Of a stretch of DNA of 64,000 nucleotides, positions 1 through 64,000 are shown one piece after another. A model generated the notes under the pieces. It did no database searches, was not told where the DNA came from, and worked only from the letters and a program-made list of their open reading frames with translations. The DNA comes from an uncultured Lachnospiraceae bacterium (GTDB lineage Bacteria > Bacillota > Clostridia > Lachnospirales > Lachnospiraceae). Positions within the stretch are counted from its first letter, which is position 1; each line of letters begins with the position of its first letter. The position numbers and the translations under genes are program-made. The stretch spans positions 1-64,000 of the forward strand of contig CANQGL010000005.1 in the NCBI GenBank assembly GCA_947623185.1. Direction: 5' to 3'.

Positions 1-2
1 CG

Positions 3-260
3 GTCGACGATGAGGGCAAACCGTTTGAGCTCTCCGCGGACCCGATGGTTCCGGAGCTCACCGCGAAGCTCGCCGGGATCGAGCTCGGAAAACCCGAGAC
101 CTACCACGGCCAGCTGAAGGAGATCCTCTCCAACGCGAACATCTTCGGCAGCAACCTCTACGAGGCCGGCATCGGCGAGACGATCGAGGGCCTGTTCCTC
201 GAGGAGATCGCAGGACCCGGCGCGGTAAGAGCGACGCTCAAGAAATATGTGACCGCGTGA
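3..260 (+). CDS. Mannitol dehydrogenase family protein, C-terminal fragment
   Basis: The gene enters from the left edge, so only about the last 85 residues are visible, reading in frame from base 3 to the TGA at 258-260. The tail contains ILSN, IFGSNLYEAGIGETIE and GPGAVRATLKKY, the usual C-terminal signature of the polyol/uronate dehydrogenase family (mannitol 2-dehydrogenase, fructuronate reductase, tagaturonate reductase). These enzymes reduce or oxidise a keto-sugar with NAD(P)H in the cytosol. The NAD-binding and catalytic parts lie outside the window, so the substrate cannot be assigned. A strong hairpin terminator follows 23 bases after the stop. Family assignment is fairly secure; exact activity is open. 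Confidence 0.75.
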   Translation, partial: VDDEGKPFELSADPMVPELTAKLAGIELGKPETYHGQLKEILSNANIFGSNLYEAGIGETIEGLFLEEIAGPGAVRATLKKYVTA

Positions 261-283
261 TTCGTTCAGACGTAAAAACAAAG

Positions 284-310
284 CCCCCGGCAGCCGCCGG
301 GGGTCTTTCT
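284..310 (+). terminator. Rho-independent terminator after the mannitol-dehydrogenase-like gene
   Basis: A perfect 8-bp GC stem (284-291 with 296-303, loop 292-295) is followed by the T-rich run TCTTTCT and preceded by an A-run. A degenerate relative of the same hairpin and its flank lies at about 1794-1835 behind the AAA ATPase gene, which suggests the terminator region was duplicated. Confidence 0.85.
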
Positions 311-382
311 CATATCGGTTTTCTTCTATCTGTCTCTTTATTTCTGACTGTTTACTGCCACTGTCTGTTTACTGTCCTGTTC

Positions 383-431
383 GTTTACTGTCCGAGCAGC
401 GCGTTGATCTGTTCCCAGATCGCGGCCGTCT
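383..431. repeat. 49-bp direct repeat, left copy (detached tail of the secreted-protein gene)
   Basis: Identical over 49 bases to 1839-1887, which is the last 47 bases of the secreted-protein gene at 1841-2320 plus two bases beyond its stop. The left copy has no gene body attached. Just before it the octamer GTTTACTG recurs at 350, 367 and 383, a small 16-17 bp periodic expansion at the junction. The two long copies bracket the AAA ATPase gene. Confidence 0.9.
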
Positions 432-463
432 GAAAGAGCGTCCTCCTGTGCAGATATTTGTGC

Positions 464-510
464 GTTAAGGCGGTAACTTTTGAAAAAATGGCATAAGTTA
501 TCGCCTTAAC
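464..510. promoter_or_regulatory. 16-bp inverted repeat upstream of the first AAA ATPase gene
   Basis: Arms 464-479 and 495-510 (GTTAAGGCGGTAACTT and its near-perfect complement, one mismatch) are separated by 15 bases. It lies about 50 bases before the start codon in an AT-rich stretch and is not followed by a T-run that would make it a terminator. An operator, possibly for autoregulation, is the simplest reading, but this is inference. The rest of the 261-562 interval holds the terminator and the direct repeat. Confidence 0.6.
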
Positions 511-562
511 TTGCATTTTTCTCTTATCAATGATACAATAATAACAGCAGGAGGTGACAGAT

Positions 563-1795
563 TTGAAACTATATCGCAGAGAAATCTATCTCCGCAAAAT
601 TCGAGGATTTTACCATGATACCGGGATCATCAAAGTGATAACCGGTGTACGCCGGTGCGGAAAATCATGTCTGATGCAGACGATTGCGGAAGAACTTATT
701 GAATCCGGCATTCCGGAAGCAAATCTGATTTATATCAATCTGGACCGGCGGGGATTCCGTTCTGTCAGGCAGGCGGAACAGCTGGAACAGCTCATTGAAC
801 AGCGATCCGCTGTCCGGGGCACAAAATACCTGTTTATTGACGAAGTACAAAATGTTTCCGGCTTCGAGGAAGTTCTGAACGGTTACCGGGAAGAAGACGA
901 ATACTCCATCTTCATTACCGGCTCCAATTCCTACCTCCTGAGCGGTGAACTGATTACCAAACTGACCGGCCGGTATCTGGAATTTGAAATGTTTCCCCTT
1001 AACTTTGAGGAATATCTCGGCATGAAGGAATTCCTCGGATACCGAATCAGTTCCGATCTTTCGCAGGAACTTGACAGTTATATTACAGAAGGCGGTTTCC
1101 CCAAGACGCTCCAATATCCGGATCCTGCCGACAAACGCACCTATGTGCAGGGTGTTATTCAGGAAATTCTTAAGAAAGATATCCGGCAACGAGTAAAGAT
1201 CCGCAACATGTCTGTATTCAATACCGTACAGACTTATATCATGAATAACTTCGGCGCGACTACCAGTCTGTCCAATATTTTAACCGGTCTTCGCAGGAAT
1301 GGTTGTGTTATCCGGCGGGAAACGTTAAACCGATATATTCAAATCCTGATGGACGCCAAGATTCTGTACCGATGTGACCGTTTCGATCTTAAGTCACGGA
1401 GATCTCTTATTGGCGAACAGAAATACTACCTGTCCGACCTCGGGTTCTATTTTTCCACGAACACGGACAACCGTATTCACTACGGTCCGGTTTTGGAAAA
1501 TATTGTATACATCTATGCGCGCTCGAAGGACTATGCTGTCAGCATCGGAAAGATCGGCAAATTGGAATGTGATTTCATTCTAAGAGACCGTCAGGATTCC
1601 TATGCCTACGTCCAGGTCGCAATGACGATCATGAACAGCCTTGATACGGAGAATCGGGAATACACTCCTCTGGAAAAGATCCAGGATAATTATCCCAAAT
1701 ATCTGATCACCAGAAACGATATCATTCAAAAGCGGAACGGCATCAAACATGTGAACGCCGGAGAATTTATGAAAAACGGAAATCTGTTTCAGTAA
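563..1795 (+). CDS. AAA ATPase with C-terminal DUF4143-type nuclease-like domain
   Basis: A protein of about 410 residues. The N-terminal P-loop reads GVRRCGKS at about residues 28-35, Walker B is YLFIDEVQ near residue 90, and FITGSNS follows as a sensor-like motif; this order is typical of the DUF4143 ATPase family. The C-terminal third has a PD-(D/E)XK-like core, but the usual E-x-K is VQVA, so a nuclease activity may be lost. I chose TTG at 563 because AGGAGGTGA at 549-557 sits five bases ahead; an in-frame GTG at 554 lies inside that SD. The role of this family is not established. It is a lone gene between direct repeats, AT-richer than its neighbours. Confidence 0.85.
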   Translation: MKLYRREIYLRKIRGFYHDTGIIKVITGVRRCGKSCLMQTIAEELIESGIPEANLIYINLDRRGFRSVRQAEQLEQLIEQRSAVRGTKYLFIDEVQNVSGFEEVLNGYREEDEYSIFITGSNSYLLSGELITKLTGRYLEFEMFPLNFEEYLGMKEFLGYRISSDLSQELDSYITEGGFPKTLQYPDPADKRTYVQGVIQEILKKDIRQRVKIRNMSVFNTVQTYIMNNFGATTSLSNILTGLRRNGCVIRRETLNRYIQILMDAKILYRCDRFDLKSRRSLIGEQKYYLSDLGFYFSTNTDNRIHYGPVLENIVYIYARSKDYAVSIGKIGKLECDFILRDRQDSYAYVQVAMTIMNSLDTENREYTPLEKIQDNYPKYLITRNDIIQKRNGIKHVNAGEFMKNGNLFQ

Positions 1796-1803
1796 AAAAC
1801 AAG

Positions 1804-1830
1804 CCCCGGCATACCGCTGGGGGCCCTTGC
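1804..1830 (+). terminator. Weak terminator hairpin behind the AAA ATPase gene
   Basis: A 7-bp stem with one G-U pair (1804-1810 with 1816-1822) comes just after the ATPase stop, with A-rich sequence before it but only a poor T-run after. The surrounding bases (A-run, hairpin, CTCATAT) parallel those of the terminator at 284-310, as expected of a diverged duplicate. Confidence 0.5.
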
Positions 1831-1838
1831 TCATATCT

Positions 1839-1887
1839 GTTTACTGTCCGAGCAGCGCGTTGATCTGTTCCCAGATCGCGGCCGTCT
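1839..1887. repeat. 49-bp direct repeat, right copy (3' end of the secreted-protein gene)
   Basis: This copy is part of the gene at 1841-2320 and encodes its C-terminal residues. It is identical to 383-431, with an offset of 1,456 bases. Confidence 0.9.
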
Positions 1888-2320
1888 TCTGCGCCGCCTC
1901 GAGCTGCGCCTTCTTGAGCTCCGCGATCTTTTTCAGTCCGTCGAGCGCTTCATCGTACTCTCCCGCGTCCGCGGCCGCTCTTGAAGCTGCGCGGAGATCC
2001 CTTACCGTCTGCGCGGCGTCTTCGGGCTTTTCGATCTCATTGATCCCGCTGCGGAGCTCTCTTGCCTTTTTCCAGACTTCCTTATCGACCGTAAGTTCTC
2101 CGGTCTCTCTCCTGGTCTGTGAGATCCCGCGGTATGTCTGCGCCGCCGTCTTATTCGCTTCGCGAGCCGCACTTACCTGCTCCGTAAGTTCTTTGATCTG
2201 GGCGTTGATCTCGGACTTTTCCGCGCGGTATTCCTTTTTGGTCTCCGCCGCAAAAGCCGGAACCGCCATACAAATGGTAAGCATCGCCGTTACCGCTAAT
2301 ACCTTTAATGTTCTGTTCAT
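1841..2320 (-). CDS. Small secreted coiled-coil protein, function unknown
   Basis: A 159-residue protein with a clear Sec signal peptide (basic MNRTLK start, hydrophobic core, AFA-AE cleavage near residue 25). The mature part is strongly charged and helical, rich in Glu, Lys, Ala and Gln, with heptad-like spacing that suggests a coiled coil. I see no cysteine, LPXTG or binding motif, so it is probably released or loosely wall-associated. I do not recognise a family. Its 3' end is duplicated at 383-431 on the far side of the AAA ATPase gene, so the two were separated by an insertion. Its coding strand converges on the ATPase gene. Confidence 0.75.
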   Translation of the reverse strand: MNRTLKVLAVTAMLTICMAVPAFAAETKKEYRAEKSEINAQIKELTEQVSAAREANKTAAQTYRGISQTRRETGELTVDKEVWKKARELRSGINEIEKPEDAAQTVRDLRAASRAAADAGEYDEALDGLKKIAELKKAQLEAAQKTAAIWEQINALLGQ

Positions 2321-2504
2321 AACGATCCTCCTGGATTCGATTATTCCGGCAGAGCCGGTTTTTCGTCCGTTCGTTTTCTGTTAAGCTGATCGTAACACAG
2401 CATATACAGAAAAACAACCGGCATCCTGCGGCATATTTGCGGCAACACTGCGGCAGATGCAAAAACGCTCCAAGACGATCCCGGAAACTGCGGCCGGTGA
2501 ACTC

Positions 2505-2533
2505 TTGAAAACGCCGCCGTCCCCGTGTATAAT
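2505..2533 (+). promoter_or_regulatory. Sigma-A promoter of the NimA-like gene
   Basis: TTGAAA at 2505-2510 and TATAAT at 2528-2533 are separated by exactly 17 bases. It lies 44 bases before the chosen ATG, leaving room for a short leader and an SD. Confidence 0.8.
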
Positions 2534-2576
2534 GATGGCAGAGCTCCGCACGGAGCCGGTGAAAGGAGAACCACAG

Positions 2577-3041
2577 ATGAAACAGGAAATGAGAAGAAAG
2601 GACCGCGCGCTTACCTGTGAGGAAGCGGAGGCGATCCTTAAAAAAGGCAAATACGGGATCCTGTCCACGGTCTGCGCGGACGGTTATCCCTACGGACTTC
2701 CGATCAGCTACGGATACAAGGACGGCAAGCTGTACTTCCATCACACCTGCGAGGGAGGCCAGCTGAGTGAAAACATCGGCGACGGGGTAAAAGCCTGTTT
2801 TACCGTCGTCGGAGATACCGAACTGCTCCCCGCCCAGTTTTCCACCCGCTACGAGAGCGCCGTCGCGTTCGGAACCGTCCGCAAAACCGAGGACAAGATC
2901 GGCGCGCTGATGCGTATCGTGGAAGATCTGAGCCCGAATTATATGGAACAGGGCAGAAAATACGCGGAAGCGTCCTTAAATCGCGTCACGGTCTATGAGT
3001 TCACGATCGAACAACTGACCGGAAAAGCAAGACGTTCCTAA
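2577..3041 (+). CDS. Pyridoxamine 5'-phosphate oxidase-like flavoprotein (NimA-like)
   Basis: A 154-residue split-barrel flavin protein. The order of AEAILKKGKYGILSTV, DGYPYGLPISYGY and GKLYFHH at about residues 15-60 is that of the putative FMN-binding PNPOx family, which includes the 5-nitroimidazole reductase NimA. Members bind FMN or haem and often act as small cytosolic reductases; the substrate is unknown here. The start at 2577 is supported by AAAGGAGA at 2562-2569 and by the consensus promoter just upstream; longer in-frame starts would lie within or before that promoter. The 3' end overlaps the convergent mrp gene by four bases. Confidence 0.85.
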   Translation: MKQEMRRKDRALTCEEAEAILKKGKYGILSTVCADGYPYGLPISYGYKDGKLYFHHTCEGGQLSENIGDGVKACFTVVGDTELLPAQFSTRYESAVAFGTVRKTEDKIGALMRIVEDLSPNYMEQGRKYAEASLNRVTVYEFTIEQLTGKARRS

Positions 3042-3883
3042 AATTTTTCCACCGCCTCGACGACCGGGTCCATGAAGTCCGCTTCGACGTACTCGACGGT
3101 CCCGCCGTCGACGGCCTGGGTGATCTCGGACCGCACCGGGATCTGCGCAAGGACCGGTATCCCGTATTCCTCCGCGGTCTCTTTGATGCGGCTCACGCCG
3201 AATACCGGGATCTTTTTCCCGCAGTCCGGACATTCCAGCCAGCTCATGTTTTCGATCAGGCCGATGATCGGAATGTTCATCTTCTTCGCCATGTTCACGG
3301 CCTTTTCAACGATCATCGAGACCAGTTCCTGCGGCGAGGTGACGATAATGACGCCGTCGACCGGAAGCGACTGGAACACCGTAAGCGGAACGTCTCCCGT
3401 TCCGGGCGGCATATCGACAAGCATGTAATCGATATCCTTCCAGTACGTCTCGCTCCAGAACTGCTTGACCGCCCCGGCGATCACGGGTCCGCGCCAGATC
3501 ACGGGATCGGTCTCATGTTCAAGGATCATATTCGAGGAGATCAGCTCGATCCCCGTCGCGGTGGTCGCCGGCACCAGCAGCCTTCCGTCCGGCGTCACGC
3601 CGACCGTCTCATGGATCCCGAAAGCATTCGGGATCGACGGCCCCGTAATGTCCGCGTCAAGGATGCCGACGCGGTGTCCGTGGGCGCGGAGACGGCAGGC
3701 CGTCAGGGAAGTCACCAGGGATTTTCCGACGCCGCCCTTTCCGCTGACAACGCCGATCACCTTTTTGACCGAGCTTTCCGGACTTAAGTTTTCAAGAAAA
3801 CTCGTCTGCTCCGAAGTCCTGCTCGCGCAGTTCGCGCCGCAGGTATTACAGTTATGGGTACAGTTTTCGATCGCTTCGCTCAT
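3038..3883 (-). CDS. mrp: Mrp/NBP35-type iron-sulfur cluster carrier ATPase
   Basis: A 281-residue deviant P-loop ATPase. The N-terminus carries a cysteine cluster (CTHNCNTCGANC, about residues 8-19) of the kind seen in NBP35-like members. The Walker A is GKGGVGKS near residues 49-56, followed by LDADITGPSIP and the Mrp signature VDMPPGTGD. A C-x2-C pair (CPDC) near residue 218 would hold the bridging Fe-S cluster at the dimer interface. It is expected to load Fe-S clusters onto apo-proteins in the cytosol. It is the last gene of a minus-strand run after the HPr gene (16-base gap) and converges on the NimA-like gene. Confidence 0.93.
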   Translation of the reverse strand: MSEAIENCTHNCNTCGANCASRTSEQTSFLENLSPESSVKKVIGVVSGKGGVGKSLVTSLTACRLRAHGHRVGILDADITGPSIPNAFGIHETVGVTPDGRLLVPATTATGIELISSNMILEHETDPVIWRGPVIAGAVKQFWSETYWKDIDYMLVDMPPGTGDVPLTVFQSLPVDGVIIVTSPQELVSMIVEKAVNMAKKMNIPIIGLIENMSWLECPDCGKKIPVFGVSRIKETAEEYGIPVLAQIPVRSEITQAVDGGTVEYVEADFMDPVVEAVEKF

Positions 3884-3899
3884 TATTCTATCCCTCTTC

Positions 3900-4163
3900 T
3901 CATTCTTTCAGTTCTTTTTCGATCAGTGTGCAGACCGTTTCGAGGGCCTCGGCTTCGTCCTCGCCGTCACAGCAGACCTCAATTTCCGAGCCGCAGCGGA
4001 TCCCCGACGCCATGACGTTCAGCACGCTCTTGGCGTTGACCTTTGTATCGCCGTACAGGAGCGTGACCTGTGATCTGAATTTTGTGGCGGTCTGACACAA
4101 AAGTCCCGCGGGCCGCAGATGCAGGCCGGTCGGGTTTGTCACCGTGACTTTTCTTTTCTTCAT
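3900..4163 (-). CDS. HPr-family phosphocarrier protein
   Basis: An 87-residue protein, normal length for HPr. The active-site histidine lies in GLHLRPA near residues 13-19 (the usual motif is GLHARPA), and the HPr-kinase serine context is AKSVLNVMA near residue 46. Both phosphorylation sites are therefore present, though each has unusual neighbours. I chose the ATG at 4163 because GGAGGGGG lies upstream at the right distance; a longer frame to 4208 has no SD. No PTS enzyme I or II gene is close by, so it may be a Crh-like regulator or the general HPr. Family is clear; role as main HPr is uncertain. Confidence 0.88.
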   Translation of the reverse strand: MKKRKVTVTNPTGLHLRPAGLLCQTATKFRSQVTLLYGDTKVNAKSVLNVMASGIRCGSEIEVCCDGEDEAEALETVCTLIEKELKE

Positions 4164-4291
4164 AAACGGACCCCCTCCCTCGTAAGGAAATTCTATACCA
4201 GTTTCCATTCGCTGTCAAGGAGCAGGCTGCGCGGTCGCAGACCTCCCCGAACGCCCGGAAACCAGCCGCCCCGGCCGGGCCTGTTGCGGGC

Positions 4292-5053
4292 TTACCCGGG
4301 CTGCGCGGTCGCAGGCTCTTCCGTCCGCGAGAATACGCAACCGCAGTAATTCTGGCGGTAAAGCCCGTGCTCCCTTGAAAGCTCGATCGAGCGCTGATAC
4401 CCGTTTCTCTTCTTGAAATCGGAGTTCAGGAATTTCACGCCGTACCGCTCTCCGGCCTCCTCGCCGAGCCGGTTGAGGCGCTCCGCGTCCTTTAACGGGC
4501 TGATCGAGAGCGTGGTCGTGAAATAATCGAAGCCGCCCTCTTTGGCCTGTCTGGCGGCCTCTGTAAGCCGCAGGCGGAAACATTCCGTACAGCGTTCGCC
4601 TCCCTCCGGTTCGCTTTCAAGGCCCTTCACGGCCCCATAATAGGTCTCCGGATGGTAATCGCCGCGCACAAAGCAGATTGGATAGCCAGTCGCCTTACCG
4701 GTCCGCTCCGGGGACCGCTCAGGATCCTGTCCCGGCGCCTGATCAGGGCTCTTTTCCGGATCCTGTCCCGGATCCGCCTCCAGGTCTCGCTCCGCCCCGA
4801 AACGGTCAATGTCCGCGTTCATCTCCGCAATCAACCGTTCCTGCTCCGCCGCGCGCATATCGAATTCCTCCGGCGGATAAATATTCGGATTATAATAAAA
4901 CACCGTGATCCGGAAATACTTTGCCAGGTATTCCAGCACATAACTGCTGCAGGGTGCGCAGCAGCTATGCAGAAGCAGCTTCGGGACACGTTCGGCCCCC
5001 GAAAGCCCCTCGAGCGTCCTGTCCAGTTCCTTTTGATAGTTCCGTTTGTTCAT
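4292..5053 (-). CDS. queH: Epoxyqueuosine reductase QueH
   Basis: A 253-residue DUF208 protein that would reduce epoxyqueuosine to queuosine in tRNA, replacing the cobalamin-dependent QueG. The vicinal CC in LLHSCCAPCSSY near residue 31, the C-x2-C in ERCTECFRLRL and the terminal YCGC motif supply the cysteines for its Fe-S cluster and disulphide. Between about residues 93 and 119 there is a Pro/Asp/Glu-rich insert (repeats of PGQDPE) that is not part of the fold. ATG at 5053 follows GGGAGGAG; an earlier in-frame start has no SD. It lies downstream of rpoD on the same strand. Confidence 0.9.
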   Translation of the reverse strand: MNKRNYQKELDRTLEGLSGAERVPKLLLHSCCAPCSSYVLEYLAKYFRITVFYYNPNIYPPEEFDMRAAEQERLIAEMNADIDRFGAERDLEADPGQDPEKSPDQAPGQDPERSPERTGKATGYPICFVRGDYHPETYYGAVKGLESEPEGGERCTECFRLRLTEAARQAKEGGFDYFTTTLSISPLKDAERLNRLGEEAGERYGVKFLNSDFKKRNGYQRSIELSREHGLYRQNYCGCVFSRTEEPATAQPG

Positions 5054-5179
5054 ACCGCTCCTCCCGCGCTCCGGCAATGCCGGGGCGCTCTGCCTCCCTC
5101 CGGACAAATCGGCCAAGTCCGCGCATAACACAAAAAGGACAGCCGCAACGACTGCCTGCTGTCCTCTTTCTTCTCTGTC

Positions 5180-6316
5180 TTACAGGAAATCCCGGATCCG
5201 TTTGCTGCGGACCGGATTGCGCAGTTTCCTGAGAGCCTTCGCTTCGATCTGACGGATACGCTCACGGGTGACGTTGAATTCCTTTCCGACTTCCTCCAAC
5301 GTCCGCGGATGTCCGTCCTCAAGGCCGAACCGCAGGACGATGACCTGCCGCTCGCGGTCTTTCAGATCGCCTAAAAGCGCGTCGATGTGCTCGCGCAGCA
5401 TCACGGATTCGACGTTGCCTTCCGGCGTCACCGCGTTTCCGTCCGCCACGAAATCGCCGAGGTTGGAATCGTCCTCCTCGCCGATCGGCGTCTCAAGCGA
5501 CGCGGGCTCGCGCGCGATCTGCATGATCTCCATCACCTTGCCCTCGGGCATCTCCAGTGCGTCCGCCAGCTCGGAGATCGACGGCTCGTAGCCCAGCTCC
5601 AGCGTCAGCTTGCGCTGCATTTTGGACATCTTGTTGATCGTCTCCACCATATGCACCGGGACCCTGATCGTCCGGGCCTGATCGGCGAGCGCCCGCGTAA
5701 CGGACTGCCGGATCCACCAGGTAGCATATGTACTCAGCTTGTATCCTTTTGTATAATCAAACTTTTCAACGCCCTTGATCAGTCCCAGGTTTCCCTCCTG
5801 GACCAGATCGAGGAAACTCATCCCGCGGCCGGTATAGCGCTTGGCGATGCTCACGACCAGGCGGAGATTCGCCTCGATCAGGCGCTCCTTCGCCGATTCG
5901 TCGCCCTCGGCTTTCCGTTTCGCCAGCCGGATCTCCTCATCCGCGGTAAGAAGCGGGACCGTTCCGATCTCCTTTAAGTACATACGGACCGGGTCTTCCG
6001 TCCCCACTCCGTCGAGCAGATCGATCGCGTCGAGGTCGATCTCCTCTTCGACTTTGTCCTCAGAAAAATCATCGACAAGATCGTCATCCAGGAGCAGAGG
6101 AATATCCGCGATCATAGCCGCCTCGTCCATAACCGGCACAACATCGATGTTGTTGCGCTCAAGGTAATTGTAAATTTCCTCCATCTGTTCCGCGGGAAGG
6201 CTGTCGCCGGCGAAGAAATCGTTGATCTCGGCCGCGTCCAGCGCATTCTGCTTTGATTTTCCGAGTTCGACAAGTTTTTTGAGCTTCTCTAAAAATACTT
6301 CTTTTTCCACTCGCAA
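5180..6316 (-). CDS. rpoD: Primary RNA polymerase sigma factor RpoD/SigA
   Basis: A 378-residue sigma-70 factor, the short Firmicutes form. Region 1.1 (about 1-80) is acidic, region 1.2 begins at [11 protein letters not shown], region 2 has [12 protein letters not shown] and YATWWIRQ, and region 4 ends with the helix-turn-helix [18 protein letters not shown]. All parts needed for -10 and -35 recognition are present. The start is TTG at 6316 or GTG at 6310; GAAAGGG upstream is better spaced for the GTG, so the first two residues are uncertain. It has its own promoter inside the 3' end of mutY. Confidence 0.97.
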
Positions 6317-6358
6317 CGCCCTTTCAGGTGTAAGCTATAAAATGCCTCACAGAGGTTC

Positions 6359-6387
6359 ATTATATACTATCCCATTCTATTTTTCAA
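6359..6387 (-). promoter_or_regulatory. Sigma-A promoter of rpoD
   Basis: Read on the minus strand, TTGAAA (6387-6382) and TATAAT (6364-6359) are separated by 17 bases. The -35 lies inside the last codons of mutY, so rpoD can be expressed apart from the upstream operon. Confidence 0.8.
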
Positions 6388-7477
6388 CATTTTTTTCCGT
6401 ACATCGCCGTTCCAGTTCGTTTTTATAGACCAGAAAAGCGCTGGGGATCGGATATTTTTCCCTCGCCCGCTCCCATTCGACAAAAAAGACCCCATCCGCC
6501 GCTTCCTCCGGCAGTCCGGAGATGTCCGAAAGCCGCACGAGATATCCGCACATCTCCCACTCGACATGGCTGAAAATATGCCTGGCGTCCGGAAGTTTTT
6601 CGACGGCCGCATCCGGTCCGAAGAGCTTTGCGATCTCCTCCCAGGTGCGTTTTCCGGCCAGGTTCGGAAATTCGTAGAGCGACGCCAGAAGACCGTCCTG
6701 TTTTCGCTTTCTTATGGCTATTTTATCCCCGTATTCCAATAATAATACAGTGATTTCCCCGGTTTTGCGTTTCTTCGGCGAAGTTTTCACCGGGATCTCC
6801 CCGGTCAGCCCTTTTTCGCGCGCGATGCAGTATGCGCCGAACGGGCAGCCTGCGCAGAGCGGTCCGCCGTTCGGCAGGCAGACGAGCGCCCCCGTCTCCA
6901 TAAGAGCCTGATTGAAGTCCCCGGGGCTCTCCCCGCGCCCCTTAAGCTCCCTAAGGACCTCCGTGAGCAGATCGCCCAGCTTCCGCTTCGCCGCCGGTTT
7001 CGCGATGTCCTCGCGGCTTCCGAGGACGCGCGAGATCACCCGCAGAACGTTTCCGTCCACCGCCGGGACCGGCTCATCGCCCGCGATCGAGGCGATGGCT
7101 CCCGCCGTATAGTCCCCGATCCCGGGAAGCGCGCGAAGTTCCTCCCATGTGCGCGGCAGCACGCCGCCATACCGGTCCGCCACGATCTCCGCCGCCTTTT
7201 TCAGATTGCGCGCGCGGCTGTAATAGCCGAGTCCCTCCCAGCATTTCAGGACTTCCACCTCCGGCGCGGCCGCAAGCGCCCCGACGGTCGGAAAATGCTC
7301 CAGGAACCGGAGATAATAGGATGTCGCCGCATCCACTCTGGTCTGCTGGAGCATGATCTCGGAGATCCAGATCCGGTACGCGTCCCGGTCCTTCCGCCAC
7401 GGCAGGTCGCGCCTGTTTTCCCTGTACCACGAAAGAAGCGGGAACGAAGCCCGGATGAGCCGTTCTTGATCAGACAT
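6377..7477 (-). CDS. mutY: A/G-specific adenine glycosylase MutY
   Basis: A 366-residue base-excision repair enzyme that removes adenine opposite 8-oxoguanine. The catalytic Glu lies in ISEIMLQQTRVD near residue 40, the helix-hairpin-helix is LPGIGDYTAGAI, and the catalytic Asp is in VPAVDGNVLRV. The [4Fe-4S] ligands are C-x7-C-x2-C-x5-C, one residue longer in the first loop than the usual x6. The C-terminal part is the NUDIX-like 8-oxoG recognition domain. Its start overlaps the end of birA by eight bases, so the two are translationally linked. Confidence 0.95.
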   Translation of the reverse strand: MSDQERLIRASFPLLSWYRENRRDLPWRKDRDAYRIWISEIMLQQTRVDAATSYYLRFLEHFPTVGALAAAPEVEVLKCWEGLGYYSRARNLKKAAEIVADRYGGVLPRTWEELRALPGIGDYTAGAIASIAGDEPVPAVDGNVLRVISRVLGSREDIAKPAAKRKLGDLLTEVLRELKGRGESPGDFNQALMETGALVCLPNGGPLCAGCPFGAYCIAREKGLTGEIPVKTSPKKRKTGEITVLLLEYGDKIAIRKRKQDGLLASLYEFPNLAGKRTWEEIAKLFGPDAAVEKLPDARHIFSHVEWEMCGYLVRLSDISGLPEEAADGVFFVEWERAREKYPIPSAFLVYKNELERRCTEKNVEK

Positions 7478-8450
7478 AGCCGTAGATCCCCCTCACCGAG
7501 ACCTCTCCGGAGATCACGGACGTCCTGCTTCCGTCCGGCAGCCGCACGGTCAGCGCGCCGTTTCCGTCGATCCCCTCCGCGATCCCGCGGAACTCGCCGG
7601 AAGACGCGAGCACGCAGACCTCGGCGTCCCGGTTCACCAAAAGCCTGTCGTATTCATCCTTTAAGGCCGACATGTCCTCGGTCCTGACAAATATCCCGTA
7701 ATATTCCTCCATCGCTTCCATGATGCGGGCGATGATCGCGCTGCGGTTAAACACGGTCCCGCTCTCAAGATAAAGCGACGTCGCCGTCGCGCTGATCTCC
7801 GGCGGAAATCCGGTCTGGGCCACGTTGATCCCGATCCCGATCACGACGTTCTGGATCTCGGTGAGCTCGGTGCTCATCTCGGTCAGGATCCCGCAGATCT
7901 TCTTTTTGTTCAGCGTCAGGTCGTTCGGCCATTTGATCATCGGTTCCAGGCCGGTCGCCTCGCGGATCCCCCGCGCGGCGGCGAGCGCCATGACGAGCGT
8001 CAGCATCGACGCCGAGACCGACCGGATCCGGGGCCGCAGCATCAGGCTCATCCAGATCCCCACGCCTGCCGGCGATTCCCAGCCGCGGCCGCGGCGGCCC
8101 TTTCCGCCGTCCTGTTTCTCGGCAACGACGAGCGTCCCGTGCGGCGCTCCGAGCTCGGCCTGCCTTCTGGCCTGTATGTTGGTCGAATCGGTCTCGTCGA
8201 AAAAGACGACGTTGGCCCCGGCCCATTCCGTATGTAAGCGGCTCCCGATCTCCGTCTCCGAGAGCACGTCCCGCTCTCCCCGCAGGGCGTAGCCGCGGTT
8301 TCGCACCGCCTCGATCTCGTAGCCTTCCTCTTTCAGCTGGTTCACCGCCTTCCAGACGGCCGTCCGCGAAACGCCGAAGCGGTCGCACAGCTCCTGGCCG
8401 GACACATAGCCGTCCGCCTCCCTGAGGATCCTTAAAATATCCCCTTTCAT
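7470..8450 (-). CDS. birA: Bifunctional biotin-[acetyl-CoA-carboxylase] ligase and biotin repressor BirA
   Basis: A 326-residue protein. Residues 1-60 form a winged helix (SGQELCDRFGVSRTAVWKAV), so this is the regulatory class of BirA. The ligase core has the biotinyl-AMP loop GKGRRGRGWESPAGVG and the KWPNDL motif followed by KKICGILTE. It joins biotin to carboxyl-carrier proteins and can repress biotin genes. The C-terminal SH3-like domain ends the protein. It sits four bases after a small membrane-protein gene and overlaps mutY. Confidence 0.95.
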   Translation of the reverse strand: MKGDILRILREADGYVSGQELCDRFGVSRTAVWKAVNQLKEEGYEIEAVRNRGYALRGERDVLSETEIGSRLHTEWAGANVVFFDETDSTNIQARRQAELGAPHGTLVVAEKQDGGKGRRGRGWESPAGVGIWMSLMLRPRIRSVSASMLTLVMALAAARGIREATGLEPMIKWPNDLTLNKKKICGILTEMSTELTEIQNVVIGIGINVAQTGFPPEISATATSLYLESGTVFNRSAIIARIMEAMEEYYGIFVRTEDMSALKDEYDRLLVNRDAEVCVLASSGEFRGIAEGIDGNGALTVRLPDGSRTSVISGEVSVRGIYGYV

Positions 8451-8454
8451 GCCG

Positions 8455-8760
8455 TTACCTCCACCAGATGCTTATCGCGCTGACGATCCCGAGTATGAAA
8501 AAGAAGGCTCCGAATACCGTCTGCACGACCGCCGAGGCGGACTGTCCGCGGTCCTTCGCGTTGTGGTAGCGGTAGCGGCCCGAGACCACGTTTAAGACCG
8601 CCGCCAGCAGAAAGATCACCGGGAAGAAAAACATATATTCCGCCGGGTCAAGGAACGAGAATACCGCCATCACGACCACCGCGATACCGATTATGATATG
8701 CAGGATATCAAGTCCCGGCGTCTCGCTCCTCACCTTTCTTCTTCTGAAATTCTCATACAT
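8455..8760 (-). CDS. Small membrane protein with three predicted helices
   Basis: A 101-residue protein with a basic cytoplasmic N-terminus (MYENFRRRKVR) and three hydrophobic segments at about residues 18-36, 42-60 and 80-99, the middle pair joined by a short loop and the last two by a charged linker (YRYHNAKDRGQS). No catalytic motif is visible. Four bases separate it from birA and six from the patatin gene, so it belongs to the same transcript. Function unknown. Confidence 0.75.
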   Translation of the reverse strand: MYENFRRRKVRSETPGLDILHIIIGIAVVVMAVFSFLDPAEYMFFFPVIFLLAAVLNVVSGRYRYHNAKDRGQSASAVVQTVFGAFFFILGIVSAISIWWR

Positions 8761-8766
8761 TGCGTA

Positions 8767-9918
8767 TCACTCCGTTTCCGCCGCCCCCACGGCCTCCCTC
8801 GCGAGATCTCGGATCGTTTCCTCCTCGTAGACGGCAAACCGTTCCAGTTTCAGTTTCTTTGCGCAGGCCTCCAGAAGCGCTCCGTAGAGCGTCCGGTAGT
8901 CCCATCCGGGGGCGAGCTTAAGCTTTCGCGCGATCGCCGGAAAGATCCGCTCGGTCTTTAAGCGGTACTCAGAAAGGCCGGAAAACCGTTCCGTCCCGGG
9001 CCGTTCCATGAGCTTTCCGAGAAGACTAAAGAACAGTCCGAAGTCCGCAAACAGCTTTTTCAGGCATGCGCCCTCCCCTTCCGGCACATCGATATAATAA
9101 CCGCGCCCGCAGAGCCCGTAGATCAGGCGCTTTGCGTCGTAATATCCGAGCGTCATGTTCTTTCGGATGCGCGCGCCGTCAAGATCCAGGATGCCTCCGA
9201 GCGCCGTCTCCGGTTCGATCCGGTAGAGATCCATATCGTCCGGCAGGTCGAAAAGCTTCTCCCTGTCGACGCCGACACCGTAGATCCGAATCACGATCAC
9301 GTCCTTGTAACCGCGCTTTGCGAGGACGTTGAGCGGGACGTTGTTGACGGTCCCGCCGTCCATATAGTATTTCCCGCCCAGCTTTTCGGCCTTGAATCCG
9401 GGCAGATAGGAACTCGCGAGCAGCATATCCCGCATCTCCCCGTCGGTCGCGCTCCGCATGTCGAAGTCGATCTCCCGCCGCTCCGTGAGCGAGAATGTGG
9501 TCGCGTAAAACTCCACGGGAGAATTGCGGATCTTTTCCGGATCGAGCGTTTCGGCGATCAGCTCCTTGAGCGGCGTGATATCCAGGCCCCGGTCCGAGAC
9601 GATCTGCCGCACGCTGTTTCCGAGCTCCGCAAGATCGCTTTCCGCGAGCCCGCGGCTGAGCAGGCCGTCGATCATCTCGTCCCCGATCTTAAACACGCGC
9701 GAATATTTCATGTCGCACCACACCTGCTCGGCCTTCGCAAGGTCGTTCATGCAGACGAACGCGCCGTTTAAAGCTCCGACCGAAGTTCCGGCAACTCCCT
9801 TTATCTTGACGCCTGCCTCCGAGAGCGCCCTCCACGCGCCGATCTGATACGCTCCGCGCGCTCCGCCGCCCTCGAGGACAAGTCCGTATTCCTTCGTCAG
9901 GTCAAGCTTCGGTTCCAT
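8767..9918 (-). CDS. Patatin-like phospholipase
   Basis: A 383-residue cytosolic lipid acyl-hydrolase. The oxyanion loop is GGGARGAYQIGA near residues 17-28, the nucleophile elbow is GTSVGAL near residue 44, and the Asp of the Ser-Asp dyad is in MDGGTVNNVPL near residue 190. All catalytic residues are present. The C-terminal 150 residues are helical and not recognised. It overlaps the upstream band-7 gene by 17 bases, suggesting coupled translation and a common membrane-lipid role. Substrate unknown. Confidence 0.9.
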   Translation of the reverse strand: MEPKLDLTKEYGLVLEGGGARGAYQIGAWRALSEAGVKIKGVAGTSVGALNGAFVCMNDLAKAEQVWCDMKYSRVFKIGDEMIDGLLSRGLAESDLAELGNSVRQIVSDRGLDITPLKELIAETLDPEKIRNSPVEFYATTFSLTERREIDFDMRSATDGEMRDMLLASSYLPGFKAEKLGGKYYMDGGTVNNVPLNVLAKRGYKDVIVIRIYGVGVDREKLFDLPDDMDLYRIEPETALGGILDLDGARIRKNMTLGYYDAKRLIYGLCGRGYYIDVPEGEGACLKKLFADFGLFFSLLGKLMERPGTERFSGLSEYRLKTERIFPAIARKLKLAPGWDYRTLYGALLEACAKKLKLERFAVYEEETIRDLAREAVGAAETE

Positions 9919-10852
9919 CTTCCTTCGCTACCTCTGCAACGCTTTTTACCAGCCCCGCGATCGACTGGATGTCGGAGGGGATGATGATCTTGGTCGCCTT
10001 CCCGTCCGCGGCCTTCGCAAACGCCTCCAGGCTCTTGATCTGCAGGACGGCCGCGTCGGCTCCCGCTTCCTTTAACATGCGGATGCCCTCGGCGTTGGCC
10101 TGCTGGACCTTTAAGATGGCTTCCGCCTGGCCCTCGGCCTCGCGGATCCTGCGCTCCTTCTCCGCCTCGGCCTTTAGGATCGCCGCCTGCTTGTCGGCCT
10201 CCGCGTCGAGGATCGCGGACTGCTTTTTGCCCTCGGCGACGAGGATCGTCGATTTCTTCTCGCCCTCGGCCTTTAGAATCGCCTCGCGGCGCTCGCGCTC
10301 CGCCTTCATCTGTTTTTCCATCGCGTCCTGGATCGCCGCCGGAGGGATAATGTTTTTCAGCTCCACGCGGTTGACCTTGATGCCCCACGGATCGGTCGCC
10401 ACGTCCAGCGCCGCGCGCATCTTGGTGTTGATCGTCTCGCGCGAGGTGAGCGTCTGGTCAAGTTCCAGATCGCCGATGATATTTCTCAGAGTGGTCGCGG
10501 TCAGGTTCTCGATCGCCATGATCGGATTTTCCACCCCGTAAGCGTACAGTTTCGGATCGGTGATCTGGAAAAAGACCACCGTATCGATCTTCATCGTAAC
10601 GTTATCTTTCGTGATGACCGGCTGCGGCGCGAAGTCGACGACCTGCTCCTTGAGGAGCACGCGTTTCGCCACCCGGTCGATAAAGGGCATCTTGAAATGG
10701 ATCCCGACCGGCCACGTCGCAAGATACGCTCCGAGGCGCTCGACGACCATGGCGTGCGCCTGCGGCACGATGCGGATGCATGAGGTCAGGATCAGCAGAA
10801 CAACGATCGCAAGAAACACCATTCCCATAAAACCAAGTCCGATTCCCAGCAT
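9902..10852 (-). CDS. SPFH/band-7 domain protein (paraslipin/stomatin type)
   Basis: A 316-residue protein with one N-terminal membrane helix (about residues 5-26), the band-7 domain (VVERLGAYLATWPVGIHFKMPF through NRVELKNIIPP) and a long Ala/Glu/Lys coiled coil (about residues 180-265). Such proteins oligomerise into membrane microdomain scaffolds, often with an NfeD partner. The NfeD-like gene lies directly upstream on the same transcript (17-base gap), which is the usual pairing. The coiled coil carries repeats of the type AEGEKKSTILVAEGKKQSAILDAEA. Confidence 0.93.
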   Translation of the reverse strand: MLGIGLGFMGMVFLAIVVLLILTSCIRIVPQAHAMVVERLGAYLATWPVGIHFKMPFIDRVAKRVLLKEQVVDFAPQPVITKDNVTMKIDTVVFFQITDPKLYAYGVENPIMAIENLTATTLRNIIGDLELDQTLTSRETINTKMRAALDVATDPWGIKVNRVELKNIIPPAAIQDAMEKQMKAERERREAILKAEGEKKSTILVAEGKKQSAILDAEADKQAAILKAEAEKERRIREAEGQAEAILKVQQANAEGIRMLKEAGADAAVLQIKSLEAFAKAADGKATKIIIPSDIQSIAGLVKSVAEVAKEDGTEA

Positions 10853-10869
10853 AATATTCTCTCCCTTCT

Positions 10870-11298
10870 TCAGATACGTTCAACCATCAGTTTCACTCCG
10901 CGGATCTCGCGGACGACGACGGTCTCCCCCGCAGGGATCGCCGTCCCGTCATCCACCGCGCGCGCCGTCCATTCCTGGCCGTTCAGCGTGACCGCGCCGG
11001 TGGCTTTATCATTGTCGATCTCCGCGGTCACTCTGGCCTTTTTCCCGATCAGGCTGTCCGCGTTTGTCTTTACGGTACCGCTGTTGATAAATTTTGACGC
11101 AAACGGCCTTGTGAAGATCAGGAGCACGAACGAGACCGCCAGAAACACCCCAAGCTGTACGCGGACCGAAAACCCGGCAAGCGCCGCAAAGAACGCCGCC
11201 AGCGCCCCTCCGGCAAACCAGACCGTGGTGAGCGCCATCGTCGCCGTCTCGATCCCGACAAAAATCACAAAAGCAACAAGCCAGCCGATCATCGCCAT
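10870..11298 (-). CDS. NfeD-like membrane protein
   Basis: A 142-residue short NfeD without the ClpP-like protease domain. Three membrane segments fill the first 75 residues, and the C-terminal OB-fold-like domain (IGKKARVTAEIDND through VVVREIRGVKLMVERI) is the NfeD signature. It is the expected partner of the SPFH protein encoded 17 bases downstream and probably anchors it or tunes its assembly. Confidence 0.92.
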   Translation of the reverse strand: MAMIGWLVAFVIFVGIETATMALTTVWFAGGALAAFFAALAGFSVRVQLGVFLAVSFVLLIFTRPFASKFINSGTVKTNADSLIGKKARVTAEIDNDKATGAVTLNGQEWTARAVDDGTAIPAGETVVVREIRGVKLMVERI

Positions 11299-11356
11299 AG
11301 ATCACAACTCCTTTTCATGCCGCAGGAAGCGGCGGTCTCCGCCTCCCGTTCCGGAT

Positions 11357-11463
11357 CCGCGCGGGCGCGCGCGGCTTTCCGGCCCGGATCCACGCGGGTG
11401 CGCACGGCCTTTCCGGCCCGGCGAGTGCGCGCGGGTGCGCACAGCCTTTCCGGCCCGGCGAAT
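11357..11463. repeat. Three imperfect GC-rich tandem units between nfeD and the methyltransferase gene
   Basis: The core GCGGGTGCGCAC followed by a GCCTTTCCGGCCCGGCGA-type element appears at about 11361, 11394 and 11431, giving periods of 33 and 37 bases. The units fill most of the 176-base gap between the two genes. No hairpin with a T-run and no reading frame explain it. Confidence 0.7.
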
Positions 11464-11474
11464 ACACGCGATCC

Positions 11475-12284
11475 TTACATCCTCCGCTGCCTCGCGGCCT
11501 CAAACATGAGGATCGAGGCCGCCATCGCCGCATTCAACGACTCCACCTTTCCGGCCATCGGGATCCTGACCGTCGCGTCGGCGGCCGCCGCAGTTTCGGC
11601 CGTGAGCCCGTTCCCCTCGTTTCCGATCAGGAACGCGCTGCCGCCCTTATAGTCCTCCCGGTCATAGTCGCGCGCGCCCTCAAGATGCGCCGCGAAAAGC
11701 CGGATCCCGCGCCGTTTGAGCTCCGTAAGCGTCCCGCCGAAATCGTCCGCATAGAAGAACGGCACACGAAAGACCGATCCCATCGTCGAGCGGATCACCT
11801 TCGGATTGTAGATATCCACGGTGCCGCGGTTCATGACGACGCCGGTCACGCCGGCGCCCTCGGCGGCCCGCAGGATCGTTCCGAGGTTCCCGGGGTCCTG
11901 AATATTTTCGAGGATCATTAAAAGCGCCGGACGGGTCCCACGATCGCCCAGAACGTCGTCGGGTGCATAAGTATACTGTCTTGCCAGCGCCAGCACGCCC
12001 TGCGGGGTTCTTGTATCCGACATCGCCGAAAAGACCGCGTCGGAGACCGCCTCGCAGGGGACTCCCGCGGGGATCCCGGCGATCCCTTCGCAATGCTCCG
12101 GATCCGCGCCGCACGCAGCGAGCCGGCTCTCGGAAACATAGATCCTTACCGCCCGCTCTGCAGGCAGCTCCGCGACCATCCGCACGCCCTCGACGACGAA
12201 CAGCCCCGCCTTATCGCGCGCCCTCGGCTTTTTTATCAGCTCCGCGACCTCTTTTATCTTTTCGTTCTTCGCGCTGGTTATCAT
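11475..12284 (-). CDS. TrmH/SpoU-family RNA 2'-O-methyltransferase
   Basis: A 269-residue SPOUT methyltransferase. The N-terminal 95 residues are the substrate-binding SpoU_sub_bind-like domain (MITSAKNEKIKEVAELIKK). The catalytic part has NIQDPGNLGTILRAAEGAG, IGNEGNGL and RIPMAGKVESLNAAMA, which are motifs 1-3 with the knot. It would methylate a ribose in rRNA or tRNA; the target is not readable from sequence. Its ATG overlaps the nadE stop by four bases. Confidence 0.92.
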   Translation of the reverse strand: MITSAKNEKIKEVAELIKKPRARDKAGLFVVEGVRMVAELPAERAVRIYVSESRLAACGADPEHCEGIAGIPAGVPCEAVSDAVFSAMSDTRTPQGVLALARQYTYAPDDVLGDRGTRPALLMILENIQDPGNLGTILRAAEGAGVTGVVMNRGTVDIYNPKVIRSTMGSVFRVPFFYADDFGGTLTELKRRGIRLFAAHLEGARDYDREDYKGGSAFLIGNEGNGLTAETAAAADATVRIPMAGKVESLNAAMAASILMFEAARQRRM

Positions 12285-14215
12285 TCGTTCCGCTCCGCGG
12301 GCGCAAGCGCCTCAAGCTCATCCATCCAGACCCTTCTGTCCGCGTCGGAGGGCATCCGCAGATCCCCGCGCGGCGACACCGCCACCGAACCGACCTTCGG
12401 GCCGTCCGGCAGGCAGGAGCGCTTGAACTGCTGCGAGAAGAATCTCCGGTAGAAGGTGCAGAGCCACTTGCAGATCACCGCATCCGGATACTGTCCCGCA
12501 AACGCGAGCTTCGCCATCCGGTAGATCTTCGCAGGCCGGTAGCCGAAACGGAGCACATAGTAGAGGAAGAAATCATGCAGCTCGTAGGGGCCGACCAGAT
12601 CCTCCGTCTTCTGGGAGATCTTTCCCTCCTCCGGCGGAAGAAGCTCCGGACTCACCGGCGTATCGAGAACATCGTAAAGCGTTTTCGCCAGATCCGGATC
12701 GCCGCAGGTATCGGCGTAATAGCGCACCAGGTGCCGCACCAGCGTCTTCGGCACCGAGGCGTTCACGCCGTACATCGACATGTGGTCGCCGTTGTAGGTG
12801 GCCCAGCCGAGCGCCAGCTCCGACATGTCGCCGGTCCCGACCACGAGGCCATCGATCTGGTTCGCCAGATCCATCAGGACCTGCGTCCGCTCCCTGGCCT
12901 GGGAATTCTCGTAAGTCACGTCGCGGTCGTTACTATCATGCCCAATATCTTTAAAATGAACCGTCACCGCCTCGCGAATATTGACTTCGCGGAGCTCGGC
13001 CCCCAGTTTTTCGGTCAGCGTGCAGGCGTTATGGTAGGTGCGGTCGGTGGTCCCGAAGCAGGGCATCGTCACGGAAAGGATGTTTTTCCGCGGCAGTCCC
13101 AGCATATCGAACGCGCGCGCCGTGACAAGAAGCGCCAGCGTCGAATCGAGGCCGCCGGAAATGCCGACCACCGCGCGTTTTCCGCCCGTGTGGGCCAGAC
13201 GCTTCTTGAGGCCGAGCGCCTGGATCGTAAGGATCTCCTCGCAGCGGGACGAGCGCTCCCTCTCGTCCGAGGGCACGAACGGCGCCGGATCGATCGGGCG
13301 TTTCAGCTCAATGTCCTCTTTTTTCAGCTCAAAATCGATCACGTCGTAGCGCTCGCCGGGATCCTTTATCACACAGGTCGTCATGCGGCGGCGCTCGTTG
13401 CGCAGGCGCTCCAGATCCATGTCCGCGAAGATGATCCCGTTCTCAAACCGTTTCGACATCGCAAGGACCGTACCGTTCTCGACGATCATGTCGTGGCCGC
13501 CGAAGACAAGATCCTGAGTCGATTCGCCCTCCCCGGCGTTCGCGTAGATGTAGCCGCAGACCAGACGCGCCGACTGTCCGGCGATCAGTTCGTTGCGGTA
13601 AAGGTTCTTTCCGGTCGTCTCGTCGCTCGCCGAGCAGTTTACGATGACGGTCGCCCCGGCCTTGGCGTGAGCGATGCTCGGCGGATCCATGACCCAGACG
13701 TCCTCGCAGATCTCCGCCGCCACGGTGAGATCCGGGACCGTCGTACAGTGAAAGAGGATGTTGCTCCCGAAGGGCACGAACCGGCCGCGCCACTCCACCA
13801 GCTCCGGCTCCTCGTTCCCGGGCGTAAAGTGCCGCAGCTCGTAAAACTCCGAATAGTTGGGAAGATTGCGCTTGGGGACCAGTCCCAGAAGGTTCCCGCG
13901 GCAGACGGCTGCCGCCACGTTGTAGAGCTTTCCGTCCTTCTCCCACGGAAGTCCGACAAAGACCAGCATATCCGTCCCGCGCGTGGAATCGACCAGCTTT
14001 TCAAACTCCCGCTTCGCGCTCTCGAGCAGCGTGTCCTGCAAAAACAGATCCCCGCAGGTGTACGCCGTCATGCCGAGTTCCGGAAAAACCATCAGCTTCG
14101 CGCCGCGGCGCTTTCCCTCTTCGATCATCTTCTGTGTCTGTTCCCGGTTGAACACCGGGTCCGCGACTTTTACGTCCGGCGTCGCCGCCGCGACGCGGAT
14201 AAATCCGTCTCTCAT
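12281..14215 (-). CDS. nadE: Glutamine-dependent NAD+ synthetase
   Basis: A 644-residue two-domain enzyme. The N-terminal nitrilase-type glutaminase supplies ammonia using the Glu-Lys-Cys triad in FPELGMTAYTCGD, PKRNLPNY and AEICEDVWV. The C-terminal synthetase has the PP-loop SGGLDSTLAL near residue 350 and the YNGDHMSMYGVNASVPKTL segment. It amidates nicotinic acid adenine dinucleotide to NAD+. Size and domain order match the long bacterial form. It is the first gene of the run that continues into the methyltransferase gene. Confidence 0.96.
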   Translation of the reverse strand: MRDGFIRVAAATPDVKVADPVFNREQTQKMIEEGKRRGAKLMVFPELGMTAYTCGDLFLQDTLLESAKREFEKLVDSTRGTDMLVFVGLPWEKDGKLYNVAAAVCRGNLLGLVPKRNLPNYSEFYELRHFTPGNEEPELVEWRGRFVPFGSNILFHCTTVPDLTVAAEICEDVWVMDPPSIAHAKAGATVIVNCSASDETTGKNLYRNELIAGQSARLVCGYIYANAGEGESTQDLVFGGHDMIVENGTVLAMSKRFENGIIFADMDLERLRNERRRMTTCVIKDPGERYDVIDFELKKEDIELKRPIDPAPFVPSDERERSSRCEEILTIQALGLKKRLAHTGGKRAVVGISGGLDSTLALLVTARAFDMLGLPRKNILSVTMPCFGTTDRTYHNACTLTEKLGAELREVNIREAVTVHFKDIGHDSNDRDVTYENSQARERTQVLMDLANQIDGLVVGTGDMSELALGWATYNGDHMSMYGVNASVPKTLVRHLVRYYADTCGDPDLAKTLYDVLDTPVSPELLPPEEGKISQKTEDLVGPYELHDFFLYYVLRFGYRPAKIYRMAKLAFAGQYPDAVICKWLCTFYRRFFSQQFKRSCLPDGPKVGSVAVSPRGDLRMPSDADRRVWMDELEALAPAERNE

Positions 14216-14252
14216 AATCTCTTCTCCTTTTGCGTCCGCACGCGGGCCGCAG

Positions 14253-15629
14253 CTATTCTTTATTCCGTATCACGCCGATCGCTTCCGCGGGCAGCCATTT
14301 TGCCTTCCAGATGAACAGGACCTCCATGACCACCGTCCCAAACCAGGTGATCGGGTAGCACATGATGACCGCCTCGTAGCTCGGGAAGAACGGCACCAGC
14401 AGGTTAATGTATATCATGCGCAGCACGCACATATTCATAACGGTGGCGAACACCGGCATCATGGTCTTTCCCGCTCCGCGGAGCGAGCCCATGAGCACCT
14501 GATGGATCGCGATCATGAAATAGAACGGGATCACGCGCCGCATGGTGAAGGTCCCGTACTCCACCACTTCCGGATCGGTCGAAAAGATCTGCATCAGCTG
14601 CGGTACGAAAATATACATCAGGACGCAGACCGTCATCGCATAGATAAGGCAGATCGCCAGATTCTCCACGATCCCCCTCTTCGCGCGGTCATACCGCTTC
14701 GCGCCGATGTTCTGGCCGGTGAAGGTGGTCGCCGCCAGGCAGAAGCTCTGCATCGGCAGCTGGGCGAATCCCTCGATCTTGAGGTATGAGCCGAAACCGG
14801 CCATCGCCGTCGCCCCGTAGGCGTTGACGTTGGCCTGGACGATCACGTTCGAGAGGGAAATGATCGACATCTGGAATCCGGTCGGAAGGCCCTGGGCGAG
14901 GATACGCCTCGCCATCCTTCGCGTCAGACGGATCTTTTTCAGATCCAGGCGGTAAATGTCGTCGCTTGCGGCCAGGGCCCGCATACAGAGCGCCGCCGAG
15001 ATAAACTGCGAGATCACGGTCGCGATCGCCACGCCCTCGACGCCCATTCCTCCCAGGACCACGAACGCCACGTCAAGGATGATGTTTGTGATCGACGAGG
15101 CCGCCAGGTAATAGAGCGGACGTCTGGAATCCCCGACCGCGCGCAGGATGCCCGACGTCATATTATAGGTCAGATTGAACAGCGAACCCGAAAAGAAGAT
15201 CCGGAAATAGATCACGGAATTCACCATGACCTCCTCCGGCGTGCCCATCAGCCGCAGAATGAACGGAGAAAAGAAAATTCCGACCAGGCCGAGAATGATC
15301 CCGCCGATCGCGCTTAGCGCCACCGAGGTATGGACCGCCAGCTGCATCTTCTCCTTCTCTTTCGCGCCGTAAAACTGGGAGATGACGACTCCCGCGCCGG
15401 TCGCGATCCCCATGAACATGCCGATCACGAGATTGATGAGGGAATTGCTCGAACTGACGGCCGCCAGCGCTTCGCTCCCGATAAAGCGGCCGACGACGAT
15501 CGAGTCCACCGTATTGTAAAGCTGCTGCAGCAGGTTCCCGGCCAGAAGCGGGACCGCAAAAGCAATCAGCTGTTTCCAGATCACGCCCTCCGTCATCATG
15601 ACGGAGGTCTTTTTCGGTTGTGTTTGCAA
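14253..15629 (-). CDS. MATE family multidrug/sodium antiporter
   Basis: A 458-residue membrane protein with twelve predicted helices in two halves. The N-terminal signature IWKQLIAFAVPLLAGNLLQQLYNTVDSIVVGRFIG is abridged here as PLLAGNLLQQLYNTVDSIVV. It would expel drugs or metabolites using a Na+ or H+ gradient. TTG at 15629 is the best start: AGAGGAGG lies seven bases ahead (15637-15644), and the longer frame to 15779 would run through the intergenic region shared with the germination gene. TATAAT on the minus strand at 15657-15652 is a likely -10. Substrate unknown. Confidence 0.92.
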   Translation of the reverse strand: MQTQPKKTSVMMTEGVIWKQLIAFAVPLLAGNLLQQLYNTVDSIVVGRFIGSEALAAVSSSNSLINLVIGMFMGIATGAGVVISQFYGAKEKEKMQLAVHTSVALSAIGGIILGLVGIFFSPFILRLMGTPEEVMVNSVIYFRIFFSGSLFNLTYNMTSGILRAVGDSRRPLYYLAASSITNIILDVAFVVLGGMGVEGVAIATVISQFISAALCMRALAASDDIYRLDLKKIRLTRRMARRILAQGLPTGFQMSIISLSNVIVQANVNAYGATAMAGFGSYLKIEGFAQLPMQSFCLAATTFTGQNIGAKRYDRAKRGIVENLAICLIYAMTVCVLMYIFVPQLMQIFSTDPEVVEYGTFTMRRVIPFYFMIAIHQVLMGSLRGAGKTMMPVFATVMNMCVLRMIYINLLVPFFPSYEAVIMCYPITWFGTVVMEVLFIWKAKWLPAEAIGVIRNKE

Positions 15630-15680
15630 AACGATTCCTCCTCTGCATCCGATTATACACTGATTCGTCGAAAAAGGGAA

Positions 15681-15710
15681 GTATGAAGAGGCCACTTTTC
15701 GGGCAGAATA
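15681..15710 (+). promoter_or_regulatory. Possible sigma-G-type sporulation promoter for the GerA/SpoVAF-like gene
   Basis: GTATG at 15681-15685 and CAGAATA at 15704-15710 are 18 bases apart, close to the forespore sigma-G consensus with one mismatch in the -10. Position about 40 bases before the ATG fits. No good sigma-A promoter is seen here in this direction. Confidence 0.35.
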
Positions 15711-15750
15711 GCCGTCTGAACAACAATTCGGAACACGAAAGGACGAGGCT

Positions 15751-17172
15751 ATGAAACTATCATCCGATTTTAACGCCAATATCGGACGTTTCCACAGGAT
15801 CCTTGATGTGGAGGCGAATTTCGATATCGTCTACCACACGCTGACGATCGGCGGCAGGAGCGCCTGCCTCTATTTCATCGACGGTTTTACCAAGGACGAG
15901 GTCCTTCTGCGCCTCATGCAGGGCTGGACCGGCATCAAGCCGGAGGACATGCCGGATTCGCCGCACGATTTCTCCAAAAAACACGTCTGCTACGGCGAGA
16001 CGGGGCTCGAAAGCGACGAGGACCGGATCCTCGTGCAGCTCTTTTCCGGGCTCTCCTGCCTGTTCATCGACGGCTACGACAGGTGCGTCACGATCGACTG
16101 CCGGACCTACCCGGCGCGCGGCGTCTCCGAGCCTGAAAAGGACAAGGTCCTGCGCGGCTCCCGCGACGGCTTCGTCGAAACGCTGATCTTCAACACCGCC
16201 CTGATCCGGCGGCGGATCCGCGACGCCGCCTTTACGGTCGAGATCGCGCAGGCCGGAGAGAGTTCGCACACCGATATTGCGATCTGCTACATGAAGGGAC
16301 GCGTGGACAAAAACCTCCTGGAAACGGTTCGGGACCGCATCGCGGACCTGCATGTGGACGCGCTGACGATGAATCAGGAAAGTCTCGCGGAATGCCTGTT
16401 CCCGCACAAATGGTTCAACCCGTTTCCCAAATTCCGTTTTTCCGAGCGGCCGGACACCGCGGCGGCCTCCATCCTGGAAGGCAATATCGTCATCCTAGTG
16501 GACAACTCGCCCGCCTGCATGATCCTGCCCTCGTCGGTCTTCGATATCATCGAGGAGGCGGACGACTACTATTTCCCTCCGGTCACCGGGACTTACCTGC
16601 GGCTCTCGCGCATGATGGTCTCGCTGCTCACGCTGTTTCTGACGCCGGTCTGGCTTCTGCTCCTGCAGAACCCCGGATGGATCCCGGACCGTCTCTCTTT
16701 CATCGTCCTGGCGGACGAGGCGCATGTGCCGGTCATTTTCCAGCTTTTGATCCTCGAATTCGCGATCGACGGGCTGCGGCTGGCCGCCGTCAACACGCCC
16801 AGTATGCTGACGACCCCGCTCAGCGTGATCGCCGGCATCGTCCTCGGGGAATATTCGGTGCAGTCCGGCTGGTTCAATCCGGAGACCATGCTCTATATGG
16901 CCTTCGTCACCGTCGCCAACTACTCGCAGGCGAGCTTCGAGATGGGGTACGCGCTGAAATTCATGCGCATCATCCTGCTGGTCCTGACCTCACTCTTAAA
17001 CGCGTGGGGGTTCATCCTCGGAACGCTGATCGCGGTCTGCTCCGTCGTATTCAACCGCACGATCGCCGGAAAGAGCTATATCTATCCGCTGATCCCCTTC
17101 TCCTGGTCGGAATGCCGCAAGCGGTTCCTAAGGGGAAGACTGCCGCACACGGAAAAAGGCCGGAACGCATAA
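15751..17172 (+). CDS. GerA/SpoVAF-family spore germination protein
   Basis: A 473-residue membrane protein of the GerA A-subunit family. The soluble N-terminal half carries DCRTYPARGVSEPEKDKVLR and the GFVETLIFNTALIRRRIRD-type segment; the C-terminal half has about five membrane helices (residues 285-440) starting at RMMVSLLTLFLTPVWLLLL. The lack of adjacent B and C subunit genes and its modest length make it more like SpoVAF than a full nutrient receptor. It would act in the spore inner membrane during germination or DPA release. SD AAAGGACGAGG precedes the ATG. Confidence 0.88.
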   Translation: MKLSSDFNANIGRFHRILDVEANFDIVYHTLTIGGRSACLYFIDGFTKDEVLLRLMQGWTGIKPEDMPDSPHDFSKKHVCYGETGLESDEDRILVQLFSGLSCLFIDGYDRCVTIDCRTYPARGVSEPEKDKVLRGSRDGFVETLIFNTALIRRRIRDAAFTVEIAQAGESSHTDIAICYMKGRVDKNLLETVRDRIADLHVDALTMNQESLAECLFPHKWFNPFPKFRFSERPDTAAASILEGNIVILVDNSPACMILPSSVFDIIEEADDYYFPPVTGTYLRLSRMMVSLLTLFLTPVWLLLLQNPGWIPDRLSFIVLADEAHVPVIFQLLILEFAIDGLRLAAVNTPSMLTTPLSVIAGIVLGEYSVQSGWFNPETMLYMAFVTVANYSQASFEMGYALKFMRIILLVLTSLLNAWGFILGTLIAVCSVVFNRTIAGKSYIYPLIPFSWSECRKRFLRGRLPHTEKGRNA

Positions 17173-17192
17173 GCGCGTTCCGACCCCTTTTT
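17161..17192. terminator. Bidirectional terminator between convergent genes
   Basis: An 8-bp perfect stem CGGAACGC / GCGTTCCG (17161-17168 with 17175-17182, loop of six) overlaps the germination gene's stop. T-runs follow on the plus strand (CCCCTTTTTT) and an A-run precedes, so it can also end the peptide operon arriving on the minus strand. Confidence 0.85.
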
Positions 17193-17210
17193 TCTGTTCT
17201 TCGATCCCGT

Positions 17211-18356
17211 TTACACGATGCGGTTCCCGTCGATGAACACCGCCTCCGGCTGCGAGATCCCGTCGAGCGGATCGCCGGAATAGATCAGGATGTCCGCATC
17301 CTTTCCGGCTTCCAGCGTTCCCACGCGGTCCTCGATCCCCAGGTGCTTCGCCGGGTTGACCGTGATGGCCTTTAACGCCTCGTAGCGGTCCATTCCCGCC
17401 CGGACGGCGAGCGCCGCGCAGAGCGGAAGGTACTGCTGCGGGATCACCGGCGCGTCGGTGATGATGGAGACCCGGCATCCCGCCTTTGCGAGAACGCCCG
17501 GCGTTTCAAAGGACTTCTCCTTGATCTCGAACTTGGTCGCGTGGCCGAGGCTCGGTCCCACCGCGCAGGGCAGGTCCTCCTTCGCCAGCTCGTCCGCGAT
17601 CAGATGTCCCTCCGTGACGTGCTCGAGCGTCAGCCTGACGCCGAACTCCTTCGCGATGCGGATCGCCGTAAAGATATCGTTGGTCTGGTGCGCATGGGCC
17701 TTGAGCGGGATCTCCCCGTTTAAGACCGGGATCAGCGCCTCGGACTTCATATCGGGCTTCGGCATCTTCGACGGATCGCCGTCCGCCGCCAGCTTCCTGG
17801 CCTGATAATCCCGCGCTTTCATGAGCGCCTCGCGCAGTTTGGACGCGGTCGACATTCTGGCGGAATTGCCCTTGTCCTTGTAGCAGCGTTTCGGGTTCTC
17901 GCCGAACGCGCACTTCATGGCGACCGGGTTCTTCACGATCATGTCGTCCACGCAGCGTCCGTACGTCTTCGCGGCAAAGAACGTGCCGCCCAGGACATCC
18001 GCGCTGCCGGGGCCGGTGCCCACGCAGGTCACGCCGCCTTCGGCCGCCATATGAACGGCGGGATCGAGCGGGTTGAAGCCGTCGATGCCCCGTAGCTGCG
18101 GGGAGACGATATCGTTCATCTCGTTGTAGTCCTCGCCCTCAAAGCCGATGCCGTAGCCGGATCCGCCCAGATGGCTGTGCGCGTCGATAAAGCCCGGATA
18201 AACGTCCTTTCCGGCCGCGTCGACCACCTCAGCGCCCGCGGGGGCCGCAAGGCCCTTTCCGATCTTTTCGATCTTCCCGTCCTTTACGAGGATGTCCGCC
18301 TCATACGGTCTCTCGTCCACCATATCGTGGATCCGTCCGTTTTTGATCAGAAGCAT
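17211..18356 (-). CDS. Metal-dependent amidohydrolase, copy 2 of a tandem pair
   Basis: A 381-residue imidazolonepropionase/dihydroorotase-like amidohydrolase. Metal ligands are visible in FIDAHSHLG (HxH), AHAHQ, LEHVTEGH and ITDAPV (final Asp), so the site is complete. N- and C-terminal strands form the usual small beta-sandwich (MLLIKNGRI, DADILIYSGDPL). It is very similar to the gene directly upstream (18380-19525) along the full length, a tandem duplication followed by divergence in the 190-215 region. As last gene of the peptide operon it probably cleaves an amide or cyclised product of imported peptides; the substrate is unknown. Confidence 0.88.
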   Translation of the reverse strand: MLLIKNGRIHDMVDERPYEADILVKDGKIEKIGKGLAAPAGAEVVDAAGKDVYPGFIDAHSHLGGSGYGIGFEGEDYNEMNDIVSPQLRGIDGFNPLDPAVHMAAEGGVTCVGTGPGSADVLGGTFFAAKTYGRCVDDMIVKNPVAMKCAFGENPKRCYKDKGNSARMSTASKLREALMKARDYQARKLAADGDPSKMPKPDMKSEALIPVLNGEIPLKAHAHQTNDIFTAIRIAKEFGVRLTLEHVTEGHLIADELAKEDLPCAVGPSLGHATKFEIKEKSFETPGVLAKAGCRVSIITDAPVIPQQYLPLCAALAVRAGMDRYEALKAITVNPAKHLGIEDRVGTLEAGKDADILIYSGDPLDGISQPEAVFIDGNRIV

Positions 18357-18379
18357 ACCGTTTTCCTCTCCTTAAAAGC

Positions 18380-19525
18380 TCAGACTACTTTCTTGCCGTT
18401 GATATAGACCGCTTCCGGAACGGAGATCCCGTCGAGCGGATCGCCGGAGTAGATCTGGATATCGGCGTCTTTTCCGACTTCCAGCGAACCGACGCGGTCC
18501 GCGACGCCCAGATGCTTCGCCGGGTTGATGGTGATGGCTTTCAGAGCCGCGTAGCGGTCCATTCCGGCCCGGATCGCCATTGCGGCGCAGAGCGGAAGGT
18601 ACTGCTGCGGGATGACCGGAGCGTCGGTGATGATGGAGACCTGGCATCCTGCCTTTGCAAGGATCCCCGGGGTCTTCCAGGACTTGTTCTGCAGCTCGAA
18701 CTTGGTCGCGTGGCCGAGGCTCGGACCTACCGCGCACGGCAGGTTCTCCTTCGCCAGCTCGTCGACGATCAGGTGTCCCTCGGTGACGTGCTCAAGCGTC
18801 ATCTTCACGCCGAATTCCTTCGCGATGCGGATCGCGGTGAGGATGTCGTTGGCCTGATGCGCATGGGCCTTGAGCGGGATCTCGCCGTTTAAGACCGGGA
18901 TCAGCGCCTCAAGCTTCATATCGAACGCCGGTTTCTTGAGCGGATCGTCGCCGGCGGCTTCCTTTCTGGCCTTGTAGTCCTGCGCTTTGAAAAGCATCTC
19001 GCGCAGCTTGGACGCGGTCGACATACGGGCAAAATTGTTCTTGTCCTTGTAGCAGCGCTTCGGGTTCTCGCCGAACGCGCACTTCATGGCGATCGGATCC
19101 TTTACGATCATGTCGTCGACGCGCTTTCCGGTCGTCTTGACCGCGATGAAGGTCCCGCCCAGCACGTTGGCGCTGCCGGGGCCGGTGCCTACGCAGGTCA
19201 CGCCGCCCTCCGCGGCCATATGGACCGTCGGATCAAGCGGGTTGAAGCTGTCGATGCCGCGCAGCTGCGGGGAGACGATGTCGTTCATCTCGTTATAGTC
19301 CTGGCCCTCAAAGCCGATCCCGTAGCCGTCCAGTCCCAGATGGCTGTGCGCGTCCACGAAGCCCGGATAAACGTCCTTTCCGGCCGCGTCGACCACTTCC
19401 GCGTCGGCGGGAGCCGTAAGGCCCTTTCCGATCTTTTCGATCTTTCCGTCTTTTACGAGGATGTCCGCCTCGTACGGTTTTTCGTCCACCATATCGTGGA
19501 TCCGTCCGTTTTTGATCAGTAACAT
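18380..19525 (-). CDS. Metal-dependent amidohydrolase, copy 1 of a tandem pair
   Basis: A 381-residue protein with the same layout as its downstream neighbour: FVDAHSHLG near residue 58, AHAHQ near residue 222, LEHVTEGH near residue 245 and ITDAPV near residue 302. The metal-binding set is intact. Differences between the copies are concentrated in residues 125-215, near where the substrate loops would lie, so the two may have different specificities. SD AAAGGAGG precedes the ATG. A stem-loop separates it from the M20 gene upstream, but the strand and spacing keep it in the operon. Confidence 0.88.
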   Translation of the reverse strand: MLLIKNGRIHDMVDEKPYEADILVKDGKIEKIGKGLTAPADAEVVDAAGKDVYPGFVDAHSHLGLDGYGIGFEGQDYNEMNDIVSPQLRGIDSFNPLDPTVHMAAEGGVTCVGTGPGSANVLGGTFIAVKTTGKRVDDMIVKDPIAMKCAFGENPKRCYKDKNNFARMSTASKLREMLFKAQDYKARKEAAGDDPLKKPAFDMKLEALIPVLNGEIPLKAHAHQANDILTAIRIAKEFGVKMTLEHVTEGHLIVDELAKENLPCAVGPSLGHATKFELQNKSWKTPGILAKAGCQVSIITDAPVIPQQYLPLCAAMAIRAGMDRYAALKAITINPAKHLGVADRVGSLEVGKDADIQIYSGDPLDGISVPEAVYINGKKVV

Positions 19526-19544
19526 AGCGTCCTCCTTTTAAAAT

Positions 19545-19567
19545 GCCCGCCGCAGTCCGCGGCGGGC
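19545..19567 (-). promoter_or_regulatory. Intercistronic hairpin in the peptide operon
   Basis: A perfect 9-bp GC stem (19545-19553 with 19559-19567) with a five-base loop lies between the M20 gene and the first amidohydrolase. On the minus strand only ATTTT follows before the next SD, so it is at best a partial terminator or an RNA-stability element that lowers expression of the two distal genes. Confidence 0.55.
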
Positions 19568-19580
19568 TGTTGTTTCTGCC

Positions 19581-20942
19581 TTATTTTCTGTACTTTAATG
19601 TCACGGTCCCGTCCTCGTTGTAGACGACGGTCTCCTGATTCATGCTGAGGCTGTCGATCGCCTTTAAGTACTCTTCCTTGGAAGCAAAGAGCGGCTTCGC
19701 CTCGGCCAGTACCTTCTTCGCCAGCTCCGCGTTGCCGGAAAGCAGCCTGTCGGCCGTGATGACAAGGCATTCCGCCGGCTGCATGCAGGCCAGTTTCATG
19801 TCGTCGATGTAGTAATCGCTGCCGTGCCCGGTCCCGATCGAGCCCGAGGTGTGCGGATGGACCGCCGGCATGATCGAGGAGACATCGCCCATATCGGTGC
19901 TGCCGGTCCCCCACTTTCCGTCCAGATCGACGCTGTCCGGTCCGGCGATGGAACGCATCACATCGGCGACGATGTCGGTGAGCGTCGGATCGTTGTTGAG
20001 CGGGAAATATCCCGGATAATCGTCGATCTCCACGTTGCAGCCGATCGCCGCTGCCGAAGCGGCCAGAGCCAGGTTGATCTTCTGGTTGTATTTGTAAATG
20101 CTGTCGTAGGTCGCGCCGCGGACATAGGTCTCCACCTTCGCGGCCTCCGGGATCGCGTTGACCGCCAGTCCGGCCTCGGTGATGATCGGATGGAAACGGA
20201 TGTGCTCGTCGTCCACGAAGGTCTCGCGCAGGGCGTTGACCGCGTTCAGTCCGCACATCGCCGCATAGAGCGCGTTCTTTCCTTCCTCCGGAGAACCGCC
20301 GGCGTGCGAGGACACGCCCTTGAAGGTGATGTTCTTGGTCACGCAGCCGTTGCATCCCTTGTTGATCTCGAGCGCCTTGCCCTCGTCGAGCTTGCCGGAA
20401 TGGATCATCATCGCCATGTCGACGCCGTCAAAATAGCCGCGGTAGATAAACTCGACCTTACCGCCGTAATATTTGATGATCCCCTGCTCCTTCAAGCCTT
20501 TGCGGTAGCCGAGTTCGATCAGTTCCTCGGCCGGCACCGACATCAGGCGGATGCTTCCGCACATGCCGTCGAGCGCGCCCGGTTCCTTTAAGGCCGCCGC
20601 CACGCCGAGCAGGATCGCGCACTGGGCGTTGTGGCCGCAGGCGTGGACCGCGCAGGTCTCGGGATCCGCGTCCGGATGGTTCTTGACGATCAGGGAATCC
20701 AGCTCGCCGAGGATCGCGATCTTCGGGCCGGGCCGTCCGGTATCCAGATCCGTATAGAAGCCCGGGATGTTGCCGGCCTTGACCAGCTTGTAGCCGAGTT
20801 TTTCGAATTTATCGGCCAGGTACTCCGAGGTCTTCCACTCGCGGTATCCGGTCTCCGGATGCTTCCAGATATGGTCAGCCGTCTCTTTGATCAGACCTTC
20901 CTGCTTCTGCACAAGTTCCATTAACTGCTGTAATCTCTCCAA
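19581..20942 (-). CDS. M20-family amidohydrolase (AbgB-like)
   Basis: A 453-residue zinc-type aminoacylase/carboxypeptidase. The metal site is HACGHNAQ near residue 100, the dimerisation region is VSSHAGGSPEEGKNALYA, and GTGSTDMGDVS lies in the C-terminal catalytic lobe. The whole resembles the p-aminobenzoyl-glutamate hydrolase subunit B group and related N-acyl-amino-acid hydrolases. It would remove an acyl or amino-acyl group from a small peptide-like substrate in the cytosol. The start is TTG at 20942 with AAAGGAGG eight bases ahead. It follows the S9 gene by 14 bases. Confidence 0.88.
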   Translation of the reverse strand: MERLQQLMELVQKQEGLIKETADHIWKHPETGYREWKTSEYLADKFEKLGYKLVKAGNIPGFYTDLDTGRPGPKIAILGELDSLIVKNHPDADPETCAVHACGHNAQCAILLGVAAALKEPGALDGMCGSIRLMSVPAEELIELGYRKGLKEQGIIKYYGGKVEFIYRGYFDGVDMAMMIHSGKLDEGKALEINKGCNGCVTKNITFKGVSSHAGGSPEEGKNALYAAMCGLNAVNALRETFVDDEHIRFHPIITEAGLAVNAIPEAAKVETYVRGATYDSIYKYNQKINLALAASAAAIGCNVEIDDYPGYFPLNNDPTLTDIVADVMRSIAGPDSVDLDGKWGTGSTDMGDVSSIMPAVHPHTSGSIGTGHGSDYYIDDMKLACMQPAECLVITADRLLSGNAELAKKVLAEAKPLFASKEEYLKAIDSLSMNQETVVYNEDGTVTLKYRK

Positions 20943-20956
20943 CGTTGTTTCCTCCT

Positions 20957-22981
20957 TTATTTCAGGTATTTCTCAAACCATTTCATCAGTTCGTCGAGAC
21001 GCGTCATGCGGTTTTGGGGCTTTCCGCTCCTGGACAGTTCGTGATTCTCGCCGTGGAACAGGATCATGCGCGTATCCGTCCCCAGCCGTTTGACGGCGGA
21101 GAACATCTGGATCGCGTCGCCCATGTAGCAGCGGTAATCCTCGTCGGACTGCAGAAACAGGATCGGCGTCCTGGCGCTGTTCATGCCGGACAGCGGCGAC
21201 ATCGACCATACCTTGTCGAAGTCCTCCCACGGATACGCGCCCATCTGCAGTTTGTTCGCATAGTAGCCGATGTCCGTGTACAGGCACTTCGTCAGGTAGT
21301 TCGAGATCGAACGCTGCGAAACGGCCGCCGCGAAACGGTTCGTGTGGCCAACCAGCCAGTTGCACATAAAGCCGCCGTAGGAACCGCCGCAGATCCCGAT
21401 CCGCGTCCCGTCGATGTCCGGGAACCGTTTCAGGGTCTCGTCGCAGAGCTCCATCAGATCGGCGACGTCGTTCTTTCCGAACGATTCCGTAATGTCGGCG
21501 TATTCCTCGCCGCGTCCGTCCGATCCGCGCGGGTTTCCGTAGAACACAAAGTATCCGGCCGAGGCGAGGCACTGGAATTCATGGAAGAATACCGTGCCGT
21601 CCACGCCCTTGGGACCGCCGTGGATCTCGAAGACCGCCGGATATTTCGTCCCCGGAACGTAGTCCGCGGGCTTCATCACATAGCCTTCCATCTCATAGCC
21701 GTTCTTTCCCGCGTAGCGGAAGCTCTCCGGCTCGGAGATCTCGTGCGTCTCCAGATATTCGTCGTTGTGCGCGGTCAGTTTCCGCTCCTCGCCCGTCGCG
21801 GGATCGAGCAGGTAGAGCTCCGAAAGATGCGTCCCGCGCATCGCGTTCAGCACGATCACGGGCTTATCCGCGCCCTGCGGATATTTGATGTCGAAACCGG
21901 CGACCGCGCCTGCCAGCGCCGTCTTTTTCACCGGAAGACCGGCCGATCCGCTGCAGTCGAGCGTCATCAGATGGCTGTCGCCCCATGCGGTCTGGACCAT
22001 ATAGAGGAGCCCGTCGCCCTCGCAGTATGCGAGCACGCGGTTCGCCCCGTATTTCGCGTCGCTCCCGACCCCGTTTCCGATGTCGGCGTCGCAGAACGGC
22101 AGTTCTTTCGTCTCGCCCGTCCCAAGATCATGGACATAAAAGCGCGGGTTCCGTCCCATGCGTCCGAAAGGCGTCGCGGTGTAGAAGATTCGGTCGTTTC
22201 CCATAAAGCAGACGTGACCGGTCTGCCTGTCCGCACCGTCCGTGATCCGCTTCGTCTGTCCGTTTTCGATCCGGTAGCAGTATAACGCATCCGGGACCGG
22301 TTTTATGCTGTCGTAGCAGGGGCCGCAGAATGCGACCGCGCCGCCGTCGGCCGAAACGTCGAAAGCCGTCACGTCGAGGAATTCCGGCGTGATGCATTTA
22401 AGCTCTCCGCTCTCTTTCGAGAACAGATACAGCGCCTCGCGTTTCCGGCTGCGGAACCCTTTTCCGTTGAACCAGAACGGAAGCTCTTCGTATACCTCGT
22501 AATCAACGCCGCGGACCGCCGTTATTTCTTCCTCGCCGTCCTTCGTCTTTAACGCTTCCTGCTCCTTAAAGTCGTCCGCCGTCGCCTGTAAGAGCCACAG
22601 GCCGTCCTTTACGCGGACCGCTTTTCCGGTCTTTTCCGGGACCGTCATATAAAGCTGCGCCTCGCCTCCGCAGACCGGGATCGCAAAATACGTCGTCTCC
22701 GACGCCTGTTTCGCGGCTTCCGGCCGCTCGGCCTTAAAGAGCACCGTCGAATCATCGAGCCAGACCGGATTCTTCGCGTTTCCGCGCTCGGCGAGCAGCC
22801 GGTTCTCACCGGTCTTAAGGTCGGCCAGCCAAACGCTGCTCGCGTAGCCGTTCTTTTCCTGATCGGCGCGGTTCACCGCGTAAACGGCCTTCGTCCCGTC
22901 CGGAGAAAGGGAAACCTCCGAGACGAACCGGAACCGGTACAGGTCTTCGCGCACGACCGGCAGTTTTTTCGTCGCTTCCAT
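20957..22981 (-). CDS. S9-family prolyl-oligopeptidase-type peptidase, copy 2
   Basis: A 674-residue cytosolic serine peptidase. The first 400 residues form a WD40-like beta-propeller that limits access to small peptides; the alpha/beta-hydrolase domain has the nucleophile in GGSYGGFMCNW, Asp in QSDEDYRC and His in GENHELSRSGKPQNR. The set resembles acylaminoacyl peptidase and dipeptidyl peptidase relatives. No signal peptide is seen. It starts one base after the stop of the preceding S9 gene and the two share order and motifs but differ widely in the propeller. Confidence 0.92.
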   Translation of the reverse strand: MEATKKLPVVREDLYRFRFVSEVSLSPDGTKAVYAVNRADQEKNGYASSVWLADLKTGENRLLAERGNAKNPVWLDDSTVLFKAERPEAAKQASETTYFAIPVCGGEAQLYMTVPEKTGKAVRVKDGLWLLQATADDFKEQEALKTKDGEEEITAVRGVDYEVYEELPFWFNGKGFRSRKREALYLFSKESGELKCITPEFLDVTAFDVSADGGAVAFCGPCYDSIKPVPDALYCYRIENGQTKRITDGADRQTGHVCFMGNDRIFYTATPFGRMGRNPRFYVHDLGTGETKELPFCDADIGNGVGSDAKYGANRVLAYCEGDGLLYMVQTAWGDSHLMTLDCSGSAGLPVKKTALAGAVAGFDIKYPQGADKPVIVLNAMRGTHLSELYLLDPATGEERKLTAHNDEYLETHEISEPESFRYAGKNGYEMEGYVMKPADYVPGTKYPAVFEIHGGPKGVDGTVFFHEFQCLASAGYFVFYGNPRGSDGRGEEYADITESFGKNDVADLMELCDETLKRFPDIDGTRIGICGGSYGGFMCNWLVGHTNRFAAAVSQRSISNYLTKCLYTDIGYYANKLQMGAYPWEDFDKVWSMSPLSGMNSARTPILFLQSDEDYRCYMGDAIQMFSAVKRLGTDTRMILFHGENHELSRSGKPQNRMTRLDELMKWFEKYLK

Positions 22982-22982
22982 C

Positions 22983-24914
22983 TCAGCACGCCTCCTTTCC
23001 GGCCGCCGCCGGCTTCAGATGCCGGTCGTACCAATCCAGGATCTCACGCATCCTACGGATGCGGTTCCTCGGTTTTCCGCTGCGGGAAAGCTCGTGGGTC
23101 TCACCGTGGAAGATGCACATGCGCGTCTCGACCCCCAGGATCTTAAGCGCCGCGAACATCTCCATCCCCTCCGCGATGGGGCAGCGGTAATCGTTGTCGG
23201 AATGGATGAACAGAGTCGGCGTCTTGCAGTTTTTAATGTATTTCATCGGCGAATGCTGCCAGAGCTTGTGTACGTCCTCAAAGCCCGACACCGCCTGCTG
23301 GTCCTTCGTGAAGGTATGGCCGATGTCCGACATGAACTCGAACGAGATCCAGTTCGCGATCGATCGCTGGGACACCGCGGCCGCAAAGCGGTCCGTATGG
23401 CCGATGATCCAGTTCGTCATGTAGCCGCCGTAGGAGCCGCCGCCGACGCCCACCCGGTCCTTGTCGATGTCGGGATAAGCCTTAAGCACCGCGTCGGTGA
23501 AGTCCATCAGGTCCTCGTAGTCGATCGTGCCGTACTTGCCGTTGATGTCGCCGAATTCGGTCCCGAAGCCGTCCGATCCGTGCGGGTTCGTGTAGAACAC
23601 AAAGTAACCCGCCGACGCCCAGACCTGCATCTCATGGTGCAGCGCTGTGCCGAAAACGGTCCTCGGGCCGCCGTGGATATGCAGGATCGCCGGATATTTC
23701 GTTCCCTTTTGATAGCCCGCGGGCTTTAAGACCCAGCCGGTAAGGCCGCTTCCGTCGCGGCTCGTGAGCCGGATCTCCTCGGGTACCGAAACATCCCAGT
23801 AACCGGTCGGATTGAGTTCCGTGATCCGCTCGCCGTCCAGGTAAAGCTCGGCCGGGCGGTTCTCGTAGAGGCCGCAGACCACGGTATGGCCGTTCGCCAC
23901 ATCGAAGCTGTCGCAGGAGCCCTCTTTTGAGAAGACCTCGCGGATCTCTCCGTTTTTATCGACCGTACAGAGTACGGTGTTATAGCCTCTGGTGCTGACA
24001 AAGAAGCAGATCCCGTCGCCGGCCTTTACCGTGCGGCCGCCGCCGAGACGCGCGTCGCTTCCGACGCTGCCGCTTCCGCTGCTGTAATCGTACGGAGCGA
24101 GAAGCTTAAGCGTCCCGTCCGCCAGATCCATTGTATAAAAATCAAGATATTTTCCGTTTCCGTGTGGGTTCTCCCCGCAGGTGGCGACAAGCGCCTCACC
24201 GTCCTCCCAGAGGGCGATCATGCCGACGCGGCGCACATCCTTATTCAACAGGCAGCGGTTCTCTCCGGTCGCAAGATCGTAAAGGCAGATCCCCTCGTAG
24301 AGACCGCGGACGTCGCGCCACGGATACGACGTGTAGAGCACCTTCCCGCCGCGCACCGAGATCTGGCCGACCTCGTCCGTCTCGCAGGAGATCCTCTCAA
24401 AACTTTCGGCCGCTCCGTCATAGAGGTACAATCCTCTGCGACTCCCGTTCGTAAATCCTTTTCCGTTTCCCCAGAAGGGGACCTCGTCGATCAGCTCGTA
24501 GGCCGGATCCTTCGCCTCCGCATCGGGCAGCATGGCGGTCCCGGCGACCAGATAGCGATCGTTCCCGACGGCGATCAGTTTGTCGGCTTTGACCGGAACT
24601 TCAAACTTTTTCACCGCCTCGCCGCCGTTCGGCGATATCTCATAGTAGCAGGTCCCTTCCGTCTTTTCTCCGCGTTTTCCGGGAAACAGGAGCGTTCCCC
24701 GCTCCGTCCATGTATAGCTCTTTGCGTCCCCCGCGGACGTCAGCCTGCGCGTCGTTTTGTCCGCGCAGTCATAGAGCCAGAGATCGCCTTTATAGTCGTT
24801 GTCCTTTAAGTCCGCTTCCTGCACCACGAACGCGATCTGTCTCCCGTCCGGGGAAAATCCCGGATCGCTGACAAATTTAAATCTGCAAAAGCTTTCAACG
24901 GTTATTGTTTCCAC
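22983..24914 (-). CDS. S9-family prolyl-oligopeptidase-type peptidase, copy 1
   Basis: A 643-residue peptidase with an N-terminal propeller and C-terminal hydrolase domain. Catalytic residues are in GGSYGGYMTNW, HSDNDYRC and GETHELSRSGKPRNR. The GTG at 24914 is preferred because GGAGGA lies six bases ahead; an upstream in-frame start at 24938 precedes that SD. It is the first hydrolase gene after the ABC transporter genes and would cleave the imported peptides. Two S9 enzymes side by side suggest complementary cleavage preferences. Confidence 0.92.
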   Translation of the reverse strand: METITVESFCRFKFVSDPGFSPDGRQIAFVVQEADLKDNDYKGDLWLYDCADKTTRRLTSAGDAKSYTWTERGTLLFPGKRGEKTEGTCYYEISPNGGEAVKKFEVPVKADKLIAVGNDRYLVAGTAMLPDAEAKDPAYELIDEVPFWGNGKGFTNGSRRGLYLYDGAAESFERISCETDEVGQISVRGGKVLYTSYPWRDVRGLYEGICLYDLATGENRCLLNKDVRRVGMIALWEDGEALVATCGENPHGNGKYLDFYTMDLADGTLKLLAPYDYSSGSGSVGSDARLGGGRTVKAGDGICFFVSTRGYNTVLCTVDKNGEIREVFSKEGSCDSFDVANGHTVVCGLYENRPAELYLDGERITELNPTGYWDVSVPEEIRLTSRDGSGLTGWVLKPAGYQKGTKYPAILHIHGGPRTVFGTALHHEMQVWASAGYFVFYTNPHGSDGFGTEFGDINGKYGTIDYEDLMDFTDAVLKAYPDIDKDRVGVGGGSYGGYMTNWIIGHTDRFAAAVSQRSIANWISFEFMSDIGHTFTKDQQAVSGFEDVHKLWQHSPMKYIKNCKTPTLFIHSDNDYRCPIAEGMEMFAALKILGVETRMCIFHGETHELSRSGKPRNRIRRMREILDWYDRHLKPAAAGKEAC

Positions 24915-24988
24915 TGTTAATCCTCCGTTTAAATGCAACGAAAATCCGGCCGGAGCTGCCTTATAGAGCTCCGGCCAGACTATGATTT

Positions 24989-25942
24989 TTATTCACACAA
25001 AAAGCATGATACGAAATGTCCCGGGCTGATCTCCTTAAGCTCAGGCTCTTCGCCGCGGCAGCGGTCAGTCGCATGCGGGCAGCGGTTTGCAAACCGGCAT
25101 GCAGCCGGCGGCTCGATCGGCGATGTGATCTCGCCCTTCAGCAGGATACGTTCCCTGCGGTCGTCGAGCGACGGGATCGGGATAGCCGACAGCAAAGCCT
25201 GCGTATAGGGATGCGTCGGATGGGCGAACAGCTCGTCCGAGGACGCCTTCTCGATCAGTTTGCCGAGGTACATAACGGCGATGTCATCCGAGAAGTGGTA
25301 AACGACCGACAGGTCATGCGTGATGAACATGTAGGTCAGCCCCAGATTTCTCTGCAGCTCCTTCATCAGGTTCAGGATCTGCGCCTGGATCGAAACGTCC
25401 AGAGCGGAGACCGGCTCGTCGCAGACGATGAACTTCGGATTCAGCGCCAGCGCGCGGGCAATACCGATCCTCTGGCGGCGGCCGCCGTCCAGCTCGTGCG
25501 GGTATGTGTTGATCAGACGGGCCGCAAGACCGACTGTTTCCATCAGTTCAAGGACACGCTCGGTCTGTTTCTTCGGGTCCGTGATGATCTTGTTGATCTT
25601 TAACGGGTCCGCGATGGCCTGGCCGACCGTTTTACGCGGGTTCAGGCTGGAAAACGGATCCTGGAAGATGATCTGCATCTCCGCACGTTTTTTGCGCATC
25701 TGCTCTTTGGTGAGCTTTGCAACGTCCTCGCCCTCAAAGAGCACCTCGCCGGCGGTCGGCTCGAGCAGACGCAGGATCGCGCGGCCGGTCGTGGATTTTC
25801 CGCATCCGGACTCGCCTACGACGCCGAGCGTCTTACCTCTGTCGATGGTAAAGGTGACATCATCAACTGCGTGCAGCATTCCTCTGGGAGTCTTAAAATA
25901 TTTTTTCAGATTCCTTACATCAAGCAACGGCTGTGTGCTCAT
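24989..25942 (-). CDS. oppF: Oligopeptide/dipeptide ABC transporter ATP-binding protein, F type
   Basis: A 317-residue ATPase with Walker [10 protein letters not shown] near residue 40, Walker [13 protein letters not shown], and the C-terminal oligopeptide-transporter extension with its cysteine cluster ([14 protein letters not shown]). The ABC signature reads LDGGRRQ instead of LSGGQRQ, a substitution in the motif that contacts ATP of the partner subunit. It pairs with the D-type subunit, whose gene overlaps by four bases. Confidence 0.94.
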
Positions 25943-26961
25943 CGTATGTTCACCTTCCCTTCGTTGATATTGTCTTTATTATACAGGTGACATTCGACAT
26001 AATGCGTGTCGGTCCGGTAGACCCTCTGCGGCTTCTCGGTCTTGCAGATCTCCATCGCGTAATCGCAGCGCGGGCAGAACGCGCAGCCCTTCGGCAGGTT
26101 GCTCGGATCGGGCATCAGGCCCTTGATGGGCTTTAATTCCGCCTCACGGTTGCCGATATGCGGCAGGGAGTTGAACAGGCCTTCCGTGTAGGGATGACGG
26201 GTGTTCTTGAAGATATCCTCAAGCGTTCCGTGCTCAATGACGCGGCCGGCGTAGATGACCGAGACCTTGTCGCAGATCTCGGCAACGATACCGAGGTCGT
26301 GCGTGATCATAAGCATCGAGGTGTTGTACTTTTCACGGAGCCCTCTCATCATCTCAAGCACCTGCGCCTGGATCGTAACGTCGAGAGCCGTCGTCGGCTC
26401 GTCGGCGATCAGAAGCGCCGGGTTGCAGGCCAGCGCCATCGCGATAACGACACGCTGTTTCATACCGCCGGAGAACTGGTGCGGATACTCGCTTCCGCGG
26501 TTTCCGGGAATGCCGACCAGCTCAAGCATTTCGCGGGCACGCTGCAGATGTTCCTGATGGGTCCCTTTTTCATGCAGCTTGATGACCTCGGCGATCTGAT
26601 CCTCGACCGTCATGACCGGGTCGAGGGAGGTCATCGGGTCCTGGAAGATCATCGCGACCTTCTTGCCGCGGACCGCATGGAGCTCCTTATCGGACATCTT
26701 AAGAACGTCTTCGCCATCCAGCTTGATGGAACCGTCGACGATGACTCCCGGCGGATCCGGGATCAGACGGAGCAGGGCCAGTCCGGTCGTCGTCTTGCCC
26801 GCTCCGGTCTCTCCGACCAGGCCGAGCGTCTTTCCGGGCTCGATCTCAAGGTCGAGGCCGTTCAGCGCATGTACGGTGCCGTAATCGGTTCGGAATTCAA
26901 CGACAAGATTCTTGATCTCGGCCGTAAGGGTTTTCTCATTCTTTTTCACGTCTTCACTCAT
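25939..26961 (-). CDS. oppD: Oligopeptide/dipeptide ABC transporter ATP-binding protein, D type
   Basis: A 340-residue ATPase. Walker A is [11 protein letters not shown], the signature FSGGMKQR, and Walker [13 protein letters not shown]. The C-terminal extension ends with the cysteine motif [11 protein letters not shown] typical of Opp/Dpp D subunits, which in some members binds an Fe-S cluster. It would energise peptide uptake with the F subunit. The gene follows the OppC-type permease by 12 bases. Confidence 0.94.
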
Positions 26962-26973
26962 CTTCGTACCTCC

Positions 26974-27864
26974 TTAGCGCAGTCTCGGATCAAGCGCATC
27001 TCTTAAGCCGTCGCCCAGCAGGTTGAGGGCCAGGATGGTGATCATGATCGCAAGTCCCGGGAACATGCACATGTAGCTGTAGTCGCGGATGTAGGCACGC
27101 GCGGAGGACAGCATGGCGCCCCACTCGGGCTGCGGAGCCGGGATACCCAGGCCAATGAAGGAAAGTCCTGCGATGGACAGGATGATGGTGGCAACTTCCA
27201 GCGTGGTCTGGACGATGATCGGTGCCAGGGAGTTCGGAAGCACGTCATGGAAGATGATCGACGCGTCCTTCGCTCCGATCGCACGGGCCGCTTCGACATA
27301 CTCCGCATCCCTGACCGTTATTACCGCACCGCGGACAACACGGGAGAAACGTGGGATCGTCGCTATCGCCTCGGCGATGACCAGATTTCGGATCGAGTTT
27401 CCGAGCGAAGCCACGATACAGATCGCAAGCAGCGTTCCGGGGATCGCAAGGAAGATATCCATGATACGCATGATGATCATATCGACCTTACCGCCGAAGT
27501 AAGCGGCGGACGAACCGAAGATCAGTCCGAAGACCAGTGCGATGGCAACGGTCGTAACGCCGATCGAGATCGAGGTAAACGTTGCGTACATCGTACGGAT
27601 AAAGATATCACGGCCCAGTTCGTCGGTACCGAACCAGTGCTGTGCCGACGGCCACTGAAGCGTGCTCGAGTAATCGGCTTTGATGACCTGCGTATCGTAA
27701 TCGAAAATAACAGGAGAAAGGATACCGATCAATACCAGGATAACGACGATCGCGAGACCGATGAGCGCCGTTTTGTTACGGCACAGCCGGGTCCAGACAT
27801 CGGCAAGCTGACTTTTTTTCTTGACAGGAGCATTTTCCTGTACGTCTTTTTTTGTACTCATCAT
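26974..27864 (-). CDS. oppC: Peptide ABC transporter permease, C type
   Basis: A 296-residue inner-membrane permease with an N-terminal helix (about residues 34-56) and five further segments. The EAA loop is EAARAIGAKDASIIFHDVLPNS, shortened here to EAARAIGAKDASI. The GTDELGRDIF motif after the first helix marks the DppC/OppC group. It forms the channel with the B-type permease encoded 11 bases upstream. Confidence 0.94.
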   Translation of the reverse strand: MMSTKKDVQENAPVKKKSQLADVWTRLCRNKTALIGLAIVVILVLIGILSPVIFDYDTQVIKADYSSTLQWPSAQHWFGTDELGRDIFIRTMYATFTSISIGVTTVAIALVFGLIFGSSAAYFGGKVDMIIMRIMDIFLAIPGTLLAICIVASLGNSIRNLVIAEAIATIPRFSRVVRGAVITVRDAEYVEAARAIGAKDASIIFHDVLPNSLAPIIVQTTLEVATIILSIAGLSFIGLGIPAPQPEWGAMLSSARAYIRDYSYMCMFPGLAIMITILALNLLGDGLRDALDPRLR

Positions 27865-27875
27865 TCTCCTCCTTC

Positions 27876-28805
27876 CTATTTGTACTGCGCTTTGATACGC
27901 GGATCAATGAAGCCGTATATCACGTCTACGGCCAGATTGACAAGGGCGAACGTGATCGCGAATACGATGATACAGCCCATAACGGAGGGAATATCACGCC
28001 CCTGGATCGACTGTACCATGTACCGCCCGATCCCGGGCCATGCGAATACGGATTCGGTAAGGACCGCGCCGCCGAGCATGGAACCGATCTGCAGGCCGAT
28101 GATGGTCGTAGTCGGGATCAGAGCGTTGCGCAGCGCGTGTTGGGTGATAACTTCGCGCTCCGGAAGGCCCTTTGCACGCACGGTGCGGATATAATCCTGA
28201 CGGATCGTCTCCAGCATGGAGCTTCGCGTTGTTCTCGCGATAGCGGCCATATGCTGGAAGCCCAGGGCAATGGCAGGCAAGGCCAGACTCTTGATCCCCT
28301 GGTCGGCGCCCGAGACCGGGAACCAGCCCAATTTAACGGAGAAGAACAGGATCAGCAGCAGACCCAGCCAGAATACAGGTATTGAGATACCTAGCAATGA
28401 TATGAACATGCTGATGCCGTCGAACAGTGTGTTTTGTTTGATCGCCGCGATCACACCGAGCGGAAGCGCCAGAAGAACGGAAATGATCGTCGCAGCCACC
28501 GCAAGGAGCGCGGTATCCGGCATACGGGCTCCGATCTCCTCTCCGACCGGATCACCGGTCTTATAGGAAGTGCCGAGATCTCCGTGCAACAGGCCGACCA
28601 TGTAACGTCCGTAACGGACAAAGAAGGGATCGTCCAGTCCCATCTGTTCTCTCAGAGCTATGATATCCTCCGGACGTGCCTGCTCGCCCAGGATCGTCTT
28701 GGCGGGGTCGCCGGGAGCGAGATCCAGAATGAAGAACACCAGCAGGGTGACTCCGAGCAGGACCGGGATCAGTGCGATGAGACGTTTGATGATAAATTTA
28801 ATCAT
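27876..28805 (-). CDS. oppB: Peptide ABC transporter permease, B type
   Basis: A 309-residue permease with the canonical N-terminus (IKRLIALIPVLLGVTLLVFF), the LAPGDPA motif and the C-terminal DVIYGFIDPRIK. The EAA-like loop RTVRAKGLPEREVI is present. Six membrane helices are expected. It is separated from the binding-protein gene by 150 bases that contain a stem-loop. Confidence 0.94.
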   Translation of the reverse strand: MIKFIIKRLIALIPVLLGVTLLVFFILDLAPGDPAKTILGEQARPEDIIALREQMGLDDPFFVRYGRYMVGLLHGDLGTSYKTGDPVGEEIGARMPDTALLAVAATIISVLLALPLGVIAAIKQNTLFDGISMFISLLGISIPVFWLGLLLILFFSVKLGWFPVSGADQGIKSLALPAIALGFQHMAAIARTTRSSMLETIRQDYIRTVRAKGLPEREVITQHALRNALIPTTTIIGLQIGSMLGGAVLTESVFAWPGIGRYMVQSIQGRDIPSVMGCIIVFAITFALVNLAVDVIYGFIDPRIKAQYK

Positions 28806-28841
28806 GCCTTACATCCCTCTCCTTTCTTTTAATTATATGAA

Positions 28842-28878
28842 AGCAGGGACCAGCCCTTTGTCAGGGCAGATCCCTGCT
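28842..28878 (-). terminator. Stem-loop between the binding-protein and permease genes
   Basis: An outer 8-bp stem AGCAGGGA / TCCCTGCT (28842-28849 with 28871-28878) encloses a second GCCCT/AGGGC stem. On the minus strand it is followed by TTCATATAATT, not a clean T-run. Such elements commonly let the binding-protein part of the transcript accumulate above the permease part. Confidence 0.6.
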
Positions 28879-28955
28879 CCTTTTGTGCATGACAGTCCGT
28901 TAAGCATTATCTACGGACGCCGTACGGTATTTCTTTATAAGTCTTATACAGGAAC

Positions 28956-30551
28956 TTAGTTCCAGCTGAACTGCTCGTAGTAGGTCGTTCCGCCTGCGTT
29001 GCAGTTGAAGCCCTTCAGAGCGGAGTTGTAAGCACGGGTGTTGTTTCTCATGTACAGCGGCACCTGCGGGCAGTTCTCGTTGATCATCTTGTTGAACTCC
29101 GTAACGAGCTTCTCGTTCTCGGCCGGATCAACAGTAGCCTGGATCTTGTCGATCAGTTCATCGATCTCCGGGATGTTGGTACGGGTCTTGTTGGAAGCGT
29201 TGATGGAGTTGGAGTGGTAAACGCCCTTCGCGTACGCAAGCAGGGAATCGGAGGTGTATCCACCGATGGCCGCCTCATAGTCGCCGGTCTGGGTAACGTC
29301 AAGGTATGTAGCAAGGTCAAGGGTCTCAAGCGTGACGTCGATGCCGAGATTGTCCTTTAAGCAGCTCTGGATAACCTGGCCGGCACGGAGCTTGGTATCA
29401 TCGGAGCAGATTATAGCAAATCCGCAATCCGCCGGATTAAGACCGGACTCCTCAAGATACTTCTTAGCCTGCTCGGGATCGTAGGTCGGAGCGCCCTCGG
29501 AAGTCGTGCCCGGGAAGCAGTCCGGAACCATGCAGTCAACTACGCTGGCTTCGCCGTTCATAGCGACCTGGACGATAGCAGCCTTGTCGATCGCGGAAGC
29601 GATGGCCTTACGGAAGTTGATGTTGTTGAACGGAGCGATCTCGTTGTTGATCATCATGAAGTTGTGGGAGGTTCCCGCCGAAGAGAATACGGTGATGTCA
29701 GGATTGTCCTGCATTCTCGCAACGTCGGTGGTCTCTACTTCAACGATCAGGTCAGCCTCGCCGGCCTCAAGAGCCATGGTACGGGAGGATCCTTCCGGAA
29801 TGATCTTCCAGATAACTTTCTTGATCGGGGGCTCGCCGCCGAAGTAATCTTCGAAAGCTTCGAGCTCAATGCTCTCGCCCTTGTTCCAGGCAACCATCTT
29901 GTAGGGGCCGGTTCCGATCGGTTCTTTGTTGAAGTCATGTCCGCTCTCGATCAGGTCAGCCGGAAGGATGCAGTTGCCGTGATGGCAAAGGTCCATCAGA
30001 AGGCCGGACTGCGGTCCGTCGGTCGTGATCTTTACGGTATAATCGTCAACGATGTCGATCGTACCGGTGGACTGACCGTACTGAGCAACCTGCGGTGAAT
30101 TCTTGCAGAGCTCGAGGGACGCCTTAACGTCCTTGGCGGTCATTTCCTCGCCGTTGTGGAACTTGACGCCCTTCTTTAAGTGGAAGAGCCACTCGGTGTC
30201 GCTGACGATCTCGTAGTCCTCTACCAGATCCGGAACCGGGGAAAGGTTCTCATCCGACTTGAAAAGGCCGCTGTAGGTCATTTTGTTCAGATAATCGCCG
30301 GCTACCGCGTTATGGTCAACGGAGGTAACACTGGGCGTTTCGTTTGCAGTCGCAAGGATCAGGGTATCCTTTCCGGCGGTTTCACTGGAACCGCTCTGTT
30401 CTGCTGCCGCAGCCGTAGTGGAAGCGGTGTTTCCGCCTGCCGCTGCGGTGGTGCTGGAACTGGAGCTCGATCCGCCGCCGCAGCCTGCCATCAGGCCAAC
30501 CGCGAGAGACATCGCCAGTACCGGAGCCAAAACGCGCGAAAATCTTTTCAT
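28956..30551 (-). CDS. oppA: Peptide ABC transporter substrate-binding lipoprotein
   Basis: A 531-residue family-5 solute-binding protein. The signal peptide ends in the lipobox LMAGC near residue 24, followed by a Ser/Thr/Gly/Ala-rich linker to about residue 55, so it is tethered to the outer face of the membrane. The mature domain has the SBP_bac_5 features (LKKGVKFHNGEEMTAKDV, EPIGTGPYKMV). It captures peptides for the OppBCDF transporter encoded downstream. It is the first gene of the operon, directly after a consensus promoter. Confidence 0.94.
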   Translation of the reverse strand: MKRFSRVLAPVLAMSLAVGLMAGCGGGSSSSSSTTAAAGGNTASTTAAAAEQSGSSETAGKDTLILATANETPSVTSVDHNAVAGDYLNKMTYSGLFKSDENLSPVPDLVEDYEIVSDTEWLFHLKKGVKFHNGEEMTAKDVKASLELCKNSPQVAQYGQSTGTIDIVDDYTVKITTDGPQSGLLMDLCHHGNCILPADLIESGHDFNKEPIGTGPYKMVAWNKGESIELEAFEDYFGGEPPIKKVIWKIIPEGSSRTMALEAGEADLIVEVETTDVARMQDNPDITVFSSAGTSHNFMMINNEIAPFNNINFRKAIASAIDKAAIVQVAMNGEASVVDCMVPDCFPGTTSEGAPTYDPEQAKKYLEESGLNPADCGFAIICSDDTKLRAGQVIQSCLKDNLGIDVTLETLDLATYLDVTQTGDYEAAIGGYTSDSLLAYAKGVYHSNSINASNKTRTNIPEIDELIDKIQATVDPAENEKLVTEFNKMINENCPQVPLYMRNNTRAYNSALKGFNCNAGGTTYYEQFSWN

Positions 30552-30576
30552 AGTACATCTCTCCTCTTATTTTATT

Positions 30577-30599
30577 TGCATGGTCAAAGACCAGATGCA
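30577..30599 (-). promoter_or_regulatory. Inverted repeat in the leader of the peptide operon
   Basis: TGCATGGTC / GACCAGATGCA arms (30577-30599) around AAA form a short hairpin or operator between the promoter and the oppA start. It could be a repressor site or a 5' stabilising hairpin; nothing decides between them. Confidence 0.4.
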
Positions 30600-30638
30600 G
30601 CGTACTAAAGTGAAAAATATAATGGATATAACATGTAA

Positions 30639-30667
30639 ATTATAGCAGAGCAATGTGCTAAAGTCAA
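30639..30667 (-). promoter_or_regulatory. Sigma-A promoter of the peptide-utilisation operon
   Basis: On the minus strand TTGACT (30667-30662) and TATAAT (30644-30639) are 17 bases apart, near consensus. The start site would fall about 80 bases before the oppA ATG. I see no other promoter of this quality until 17.2 kb. Confidence 0.85.
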
Positions 30668-30714
30668 GTAATAATTGCTCGTTTCCGGTGAAATTGTCAG
30701 TTTTCGCCGTGACG

Positions 30715-32270
<1,556 letters not shown>

Positions 32271-32322
32271 CAGGATCTTGTATTTTTTATCCGCCGCGTC
32301 CGCAAACGGTCCCGCTGTGTTT

Positions 32323-33411
32323 TCATCCGGCCGCGTCCGCAAACAGTTCCGGCGAAAAGCATGCCGCCGCCACCGTCACCCCGTCCCCGGAGCGCTTCGG
32401 TATCAGGATCCGGCCCGTCCCGGCCACCTCAAGGCAGGCGGCTACGGCGGCCCGTTCGCAGACGTTCCCCACTCCCGTCGTCCTGCGCACGAATTCCGAT
32501 TCCGCAAAGCGTCCCGGCACCTTAAGGAGTTCGTCTCCCGTATACGTCAGAAACGGGACGCCAAGCTCCGCCGAGAGCTCGCAGATTCCCGTTTCCCCAT
32601 GCTTTAAGTCGATGCTCGCCAGCGCGCAGACGCTGCGGGGATCGACATGATTCTTTTCCAGTATATCGTTGATCCGTTCTTTCAGCCTGGCGGCCGGCGT
32701 GCCTCTCCGGCAGCCGATCCCCACCGTCACGCAGCGCGGGATCAGTTTGAGGACGCGCCCCGCGCCCGCACGCCGCTTTTTGGCGACCGTGATCCAGAGG
32801 TTCGTTCTGCAGATCGTATCGGGGTGAAGTTCCGGCGGCACGGTCCCGTCGAGCGGGAAGTCGCAGAACAGTCCGACCGGTTCTCCCGCCAGGATATCTG
32901 CGGAGACGGCTTTCGCAAGCTTTCTGTCGTCGATCGCAAGGCCGTGCGCCCGCGCGAAAACGTCGACCGCAAATTTCCCGTTCACATCCGTGGCCGTCGT
33001 GACGACCGGCTGGGCGTGCAGGCGTCCGGCCAGAAAGACACCCAGTTCGTTCGCCCCACCGGCGTGCCCGGAAAGCAGCGGGATCACGAATCCCGCTCCC
33101 TCGTCGATCGCGAGAACGGCCGGATCCGTAAATTTGTCCTTAAGATGCGGCGCCACCGCGCGCACCGCGATCCCGCAGGCCCCGATAAAGATCAGCGCGT
33201 CGTCCGCGGGGAACCGTTCCCCGGCCCATGACGAAAGGCCGCCCTCCCGGACCGGTGCGAAACTCACCGAGCGGTCCGCGGAAGCGGCCTGAAGCGCATA
33301 TTTGCCCATCACGAACGGCTGCGCCGTATGGCCCGCCGCCGTGAGGATCCGCACAAGTGTCTTTTCCGTCTGAAATCCGCGTTCCGTAAAACAGATCAAA
33401 GAGATTCGCAT
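32323..33411 (-). CDS. cbiG: Cobalt-precorrin-5A hydrolase CbiG
   Basis: A 362-residue protein that opens the lactone ring of cobalt-precorrin-5A in anaerobic cobalamin synthesis. The N-terminal and central CbiG domains hold the conserved IFIGACGIAVRAVAP, LLSGHAGGANEL and TTATDVNGKFAVDVFA stretches; the C-terminal domain starts at VTVGIGCRRGTP. No other cbi gene lies in the window, so it is detached from the pathway cluster. SD GGAGGAA precedes the ATG, and a consensus promoter with a palindromic -10 lies directly upstream. Confidence 0.93.
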   Translation of the reverse strand: MRISLICFTERGFQTEKTLVRILTAAGHTAQPFVMGKYALQAASADRSVSFAPVREGGLSSWAGERFPADDALIFIGACGIAVRAVAPHLKDKFTDPAVLAIDEGAGFVIPLLSGHAGGANELGVFLAGRLHAQPVVTTATDVNGKFAVDVFARAHGLAIDDRKLAKAVSADILAGEPVGLFCDFPLDGTVPPELHPDTICRTNLWITVAKKRRAGAGRVLKLIPRCVTVGIGCRRGTPAARLKERINDILEKNHVDPRSVCALASIDLKHGETGICELSAELGVPFLTYTGDELLKVPGRFAESEFVRRTTGVGNVCERAAVAACLEVAGTGRILIPKRSGDGVTVAAACFSPELFADAAG

Positions 33412-33425
33412 ATGATTCCTCCTGC

Positions 33426-33458
33426 ATCCATTATAATGGATCGCGGGCGATCTTTCAA
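33426..33458 (-). promoter_or_regulatory. cbiG promoter with palindromic operator over the -10
   Basis: TTGAAA (33458-33453) and TATAAT (33435-33430) on the minus strand are 17 bases apart. The -10 is the centre of a perfect 16-base palindrome, ATCCATTATAATGGAT (33426-33441), so a dimeric repressor site is plausible. Confidence 0.75.
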
Positions 33459-33461
33459 TGT

Positions 33462-33674
33462 TTATTTTCCTCCTTCGGATATTCCCGTTTCCTCTCTCCT
33501 GCGTCTGGCGATCAGGCCGCCGATCCGCCCGCTTTCCTTTGCGGTCAGACAGCGCCAGCCCCCGGCGATCACTTTGTCCGCCAGCCCCAGTTCCGTGGCG
33601 ATCTCAAATTTCAGCCGCTCCTCCGGTTTGATGTTGTCCGGATCGAACGGCTCGTCCTTTTTCCGTTTCGGCAT
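33462..33674 (-). CDS. Small acid-soluble spore protein, alpha/beta-type family
   Basis: A 70-residue protein. The core EIATELGLADKV and GWRCLTAKESGRIGGLIARR matches the SASP alpha/beta layout (E-I-A-x-E-LG, then a Gly-Trp and GRIGG helix) of the shorter clostridial class with the GW motif in place of the classical GGxxTSRxNGxVGG. The EIA-E site is where GPR protease cleaves at germination; gpr lies at 54-55 kb. It would coat and protect forespore DNA. SD GGAGGAA precedes the ATG, with a possible forespore promoter upstream. Confidence 0.85.
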   Translation of the reverse strand: MPKRKKDEPFDPDNIKPEERLKFEIATELGLADKVIAGGWRCLTAKESGRIGGLIARRRREETGISEGGK

Positions 33675-33702
33675 ACGGTTCCTCCTTTCCTTCCGCAGGA
33701 AA

Positions 33703-33730
33703 AGTATACCCCAATTATTGCCATTTATAC
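33703..33730 (-). promoter_or_regulatory. Possible forespore (sigma-F/G) promoter of the SASP gene
   Basis: On the minus strand GTATA (33730-33726) and GGGTATACT (33711-33703) are 14 bases apart, which resembles the sigma-F class (GYWTA with GG-rich -10), with spacing one base shorter than ideal. Confidence 0.4.
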
Positions 33731-33734
33731 AGAT

Positions 33735-33806
33735 TCGGCAAAAAACTGCCGGATTTTACAAAAAGCCGCACGGATTTACCAAAAACAGCTTCATTTTACA
33801 GAAAAT
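33735..33806 (+). promoter_or_regulatory. 20-bp periodic direct repeats upstream of the LytTR regulator
   Basis: TTTACA/C followed by an A-rich stretch recurs at 33755, 33775 and 33795, exactly 20 bases apart, with a weaker TCGGCAAAAAA in register at 33735. LytTR proteins bind pairs of direct repeats about two helical turns apart, so autoregulation is likely. A weak promoter (TTAAAA at 33810, TATGCT at 33833, 17-base spacer) follows. Confidence 0.5.
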
Positions 33807-33871
33807 CCCTTAAAAAATACCCATTTCCGTGATATGCTATTAAAGTGAAACTTTATCTAAGGAGATCTGTC

Positions 33872-34594
33872 ATGAACATTGCGATCATTGATGATAATCA
33901 GGAGGACCGTTCCCTTCTTCTCGGATATTTTGACGAATATTTCAAGCAGTTCCCGATCTATAAGACCATTCAGGTGTTTGATTCCGGCGAATCATTTATG
34001 AGATCATGGAAAAAGGGCGCGTTCGATTTTATCTTTATCGATATTGTTCTCGGAGACAGCAACGGCGTTGAGATCGCCGGGCGCATCCGCCAGGACGATC
34101 CCGACTGTCTGATCATCTTCAGCAGCGTAAGCAGCGAGTACGGCGTGCAGAGCTACCGGGTCCGCGCGTTCGACTATCTCCTCAAGCCCTACTCCTATGC
34201 GCAGTTTAAGGCGACCCTCGATCTGTGCCACAAAGAATTCCAGAAACACGGGAAATTCATCGAAGTAAAGGAAAGCAGGACCTATGTCAAGATCCTGCTG
34301 GACGATATCATCTTTACCGATTATTTTAATCACTATATTCAGATCCATACCCGGCAGCGCGTGGTCAAATCGTATCTGCGCTTTGAGGCGTTCGCTCCAA
34401 TGCTGCTCGCTTACCCGCAGTTCCTCTGCTGCTACCGCAACTGTATCATCAATATGGATAAAGTGAGCAGCGTCGAGAAATTCGACTTCGTCATGAACAC
34501 CAGGGAACATGTCCCGATCACCCGCGCGGAACGCAGGGCGATCTATCAGCAGTATGCCGATTATCAGTTTAACAAACTGAGTGGAGGTGTCTGA
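33872..34594 (+). CDS. LytTR-family response regulator
   Basis: A 240-residue regulator. The receiver domain (about 1-120) starts MNIAIIDDNQEDR, the phospho-acceptor Asp is in FDFIFIDIVLGD near residue 56, and FDYLLKPYSYAQF gives the conserved Lys. The LytTR DNA-binding domain (about 135-235) contains the typical FLCCYRNCIINMDKV segment. ATG at 33872 has AAGGAG seven bases ahead; the earlier in-frame ATG at 33845 does not. It pairs with the histidine kinase gene that begins at the very next base, like the AgrA/AgrC type of system. Confidence 0.92.
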   Translation: MNIAIIDDNQEDRSLLLGYFDEYFKQFPIYKTIQVFDSGESFMRSWKKGAFDFIFIDIVLGDSNGVEIAGRIRQDDPDCLIIFSSVSSEYGVQSYRVRAFDYLLKPYSYAQFKATLDLCHKEFQKHGKFIEVKESRTYVKILLDDIIFTDYFNHYIQIHTRQRVVKSYLRFEAFAPMLLAYPQFLCCYRNCIINMDKVSSVEKFDFVMNTREHVPITRAERRAIYQQYADYQFNKLSGGV

Positions 34595-35962
34595 TTGGAT
34601 TATACGAGTCAGGACTATGTCCTTACGAGCGGCATCTGCGAGATCATGCCGGTCGTGATCCCGCTTCTCTATTTCCTCTTTAAGAACCGGAAGCGCTCCG
34701 TGCCGGTGATGCTGGCAGGCATCGCGCTTTATTTTGCTGCGTCCATTCCGATCGCGTGGCTGTTCACGCCGTTCTGGTCGCACGATATGATGAGCAGGTA
34801 TATTTTCTCCCTCTCTTATCTGGTGCTCGGATCGCTGCTCTTCCCCGTCTTTATCGACGAGCGGTATGAGGTATGCCTGTTCGTGGCGCTCCTCATGCGC
34901 AACTACACCGATCTCTGCCGCCTGTTCGCGGGCATTCTTTATTATTATATGTTCCGGCACGCTCCGGAGCATTTGTTCGCCGAGCCGGGCGTGATCCTTC
35001 TGGTCGCGGCGGTCAGCCTCATCACGGCTCCGATGTTCATCAAATACCTGAATATCACGCGGGACTACGGCCTGCGTACCCGCGATCTTCATTTCTGGCG
35101 CTACCTGTGGCTGGTGCCGCTCATGTTCTATGCGATGTTCCGGCTCGCGGTCTACCCGGATTTTCTTTATATCTCCTCGTCGAAAAGCGGGACGCAGCTT
35201 CTCTTCCCGATCGCCTATATGATCAGCCTGTTCTTAAACTATGTCATCCTCCTGCAGATGATGAACGCGCTGACGGGGCGTGAGGACGCATACAAGCAGC
35301 TGCGCACCACGGAGGCGGTCATAAGCATCCAGAGAAGCGCCAACCAGACGCTGATCCGCAACATGGAAGAGATCGCGAAACTCCGCCATGATCTCAGGCA
35401 CCATATCATCGCGATCGACGCGCTCGCAAAGCAGGGCGACGCCGGACGGATCGAGGAATACATCGCGCCGTTAATGGAATTTCCGGTCATGTCGGATCCG
35501 CTCGTCTTCTGCCCCAGCCCGACCGTCAACGCGATCATCAGCTACTATCACGATCAGGCGAAGGAAGCCGGCGCGGCTTTTAACTGCCGGGTCGACCTGC
35601 CCGGCACGTTCGACATGCCGGAGCTTGATCTCTGCAGCATTCTCGGCAATCTTCTGCAGAACGCAGTGGAAGCCTGTCAGAGACAGACTTCCGGCGAGCG
35701 CTCGATCCGGGTCGTGATCGGCATGTCGGGCGATTCGATGATCCTGATCCGGGTCGAAAATACCTATGATCATGAAATACGGCAGAAAGACGGCGATTTC
35801 ATCTCCTCCAAGACCTTTGGACCCGGGATCGGCACCTCGTCGGTGCGCCATCTGACCGAAGAATATCATGGCGTCTGCAAGTTCACATGGGAGAACGGAA
35901 TTTTTGCCGCCAACGTCCTTCTGAATCCGGCTCTCAATACGGCCGGGGACGACAGGGCATGA
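34595..35962 (+). CDS. Membrane sensor histidine kinase, GHKL (AgrC-like)
   Basis: A 455-residue kinase. About six membrane helices fill residues 10-230. The phospho-acceptor region is KLRHDLRHHIIAIDALAKQGD near residue 265, shortened here to LRHDLRHHIIAI. The GHKL ATPase has LGNLLQNAVEAC (N box) and GPGIGTSSVRHL (G box). TTG start directly abuts the TGA of the response-regulator gene, with GGAGGT upstream. It probably senses a peptide or cell-surface signal. No autoinducer-peptide gene is visible next to it. The 3' end overlaps the convergent pspC-like gene. Confidence 0.9.
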   Translation: MDYTSQDYVLTSGICEIMPVVIPLLYFLFKNRKRSVPVMLAGIALYFAASIPIAWLFTPFWSHDMMSRYIFSLSYLVLGSLLFPVFIDERYEVCLFVALLMRNYTDLCRLFAGILYYYMFRHAPEHLFAEPGVILLVAAVSLITAPMFIKYLNITRDYGLRTRDLHFWRYLWLVPLMFYAMFRLAVYPDFLYISSSKSGTQLLFPIAYMISLFLNYVILLQMMNALTGREDAYKQLRTTEAVISIQRSANQTLIRNMEEIAKLRHDLRHHIIAIDALAKQGDAGRIEEYIAPLMEFPVMSDPLVFCPSPTVNAIISYYHDQAKEAGAAFNCRVDLPGTFDMPELDLCSILGNLLQNAVEACQRQTSGERSIRVVIGMSGDSMILIRVENTYDHEIRQKDGDFISSKTFGPGIGTSSVRHLTEEYHGVCKFTWENGIFAANVLLNPALNTAGDDRA

Positions 35963-36128
35963 TGATCGCCGCCAGCAGATAGAGCAATAACCCGGTCCCG
36001 CTGCAGGCGAACAGCGCCCAGACCAGACGCACGATCGTCGAGTCGATATTAAAGTATTCCGCCAGTCCTCCGCAGACCCCGCAGAGCATTTTGTCGGTGT
36101 CGGAGCGATACAGTTTCTTTGGTTCCAT
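35934..36128 (-). CDS. PspC-domain membrane protein
   Basis: A 64-residue protein with the PspC signature KMLCGVCGGLAEYFNIDSTIVRLVWALF and one strongly hydrophobic stretch; the key part is CGVCGGLAEYF near residue 17. ATG at 36128 follows AAGGAGGA; the longer frame to 36221 has no SD. It overlaps the histidine kinase 3' end by 29 bases, tail to tail. PspC proteins take part in envelope-stress sensing, and this one closes the PadR/DUF1700/DUF4097 cluster. Confidence 0.88.
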   Translation of the reverse strand: MEPKKLYRSDTDKMLCGVCGGLAEYFNIDSTIVRLVWALFACSGTGLLLYLLAAIIMPCRPRPY

Positions 36129-36232
36129 CCTTTTTTCCTCCTTATAGTCTCCCGTTTCCGGGCAATAAATCAGTTTTTGGTTTTTATACCGGTTTATGCC
36201 GGTGCCGGTTTGTGCCGGCATGGCGGTCCGCT

Positions 36233-37276
36233 CTACCGGACAACGGTGATGCTGCCGTTTTCCGCCTCAAGCTCCATGACGCAGTCGGTCTCCGCGCCCT
36301 CAGGCGGGCCGAAACCGGTCCTTCCCGCTCCGGCCTCCGTGCCGTCCGGCAGAAGGATCCGGCCGTTCTCGCATTTTGCGGTACACCGGATCCGGTCGTC
36401 CCCGACCTCGGCCGGGACCGTGATCATGATCTCACCGCTCTCGCATTCCGCTGAGAGGAACCGGGGGAGACTTCCGGTATAGCGCAGCTCGACCAACCCG
36501 CCTTCGCAGTCCAGTTCCGCCGTCCCTTCTCCTTCCGGCTGCTCGGCGTAAACGTTTCCGCTTCCGCCTTCGGCCTTATATTCGGCCGAAACAGCGTTTA
36601 TTCCGTATATTAAAATATTTCCATTATCGGCTTCCGCTTCAAATTCACTGAATACCCAGCCAGCCGGGACCGTGACGTTCCATTCCTCGCCCGCCGCCGC
36701 GCGGAGCGTGACTTTGGACGTCTCCCCGTAGGGGCCGCTGTTCCTCTCCGACACGACGTGCTCCACATGTTCCATGTTTCCGCTTACGCTGACGATCTCC
36801 ATCGCGGTCACATCCTCGGATACCGTGACCGCCACGTTCCCGCCCTTGGCCTTGACCTTAAACTCGCTTACGTCCGCAAACGTCCTGAGATCCGGATCCG
36901 GCTGCGGACTTTCCGGCAGCAATTCTTCCGGCAGCGGCTCTTCCTGCGGTTGTCCATCCGGCATCTGTCCCGCTGACATTTGGCCCTCCGGCGATCGTCC
37001 CTCCGGCATTTGGCCCTCCGGCTGCAGTCTTTCGGCCGCCTGATCTGGGGCCTGGACCAGGGCGTCCTCCGGCCGTACGACGTTTTCCCCGGATACGGGG
37101 TATGCGTCTCCGCCGTCCCATGCGATCCCATAGTCCAGAAACTCAAAGCGCCTGGCGAAATACTTTGCGATCTGCACCGGATCCGCGCCCATCGCGAAGG
37201 TGGCCGCCGTGAAACAGGTGCCGGTCAGGATAAAGACGACGCCGCAGACGACTCCCGCTTTGAACAGTTTTTTCAT
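36233..37276 (-). CDS. DUF4097-type beta-repeat protein with N-terminal membrane anchor
   Basis: A 347-residue protein: one membrane helix (about 7-29), a short globular part, a Pro/Glu/Gly/Gln-rich insert at about residues 85-130 built from repeats such as PEGQMPEGR, and a C-terminal beta-helix-like domain with alternating GNVAVTV, GNILIYG, GNVYAEQ and GEIMITV strands. The last domain is the DUF4097 family, often encoded with PadR and DUF1700 genes and thought to act in envelope stress or adhesion. Its ATG overlaps the DUF1700 gene's stop by four bases. The low-complexity insert looks like a recent expansion. Confidence 0.82.
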   Translation of the reverse strand: MKKLFKAGVVCGVVFILTGTCFTAATFAMGADPVQIAKYFARRFEFLDYGIAWDGGDAYPVSGENVVRPEDALVQAPDQAAERLQPEGQMPEGRSPEGQMSAGQMPDGQPQEEPLPEELLPESPQPDPDLRTFADVSEFKVKAKGGNVAVTVSEDVTAMEIVSVSGNMEHVEHVVSERNSGPYGETSKVTLRAAAGEEWNVTVPAGWVFSEFEAEADNGNILIYGINAVSAEYKAEGGSGNVYAEQPEGEGTAELDCEGGLVELRYTGSLPRFLSAECESGEIMITVPAEVGDDRIRCTAKCENGRILLPDGTEAGAGRTGFGPPEGAETDCVMELEAENGSITVVR

Positions 37277-38112
37277 GGCCGGCCCGCCTCCTTTCTCTTT
37301 GCCGTCCGGGACCCGATCAGTCTGCGGGCCAGTTTAACGACGACTTTTACGAGCAGGACCGCCATCCAGAAAACAAGTCCGGTGAGCACGGCTCCGAGCA
37401 CGCCGCATCCGAGGCTGATCAGCGCCAGACCGATCAGGAACATCCCGTTCAGCGGCGAACCGAGCAGAAAGACCACGCCGAACGCTCCCAGAGCCGCCGC
37501 GATGATAAACGCCAGCACCGTGAGCCCGACCGTCACCAGGATCGCCGTGATGACTACGGCTCCCACGAAGGAAACAATACCGGCAACGATGCCTGCGGCA
37601 CCCAGGACAAAGGGGCTCGCAACGCATACGAGCACAACGATAAGGACGGCTTTCGCAAACCGGACGAATCCCGAACCGCGCTTTCCGGGCGCGCCGCCGG
37701 TCTGTCCGCTGCCGGCGGGACCGGAATTGCTTGCACCGGGACCGGCACTGCCGCCCGGATCGGCCTGGAAATAGGCTCCGTCTCCGTGTGTTTCTCCCGA
37801 ACCTTCCTGATCCTGCACCCGGTCCGGCAGATCCAGCCTGTTTGCCACCTCGAAATTCGGGTCGCGGAACCGCTCATCCGTAAATCCGTTATCGGTAAAG
37901 GACCCGCCGTCTTTCAGGTTGCCGGACAGATCGGCGCGGATCAGAGCGGCCGCGCGCTCCGGGCTCCCGAGCCTTGCAATGACGTCTTCTTCGTCTTCTT
38001 CGCCCGCTTCCTCGATGCAGTCGCGGTAGTAAGCGAGGGCCTCCTCGCGGTCGGCGTCCGGGATACCCTGCAGCAGGTATTCCAGCCGCTCAAGAAATTC
38101 CTGTTTTTTCAT
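37273..38112 (-). CDS. DUF1700/HAAS-domain membrane protein
   Basis: A 279-residue protein. The N-terminal HAAS helix bundle (MKKQEFLERLEYLLQGIPDA through GSPERAAALIR, about residues 1-65) is the DUF1700 domain that interacts with PadR-type regulators. A Gly/Pro/Ser-rich linker at about 110-150 leads to four membrane helices and a basic C-terminus. The ATG at 38112 with AAGGAGG upstream is preferred to a longer frame that overlaps padR coding sequence. It overlaps padR by four bases and the DUF4097 gene by four, so all are coupled. Confidence 0.88.
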   Translation of the reverse strand: MKKQEFLERLEYLLQGIPDADREEALAYYRDCIEEAGEEDEEDVIARLGSPERAAALIRADLSGNLKDGGSFTDNGFTDERFRDPNFEVANRLDLPDRVQDQEGSGETHGDGAYFQADPGGSAGPGASNSGPAGSGQTGGAPGKRGSGFVRFAKAVLIVVLVCVASPFVLGAAGIVAGIVSFVGAVVITAILVTVGLTVLAFIIAAALGAFGVVFLLGSPLNGMFLIGLALISLGCGVLGAVLTGLVFWMAVLLVKVVVKLARRLIGSRTAKRKEAGRP

Positions 38113-38429
38113 ATCCCGGCCTCCTTGAAAATTCTGGTAATGTTCGCGGAGTAAACGCTCCACTCGCTTCGGTATAAGTTTAACTGTACTCTTCCCTTTT
38201 CCGTGATCTTATAGTATCTGCGGTTCCGTCCGTCGATCGCCCGGTCATAGGCGGAAAGGCATTCTTCCTGCAGAAGTCGCCGCAGTACCGGATAAAGCGT
38301 GGACTCCGAAATGTCGATCGCTTTCCGCACATCCTGCGTGATCCGATAGCCGTAACTCCCCTCCGCCGCCTTTGAGACGGCGGCCAGTACGATCGCGTCC
38401 AGCAGAGCCGCGCCGGTATTAAACACCAT
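38109..38429 (-). CDS. PadR-family transcriptional regulator
   Basis: A 106-residue winged-helix repressor. The recognition region GYRITQDVRKAIDISESTLYPVLRRL and the wing GRNRRYYKITEKG (about residues 27-75) are those of PadR; no large C-terminal ligand domain is present, so it is of the small subfamily-2 type. It is the first gene of the PadR/DUF1700/DUF4097/PspC run and likely represses its own promoter, which is a perfect consensus embedded in an AT-rich palindrome. Confidence 0.93.
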   Translation of the reverse strand: MVFNTGAALLDAIVLAAVSKAAEGSYGYRITQDVRKAIDISESTLYPVLRRLLQEECLSAYDRAIDGRNRRYYKITEKGRVQLNLYRSEWSVYSANITRIFKEAGI

Positions 38430-38470
38430 ATTCGCACGCCCCCTGTTCCATATATTTTTTCCTGAACAAC

Positions 38471-38499
38471 ATTATATATCGTATAATATTATATGTCAA
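38471..38499 (-). promoter_or_regulatory. Consensus promoter and palindrome of the padR operon
   Basis: TTGACA (38499-38494) and TATAAT (38476-38471) on the minus strand are 17 bases apart, a perfect sigma-A promoter. The spacer is an alternating AT sequence with dyad symmetry (ATAATATTAT), so PadR could sit between the two elements. Confidence 0.85.
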
Positions 38500-38584
38500 G
38501 CATACAACAGGGGAATTTTGTACGGAGAGGGATGAAAGCGGACAGAACCGAATTTCCCGGTTCAGGCAGGCGGGAATCTTCGAT

Positions 38585-38669
38585 GGAAAGCACGGTTATT
38601 TTCCGGGCGGAGGGACAGGCTCGCCGGCGGAAAGCACAGTTATTTTCCGGGCGGCGGGGCAGGCTCGCC
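38585..38669. repeat. Two 41-bp direct repeats in a gene-free stretch
   Basis: Units at 38585-38625 and 38629-38669 share the frame GGAAAGCAC-GTTATTTTCCGGGCGG-CAGGCTCGCC with a few mismatches, period 44. They lie in the 367-base gap 38430-38796 between the padR promoter and the cell-wall-binding gene. Apart from the promoter I see no gene, RNA or terminator there. Confidence 0.75.
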
Positions 38670-38796
38670 ACGGTCCTGCGCAAACAGGCAGAGCCCCGCC
38701 TGCGCAGGGATCTGCCCGTGACCGTTTTGTTCTGTTACCGTTTTGTTCTGTTATGGATGTTTCTCCGCTCCCAGGCGGGTGCGGAAAAGCCCGTTG

Positions 38797-39681
38797 TCAA
38801 TGGAGCGCTCCGCTTTCATCGGGAGTAAAGGTGCGCGGTTTCGTGATCATCCTGCCGCTCTCCTCGAGATAATAGGTTTTGCCGTCCACCGTAATGAACC
38901 CGGTCTGCATCAGTCCGGTAACGGGATCCAGATAATACCAGTCTCCGTTGTCGAGAAGCCAGCCCTTCATTAACTCGCCCTGTTCGTAATAGTACCACTC
39001 GGTCCCGACCTGTTCCCAGCCGTTGCGGACAGCCGTATCCTCCGGAACATCATCCTGGAAGATCACGATCTTTTCGGCCGCGGAACGACCGGAGGCGTTC
39101 GCTTTCCCGTCCGTCCAGAGCAGGATGTGCGTTCCCGGCTTCAGATCCGGGACTCCCACGATGTTGCGTGTCAGATACGGAAGCAGCGTGGTCCCCGCAC
39201 TGATATCATACTGTTTCCCGAAAACATCGGTCAGAATATATCCGTTTGCGCCGTTCTGCTCGCATTTATCGACCGTCGTGCAGACCGGAAACGCCGCGTC
39301 CGCCGGAATACCGGCCAGAATCAGCACGCCTCTCGTCTGGGGCGGCAGGCTCATCGTCATCGCGGGGCTCACATAAACGCGGACCGCTTCGCCCTCCGTA
39401 AGATCAGAGAGCGGGATCGGGTAGCCGTTTACCGCGTCGAGGATCCTGGTCGTCTCCGAGATCGTTACGATCATGTCCTCACGGCTTTCGTTTTCCTCGT
39501 TTCGGACGCTGCCGATCATCAGCCTACCGTCCTCCGCCGAGATCACGGTCCCGTCAAACTGGACCGGCTCCAGACCGGTTGCCGCCGATTTGACCGTACT
39601 GCTTCCGAAACTCGTCATTCCCATCGAAACGGCCATCACGGCCGCGCATAAGAATCCAGTCGTCTTTGCCCATTTTTTCAT
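38797..39681 (-). CDS. Secreted protein with C-terminal cell-wall/choline-binding repeats
   Basis: A 294-residue protein. A signal peptide (KKWAKTTGFLCAAVMAVSM, cleavage near residue 25-30) leads to an unrecognised domain of about 190 residues with several beta strands. The last 75 residues have the aromatic-glycine repeats of the CW_binding_1 family (GWEQVGTEWYYYEQGE, KGWLLDNGDWYYLDP, TGFITVDGKTYYL), which fold as beta-hairpins and bind choline or wall polymers. The ATG at 39681 fits the signal peptide; the SD (GAGAGGA) is rather distant. The middle domain may have an unknown enzymatic or sensor role. Confidence 0.82.
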   Translation of the reverse strand: MKKWAKTTGFLCAAVMAVSMGMTSFGSSTVKSAATGLEPVQFDGTVISAEDGRLMIGSVRNEENESREDMIVTISETTRILDAVNGYPIPLSDLTEGEAVRVYVSPAMTMSLPPQTRGVLILAGIPADAAFPVCTTVDKCEQNGANGYILTDVFGKQYDISAGTTLLPYLTRNIVGVPDLKPGTHILLWTDGKANASGRSAAEKIVIFQDDVPEDTAVRNGWEQVGTEWYYYEQGELMKGWLLDNGDWYYLDPVTGLMQTGFITVDGKTYYLEESGRMITKPRTFTPDESGALH

Positions 39682-39918
39682 TAATATATTGATCCTCTCT
39701 TTCTCCTTGTTGATCCGGCCTTGCGGCCGGTGCCGTGACCCGTATCCCTGTGCCGTCCGTTCTCGCCGGAGATCAGGCCGCACAGGCGAAACGATCGCTA
39801 CGTCATAAGGATAGCACAGAATTCTTGATTTTTCCTCCGGTTTTTGCTTACGAATCTCTTACAAAACTGCGGCGGCTTTCGGGCTTTCGGGCTTTCCCAG
39901 GTTGACGAGGCAAAGGCG

Positions 39919-41211
39919 TTACAAAAGATCTCTCGTTTTTCCCGCAAGGTACAGCGGGATATTGGTGATCAGTCCGTCTTTTCGATACCCGCGTTTTGAA
40001 AAGCGGATCGCGTGCTGCGGCTGATTATCGAATACATATTTCTTGAAGGACGGCGCGGATTTATTTTCGCCGCCTTTCGCTTCGATTGGAATGATTTCGG
40101 TTCCGTACTGCAAAACAAAGTCAAGCTCGCTGTTTTTGTCGGAGTAGTAGCGGGGTTCCACGTCAAACTGCCCGCGAAGCTGCTGCAGGACATAGTTTTC
40201 GGTTAACTGTCCCTTAAATTGATAATCGCTTTTCAAAAGGATCGCGCTGTTATCGATTCCCGCCATGTGCTTAAGAAGACCCGTGTCAAAGACGAAGAGC
40301 TTGAAAGCGTCAAGTTTATCAAACGCGGACAGCGGATGCTCTGTTTTGGAAACATTGTAGACACGATTCAGCATTCCGGCAGAAACAAGCCACTCTATAG
40401 CTTCTTCAAAGTCACGCGCTCTGCCGCCCGATCTGACCGCGCCGTACATGAACTTCTCATTCGGCTTGGCAAGCTGCAAGACGATACTGCGAAAGACCAT
40501 CAAAATCCGTCCGCTGTTCACGCTTCCGCTGTGCTTTGAAAAGTCGTTTTCATAAATCTCGACAAGCTCCCGTTGAATCTGTGAAACCCTCACCGGGTCG
40601 CGGTACCCGACCCAGGAGGCAACGCATTCCGGCATTCCGCCGATAATCAGATAGGTGCTATACGCTTCGAGCAGCCGGTTATGGAAGATTTCTTCGATTG
40701 TCTGCTCCTTCACGATACTTTCGTAATAGGCGTACAGCGGCGGATCGACGGCAGCAAGGAACTCGTCAAAAGACATCGGATAGAGGTCAAGCAGATTTAC
40801 CATCCCCACGGGATAGGATTTCGGCTTTGCCAAAAGCGTTCCGAGAAGACTTCCCGCGGCGATAATGTGATACTCGTTCGCCTTCTCCCTGAAGTATTTC
40901 AGGGAATTCAGCGCTTCGGGACACTCCTGGATCTCGTCGAAGACAATGAGCGTTTCACCCGGCAGGATCTTCTCTCCGCCAATTATGGATAAAAGCTCTA
41001 TAATACGCTGCGGGTTCTTGTTCACATCAAATATGGATTTCAGTTCGTCTTCCTCGTCGAAGTTGAAGTAGACAAAACTGTTATAACAGGTTTTCCCGAA
41101 CTCCTTCATAAGCCAGGTCTTCCCGACCTGACGCGCTCCCCGCACGACAAGCGGCTTACGTTCCTTGTCTGCTTTCCATTTTATCAGGTCCGCGATGGCA
41201 TTTCGTTTCAT
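39919..41211 (-). CDS. AAA ATPase with DUF4143 nuclease-like domain, second locus
   Basis: A 430-residue protein. Walker A is GARQVGKTWL near residue 26, Walker B LIVFDEIQECPEA, and IIAAGSLLG follows. The C-terminal domain keeps a complete-looking PD-(D/E)XK core, ELDFVLQ then IPIEAKGG, unlike the copy at 0.6-1.8 kb. ATG at 41211 with GGGGAG eight bases ahead is preferred over GTG at 41220. It stands alone, is AT-richer than the region around, and lies directly against the detached spoIIP tail. Three iterons precede it. Family role unknown; an association with defence or mobile elements is only a guess. Confidence 0.9.
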   Translation of the reverse strand: MKRNAIADLIKWKADKERKPLVVRGARQVGKTWLMKEFGKTCYNSFVYFNFDEEDELKSIFDVNKNPQRIIELLSIIGGEKILPGETLIVFDEIQECPEALNSLKYFREKANEYHIIAAGSLLGTLLAKPKSYPVGMVNLLDLYPMSFDEFLAAVDPPLYAYYESIVKEQTIEEIFHNRLLEAYSTYLIIGGMPECVASWVGYRDPVRVSQIQRELVEIYENDFSKHSGSVNSGRILMVFRSIVLQLAKPNEKFMYGAVRSGGRARDFEEAIEWLVSAGMLNRVYNVSKTEHPLSAFDKLDAFKLFVFDTGLLKHMAGIDNSAILLKSDYQFKGQLTENYVLQQLRGQFDVEPRYYSDKNSELDFVLQYGTEIIPIEAKGGENKSAPSFKKYVFDNQPQHAIRFSKRGYRKDGLITNIPLYLAGKTRDLL

Positions 41212-41247
41212 CAAATCCACTCCCCGTATTCATGCTGAATATAGTAT

Positions 41248-41324
41248 TGCACATTTTTCCGGATTTTACAAGCGTCATTCTGCACATTTTTCCGAGAATT
41301 TCGGCGTAACAAAACACATTTTTC
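41248..41324 (-). promoter_or_regulatory. Three 33-bp-spaced iterons upstream of the second AAA ATPase gene
   Basis: TGCACATTTTTCCG occurs at 41248-41261 and again at 41281-41294, and a truncated CACATTTTTC at 41315-41324 is in register. The spacing of 33-34 bases puts all copies on the same face of the helix. This pattern suggests cooperative binding, possibly by the ATPase or a host regulator. Confidence 0.55.
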
Positions 41325-41503
41325 TAAAAAGGTTTGCCGCCCAGCACCTCATCCAGCACTTCCGCCAGCGGTTCCATCGCGTTTTTCGCTTCGTCGTAGG
41401 TATTCGTCTGCGCGCCGACTTCGATCAGCGCCGAGCGCGCCCGCACATGCTGGTTGTAGCGGAGCCCTTTAAGATAAATGGGGCGTGTAAAGCCGGGATA
41501 GCG
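41324..41503 (-). pseudogene. spoIIP: Detached 3' end of spoIIP (left copy of the island repeat)
   Basis: Minus-strand codons from 41503 to the TAG at 41324-41326 encode the last 60 or so residues of SpoIIP (through EVLDEVLGG) and then KPF and stop. Bases 41335-41503 match 52742-52910 with two mismatches and no gap. There is no upstream gene body or start, so the piece is not expressed as SpoIIP. It may preserve the original C-terminus of the gene before the island was inserted. Confidence 0.88.
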
Positions 41504-41650
41504 CCCGCGAGGATTATTACCGGCGGACAGGATGGAAAGACCAGCAAATTGTACAATTGACTTACGAAAACCAACAGCTTGCCTCTGAGGTCTCTCATCT
41601 GCGGCAGCTTTTGAGATCCAATGGCATTTCCGACATACAAAAGATGTAAT
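41504..41650 (+). pseudogene. Frameshifted remnant of an unidentified coiled-coil protein
   Basis: Starting right at the repeat edge, one plus-strand frame reads REDYYRRTGWKDQQIVQLT and then YENQQL; after a one-base frameshift near 41580 it continues ASEVSHLRQLLRSNG to a TAA at 41648. Together they resemble the C-terminal coiled coil of some larger protein, perhaps of a mobile element, but I cannot name it. It has no start or SD. Confidence 0.3.
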
Positions 41651-41703
41651 ACCGGTATTCTCTGCCGACTTGTATCAAATCGCCGGAAGATTACCGACAT
41701 ATA

Positions 41704-41751
41704 AAAAGCAGCTGCTATATCCGTGATCTTGACTCCGGAGCAGCTGCTTTT
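41704..41751 (-). terminator. Bidirectional terminator at the end of the island operon
   Basis: A perfect 13-bp stem AAAAGCAGCTGCT / AGCAGCTGCTTTT (41704-41716 with 41739-41751) lies 17 bases past the last stop, with T-runs at both ends. Confidence 0.85.
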
Positions 41752-41768
41752 AATATTTGATCCCTGGT

Positions 41769-42245
41769 CTATCTTAGAAAAGCCTGATACCATTTTGTCC
41801 GAAACCCAGCCATGACCATCTCTTCTGTGGCGATCTGATACGGCTGCTTTGGATAACGCTTTTGCCACTCCTTCTGCAGCATTTCGTTGAACCGTTCTGA
41901 AACAGGCAACTCCATTTTGAATACTGCCGGGGTAAGATATGTCACGATCACCATTTTATAAGTATCTAACTGAAGAGCCCTAGAATTCAGTCTCCGGTAC
42001 TTCTTTTGAGAAAGATCCGTTTCGATCGCATCAAGAACAGCGCTGCAGGCGACCTGCAGCGCTTCTTCGGTCCGAGACGGGTCTTGATCGCAAAGATCCT
42101 GCAGCAGTCTGAATGTCTCGGTATTTTCTTCGATATAGGTTTTCAATGAATTTTGATAACGGTCTCTTTGAAACTGTTCCATGTTACGGTTTATTACCGT
42201 TTGCGGGATCATTTTTATCACAGCATCGAGGCTTTCTTTTCCCAT
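41769..42245 (-). CDS. Hypothetical 158-residue soluble protein, island operon
   Basis: A mostly helical protein without signal peptide or membrane segment. The first 90 residues are charged; the C-terminal part contains LNSRALQLDTYKMVIVTYLTPAVFKM, an apolar core, and ends with WQKRYPKQPYQIATEEMV. I see no cysteine pair, P-loop or known DNA-binding motif and do not recognise a family. It is the last gene of the operon, 30 bases after the small membrane protein and 17 before the terminator. Confidence 0.65.
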   Translation of the reverse strand: MGKESLDAVIKMIPQTVINRNMEQFQRDRYQNSLKTYIEENTETFRLLQDLCDQDPSRTEEALQVACSAVLDAIETDLSQKKYRRLNSRALQLDTYKMVIVTYLTPAVFKMELPVSERFNEMLQKEWQKRYPKQPYQIATEEMVMAGFRTKWYQAFLR

Positions 42246-42275
42246 ACCCCGTCCATTCTCCTTCTGCTACCCGTC

Positions 42276-42539
42276 TTATTGTCTGTGCTTTTTCCATACA
42301 AGGAAAAGCAGCACAAGATCGGCAACAAGCAATACAGTCCCGGCCACACCCAGAAGGAGCTTGTGGCTTCCTTCTACTTCGCCTGTAAGGATCCCTCTAA
42401 ATATCTCCTGCACGATCCAAAATATATACGCAGAAACCAGTATGATCAGCGCTGAAGGAGATATCAGCTTTTTTCTGTCTTCTGAACTCTCCTCGTTATT
42501 ATCCAGCTCCAAACTGTCTTTGCTATAGTTTTCTTCCAT
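42276..42539 (-). CDS. Small two-helix membrane protein, island operon
   Basis: An 87-residue protein. Residues 1-25 are acidic and soluble (MEENYSKDSLELDNNEES), followed by two membrane helices at about 29-47 and 60-82 joined by a short loop; the C-terminus KKHRQ is basic. The layout resembles small unnamed Firmicute membrane proteins. It may be paired with the 158-residue protein encoded next. Function unknown. Confidence 0.65.
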   Translation of the reverse strand: MEENYSKDSLELDNNEESSEDRKKLISPSALIILVSAYIFWIVQEIFRGILTGEVEGSHKLLLGVAGTVLLVADLVLLFLVWKKHRQ

Positions 42540-42564
42540 TTGTCAGTTTCCTAATGAATGATCA

Positions 42565-42990
42565 TTATACATGCAGTTCATAAATCATGCTTTTGTCAGG
42601 CGCCTGCAAATACATGGTCGGATGTCCCGGCAGCCGTTCTGTATCATGCAACCTTTTATAGCCTTCTTTTTCAAGTTTCTTTACTTGCTCCATCATTTCC
42701 GGTATCGAATCGAAAACGTATGCAAGGTGATGTAATCCCGGCCCATGTTCTTTCAATGCTTCCTGCAGATAGGATCCCTCACCGTCATAGGGTGAAAGTA
42801 TCTCAAAATCCATAGGGCCGAAATTTGCCACCGCAGTCTTGATATGAAACTGTTTCCCAATAGAAACTGTTTCCTGCGGGAAAAAATAATCAAAGTATTC
42901 CCATTTCAGTTCTCCCAGCATCATATTAATGTATTTCACTGCCTCCTCGCAGTTTTCAGCCAGCAGGCCGATATGGTTCAATTTCATCAT
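42565..42990 (-). CDS. VOC/glyoxalase-family protein (methylmalonyl-CoA epimerase-like)
   Basis: A 140-residue vicinal-oxygen-chelate protein. LNHIGLLAENCEEAVKYI at the start and GPGLHHLAYVFDSIPE near residue 85 hold the two His ligands, and a final Glu in KSMIYELHV completes the metal site. This pattern is close to methylmalonyl-CoA epimerase and glyoxalase I relatives, which epimerise or isomerise acidic carbons. It lies between the transporter and the small membrane-protein gene, so it may rearrange an intermediate of the island pathway. Start is the first or second of two Met codons. Confidence 0.82.
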   Translation of the reverse strand: MMKLNHIGLLAENCEEAVKYINMMLGELKWEYFDYFFPQETVSIGKQFHIKTAVANFGPMDFEILSPYDGEGSYLQEALKEHGPGLHHLAYVFDSIPEMMEQVKKLEKEGYKRLHDTERLPGHPTMYLQAPDKSMIYELHV

Positions 42991-43012
42991 TTTCTTTTAC
43001 CTTCCCTCCGTT

Positions 43013-43978
43013 TTATTTCGTTTTTGACCGCTTTACCTGATCCATGTAAACCGCAACAAGAATGATGATCCCCTTCACAACAAGCTGCCAATAATAATTG
43101 ATCTGTAAAAGATTCATACCATTACTCATCACACCCATGATCAGGATACCGATCAAAGAGCCTGAGAGCGTTCCAACTCCGCCTGTAAAACTGACGCCTC
43201 CAAGTACCGCGGAAGCGATCGCCTCGCCTTCAAAGCCAACTCCCGTTGTCGGTTGTCCGGAATATACGCGCGAAGCAGTCAGTACACCTGCTATCGAAGC
43301 GAGGAATCCGCTGATCGTAAAAACGATCATTCGGATATTTTTGACATCTATACCTGAATAAATTGCCGTACTGCTGTTTCCTCCGACAGCATACATATGG
43401 CGTCCGAATACCGTGCGTCTCAATAGTGTATTAATAATGAGGAACGCTACCAGAAGGACCAATGTTGAATATGGGATCCAGTTCAAGATCGTCGCATTTG
43501 CCAGGTTGAAGAATTTTCTGTCCACATCATTCTCAACTATGACCGCTCCGCCGTTTGTCAGAACATAGGCAATACCTCTCAGTACATTCTGCATTGCCAG
43601 GGTAACGATATACGCCGGCATTTCCGTCCGGGAAAATATAAATCCGTTTGTAGCCCCGATAATGATCCCCACGATCAAGGTCAGCAAAACGGAGACTTCC
43701 AGTGAAAGGCCCAAATTTTGATACATGCACACTTCAACTGTTGCCAGTGCGACATGTGACCCAACTGAAAGATCTGGGAATCCTGTTATCAGGCAGCATG
43801 TCAAGCCGAAAGATAGCAGGCAGTTGCAAGTGATCTGTTTTAATAAATTAACAAGGTTCAGGCGAGTGGCAAATGTATTGGTAAAAACGCAGAGCACAAC
43901 GACCATTACGATCAATGCAATGAACGCGCCGCCCACTCCATTAAACAAATTCTTGATCTTATTATTCTTTCTACCCAT
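43013..43978 (-). CDS. Ribose-type ABC transporter permease
   Basis: A 321-residue permease of the RbsC/XylH group (BPD_transp_2), with about nine hydrophobic segments. The FGLTCCLITGFPDLSVGS, TEMPAYIVTLAMQNVLRG and GGVSFTGGVGTLSGSLIG motifs are typical. It would take up a monosaccharide-like compound with the ATPase and binding protein encoded upstream. Two bases separate it from the ATPase gene. Confidence 0.92.
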   Translation of the reverse strand: MGRKNNKIKNLFNGVGGAFIALIVMVVVLCVFTNTFATRLNLVNLLKQITCNCLLSFGLTCCLITGFPDLSVGSHVALATVEVCMYQNLGLSLEVSVLLTLIVGIIIGATNGFIFSRTEMPAYIVTLAMQNVLRGIAYVLTNGGAVIVENDVDRKFFNLANATILNWIPYSTLVLLVAFLIINTLLRRTVFGRHMYAVGGNSSTAIYSGIDVKNIRMIVFTISGFLASIAGVLTASRVYSGQPTTGVGFEGEAIASAVLGGVSFTGGVGTLSGSLIGILIMGVMSNGMNLLQINYYWQLVVKGIIILVAVYMDQVKRSKTK

Positions 43979-43980
43979 GA

Positions 43981-45501
43981 CTACTCCCTCTCTCCTGTAG
44001 CATAAAACATAATTTCTTTTTGCAGATCATCTGTACCGTATCGTGCCAGCTCCTCTTCTTCGAAAATCTTGCTCAGTTTCCCTTCGTGCATGACCGCGAT
44101 CCTTGAACTGATATTGATAAGTTCGGGAAGTTCGGAACTTACCATGATGATGGATATTCCTTCACTTGTAAGTTTTGACATCAACTGATATATTTCTGAC
44201 TTTGCACCAACATCGACGCCTCGGGTAGGCTCGTCCATGATCAGGACTTTGGGATTTGATGCAAGCCATTTTGCAATAACGACTTTTTGTTGATTGCCGC
44301 CGCTTAAGTACTGGCAAAGTTGTTCCATCCCGGTCATCTTGATCGACAACTTGTTTCCATATTCATCGACAATACTCTTTTCCTTGGCTTTGTCATAGTG
44401 GATCCCATGTATGAACGAAGATGTTACATTCAATGTCAGATTTCTGGCAATGCTGTGGACAAGGATCAGACCGTTCCTCTTTCTGTCTTCTGAAACAAGC
44501 CCAAAACCATTTTGGATCGCTTGTTTCGGGTTTTTATTCACGATTTTCTTCCCATCCAGAAAAAGCTCTCCGCTGTCGATCTCATCCAATCCGAATATAG
44601 CTGACATCAGCTCTGTACGTTTTGCTCCGACTAATCCCCCGAATCCCAGGATCTCTCCTTTTCGGAGCTGAAAACTGATATGATCAAGGACCGGGTTCGT
44701 AAGGTCTTTTACTTCGAAAACGACTTCATCAGTACCGTGCGGCTTCTCACTTCCATAAAACTGAGTAACATTTCTTCCCACCATCATAGCTATGATCTCT
44801 TCCGATCCAAGTCCTTGGGTAGGAACACCATCAGCAATGATCCGCCCATCCCGCAGGACAGTAAGCGAATCCGTGATCTCCTGAATTTCATTCAGACGGT
44901 GAGAAATAAAAATAACTGCTACATTCTTTTCTTTCAGGCGTCTCATCTGCCGGAACAAAAAGCGAACTTCCTTTTCCGATAGCGCGGCTGTCGGTTCATC
45001 CAGAACAAGCACTTTTGCATCTTGCATCAGCGCCTTGGCGATCTCGACCATTTGTTGTTGCGCAACACTTAAAGTTCCAACGAGGGTATCCACATCCAGA
45101 TTCAAATTCAAGCTTTCAAGTGAAGCTTTGGCGGATTCTCGCATGGATGCATCATCAACAAAATATTTCCCTTTTGTCTTCTCAAGACCCAGAAACATAT
45201 TCTGAGCTATCGTCAAATTCCCTGAAAGAGCAATTTCCTGATGTACAAAAGAGATCTTAGCATCGCGGGCATCTTTCGGAAGCGAAAAATGCTTTTCCAC
45301 GCCGTCAACAAAGATCTGCCCTGAATCTTTCGAATAAATGCCGTTTAGGATCCTCATCATTGTTGACTTCCCGGCACCGTTTTCTCCCAGAAGCCCCCTT
45401 ATTTCCCCGGCTTTTACTTTGAAATTCACATCATGTAGGACCTTTGCTCCATAAAAGGACTTGTTGATATTCCTCATTTCAACGATATATTCTGCACCCA
45501 T
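43981..45501 (-). CDS. Ribose-type ABC transporter, double ATP-binding protein
   Basis: A 506-residue protein with two fused ABC domains. The first has GENGAGKST near residue 40 and VLVLDEPTAALS; the second has a degenerate Walker A (GGLVGAKRTELM) and LSGGNQQKVVIAKWL with LIMDEPTRGVDVG. The pattern is that of RbsA/MglA/XylG. The signature in the first half reads LSVAQQQ, as usual. It energises the permease encoded two bases downstream. Confidence 0.94.
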   Translation of the reverse strand: MGAEYIVEMRNINKSFYGAKVLHDVNFKVKAGEIRGLLGENGAGKSTMMRILNGIYSKDSGQIFVDGVEKHFSLPKDARDAKISFVHQEIALSGNLTIAQNMFLGLEKTKGKYFVDDASMRESAKASLESLNLNLDVDTLVGTLSVAQQQMVEIAKALMQDAKVLVLDEPTAALSEKEVRFLFRQMRRLKEKNVAVIFISHRLNEIQEITDSLTVLRDGRIIADGVPTQGLGSEEIIAMMVGRNVTQFYGSEKPHGTDEVVFEVKDLTNPVLDHISFQLRKGEILGFGGLVGAKRTELMSAIFGLDEIDSGELFLDGKKIVNKNPKQAIQNGFGLVSEDRKRNGLILVHSIARNLTLNVTSSFIHGIHYDKAKEKSIVDEYGNKLSIKMTGMEQLCQYLSGGNQQKVVIAKWLASNPKVLIMDEPTRGVDVGAKSEIYQLMSKLTSEGISIIMVSSELPELINISSRIAVMHEGKLSKIFEEEELARYGTDDLQKEIMFYATGERE

Positions 45502-45562
45502 GCGAGTCTCCTCTCACTTTCTGTTAGACCCTCTGATATTACAGTTATTTGAACGACGGTGA

Positions 45563-46612
45563 TCAGTCATAGTAAACTGGATCACAGATATACTCGTCGC
45601 CTGCAAACCTCATCTCTCCCGGGATGATCGTCTTCTCGGTAGAAACAGTACCATTCTCGAAATAATCATAGATAGCCCTCATTACTGCTGCACCCATATC
45701 CACCGGATTCTGGTCATATGCCGCATAATCCCAGCCCTCGTTCAACCAGGAATACACTGTATCACGGGTCCCTCCGGCAACATGAGTCAAAATCGTCGAT
45801 TTAATATTATTTGCCTTAAAGAAATTGACCGCAGCATTGGCAATTTTATCATTGGAAGTAAACAGTCCAGTCGTCTCCGGATGCGCTAAGAGCATATTTT
45901 CGATAACAGTCTGCGCTGTAGTTGCATCAAACTTCTCGGTCGCATTGTAAATATTGTCGATGCCGGGGTATTCTGCGATCGCGTCGCAGAAACCAGCAAG
46001 ACGTCTCTGAGAATTGACGGTCGAAGTGATAACATAAGACTGCACGACTCCTTCTCCGTTCATTTTCTCTGCCATTGCTTTACCACACTGATATCCCGCA
46101 TCATAGTCGTCTGATACGAACTGTCCGATACTGTAGTCTGGGAAATAGTTTGTCGGGCAGTCCATCTCAATAACGGGGATCCCCGCGTCCTTTGCTGTTG
46201 AAAGTGCCGGAAGTATTCCATCCGGATCTGCAGCTACAACTACGATCAGGTCGCAGCCCATGGAAACAAAGTCTTCGATCTGTTTGATCTGAGTTGAAAG
46301 ATCCCACTCATGATAAGTGACATATAACTCAACATCGTCTTTACGCTCGTTTTCAAGTCCCATTCGAAGGAACGCATAATAGGACTGATCGATCGACCCC
46401 ATATTCACGCCTACAAGATACTTCGCTTCAGACTCGTCGGAAGCTGCTTCGGTCGTTTCAGATGCCGCAGTAGTTGCCGCTTCAGTTACTGCCTCCGTTG
46501 CCGCTTCTGTCGCCGCAGCAGTGGTTCCGGCATTCCCGGAAGATTGTGAGCACGCCGTGAGCGAAACGATCATTGCCGTTGCTAAACCTAACGCCAATAC
46601 TCTTTTCATCAT
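45563..46612 (-). CDS. Sugar-type periplasmic-binding lipoprotein
   Basis: A 349-residue protein with lipobox SLTACS near residue 21, a long Ala/Thr/Glu linker to about residue 60, and the peripla_BP_4 fold (YLVGVNMGSIDQSYYAFLRMG, IPVIEMDCPTNYF, NDKIANAAVNFFK). It is of the ribose/galactose-binding type and would select the substrate of the island pathway. Its ligand pocket includes Asp and aromatic residues but the ligand cannot be read from sequence. It lies 60 bases after the SDR gene. Confidence 0.92.
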   Translation of the reverse strand: MMKRVLALGLATAMIVSLTACSQSSGNAGTTAAATEAATEAVTEAATTAASETTEAASDESEAKYLVGVNMGSIDQSYYAFLRMGLENERKDDVELYVTYHEWDLSTQIKQIEDFVSMGCDLIVVVAADPDGILPALSTAKDAGIPVIEMDCPTNYFPDYSIGQFVSDDYDAGYQCGKAMAEKMNGEGVVQSYVITSTVNSQRRLAGFCDAIAEYPGIDNIYNATEKFDATTAQTVIENMLLAHPETTGLFTSNDKIANAAVNFFKANNIKSTILTHVAGGTRDTVYSWLNEGWDYAAYDQNPVDMGAAVMRAIYDYFENGTVSTEKTIIPGEMRFAGDEYICDPVYYD

Positions 46613-46672
46613 AATTCCCTCTCTCCTTTTTTAATTATTATTTTTCGCTGTTTACAAAAACCTCATGTTTTC

Positions 46673-47491
46673 TTAGAACAGCGGTTCGACCCCTTCATAA
46701 ACATTGTTTCTCTTAAAGTCTTCCATATCAAACGGGCATGATCTGACATGTGCACCTCCATCCAGCAGGAGGTTCAACCCGGTAACAAATTTTGACTCAT
46801 CCGACGCCAGGAACAGGCTTGCATAAGCCACGTCATCAGCAGTACATAGCTGATGCAGAGGATTACCGGATTTGCGCAGCTCGTGAAACTCTTCGCCAAG
46901 CAGTCTCAGTGTTTCCTGAGTAGCTGCTGAATATGGAAGGATCGAATTGCATCGTACTCCATATAATCCCAGTTCATTGGCGACCGCATAAGTAAGGGAT
47001 AGCACTGCCCCTTTAGAAACTCCGTATGCTGATCCTCCGTAACTGCCCTGCAATGCTGCTATAGAGGAGATATTTACGATCTTTCCTCTTGTCTTCACAA
47101 GCTCTGGAGCAGCATGATGGATACAAAGCCATGGACCGCGAACATTTACATACAGAAACGGCATCATTTCGTCGACCTGCATATGGGCAATATCTTTTTT
47201 CACGCCCTGTTTCCCTGCATTGTTCACAAGTATATCCAGCTTCCCATATTTCTTGACCGTTTCAGCCACCATGTTCTTTGTGCTTTCATCATCTGTAACG
47301 TCTACCTTCACAAAAATCGCATCGCCGCCGGCTTCTTTAACTTTTTCAACAGTTTCCTTCCCGCTCTTTTCATCAAAGTCAGCTACTACGATCTTAGCTC
47401 CCTTCTGCGAAAAGACTTCCGACATCCGGCGGCCAAATCCTCCGCCTGCGCCAGTGATAATTGCGACTTTGTCTTTCAGTCTGCTCATCAT
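46673..47491 (-). CDS. Short-chain dehydrogenase/reductase
   Basis: A 272-residue classical SDR. The nucleotide loop is TGAGGGFGRRM near residue 14, Asp at VADFDEKSGKE predicts NAD(H) rather than NADP(H), NNAGKQG lies near residue 92, and the catalytic Ser-Tyr-Lys are in NISSIAALQGSYGGSAYGVSKG, abridged to SAYGVSKG. The C-terminus contains SCPFD. It would oxidise a hydroxyl of the imported compound. It is transcribed between a TIM-barrel gene and the binding-protein gene. Confidence 0.92.
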   Translation of the reverse strand: MMSRLKDKVAIITGAGGGFGRRMSEVFSQKGAKIVVADFDEKSGKETVEKVKEAGGDAIFVKVDVTDDESTKNMVAETVKKYGKLDILVNNAGKQGVKKDIAHMQVDEMMPFLYVNVRGPWLCIHHAAPELVKTRGKIVNISSIAALQGSYGGSAYGVSKGAVLSLTYAVANELGLYGVRCNSILPYSAATQETLRLLGEEFHELRKSGNPLHQLCTADDVAYASLFLASDESKFVTGLNLLLDGGAHVRSCPFDMEDFKRNNVYEGVEPLF

Positions 47492-47517
47492 ATGACCTCC
47501 TCTGATTCAATAAGTTT

Positions 47518-48345
47518 TCACAACCGGATCGCTTTAAACGCTTCTACCTGCTCGCGGATCGCTTTCTCCACCGGAAGCCTTTCCGCGCTGGAAGCTCCGT
47601 AAAATCCTGCGATCCCTTTTGTATGGGTAAGCACATAGGCAGCGTCTTCCGGAGTGGCGATCGGACCGCCGTGACAGATCACCATCGTATCGGGATCGAC
47701 AGCCTTCACAGCGTCATGGATATTCTGTACCCGTTCGCACGCTTCGTCGATCGTCATGATGCCTTCCCTTGCCACGCCGACCATACCGCCGACCGTTCCC
47801 CGGCAATGCGCGACCACGATATCTGCGCCCGCTTTCGTCATCTTCTCCGCTTCCTCTACGGTATACGCATAAGGTGTCGTGAACAGGTCCATCTCGTGAG
47901 CAATGTGGATCATCTCCACTTCTCTGTCGTATGAGATCCCCACACTCTCAATGTTCTGCCGGTAAACATCCGTATAGGTCCCTACCGTGGGAAAATTCTG
48001 GACACCGGAAAAACCCATTTCCTTTACCTCGGAGAGGAATTTCCTCATGTCCCGGAACGGATCGTTCGCAAATACCCCTGCGAGCACAGGAACGTCTTTT
48101 ACGACCGGAAGAACGACCTTCCCGAGTTCCATCATGATGCTGTTTGCGTCCCCCAGCGGGAAGTTACCGCATACGGATGGCAACCCCTGCATCCGGAACC
48201 AGCCGGAGTTATACACGATGATCAGGTCGGAGCCCCCGGCCTCCTCGCTTTTTGCACTCAGCCCGATCCCAGCCCCTGTTCCTATGATCGGTTGTCCTGC
48301 GTCGACCTTCTTTTTCAGGCGCTTTATGATCTCTTCTCTCTTCAT
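47518..48345 (-). CDS. TIM-barrel, PEP-hydrolase-like protein, copy 2
   Basis: A 275-residue protein of the family named PEP-hydrolase-like or TIM-br_sig_trns. Landmarks are GTGAGIGLSAKSEEAGGSDL, LPVVKDVPVLAGVFANDPFRD, GFSGVQNFPTVG, ADIVVAHCRGTVGG and ICHGGPIATPED. The family is known as the C-terminal part of plant Tm-1 proteins and as an N-terminal module of some sigma-54 activators. Catalysis is not well established. It shares the whole layout with the gene at 49592-50431, and the two flank the UPF0261 gene, so they may form a hetero-complex. Confidence 0.85.
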   Translation of the reverse strand: MKREEIIKRLKKKVDAGQPIIGTGAGIGLSAKSEEAGGSDLIIVYNSGWFRMQGLPSVCGNFPLGDANSIMMELGKVVLPVVKDVPVLAGVFANDPFRDMRKFLSEVKEMGFSGVQNFPTVGTYTDVYRQNIESVGISYDREVEMIHIAHEMDLFTTPYAYTVEEAEKMTKAGADIVVAHCRGTVGGMVGVAREGIMTIDEACERVQNIHDAVKAVDPDTMVICHGGPIATPEDAAYVLTHTKGIAGFYGASSAERLPVEKAIREQVEAFKAIRL

Positions 48346-48362
48346 GCTTCCCTCCCTACGTT

Positions 48363-49574
48363 TTAATAAATTTTGATCAGCTCCTCGGCGATCCGTTCTG
48401 CGAATGCCTCGTCGTTGATATGCAGGTCACATTCGATCCGTCTGATATCCGGACGCAGATTCTTTTTAATGGCTTCAAACAGCCTTTTATCTGCATCATT
48501 ATCTTCCAAAGGTCCGCCCGGACTATCATACTGTGAGATCCCCTTAAGGGGCAAAAGCACTGTTACCGGCCCGATCGAACGATTGAGCTTTTCCGCCAGG
48601 ATCTGCCCCGCTTCCTCGCTCTCATCTCCGTTCGTCCGGATCAGCTTCAGATTCGGATTATGCATATAGGACCGATGGTCCCGGTATTTTTCCGGGACAG
48701 CGGAAGGCGGCATGAAATTCGCAAGTTCCATGGCACCGGGAACAACGACCTGTGGGATCCCTTTTTTAGGCGCAGCCTCCAAACGGTGCGGTCCTGCCGT
48801 ACAGTTTCCGCCCATGAGCTCCTGCGTGATCTCTCCGGGCGTGATATCGGCAACGGCTCCGATCTGTCCCTCCTCGATCATATGCTCCATCATCTTTCCG
48901 CCCTGGCCGTTCGCATGAAACACGATCGCCTCGTAGCCCTTTGCTTCCAGGATGCCCCGTACGCGATCTACGCAGGGCGTTGTGACTCCGAACATGGACA
49001 TCGCCACGGTCCGTCTGCCGCTGTCTGATTTATGATCAGTTTTATCCGAAAACAGGACCATGCCGGCCATTGCCGCCGCAGCATTTGCAAGTGAACGCTT
49101 TAGGATGTGGTTCAATCCGCTTACATCTACCAGGGAGTTCATAACGACGGTGTCCTTTACACCCTCAAACGGCGGCGTCCTCATATTTGCGATCGTGGAA
49201 ACGATCATTTTGGGGAACCCTGTCGGGAGCTCACGCATGACCATTGCCGCCAGTAATGTCCCCTGTCCGCCGCCGAACGAGATCGCTCCGTCGATCTTTT
49301 TTCCGCGGCACAGCTCGCGGATCAGCCTGGCAGATCCGGTCCCCATGATCTGAAATGCATAAAGCCGGTCATGCTTCCTGATCTCGTCAAGCGACGAACC
49401 ACCCACTACCGCTACTTCCTCAGCCGTGATCTGGCAGGGATATTCCGGACGCGGGCTGATCCCCGTATCGATCAGAAAAGTTTTTACTCCGCATCGTTCA
49501 AGCTGTTCCTTAAGAAAATAATATTCTTCGCCTTTTGTGTCCATCGTCCCGAAAACGGCGACTGTCTTATGCAT
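48363..49574 (-). CDS. Tm-1-like/UPF0261 family ATP-binding-type protein
   Basis: A 403-residue protein of the UPF0261 family, equivalent to the N-terminal half of the tomato Tm-1 virus-resistance protein. MHKTVAVFGTMDTKGEEYYF opens the chain, followed by ISFGGGQGTLLAAMVMRELP, STIANMRTPPFEG, FGVTTPCVDRVR and VFHANGQGGKMME. Two Rossmann-like lobes are expected. I chose ATG at 49574 (SD GTGAGGT); an in-frame ATG at 49592 that overlaps the previous stop is possible. It sits between two TIM-barrel genes, the bacterial split of the Tm-1 fusion. Biochemical role unknown to me. Confidence 0.88.
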   Translation of the reverse strand: MHKTVAVFGTMDTKGEEYYFLKEQLERCGVKTFLIDTGISPRPEYPCQITAEEVAVVGGSSLDEIRKHDRLYAFQIMGTGSARLIRELCRGKKIDGAISFGGGQGTLLAAMVMRELPTGFPKMIVSTIANMRTPPFEGVKDTVVMNSLVDVSGLNHILKRSLANAAAAMAGMVLFSDKTDHKSDSGRRTVAMSMFGVTTPCVDRVRGILEAKGYEAIVFHANGQGGKMMEHMIEEGQIGAVADITPGEITQELMGGNCTAGPHRLEAAPKKGIPQVVVPGAMELANFMPPSAVPEKYRDHRSYMHNPNLKLIRTNGDESEEAGQILAEKLNRSIGPVTVLLPLKGISQYDSPGGPLEDNDADKRLFEAIKKNLRPDIRRIECDLHINDEAFAERIAEELIKIY

Positions 49575-49591
49575 GCCGGACCTCACTTCCA

Positions 49592-50431
49592 TTATTTCTT
49601 TTCTCTCAGGTGCAGCGATTTAAACTCTGTGACCGTCTCGACGATCGCCCGCTCGAGCGGGATCCGTTCAATGCTCGACGCTCCGATAAAACCGTGTACA
49701 TCGGTGCGGTCAAAGCATTCCTGCACCTCCGTGGGGCCTTCAAACGGCCCTCCATGGCAGGTAAAGATAATATCAGGGTTCTCTCTGACTGCCATTTCGA
49801 ACATCGCCTGCGTCCTTTCACAGGCTTCGTCCATCGAATAAGTGTCCTCAAACCCGCAGGTGCCGCCCGAAGTGGCCCCTACATGCGCACCGATCACATC
49901 CACGCCCGCCTGGATCATTGCTTTTACCTCATCCGGCGTGTAGGCATATGCGACTGTAAAGATGTCCTTTTCGCTACACTTCCGGATCAGTTTGATCTCC
50001 TCCGGGTACCCTACGTTCGCCGTATCGATGCGGTGGCGGAAACGACCGTCATACGCCCCCGCTGTCGGAACGTTCGTGATGCCGCTGAATCCGATCCGCA
50101 TCATCTCATCGATCAGCATATCGATATCACGGTATGGATCCGCCGCGCCTATACCGGCGATCACCGGCGTGTGTTCAACGACCGGAAGGATCTGTCGTCC
50201 CAGACTCATTGTGATAGCATTACTGTCCCCATATGCAAGATATCCGATACAGGACGGATGGCCATCCATTCGGAACGGTCCTGTATTATACGCCATGATC
50301 AGATCGATCCCGGCTTTATCGGCCATTTTGGCGACCAGACCGATCCCGGCTCCGCCGATGATAATGGGCTCACGTCTTTTTACCTTTTCTTTCAGATCCT
50401 CAACGATCTCTTTTCTTGTAAACTGTTTCAA
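49592..50431 (-). CDS. TIM-barrel, PEP-hydrolase-like protein, copy 1
   Basis: A 279-residue paralogue of the protein at 47518-48345, with GGAGIGLVAKMADKAGIDL, LPVVEHTPVIAGIGAADPYRD, GFSGITNVPTAG, VDVIGAHVGATSGG and TCHGGPFEGPTE. The shared His-Gly-Gly and Asp-Pro-Tyr/Phe-Arg-Asp motifs probably line the barrel mouth. It is the first gene behind the sigma-54 promoter, with about 35 bases of leader, and its stop overlaps a possible start of the UPF0261 gene. Whether it is an enzyme or a ligand-binding partner is not known. Confidence 0.85.
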   Translation of the reverse strand: MKQFTRKEIVEDLKEKVKRREPIIIGGAGIGLVAKMADKAGIDLIMAYNTGPFRMDGHPSCIGYLAYGDSNAITMSLGRQILPVVEHTPVIAGIGAADPYRDIDMLIDEMMRIGFSGITNVPTAGAYDGRFRHRIDTANVGYPEEIKLIRKCSEKDIFTVAYAYTPDEVKAMIQAGVDVIGAHVGATSGGTCGFEDTYSMDEACERTQAMFEMAVRENPDIIFTCHGGPFEGPTEVQECFDRTDVHGFIGASSIERIPLERAIVETVTEFKSLHLREKK

Positions 50432-50474
50432 GCCTGTTTCCCTCCTATTACATTTTTGAGGTCATCCTCTTATT

Positions 50475-50492
50475 AAGCAACAAGCGTGCCAA
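50475..50492 (-). promoter_or_regulatory. Sigma-54 (-24/-12) promoter of the island operon
   Basis: On the minus strand, TTGGCACG (50492-50485), four bases, then TTGCTT (50480-50475) give GG-N10-GC, matching the RpoN consensus. Transcription would start about 35 bases before the first TIM-barrel gene. The activator encoded at 50678-52582 is of the sigma-54-dependent class. Confidence 0.9.
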
Positions 50493-50539
50493 CTACCCGC
50501 TTCATTTTAAAAAAAATATGAAGTCAGTAGTTGGCACGC
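50484..50539. promoter_or_regulatory. Large inverted repeat that contains the sigma-54 -24 element
   Basis: Arms 50484-50496 and 50527-50539 (GCGTGCCAACTAC and its exact complement) and inner arms 50500-50505 and 50518-50523 (CTTCAT/ATGAAG) form a 19-bp dyad around an AT-rich centre. A second TTGGCACG therefore faces the opposite way on the plus strand, but its -12 is TTTTCC rather than TTGC. The dyad lies 138 bases from the activator's stop and could be an activator site or a hairpin ending its transcript. Confidence 0.75.
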
Positions 50540-50677
50540 CTGTTTTCCAGTATTTTTTTAATTGTTTTTTCTATTTATTGATTATTTTGATCAAATTGTC
50601 ATTTTATTCTGATCCTTTGATTTCTTTCATCTTTGAAATGTTTTATTTCACCGTGAAATATTTTGCAAAGATCTCAT

Positions 50678-52582
50678 TCACAGATTCAGCCTTTTCATTT
50701 TTCTCCAAAGCGTTGTCGTACTGATCCCAAGTTGTGCGGCGGCTTTTCCCCGATTCCAGTTATTGTCCTGAAGCGCCCTTTGGATCGTGTCTCTTTCCGA
50801 CTCAGCCCTGTCGATCGTTTCCTCCGGCACATCCCGGTGAGCCGGGATCTCGTCCTCTCCATAGATAAAAAGAACTTCTTCGACCTCTCTCATCGTTATC
50901 TCATCCTTATCATGCAGGACCAGGATCCGTTCAACAAAATTTACCAATTCGCGTACATTGCCCGGCCAGTCATATTCGACCAGGAGTTTTTCAGCATCTC
51001 TGGTGAATCTGATCCTGTGATTGTGTTTTGCATGGAGCATCGAATAAACAAGTTCAAGAATATCATCCCGCCTCTCGCGCAGCGGCATCACCTGAAGCGG
51101 CAGCACGCAAAGCCGGTAATAAAGATCCTGTCTGAACTTGTTTGCCCGGATATATTCGCGGAGATTCCGGTTCGTTGCCGCAATTATTCTGACATCCAGA
51201 GGTATGATGCTGCTTCCTCCGATCCGGATAACGGACCGCTCCTGAAGAACGCGGAGCAGACGCGTCTGTACACTTAATGAAGTTTCGCTGATCTCATCGA
51301 GGAAGATCGTCCCGGTGTTCGCAAGTTCGAAAAGCCCGGCCTTCCCTTCGCTCCGCGCGCCTGTAAACGCTCCCTTTACATAGCCGAACAGTTCGCTCTC
51401 CAGCAGATTTTCAGGCAATGCAGCACAGTTGATCGCAACAAAGGGGGCATTCCTCCTGGGGCTTTGATTGTGGATCCCCTGTGCAAACAGTTCTTTTCCG
51501 ACGCCGGATTCACCGGTGATGAGGACAGTCGAATCCGTGACCGCATATCGCATCGCCTTGCGTTTCAGTGCCAGAAGTCCGGGATCATGACCGACGATGT
51601 CATCCAGTCCCTTTTTAGCCAGGAGCCCCTTTTCCACCGAAACGCTGCGAAGCTTCTTTTCGATATTGTGTATCACATCGATCTGCTGCAGCGTAATAAC
51701 GACCCCCATCGTTTTTCCGTGTACGACGCTGGGGACCGCACTGATCACAAGACGCTTGTCCGCCAGTGAAATGATCTGGTTCTCGACCTTACGTCCCTCC
51801 ATGAGCCGGCCCTGTATATTTTCAAGATCAAGATAATTCCCCAGAGGTTCTCCGTTCCAACGGGAAGTCTGGATCCCCAACATTCGGACCGCCACCGGAT
51901 TTATATTCGTGATCTCCCATTGTGCGTTCACAGCGATAACGCCTTCCGATATACAATTAAAAATGGAATTGATGAATTCAAAACGGCTTTCCTGCTCCTT
52001 GAGGAGTCGAAGCTGATATTGAGCTTCCGTAGCTGTGCTGAGGATCGTGCGGTCATCCAGGAGTCCTACATAGAGAGTCTTTAATCCGTATTTCGCAGCG
52101 ACCTTCATGATCGCGCCGCCACTCACGACCAGATCGACGCCCTCGGATTTCAGCTCCAGGAGGATCTGCGTCGCATAATCAATATAATTTGTAAATCCAC
52201 AGTCATGCAGATCAACATAACGGATCTCGACCTTTGCCTGTTTTAGGAAATAATCCAATCCCCGTACCTCGGAATACCAGCCGACCAGCGCGGCTTTCTT
52301 TGAAAGGCTCTCTATCTGGGGAAACAGGTTGTAAAAATCGATGGCCGTCTGGTTCACATTGACCACTGGTATGGAAATATTATTCTTTATCTCCGGAGCA
52401 AAACCGCCCCGGATAATGGCCACCTTCAGGCCGGCTTCTTCGATCAGCCGGTGGATACTGTTATAGATCTCCTCGATCGGTGAATAGTATGCGGAAATAT
52501 TGATCTTCCGCTCTGCGAAAAACCGATTCAGTTTCTCCACATTCGGCATATAAGTCGTAAACCATATGATCTCCCTCTGCAT
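50678..52582 (-). CDS. PrpR-like sigma-54-dependent transcriptional activator
   Basis: A 634-residue activator. The PrpR_N sensor (about residues 1-185) includes VAIIRGGFAPEI and VVSGGAIMKVAAKYG; a PAS domain follows at about 210-310. The AAA domain (about 330-560) has GESGVGKELFAQGIH, the GAFTGA loop that contacts sigma-54, and DVRIIAATNR. The Fis-type helix-turn-helix is NWNRGKAAAQLGISTTTLWRKM at the end. PrpR sensors bind small organic acids or their CoA-derived products, so an acid inducer is likely. It has a separate sigma-A-type promoter and activates the divergently placed operon downstream of it. Confidence 0.93.
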   Translation of the reverse strand: MQREIIWFTTYMPNVEKLNRFFAERKINISAYYSPIEEIYNSIHRLIEEAGLKVAIIRGGFAPEIKNNISIPVVNVNQTAIDFYNLFPQIESLSKKAALVGWYSEVRGLDYFLKQAKVEIRYVDLHDCGFTNYIDYATQILLELKSEGVDLVVSGGAIMKVAAKYGLKTLYVGLLDDRTILSTATEAQYQLRLLKEQESRFEFINSIFNCISEGVIAVNAQWEITNINPVAVRMLGIQTSRWNGEPLGNYLDLENIQGRLMEGRKVENQIISLADKRLVISAVPSVVHGKTMGVVITLQQIDVIHNIEKKLRSVSVEKGLLAKKGLDDIVGHDPGLLALKRKAMRYAVTDSTVLITGESGVGKELFAQGIHNQSPRRNAPFVAINCAALPENLLESELFGYVKGAFTGARSEGKAGLFELANTGTIFLDEISETSLSVQTRLLRVLQERSVIRIGGSSIIPLDVRIIAATNRNLREYIRANKFRQDLYYRLCVLPLQVMPLRERRDDILELVYSMLHAKHNHRIRFTRDAEKLLVEYDWPGNVRELVNFVERILVLHDKDEITMREVEEVLFIYGEDEIPAHRDVPEETIDRAESERDTIQRALQDNNWNRGKAAAQLGISTTTLWRKMKRLNL

Positions 52583-52641
52583 GTTCGATTTGCCCCCTCA
52601 TACCCGTTTTCACAAATCAATAACAACAAATCTCTGTCTTT

Positions 52642-52670
52642 ATGATACACGGAATTGTCAACGTTTGCAA
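52642..52670 (-). promoter_or_regulatory. Sigma-A-type promoter of the PrpR-like activator gene
   Basis: TTGCAA (52670-52665) and TATCAT (52647-52642) on the minus strand are separated by 17 bases, about 60 bases before the activator's ATG. It lies between that gene and the 3' end of spoIIP. Confidence 0.55.
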
Positions 52671-52685
52671 GTTTGCGCTTATTTT

Positions 52686-53966
52686 TTATTGTTTTTTATC
52701 ATATTGCATCTCAATATTATTGTTTTCTGTGTTTTTGCTCCTGCCGCCCAGCACCTCGTCCAGCACTTCCGCCAGCGGTTCCATCGCGTTTTTCGCTTCG
52801 TCGTAGGTATTCGTCTGCGCGCCGACCTCGATCAGCGCCGAGCGCGCCCGCACATGCTGGTTGTAGCGGAGCCCTTTAAGATAAATGGGGCGTGTAAAGC
52901 CGGGATAGCGGTCGGCCGCCGCAAGTTTCAGCTGAAAGCTGAATCCGAGGTTGGCTTCCCGGTTCGGATTCGGAAGATATTCGATCGGACCGTCCGGCGT
53001 CTGGGAGATCCCGTTGAAAAACATGATCTGGGCAGTCGGTTTTCCGTTGACCTCGGTGATGAGATGCGTTCCGGAAGCCACGCCGTCACGGTGGATGTCG
53101 AGCACCACCTCGATCGAGGGATACGTCTGCAGGATCCCGCTGATCCCGTCGAGCGCATAAGTGTACGCCTGGCTCCTATCCAGTTCCCCGTTCTGCAGAT
53201 CGTAAACGCTTGTATCGTGTATGACGTTGTAGCCCTTCTGTTCAAGCAGTTCCTTCAGATATGTACCGACTCCCACGATCGTCGCACCCGGATTCTCCGG
53301 ATAGTCGGAAAACTCCTCCTGGGAATGCGTATGGTAGATCAGGATCTGCGGGCGGTCCGGCGTCTTTTCAATGGAAAAGTCCATGGAAAGAAACTTCTCC
53401 GCATCCATCAGATCCCGTCCGGCGGTCGTCGTCGGATGGACGGTGTAGAACGTCTTCATCAGGTAATCGTAATCGGCCAGCTTCTCCTTCACCACGCCGG
53501 ATCCGGAAGGCTTAATGGCAATGGTTTCACCGGCGGCGTTCCCCTCTCCGTCCGTTTCTTCCTTCAGCGGATCCGTGTTCTCTTTCTTCTGTATATTTTC
53601 ATATTCTGTATTAATACTATTCTCGGATACGTTTCGGTTTTCCTCCTCAAACCGCTCCAGAAACGCCCGATCCGCAGCATTCCCGTATGCCGGATCGCCC
53701 GGCGAAAGCGGCTGTCCGAACAGCTCGTTTAGATAAGAAATCGGAAACAGCCCCGGTCTTTTTTCCCGGATAGCCGGGAACCATTCCTTCATCAGATTCC
53801 CGGCGGCCGGTACGCCGTAATCGCGAAACAGACCGACTCCCAGACGGATGATCCGCTCTCTCCCCCAGACAGCCGCGAGCACAAGAAGGACCGCCGCGGC
53901 TACGGCAGCAAAAAACGGGCGGTACATCCGTATGATCTGTTTATAATAATACCATCGGTATCGCAT
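52686..53966 (-). CDS. spoIIP: Stage II sporulation protein P (peptidoglycan hydrolase)
   Basis: A 426-residue protein with one membrane helix (about 15-35) and a SpoIIP amidase/endopeptidase domain (about 195-410). ILIYHTHSQEEFSD holds a metal-ligand His and Glu region and SALIEVGAQTNTYDEAK the conserved Glu. With SpoIID and SpoIIM it degrades septal peptidoglycan during engulfment. ATG at 53966 is preferred to a TTG at 53981 that lacks an SD. The last 18 residues (RSKNTENNNIEMQYDKKQ) differ from those of the detached tail (KPF), so the island changed its C-terminus. Confidence 0.92.
   Translation of the reverse strand: MRYRWYYYKQIIRMYRPFFAAVAAAVLLVLAAVWGRERIIRLGVGLFRDYGVPAAGNLMKEWFPAIREKRPGLFPISYLNELFGQPLSPGDPAYGNAADRAFLERFEEENRNVSENSINTEYENIQKKENTDPLKEETDGEGNAAGETIAIKPSGSGVVKEKLADYDYLMKTFYTVHPTTTAGRDLMDAEKFLSMDFSIEKTPDRPQILIYHTHSQEEFSDYPENPGATIVGVGTYLKELLEQKGYNVIHDTSVYDLQNGELDRSQAYTYALDGISGILQTYPSIEVVLDIHRDGVASGTHLITEVNGKPTAQIMFFNGISQTPDGPIEYLPNPNREANLGFSFQLKLAAADRYPGFTRPIYLKGLRYNQHVRARSALIEVGAQTNTYDEAKNAMEPLAEVLDEVLGGRSKNTENNNIEMQYDKKQ
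52742..52910. repeat. 169-bp direct repeat, right copy (inside intact spoIIP)
   Basis: Matches 41335-41503 base for base with two substitutions and no gaps (constant offset 11,407). The match ends at 52742, after the GG codons, and at 52910. Confidence 0.95.
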
Positions 53967-53999
53967 GTACGCCGCCCGCAATCGTTTTTATCAGTCTAT

Positions 54000-54030
54000 G
54001 CGGGACGGGCCTTTTTTTGAACCGTCCCGC
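54000..54030 (-). promoter_or_regulatory. Stem-loop between gpr and spoIIP
   Basis: A 9-bp perfect GC stem (54000-54008 with 54022-54030) with a 13-base loop containing T7. No T-run follows on the minus strand, so it may be a processing or attenuation element within the gpr-spoIIP transcript. Confidence 0.5.
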
Positions 54031-54063
54031 CGTGATTTCCGCCGCGCCCCCAAAGGACCTGCC

Positions 54064-55068
54064 TCATGCCTTTTCTCCGGCGCGGACCGTCTCCCGGAAC
54101 AGGGCCGCATGGATCGCCTCCGAGATCGTATAGCTCAGATTCTCCACCCGCTCGTCAATGTTGTGCGGCGTCACATACATGGGACCGAACTGCGGTTCCA
54201 GCAGCTCGCGGATCAGCTCGTACTGCTCGTCGGGATCCATCGCCTCAATGGAATCGCCGTAACCTGCCGTCGCCTTTTCGCGTTTCAGCGTCCCGATCAT
54301 GGCGTCCACCGTATCTTTCACGATCGCCGCCGCTCCAACGACGGTCGGCACCCCGATGGCAAACACCGGGACTCCGAACTCCTCCTCGGTCATGCTGCCC
54401 CGGTGATTGCCGACTCCGGAGCCGGGATAGATCCCGGTGTCCGAGAGCTGGATCGTGACGCCCAGCCGGTGAACGCTGCGAGCGGCCAGCGCGTCGATCA
54501 CCAGGACCGCATCCGGATCCGTCTCCGAGACGACCCCTCTGATGATCTCGGCGGTCTCCATGCCGGTCTGCGCCATGACCCCCGGCGTAATGCCGCTTAA
54601 GACCGGATACTTCTTTTTCGCGCAGAAATCCTTTCCGTATTCAAGATTCAGATGTCGCGTCATCTGGAGTCGCTCCAGGACCAGCGGACCAAGCGAATCC
54701 GGAGTCGCATCCGGGTTTCCGAGACCGACGGTCAGGATCGAGGCGGATCCGGCCATGATCCCGTGCCGCTCGAAGATCCTGCATATCTGCGACGCCAGTT
54801 CTTCCGCCACCTCTCTGTGATAGTCCTCATCCCTGTCGGCCAGTTCGGGCGCTTCAAGCGTTAGATACGCACCGACCGGTTTTCTCATTTTTTCGGCGCC
54901 CTGCGCATCCTTTATGATGACCTCCGTGATCCGGATCCCGTTTTCTTTCCTCTCCCACTCATGAACTTCGACTCCGGCGATCTCCCCGCCGTCGCCCGGG
55001 AAGCTCTCGCGCTCCTCCAGCGCCAGGTCGGTATGCACCGAAAACAGGCTCTCTTCTGATCTTTCCAT
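54064..55068 (-). CDS. gpr: GPR endopeptidase (germination protease)
   Basis: A 334-residue spore protease that starts SASP degradation at germination. HTDLALEERE at residues 12-21 is the pro-region with the cleavage site, and ILTVGLGNPDATPDSLGP, TGMETAEIIRGVV, DALAARS and DTGIYPGSGVGNHR are the conserved blocks of the family. It is made as a zymogen in the forespore. It lies directly upstream of spoIIP in the order common to Firmicutes. Confidence 0.95.
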   Translation of the reverse strand: MERSEESLFSVHTDLALEERESFPGDGGEIAGVEVHEWERKENGIRITEVIIKDAQGAEKMRKPVGAYLTLEAPELADRDEDYHREVAEELASQICRIFERHGIMAGSASILTVGLGNPDATPDSLGPLVLERLQMTRHLNLEYGKDFCAKKKYPVLSGITPGVMAQTGMETAEIIRGVVSETDPDAVLVIDALAARSVHRLGVTIQLSDTGIYPGSGVGNHRGSMTEEEFGVPVFAIGVPTVVGAAAIVKDTVDAMIGTLKREKATAGYGDSIEAMDPDEQYELIRELLEPQFGPMYVTPHNIDERVENLSYTISEAIHAALFRETVRAGEKA

Positions 55069-55172
55069 GTCTTCTCCTTTTCCTGCCGAAACTTTTACCC
55101 GTTTCCGTCCTCCCGCAGGCGGGCCGGATACGGTCTTTCTCCTATTTTCCGCAAAAAATCAACGGTTATGTA

Positions 55173-55201
55173 TTGACATCGGCTTGATTTTTCGCTAGAA
55201 T
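55173..55201 (+). promoter_or_regulatory. Sigma-A promoter of rpsT
   Basis: TTGACA at 55173-55178 and TAGAAT at 55196-55201 are 17 bases apart. The leader of about 80 bases before the TTG start could hold S20 autoregulation, but no structure is obvious. Confidence 0.85.
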
Positions 55202-55291
55202 ACATCTGTATGTTTACATTGAACTGTCCGTGTCCAGGCTTTAATGCAAAACAAACAGAGAATATTTTGAATGATATTGGAGGTGTACAGG

Positions 55292-55555
55292 TTGGCAAAT
55301 ATCAAATCCGCGAAAAAGAGGATCCTGGTTACCGAGACTAAGGCTGCAAGGAACAAAGCGACCAGATCCAGAGTAAAGACTTTCGTAAAGAAGGTTGACG
55401 CTGCAATCGCTGCCGGTGACAAGGCTGCTGCACAGGCTGCGCTTCTTGCTGCGACAAGCGAGATCGATAAGGCTGCTTCCAAGGGAGTGTATCATAAGAA
55501 TACCGCTTCCAGAAAAGTATCCCGTTTGTCCAAGGCCGTCAGCGCGATGGCTTAA
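55292..55555 (+). CDS. rpsT: 30S ribosomal protein S20
   Basis: An 87-residue, Lys/Ala-rich helical protein that binds 16S rRNA. LANIKSAKKRILVTETKAARN begins the chain, abridged here as ANIKSAKKRI, and GVYHKNTASRKVSRLSKAV is the conserved C-terminal block. TTG at 55292 is the start: GGAGGTG lies seven bases ahead (55279-55285), and a TTG/UUG start for S20 is usual and part of its regulation in other bacteria. It is monocistronic, with a promoter and terminator of its own. Confidence 0.97.
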   Translation: MANIKSAKKRILVTETKAARNKATRSRVKTFVKKVDAAIAAGDKAAAQAALLAATSEIDKAASKGVYHKNTASRKVSRLSKAVSAMA

Positions 55556-55585
55556 GCATAAGACTGGATTACAAAGATATCAAAA

Positions 55586-55625
55586 AGCGCTATCCTGAGG
55601 GTGTGTCGGGACAGCGCCTTTTTTG
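55586..55625 (+). terminator. Rho-independent terminator of rpsT
   Basis: The stem AGCGCT-TCC / GGGA-AGCGC (55586-55595 with 55608-55617, one bulge) is preceded by AAAAA and followed by TTTTTT. Confidence 0.85.
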
Positions 55626-55633
55626 ACTGATAC

Positions 55634-55751
55634 AAGGTCCCTGAAACCATGCGTTCCGGGCTTGCACGGAAAAGCATGGCGTTAGGAACCGAACAAACAT
55701 CGAAAAGAAGCCATTTTTCGCAGAAAAATGAGCGGATTTGAGATGTTTGAA
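55634..55751. repeat. 118-bp structured repeat, copy 1
   Basis: About 92% identical to 55804-55921 at an offset of 170. Two hairpins are conserved in both copies: CCATGC...GCATGG around an inner TTCC.../...GGAA stem, and CATTTTT / AAAAATG around CGCAG. The 378-base gap 55556-55933 contains only the rpsT terminator, the two copies and a GGATTTC/GAAATCC dyad between them. Confidence 0.85.
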
Positions 55752-55803
55752 GGATTTCGGGAGTACGCAGTACGGAGAAATCCGTGTATCAGTCCCCTTC
55801 GGA

Positions 55804-55921
55804 AAGGTTCCTGAAACCATGCATTCCACGCTTGCGTGGAAAAGCATGGCGTTAGGAACCGAACAAACATCGAAAAGAAGCCATTTTTCGCAGAAAAATG
55901 AGCGCATTTGAGATTATTGAA
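55804..55921. repeat. 118-bp structured repeat, copy 2
   Basis: The inner hairpin is perfect here (TTCCACGC, TT loop, GCGTGGAA). One difference from copy 1 is compensatory (A-T pair to G-C), which hints that the RNA or DNA fold is selected. The copy ends just before the SD of the gene at 55934. Confidence 0.85.
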
Positions 55922-55933
55922 AAGGAGAACATC

Positions 55934-56554
55934 ATGATCAAACTGGAGCGCACCAGCGTTATGAATCTGGAAAACGCGATCCGCGGCGCGAGAAATCCTA
56001 TGAACAGTTGGGCCCGGATGGACAGCGGTTACGATGAAAACGGAAACTATGTGCTCGGCCCCAACGATCTGGACCTCGCCAAACGTCTCCGCCTGGCCGG
56101 AAGCGACCACCGGAAATTCGTCCGTCAGATCTTCGTCTCGGTCGACATCACCGCCCCGCTCTACTGGTGGAAGGAGTACGACACCTACAAAGTGGCGACC
56201 GTAGCGAATTCGACCAGCACCATGCATAAGATCCACTCGAAGCCGTTCTCGATCAACGACTTCAGCCACGATCACATGACGCCGGTCACGCTGGCCTTCA
56301 TGCAGGCGGTCGTGGACGAGCTGGAAAAAATCCGCCTCCGCTATCTGGAGAGCGGCAAGTGCAAGGACGACTGGTACGACATGATCCAGCTTCTCCCCTC
56401 CAGCTACAATCAGATGCGGACCTGCACGATGAACTATGAGACGCTCATCAACATCTACCACGCCAGAAAAGCGCATAAACTCGACGAGTGGCACACCTTC
56501 TGCGACTGGATCCGGACGCTGCCGTACGCCAAGGAACTGATCGTCTGCGAGTGA
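55934..56554 (+). CDS. Uncharacterised protein, possible distant ThyX relative
   Basis: A 206-residue soluble protein. The middle part DHRKFVRQIFVSVDITAPLYWWKEYD, then YKVATVANSTSTMHK, is laid out like the core of FAD-dependent thymidylate synthase (H-x-FxRQ, then a R/S-rich helix), but the ThyX signature RHR-x7-S is not present in standard form. The C-terminal LLPSSYNQMRTCTMNYETLINIYHAR resembles the ThyX dimer helix. ATG at 55934 has AAAGGAGA ahead. It could be a phage- or host-derived enzyme that lost synthase activity. Assignment is tentative. Confidence 0.5.
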   Translation: MIKLERTSVMNLENAIRGARNPMNSWARMDSGYDENGNYVLGPNDLDLAKRLRLAGSDHRKFVRQIFVSVDITAPLYWWKEYDTYKVATVANSTSTMHKIHSKPFSINDFSHDHMTPVTLAFMQAVVDELEKIRLRYLESGKCKDDWYDMIQLLPSSYNQMRTCTMNYETLINIYHARKAHKLDEWHTFCDWIRTLPYAKELIVCE

Positions 56555-56561
56555 GGTAATT

Positions 56562-57194
56562 ATGGCTTTTGATTTTAAGAAGGAATATAAAGAATATTAT
56601 ATGCCTAAGAACAAGCCTGAAATCGTGAACATACCGAAGGCAAATTATATCGCGGTCAGAGGAAAAGGCGACCCAAACGAAACCGGCGGTGCGTATCAGC
56701 AGGCGATCAGTGTTTTATATGCCGTTGCGTACACTCTGAAAATGAGTTATAAAACAGATCACAAAATAGAGGGCTTTTTCGAATATGTCGTACCGCCTCT
56801 CGAGGGTTTTTGGTGGCAGGATAATACTGAAGGCGTAGATTATACGGATAAGTCCTCATTTAATTGGATCTCTGTAATTCGTTTGCCAGATTTCGTCACA
56901 AAAAAGGATTTTGAATGGGCAGTCGAAACAGCAACCAAAAAGAAAAAGCTGGATTGTTCACCGGCGGAATTTATGACCGTCGATGAGGGGCTGTGTGTTC
57001 AAATAATGCACATGGGGCCTTTTGATGACGAGCCCGCCACAGTTGCTTTAATGGATCGATATTTGGCTGAAAACGGATATGCTAATGATATGACGGCTGC
57101 GAGATCGCACCACGAAATCTATCTGTCGGATGCAAGAAAGGTCGCCCCTGAAAAATGGAAAACCGTCATCCGACATCCAATTAAAAAGCTATGA
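56562..57194 (+). CDS. GyrI-like small-molecule-binding protein
   Basis: A 210-residue stand-alone GyrI-like (SOUL/BmrR-C fold) protein: VNIPKANYIAVRGKGDPNE, FFEYVVPPLEGFWW, VCVQIMHMGPFDDEPATV-like motif (CVQIMHMGPFDDEP) and KVIRHPIKK-type end (KWKTVIRHPIKKL). Such proteins bind or hydrolyse cyclopropanoid and other small toxic compounds. No HTH domain is attached. It is AT-richer than its neighbours and starts seven bases after the previous stop. Confidence 0.85.
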   Translation: MAFDFKKEYKEYYMPKNKPEIVNIPKANYIAVRGKGDPNETGGAYQQAISVLYAVAYTLKMSYKTDHKIEGFFEYVVPPLEGFWWQDNTEGVDYTDKSSFNWISVIRLPDFVTKKDFEWAVETATKKKKLDCSPAEFMTVDEGLCVQIMHMGPFDDEPATVALMDRYLAENGYANDMTAARSHHEIYLSDARKVAPEKWKTVIRHPIKKL

Positions 57195-57254
57195 ATAAAT
57201 TCTCGTTTGCCAAAATACGCAGAGAGTAACGATTCGAGTTTTATGGAGGGGCTT

Positions 57255-57713
57255 ATGTATCGGAAAGCAACCGTGAGCGACTGCGAAAAAGTTTATGATC
57301 TGATCTGCGATATGGAGAATAAAAGACTTCATTTTGACAAATTCTCCGACATCTTCCATGAGCAAATAAACGATAACCGTTATTATTGTCTTATCTGCGA
57401 GCAGGAACATGCCGTAGTGGGAGTTTTAAACTTAAGGTTTGAACAGCAGCTGCATCACGCCGAATGCATTGCCGAAATCATGGAGTTTGCGGTCGATCCG
57501 TCCTTCCGTCATCAGGGGATCGGAAAACGAATGCTCGAAAATGCATGTCAAATTGCGAAAAAACATGGTTGCATTCAAATTGAGGCGGCTTGCAATCAGC
57601 TGCGTTCGGACACACACAGATTCTACCTAAGAGAGGGCATGCATAACTATCATTTCAAATTTTCAAAATCATTGATACAAAAAGATACCGCGGAAAATGC
57701 GATCGGAAAGTAA
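57255..57713 (+). CDS. GNAT-family N-acetyltransferase
   Basis: A 152-residue acetyl-CoA-dependent transferase. The acetyl-CoA loop is FRHQGIGKRML near residue 85, preceded by the strand IMEFAVDPS and followed by ACNQLRSDTHRFYLREGM, the canonical C-terminal motif. ATG at 57255 follows GGAGGGG; a longer frame from 57207 lacks an SD. Substrate unknown. Its base composition groups it with the GyrI-like gene, probably acquired together. Confidence 0.9.
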   Translation: MYRKATVSDCEKVYDLICDMENKRLHFDKFSDIFHEQINDNRYYCLICEQEHAVVGVLNLRFEQQLHHAECIAEIMEFAVDPSFRHQGIGKRMLENACQIAKKHGCIQIEAACNQLRSDTHRFYLREGMHNYHFKFSKSLIQKDTAENAIGK

Positions 57714-57744
57714 CTTCCCGCTTGTAGATTTGTCCGCGGTTTTT
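57688..57744 (+). terminator. Possible terminator behind the GNAT gene
   Basis: CCGCGGA (57688-57694, inside the last codons) pairs with TCCGCGG (57733-57739), followed by TTTTT; an inner GGAAAGTAACTTCC hairpin would shorten the long loop. Confidence 0.5.
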
Positions 57745-57764
57745 GCTGTTCGGTTTTTTTGCGG

Positions 57765-58877
57765 TCATCCTCTCCCGCCCGTCAGGGCAGAGTGAACGCG
57801 CGGGGCAGCCCTGCGGAGCGCCGTTCCCGCCGCCGTACCGATCAGGATGAAGAGCAGCGGCAGTCCGAAATACAACGCCATATGCACAAGATCCGAATCG
57901 GTCAATTCCAATACACGCTGAAAGATCATGTGCTGGAGCGGTTCGTGGCTCGCATAAATAAAAAACGTACAGGATGAGAGTTTCCCGAGCACGCGGCTGT
58001 CCGCGATCCGTCCGGCCGCTGCGTCATACAAGATAAAGACCGACGCGAATCCCAGCGCGCAAACGATCTTGTACGCAGGCAGCAATGCCTCCTGAGGGAT
58101 CCCGGTCATTTTGTCGGAGGCGCTCAACATCGTATATACGACGCATGCGGCGATCCATGCCGCGGGTATCACATACGTCAAAACATTCTTTTCAGCCGGG
58201 CCTTCTCTGCCGGGAAAGTTTATATCGTTTACCGCCAGATGCGCGCCAAGCATAAAAAACAGGATCCCGTCGCAGTTCGGCAGACCGGGAACGGAATAAT
58301 CGAACACCCACGGAATCGCCGCAAGTATCACAGAAAGCCCTTTCAGATTCTTTACGAGCAGGTACACGATGGGCGACAGGACCGCCAGTTTAAACAGATC
58401 TGCGATATACCAGAACTGAAACGGGAGCGGCGTCGTAAAAAGCACCGCAGGTCCGTCGCTTCGAAGCAGTCCGATCTTTTCGTCGATGACCGGGAACGAA
58501 ACGGCGCAGTAGTCTGCGATGAGGATACCCGCGGCGCTCCACGCGAACACCCATATGCAATACGGCACCATCAGCGTCACAAGTCTCTTTTTCAGCTTTT
58601 TCGCATAAACGCCGATGTCGAACCGGCGCACTCCCGCAAAAAACAGAAAACCCGAAATAAAGAAATACATCGGATTTGCAAACCGCGTCAGTGCGTTGCT
58701 GATGAAAAACTGCACGATGGGATAGATTTTTATCCCCTCATAAAGCGCTGTCGTCGGCTGCAGATAGGTGTCATGATAATTGTACGCGTGAATGAATACG
58801 ACGCATACGATCGCAAAAAATGACAGCATCCGTATCTTTCGGCTGAAATAAGAAGGTATCTTTTCTCTTGTGTTCAC
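57765..58877 (-). CDS. Membrane acyltransferase (acyltransferase_3 family)
   Basis: A 370-residue protein with about ten membrane helices. The conserved N-terminal FFAIVCVVFIHAYNY (active-site His) and the RFANPMYFFISGFLFF segment place it in the O-acetyltransferase/OafA group. It would transfer an acyl group to a surface polysaccharide or lipid. It ends 51 bases from the convergent GNAT gene and begins 21 bases after the addA stop on the same strand. Confidence 0.88.
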   Translation of the reverse strand: MNTREKIPSYFSRKIRMLSFFAIVCVVFIHAYNYHDTYLQPTTALYEGIKIYPIVQFFISNALTRFANPMYFFISGFLFFAGVRRFDIGVYAKKLKKRLVTLMVPYCIWVFAWSAAGILIADYCAVSFPVIDEKIGLLRSDGPAVLFTTPLPFQFWYIADLFKLAVLSPIVYLLVKNLKGLSVILAAIPWVFDYSVPGLPNCDGILFFMLGAHLAVNDINFPGREGPAEKNVLTYVIPAAWIAACVVYTMLSASDKMTGIPQEALLPAYKIVCALGFASVFILYDAAAGRIADSRVLGKLSSCTFFIYASHEPLQHMIFQRVLELTDSDLVHMALYFGLPLLFILIGTAAGTALRRAAPRVHSALTGGRG

Positions 58878-58898
58878 TGTTCCGATCCTCCGAACCGG

Positions 58899-61800
58899 TC
58901 ACATTTCGATCTCCTTCTGCAGTGAAAGCGAGTAAATGACCGTCTGTTTCACGTTCTTTCCCGTGATCTGCGACAGGGCGCGCGAATAGTAGACCATCTG
59001 CAGGCGGTAACGGTCGAGCAGGATCTTTTCCCCGCCCTCCGGGACCCGGTCCGTCTTATAGTCCACAAGCACGATCCCGTCGTCCTCCTCAAACCACGCG
59101 TCGATGATCCCCTGGATCAGGACCGGTTCATCCGAATCGGCTTCGTCCATCTCGCGGGCAGGGATCCCCATCACGAACTGTCGCTCTTTGTAGAGCTTCC
59201 CGTTTTCATCCGCGCGGCGCATACGCGCTGCCAGCGGCGAGCGGAAAAACCGCACCAGGATCCCGACATGGATCAGGTCGAGCGCCTCGTCAGGCATAAG
59301 CCCCTGTTCGCGGATATCCGCCAGCTGGTCCCGGATCCCGTCCGCCGTGTCCGCGCGCTTAAAGTCAAGCAGCTCCAGAACACGATGGTAGGCGGTCCCG
59401 CGGAACGTTCCGCCTGCGTGGACACGCACGGCGGCCGTTTTGTCCGCCTCACCGGCCACGCTTTCCCCGACTGCCTCTCCGGCTCCGGCATCTCCGGTCG
59501 CACTTCCCCCGGCGGTCTTTCCGGTCCCGATCGCGCTTCCCCCGGCATTCTCTTTCCCTTCACGCATGAATTTCGGGATCGTCGGCAGAAAATCGCTTTC
59601 GCCGTCGTCCACGAACTGTCCCCGCTCCTTCAGTTCCGAGACCGACATCTTGGCGTGAAGCGTGGTATCGGCCTCATACGGGTACGGCTTCATGATGAGT
59701 GCGCCGATGTCTCCGGCCGCGGCGTCTCCATCCGTCTCCCGCAGTCTTGCAAGCTCCTGCCGGAGCCGTTCCTTCCCCATCTGGCTTCTGGTTTCGGCCG
59801 CCAGGAGATCCACTATCTGCGTCCGCGAGATCCCGATGCTGTTTTTCGTATTTTCGGCCGCCATCAAAAACCAGTCGAGATACGACCCCGCGGCGGAAAG
59901 GCAGGTAAACGGCGCCTTCCCGGCCGGAAGTTTCCACTTCTCAAGGCGGTTATCCAGGTTTTTATCCCCCGCCGTGACGATCAGCTTCTCTCTAGCACGC
60001 GTCATCGCGACATAAAGGATCCGCAGTTCCTCGCCCATGCTCTCCAGGTTCGCGCGCCTGCTCAAAACGTTCTTCTTGAGCGTCGGGGCCTTTAGCTTCT
60101 GTTCCGTGTCAAAAAAGTCGGTCGCGATGCCGAGATCCGCGTCGATCAGGATCTTGCCACGCGAATCCTGCCGGTTGAACAGCTTCCCGGCTCCCGCCAG
60201 GAACACGACCGGAAATTCCAGACCTTTGCTCTTGTGGATGCTCATGATCCGGACCGTATCGTCGTTTTCGCCCACGCGCGACGCCTCGCCGAAATCGGTG
60301 TTGTATTTTTTCAGCTTTTCGATGTAGCGGATAAAGTCGAACAGGCTCTGGTAGCTGGTCTTTTCGTAGGCGGCCGCCTTTTCGATCAGCATGTCGAGGT
60401 TCGCCTGCCTCGTTTTCCCGGCCGGCATGGCCGAAACGTAATCGTAGTAGCCGGTCAGTTCGAAGATCCGGTACAGGAGCCGGTGCACCGTCAGGTATTC
60501 GGCCTCGTTTCGGAGCACGGAAAGCAGCTCCCTAAACCGTGACAGCTTCCGCCGGATACGCCCGTCGCGCTCCGCCGCGGCCCCTTTCGCTGCGGACTTC
60601 TCCGCCCCGATCCGGCCTTCTGCGTGGCCCTCTGCACCGATCCGGTCTCCCACAGAGCCATCCATCTCCGCCCTGTTTTCCGCGGGATCTTTCTCCGATC
60701 CGGCGTCCTCTTTTAAGAACATCTTCACCGCCCCGTAGAGCCCGCCGTCCTGTCCCTTTTCGGGATTTTTCTTAAACGCGGCCATAATGACCGCCAGTTC
60801 CTCATCGTCCAACCCGCCGATCGGCGAACGCAGCACGCCAGCCAGCGGGATATCCTGCATCGGATTGTCGATCAGAGACAGCATGTTGAGGACCGTCTCC
60901 ACCTCGACCGCCGTAAAATATCCGGTCCGCGATTCGGCGAACGCCGGGATCCCCTCGGCGTTCAGAACGCTCACGAATTCCTCGGCCCATCCGCTCATAC
61001 TGCGAAGAAGGATCACGATCCCGCTCCTCTTTAACGGCTCATAGCGGCCCTCTTTCGCGTTCCACGTCTTAAACCCGTTCACCGGGTCGGTCAGCTCGCG
61101 GATCTTCGCCGCGATCAGCCTCGCCTCGGCCTCCTTCGCCGTATAGTCGGCTCTGTCCTCATCCATCTGATCGACGACCGGATCGGACGTATCCAGAAGG
61201 AGCAGCTCCGTATTCGCCTGCCCCTCCCGCTCCGTCGCCGGATAATCCGCGCCCGGATAGAGCGCCGCATCCTCCGTATACGGGATGTTTCCGAACTCCC
61301 GCGTCATGATCGCGTAAAACAGGTCGTTGATGCCGGAAAGCACCTCCGGGCGGCTGCGGAAGTTTTTGTGGAGTTCGATCTTCTGATGCGTCCCCTCTTC
61401 CTTCGTATAGCTCTCGTATTTCTCCATGAACAGCTCCGGCCGCGCGAGGCGGAACCGGTAAATGCTCTGCTTGACGTCGCCGACCATGAAAACGTTCGGC
61501 TCCCCGAAACGCTCGCGCGAGATGCAGCGGATCAAAGTCTCCTGCACCAGATTGCTGTCCTGATATTCGTCGACAAGGATCTCGCGGTAGAAACCGGCCA
61601 GCTCGTCCGCAGAGGGCCCGGGCGTATGGTCGGGGGAATCCCCGGTCAGGATGCGGAGCGCAAAGTGCTCCAGATCGTTGAAGTCGACGAGGTTCTTCTC
61701 CTCCTTCGCCGCCTGGTATCGCGCCGTAAATTCTTCGGCCAGCTCCAGCAGCATGAGCACCGGTTCGCGACTGGCTTCCATGTCGGAAACGATGTGTTCC

Positions 61801-62762
61801 AGATCCCCCGGCGCGTAGAGCGCCGCCATTTTCTTTACCGCGTCCTTGACCCGGTTGCGGATCGCCGTTACCCGCTCCTTCTTTTCCGGATCGATGTTTT
61901 TTGCGCGCGCGGCGGAGAGCCGGTCAAAAATCGGCTCCGAAAGCATCGCGTGGATCTCCTCATAGGTTTTTGCGTTCTCCAGTTCATGCAGCCTTTCAGC
62001 CTCTTTAAGAAGCGTCGGGAGATAGCTCTGCGGTCCATCCTCTGCGGACGAGATCGAGATCGCTTCCTCCATCTGTCCGGCAAGCTCCGCCGCCTGCAGT
62101 TTCACGTCGCCGGTCAGAAAACGCATCCAGCGGGTCTCCGAAAAATCGTCCGCCGCTCCGTCGAGCTCGCGCCTGCAGGTCTCGATCCACTCCTTGGGCC
62201 ACGGGTTGCTCTGCGAGAACCGCCAGACCTGAAGAATATAGTCCTCAAGCCCTCCGTCCGCCTTCCCCGAGGCGTAGGTATCGACGAACCGGAAAAACCG
62301 TCCGTCGCTTCTCGCGTAATAATCCTCCAGCAGTTCCTTCATCACGTCGGTCTGGATAAGGAGCAGTTCTCCCTCCTCGCCGATCCGAAATCCCGGATCG
62401 ATCCGGATCTCATTGAAATGTTCGCGCAGGAGCGACAGGCAGAAGCTGTCGATCGTCGTGATCTGCGCATGGTGGATCAACGTAGTCTGCCGTTCCAGAT
62501 TCGCGTCGCCGGGGTTTTGTTCCAGCCGCTCTTCCAGCGCGTCCCCGATCCGCTCGCGCATCTCCGCCGCGGCTGCGTTCGTAAACGTCATGACCAGAAG
62601 GCGGTCGATGTCGACCGGGGACTCGCGGTCCGTCACCATGCGGATGATCCGCTCGACGAGGACGGCGGTTTTTCCGCTTCCCGCGGCAGCCGACACAAGA
62701 AGGTTGCGGCCGCGCGAGTCGATCACCTGCTGCTGCTCGGGCGTCCATCTCGTCTCAGCCAT
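58899..62762 (-). CDS. addA: ATP-dependent helicase/nuclease subunit A (AddA)
   Basis: A 1,287-residue UvrD-like helicase with a C-terminal RecB-family nuclease. Walker A is SAAAGSGKTAVL near residue 25, motif II ILVDEYQDSN, and the nuclease core DAWFEEDDGIVLVDYKTD, shortened to VLVDYKTD. With AddB it resects double-strand breaks to Chi. Two low-complexity Ala/Gly/Glu-rich inserts (about residues 610-660 and 1065-1110) are not part of the helicase fold. ATG at 62762 has GGAGG eight bases ahead and overlaps addB by eight bases. Confidence 0.95.
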   Translation of the reverse strand: MAETRWTPEQQQVIDSRGRNLLVSAAAGSGKTAVLVERIIRMVTDRESPVDIDRLLVMTFTNAAAAEMRERIGDALEERLEQNPGDANLERQTTLIHHAQITTIDSFCLSLLREHFNEIRIDPGFRIGEEGELLLIQTDVMKELLEDYYARSDGRFFRFVDTYASGKADGGLEDYILQVWRFSQSNPWPKEWIETCRRELDGAADDFSETRWMRFLTGDVKLQAAELAGQMEEAISISSAEDGPQSYLPTLLKEAERLHELENAKTYEEIHAMLSEPIFDRLSAARAKNIDPEKKERVTAIRNRVKDAVKKMAALYAPGDLEHIVSDMEASREPVLMLLELAEEFTARYQAAKEEKNLVDFNDLEHFALRILTGDSPDHTPGPSADELAGFYREILVDEYQDSNLVQETLIRCISRERFGEPNVFMVGDVKQSIYRFRLARPELFMEKYESYTKEEGTHQKIELHKNFRSRPEVLSGINDLFYAIMTREFGNIPYTEDAALYPGADYPATEREGQANTELLLLDTSDPVVDQMDEDRADYTAKEAEARLIAAKIRELTDPVNGFKTWNAKEGRYEPLKRSGIVILLRSMSGWAEEFVSVLNAEGIPAFAESRTGYFTAVEVETVLNMLSLIDNPMQDIPLAGVLRSPIGGLDDEELAVIMAAFKKNPEKGQDGGLYGAVKMFLKEDAGSEKDPAENRAEMDGSVGDRIGAEGHAEGRIGAEKSAAKGAAAERDGRIRRKLSRFRELLSVLRNEAEYLTVHRLLYRIFELTGYYDYVSAMPAGKTRQANLDMLIEKAAAYEKTSYQSLFDFIRYIEKLKKYNTDFGEASRVGENDDTVRIMSIHKSKGLEFPVVFLAGAGKLFNRQDSRGKILIDADLGIATDFFDTEQKLKAPTLKKNVLSRRANLESMGEELRILYVAMTRAREKLIVTAGDKNLDNRLEKWKLPAGKAPFTCLSAAGSYLDWFLMAAENTKNSIGISRTQIVDLLAAETRSQMGKERLRQELARLRETDGDAAAGDIGALIMKPYPYEADTTLHAKMSVSELKERGQFVDDGESDFLPTIPKFMREGKENAGGSAIGTGKTAGGSATGDAGAGEAVGESVAGEADKTAAVRVHAGGTFRGTAYHRVLELLDFKRADTADGIRDQLADIREQGLMPDEALDLIHVGILVRFFRSPLAARMRRADENGKLYKERQFVMGIPAREMDEADSDEPVLIQGIIDAWFEEDDGIVLVDYKTDRVPEGGEKILLDRYRLQMVYYSRALSQITGKNVKQTVIYSLSLQKEIEM

Positions 62763-64000
62763 TCGCACCGCCTCCCTTCCCGGCTTCTTTCATGGTTTCC
62801 TTCCAGTCGTCCCTCTCGCCTTTCTTCCCGGCTTCCTCATCCTGCGCGTTTTCGATCTCCTGCCAGATCTCCTCCGGCTTCATCGGGCGGAAGCGGCGGA
62901 ATCCGTAGCCGCCCGTTTTCAGATCGAACCCGCATACGCTGTGGTACGGGCAGTAATCGCAGGCCGTCCGGTCCTTCTGACGGTAAGGATCGACCGCCGT
63001 GTTCCCGTCCATGATCTCCTGCCCCATTGCCTTCAGTTTTCCGTTTACATAATCTGTCAGATGTGCGAACCGCTCACCGCCCGCGACCGACGACCGCGTC
63101 TCCTGGATCAGCCCATCCTTTAACGCGACCGGGATCACGTCCGATTCGCGCTCGATCGTGCGGTCCAGATGGCGGATCACCGGAAGACTGCTGTTGACAA
63201 GTCCGTTCATGCGCAGCTTCCTTAACGCCTCCGCCTCCACGGACTCGGGCGACGAGTCCTCCTTCCGCTCGATCACCGGATCGTCGATATGATAATAGAA
63301 GATCCCCGCCGGGACAGCCTCCTTGCCGGGATGCCTCTTTTTCTCCATTTTAAGCGCCGCATCCATGTAAACCGGAAGCTGCAGCTGCAGCCCGTGGTAC
63401 AGAAGCGCCAGATCGAACGAGGTGCTTCCGGACTTGTAGTCCATGATCTTCACATAGATGCGGTCCTCTTCCTCAAGCACGTCGAGCCGGTCGATCCGTC
63501 CGCGCAGGTTCAGCGACCCGCCGTTATCCAACGGGATCTGCGTGCTGACGTCGACCTCAAATCCCTCCGGTTCAAAGTCGCCCTTTCGGATCTGATAGAT
63601 CAGCGCGCGCACCGTGCGGTCCGCGATCCGCTCCACCTTGCGGCTCAGATAATCGTTCCGGGCCGAGCTCTTCATGATCGTGTTCCGGTATTCATCCGCG
63701 ACCTGTCTCACGCATCCGCCGACCAGCTCCTTCCGCTCCTCCTCGCCGATCGTGCGGAAATCGCGCCCGCTCTCGCGCACCGTGCGGAAAAACAGGTCGA
63801 TCGTCCGGTGGAACAGGTTGCCCATATCCGAAAGGTCGATCTCGTATTCACGCCGTTTTTTCAGTTCCAGCCCGTGGCTTAAAAAATGCGCATACGCGCA
63901 GGACGCGTAGGTCTCCATGCGCGTCACGGTCCCGTGCAGCATCATACCGTACAGTTCTCTGGCAGCCTCCCGTCCGATCCCATGGTCGCGGTAGGAATAG
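62755..64000 (-). CDS. addB: ATP-dependent nuclease subunit B (AddB), 3' part
   Basis: The gene continues past the right edge; about 414 C-terminal residues are visible. The nuclease part has LDVLEEEDRIYVKIMDYKSG with the catalytic Asp and Lys (MDYKSG). The [4Fe-4S] ligands are CAYAHF upstream and C-x2-C-x5-C in ACDYCPYHSVC near the end. The N-terminal helicase-like half lies outside. It overlaps addA and is the first gene of the addBA pair. Confidence 0.93.
   Translation of the reverse strand, partial: YSYRDHGIGREAARELYGMMLHGTVTRMETYASCAYAHFLSHGLELKKRREYEIDLSDMGNLFHRTIDLFFRTVRESGRDFRTIGEEERKELVGGCVRQVADEYRNTIMKSSARNDYLSRKVERIADRTVRALIYQIRKGDFEPEGFEVDVSTQIPLDNGGSLNLRGRIDRLDVLEEEDRIYVKIMDYKSGSTSFDLALLYHGLQLQLPVYMDAALKMEKKRHPGKEAVPAGIFYYHIDDPVIERKEDSSPESVEAEALRKLRMNGLVNSSLPVIRHLDRTIERESDVIPVALKDGLIQETRSSVAGGERFAHLTDYVNGKLKAMGQEIMDGNTAVDPYRQKDRTACDYCPYHSVCGFDLKTGGYGFRRFRPMKPEEIWQEIENAQDEEAGKKGERDDWKETMKEAGKGGGANG

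Follow-up and report, generated by a model that had tools for sequence, protein, structure and literature searches.

A 1.4-kb unit inserted beside the 3′ end of a secreted-protein gene as a probable mobile single-gene cassette of the PDC-S01 class

Introduction

The window (the whole 64,000-nucleotide stretch analysed here) comprises positions 1–64000 of contig C5 of a metagenome-assembled genome and begins at the contig start, inside uxuB. Close to this end lies a 1.4-kb unit which, relative to an empty allele in the same assembly, is an insertion. The unit contains a gene for an ATPase with a putative nuclease domain, and it is very probably a mobile, single-gene cassette of the PDC-S01 class. 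The whole reading preferred here, an acquired mobile single-gene cassette that carried a gene end with it, is put forward as probable rather than firm.

PDC-S01 (AAA_14 plus DUF4143, COG1373) is a candidate defence system found by guilt-by-embedding and is reported to rank fourth in abundance among the predicted defence systems of prokaryotes (PMC12988326). In rumen genomes it is reported as the commonest single locus (PMC13356809), and COG1373 is listed among the frequent horizontally transferred genes in chicken and pig gut genomes (PMC10782964). A search of literature with few subscription papers, and without the PDC-S01 preprint, returned no published account of the DUF4143/COG1373/PDC-S01 family as a mobile cassette.

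Organisation of the inserted unit

A repeat scan bore out the perfect direct repeat on which the preliminary description was built: positions 383–431 and 1839–1887 are the same at 49 of 49 nucleotides, without mismatch and at a spacing of 1456 bp, which is far beyond chance. The right copy (minus strand) holds, as had been claimed, the stop and last codons of a secreted-protein gene at 1841–2320 on the minus strand, a 159-residue ORF that is the right neighbour of the unit and its apparent target. The left copy is an orphan end of this gene, and the ORF list confirms that no gene accompanies it. To its left lie the last 85 codons of uxuB (3–260, plus strand) and the native uxuB terminator (270–315, plus strand), a GC-rich hairpin. 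The terminator regions preceding the two copies had been described as related, and 36 of 45 aligned positions do agree between the native terminator and 1794–1838. The terminator-like right edge of the unit (1796–1838, minus strand), related to 270–315 but diverged, probably serves the secreted-protein gene instead of the native terminator.

The interior of the unit is simple. A left edge of 32 bp (432–463), with no counterpart in the empty site, separates the repeat from a 47-bp palindrome (464–510) whose 19-nt arms are 89% complementary. Directly after it a promoter-like sequence, TTGCAT-17 bp-TACAAT (511–539, plus strand), is predicted, and this is followed by the only ORF between the two copies (554–1795). 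The start candidates of this ORF are TTG at 563 and GTG at 554; TTG 563, which lies behind AGGAGG at 549–554, is the likelier start, giving an ATPase-nuclease gene at 563–1795 on the plus strand. The unit thus consists of an ATPase gene and a dyad, and at about 45% GC it is AT-richer than its surroundings (55–60%), both as first reported.

Neither a transposase nor an integrase was seen in the unit among the listed ORFs and Pfam profiles, the only matches being to AAA_14, DUF4143 and, below threshold, ATPase_2; the earlier claim that a transposase is lacking thus stands. Rfam gave no RNA match up to an E-value of 1 in positions 1–3000, and so no sign of a group II intron or structured mobile RNA. 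No terminal inverted repeats were found: apart from the palindrome, a repeat scan of positions 1–4000 listed only a single distant pair, which lies outside the unit.

The ATPase-nuclease protein

The product of the ORF at 554–1795 matches AAA_14 (PF13173, 5.6e-35) and DUF4143 (PF13635, 1.1e-12) in Pfam. PADLOC assigns it to PDC-S01 (model PDLC04787, E 1.3e-134), residues 1–405 aligning with profile positions 6–408 of 412. Sequence comparison found no credible solved homologue. A structure model with a pLDDT of 89 is closest to the archaeal ATPases 2qen (Z 17.1, 3.5 A, 269 residues) and 2fna (Z 16.8), followed by ATPases of the NLR and CED-4 type. Modelled on its own, the C-terminal stretch of 116 residues resembles PD-(D/E)XK proteins, among them Cdn1 (Z 9.9, 3.2 A, 109 residues), AF1548, Can2 and Card1, with HJC and TnsA lower in the list; the Foldseek E-values for this domain are weak. 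In the models the protein is thus a STAND-like ATPase that ends in a PD-(D/E)XK-like fold. This agrees with the PDC-S01 definition, in which an ATPase is joined to a PD-(D/E)XK-type domain (PMC12988326), within the limits of those C-terminal E-values.

Among 51 relatives, E312, E335, Q351 and K379 are invariant and D337 is nearly so. The usual lysine of E-x-K in the nuclease motif is mostly replaced by A, S or C, so that catalysis by the predicted nuclease is uncertain. The defence role of the window protein as a PDC-S01 member is likewise a prediction.

Empty alleles

The preliminary description had proposed a search for an empty site, and one was found on C142, a small contig of the same assembly. 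It carries uxuA, uxuB, the terminator, CTGTCTGTTTATTGTC repeats in tandem and a secreted-protein gene 88% identical to that of the window; it has a single gene end, one copy of the 49-bp sequence and no ATPase. The native terminator of the window agrees with that of C142 at 36 of 46 positions, and two bases common to both repeat copies on C5 differ from C142. Since uxuB is present in the assembly once whole, on C142, and once as the 3′ fragment on C5, whose amino acid sequence is 98% identical to the C-terminus of the C142 product, C142 is best read as the allele of a second strain; a partial duplication within one genome is possible. Imperfect tandem repeats of 16–17 bp (CTGTCTGTTTAYTGTC) follow the secreted-protein gene in the window (344–392) and in L014 (541–600), and their number differs between the two alleles.

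In two genomes of the same genus, examined as empty sites, neither the target gene nor the ATPase was found. No result pointed to the opposite history, in which the ATPase is ancestral at this site and the repeat arose separately.

Empty sites also exist elsewhere. Three relatives of the genus of L115 have its locus without the ATPase, two of them clearly with one galE terminator segment, and in L115 this segment is doubled around the cassette (81 bp, 93%). At the glnB terminator where L102 carries a cassette, the site is plainly empty in several of the 26 genomes that represent the genus. Two genomes, G317 and G316, have a solo palindrome exactly at the glnB site and no other strong match; it may be either a footprint left after palindrome–palindrome recombination or the state before insertion. 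Solo palindromes were also considered as a genome-wide repeat, an idea that was dropped, as most of the matches at other places in the G116 genus are weak and hardly differ from the control level. In L150 (1160–1470) and L154, a different palindromic insert of about 330 bp occupies the glnB locus where relatives have the cassette or the solo palindrome.

These further sites bear on the suspicion that the arrangement in the window is an artefact of assembly, in which two strains were joined or a repeat was misplaced at a contig end. The sequence does come from a metagenome bin, the contig starts at window base 1, and two strains are probably present. The same anatomy is nevertheless found in independent assemblies, including isolates for the module itself, and empty sites occur at the other loci; an artefact is very improbable.

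A compact module with a covarying palindrome

The relatives were divided at 50% identity, those at or above this value, from several phyla, forming the subfamily. The genome collection holds 80 loci at 63–77% identity in Bacillota, Actinomycetota, Spirochaetota, Elusimicrobiota, Kiritimatiellota and others, some of these phylum labels resting on metagenome bins. Actinomycetota form one clade in the tree and the rest are mixed, many phyla being represented by one row from a metagenome bin. The distribution is patchy: some relative is present in 189 of 299 family genomes and a subfamily member in few, usually as one copy, unlike a busy transposon. Plasmids, phages and viral contigs yielded distant relatives only.

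In many pairs of loci with genes 90–98% identical at different sites, similarity begins at about −115 (range about −113 to −175) and ends soon after the stop, up to about +90 and, in one pair, at +173. The module is thus about 115 bp of upstream DNA plus the ORF. Its limits are seen between isolates when Bifidobacterium L085 is compared with Collinsella L080, where the guaA flank is 72% identical, the upstream 115 bp 91%, the gene 94% and the downstream sequence 68%. The preliminary description had also suggested looking for the ATPase and dyad at other gene ends in this genome. No second copy is present there, its other DUF4143 ATPases being at most 35% identical; in other genomes ATPase and dyad do lie at gene ends and terminators, downstream of guaA, glnB and galE and at the tmRNA 3′ end, and a distant relative lies behind a phage terL. 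The anatomy of the module is constant at unrelated sites in several phyla. The occurrence of relatives at gene ends in many unrelated bacteria, as in the window, makes it likely that the gene moves about in the form of a compact unit.

The palindrome was assessed by anchoring on its right arm alone (TAACxTG), which is present in 56 of 104 loci. Complementarity in these anchored loci is 0.71 at a span of 47, against 0.22–0.45 at other spans, and the best span is exactly 47 bp in 46 of them. Inner pairs occur as two to four Watson–Crick types, with compensatory changes. A fixed span combined with varied Watson–Crick pairs points to selection for a palindrome whose letters change. Taken with the position at the left edge of the module, this covariation makes it most likely that the palindrome is the protein's own putative binding site, an operator and possibly also a mobility site. 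Second copies lie behind the gene in L102, L063, L045, L042, L109 and L110, and in distant relatives other dyads are often found in front of the gene.

Defence cargo or self-mobilising element

Mobility itself is deduced from sequence comparison. The unit contains no recombinase, and none was traced. In Coriobacteriia and Bifidobacterium the module often lies behind the guaA stop at GAGTGGGAGTAG, a core which recurs downstream between other cargo, and in Erysipelotrichaceae it lies behind the tmRNA 3′ end (L074). Both 3′ ends are integrase-like sites, which favours help in trans to movement there. The Coriobacteriia arrays (L064, L077, L081, L083 and L089) consist of units split by GAGTGGGAGTAG that hold ATPases, toxin–antitoxin-like and other genes; no integrase was seen in these stretches on inspection by eye. 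ATPase modules at or near tmRNA 3′ ends were noted in L066, L074 and L076 of Erysipelotrichaceae, L066 having a 110-bp repeat ending CCCCCCTATGGCACCA on both sides.

Such sites are what would be expected of a defence gene, with a sensor ATPase and a nuclease effector, that is moved passively by integrases of co-resident elements or by homologous recombination across the gene ends on either side, its 49-bp repeats being attL/attR-like. This explanation is a real possibility, placed somewhat below an even chance. It is consistent with the PADLOC call of a system reported to be so common (PMC12988326), with the guaA and tmRNA 3′ ends as typical integration sites, with the toxin–antitoxin, Fic and Abi-like genes that share the guaA arrays and a slot between terL and portal in related phages, and with the usual single copy per genome. 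It does not sit well with repeat sites that have no common sequence, only the palindrome and the gene being common to the loci, nor with the lack of an integrase in the unit and, by eye, in the guaA arrays. A narrow module with its right edge near the stop is also not expected from varied outside recombinases.

Under the preferred reading of a mobile cassette, the ATPase-nuclease might promote its own spread, perhaps through cuts or nicks in empty alleles, or be kept as a defence gene, or both. That it drives the spread is a tentative suggestion, and a defence gene that spreads passively is a reading of about equal merit. The broader proposal, that PDC-S01-type genes are a new class of self-mobilising single-gene elements which recognise their own 47-bp palindrome and home into gene 3′ ends or terminators with a substitute end, is similarly tentative and less likely than not.

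Known mobile elements offer partial parallels. Like ICEs and IMEs, the unit has direct repeats of tens of bases (49 bp here, attL/attR-like) at a gene 3′ end that is kept intact, and some members use guaA and tmRNA 3′ ends; unlike them, it has no integrase or mobilisation gene in its 1.4 kb, the sole ORF being the ATPase. Insertion sequences share the single gene, the length of about 1.4 kb, the palindrome at one edge and the lack of accessory genes; they differ in that the cassette has no known transposase, no terminal inverted repeats that could be found, long flanking repeats and usually one copy per genome. PDC-S01 itself is matched by the window protein over nearly the full length of the PADLOC model and in its fusion of ATPase and PD-(D/E)XK-type domains, but the accessible part of its description does not mention a palindrome, module limits or repeated gene ends (PMC12988326).

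If the gene itself is a mobile cassette landing at gene ends, embedding alone would be weak evidence for defence, and the family could serve as a model of how a single gene moves with no known recombinase. Were it also self-mobilising, the embedding of PDC-S01 in other loci would be the result of its own insertion, and one of the commonest predicted defence systems would be at least partly a selfish mobile element. Empty and filled alleles, repeats and a covarying palindrome make the mobility of the cassette directly testable.

Repeated and carried gene ends

Flanking repeats were sought by aligning the 450 bp in front of the gene locally with the 350 bp behind it, at a score of 24 or more. 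They were found at 19 of 100 subfamily loci, the other 81 having none above threshold. Of 65 distant loci 3 have them, a single phage accounting for two of these; the difference between the groups has a Fisher p of 0.009. Among cross pairs, 96 of 9,900 reached the threshold. About half of the 19 are duplicated palindromes and the others are host sequence of 49–188 bp. In 7 of 10 host-derived repeats the right copy begins no more than 21 nt from the ATPase stop (p 6e-7 under a uniform start). L108 (165 bp, 88%) was left out as a clear case, as it may be a junction between the ends of two paralogous genes.

The phage L230, which carries a 31% relative, shows what these repeats may be. The last 118 bp of its terL are repeated directly after the ATPase stop, and five of the last seven codons differ between the two ends, all synonymously, the stop included (chance about 4e-4). 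Such differences are unlike a decaying free fragment left by simple target duplication and are what one would expect if a working terL end had come from a different lineage. The right terminator of the window has diverged from the left one to about the same extent as the terminator of the other strain has; since the 49-bp copies are identical, the window shows no recoding of the gene end. The repeats look, at least in part, like carried substitute gene ends rather than plain neutral target duplications.

It can be proposed that a cassette of palindrome, promoter and ATPase-nuclease ORF was inserted between the convergent 3′ ends of uxuB and the secreted-protein gene, bringing with it a copy of the target gene's end and terminator. 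This carried end would replace the native one, allowing the target gene to survive, and the native end would stay on the far side of the cassette. In mitochondrial mORFs, an endonuclease ORF similarly arrives with a foreign C-terminus, and the original one persists on its downstream side (PMC3630166). On this proposal the cassette would resemble the fungal mORFs in its single putative nuclease ORF beside a gene 3′ end, in a C-terminus brought along to take the place of the native one, in a native end displaced downstream, and in end copies that differ synonymously, as observed in L230 (PMC3630166). The mORFs differ in encoding LAGLIDADG or GIY-YIG endonucleases in mitochondria (PMC3630166), whereas the cassette has an ATPase with a PD-(D/E)XK-like domain (a putative nuclease), a palindrome and its own predicted promoter, and its family occurs in bacteria and a phage.

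In many phages related to L230, terL and portal are 13–34 bp apart, that is, the site is empty; in others the slot holds toxin–antitoxin, Fic, Abi-like and further genes, named by reading their sequences. In L230 itself this slot (2986–5987) is taken by a tandem pair of distinct DUF4143 ATPases, with the copy of the terL end between them, and L246 has a single ATPase at the same place.
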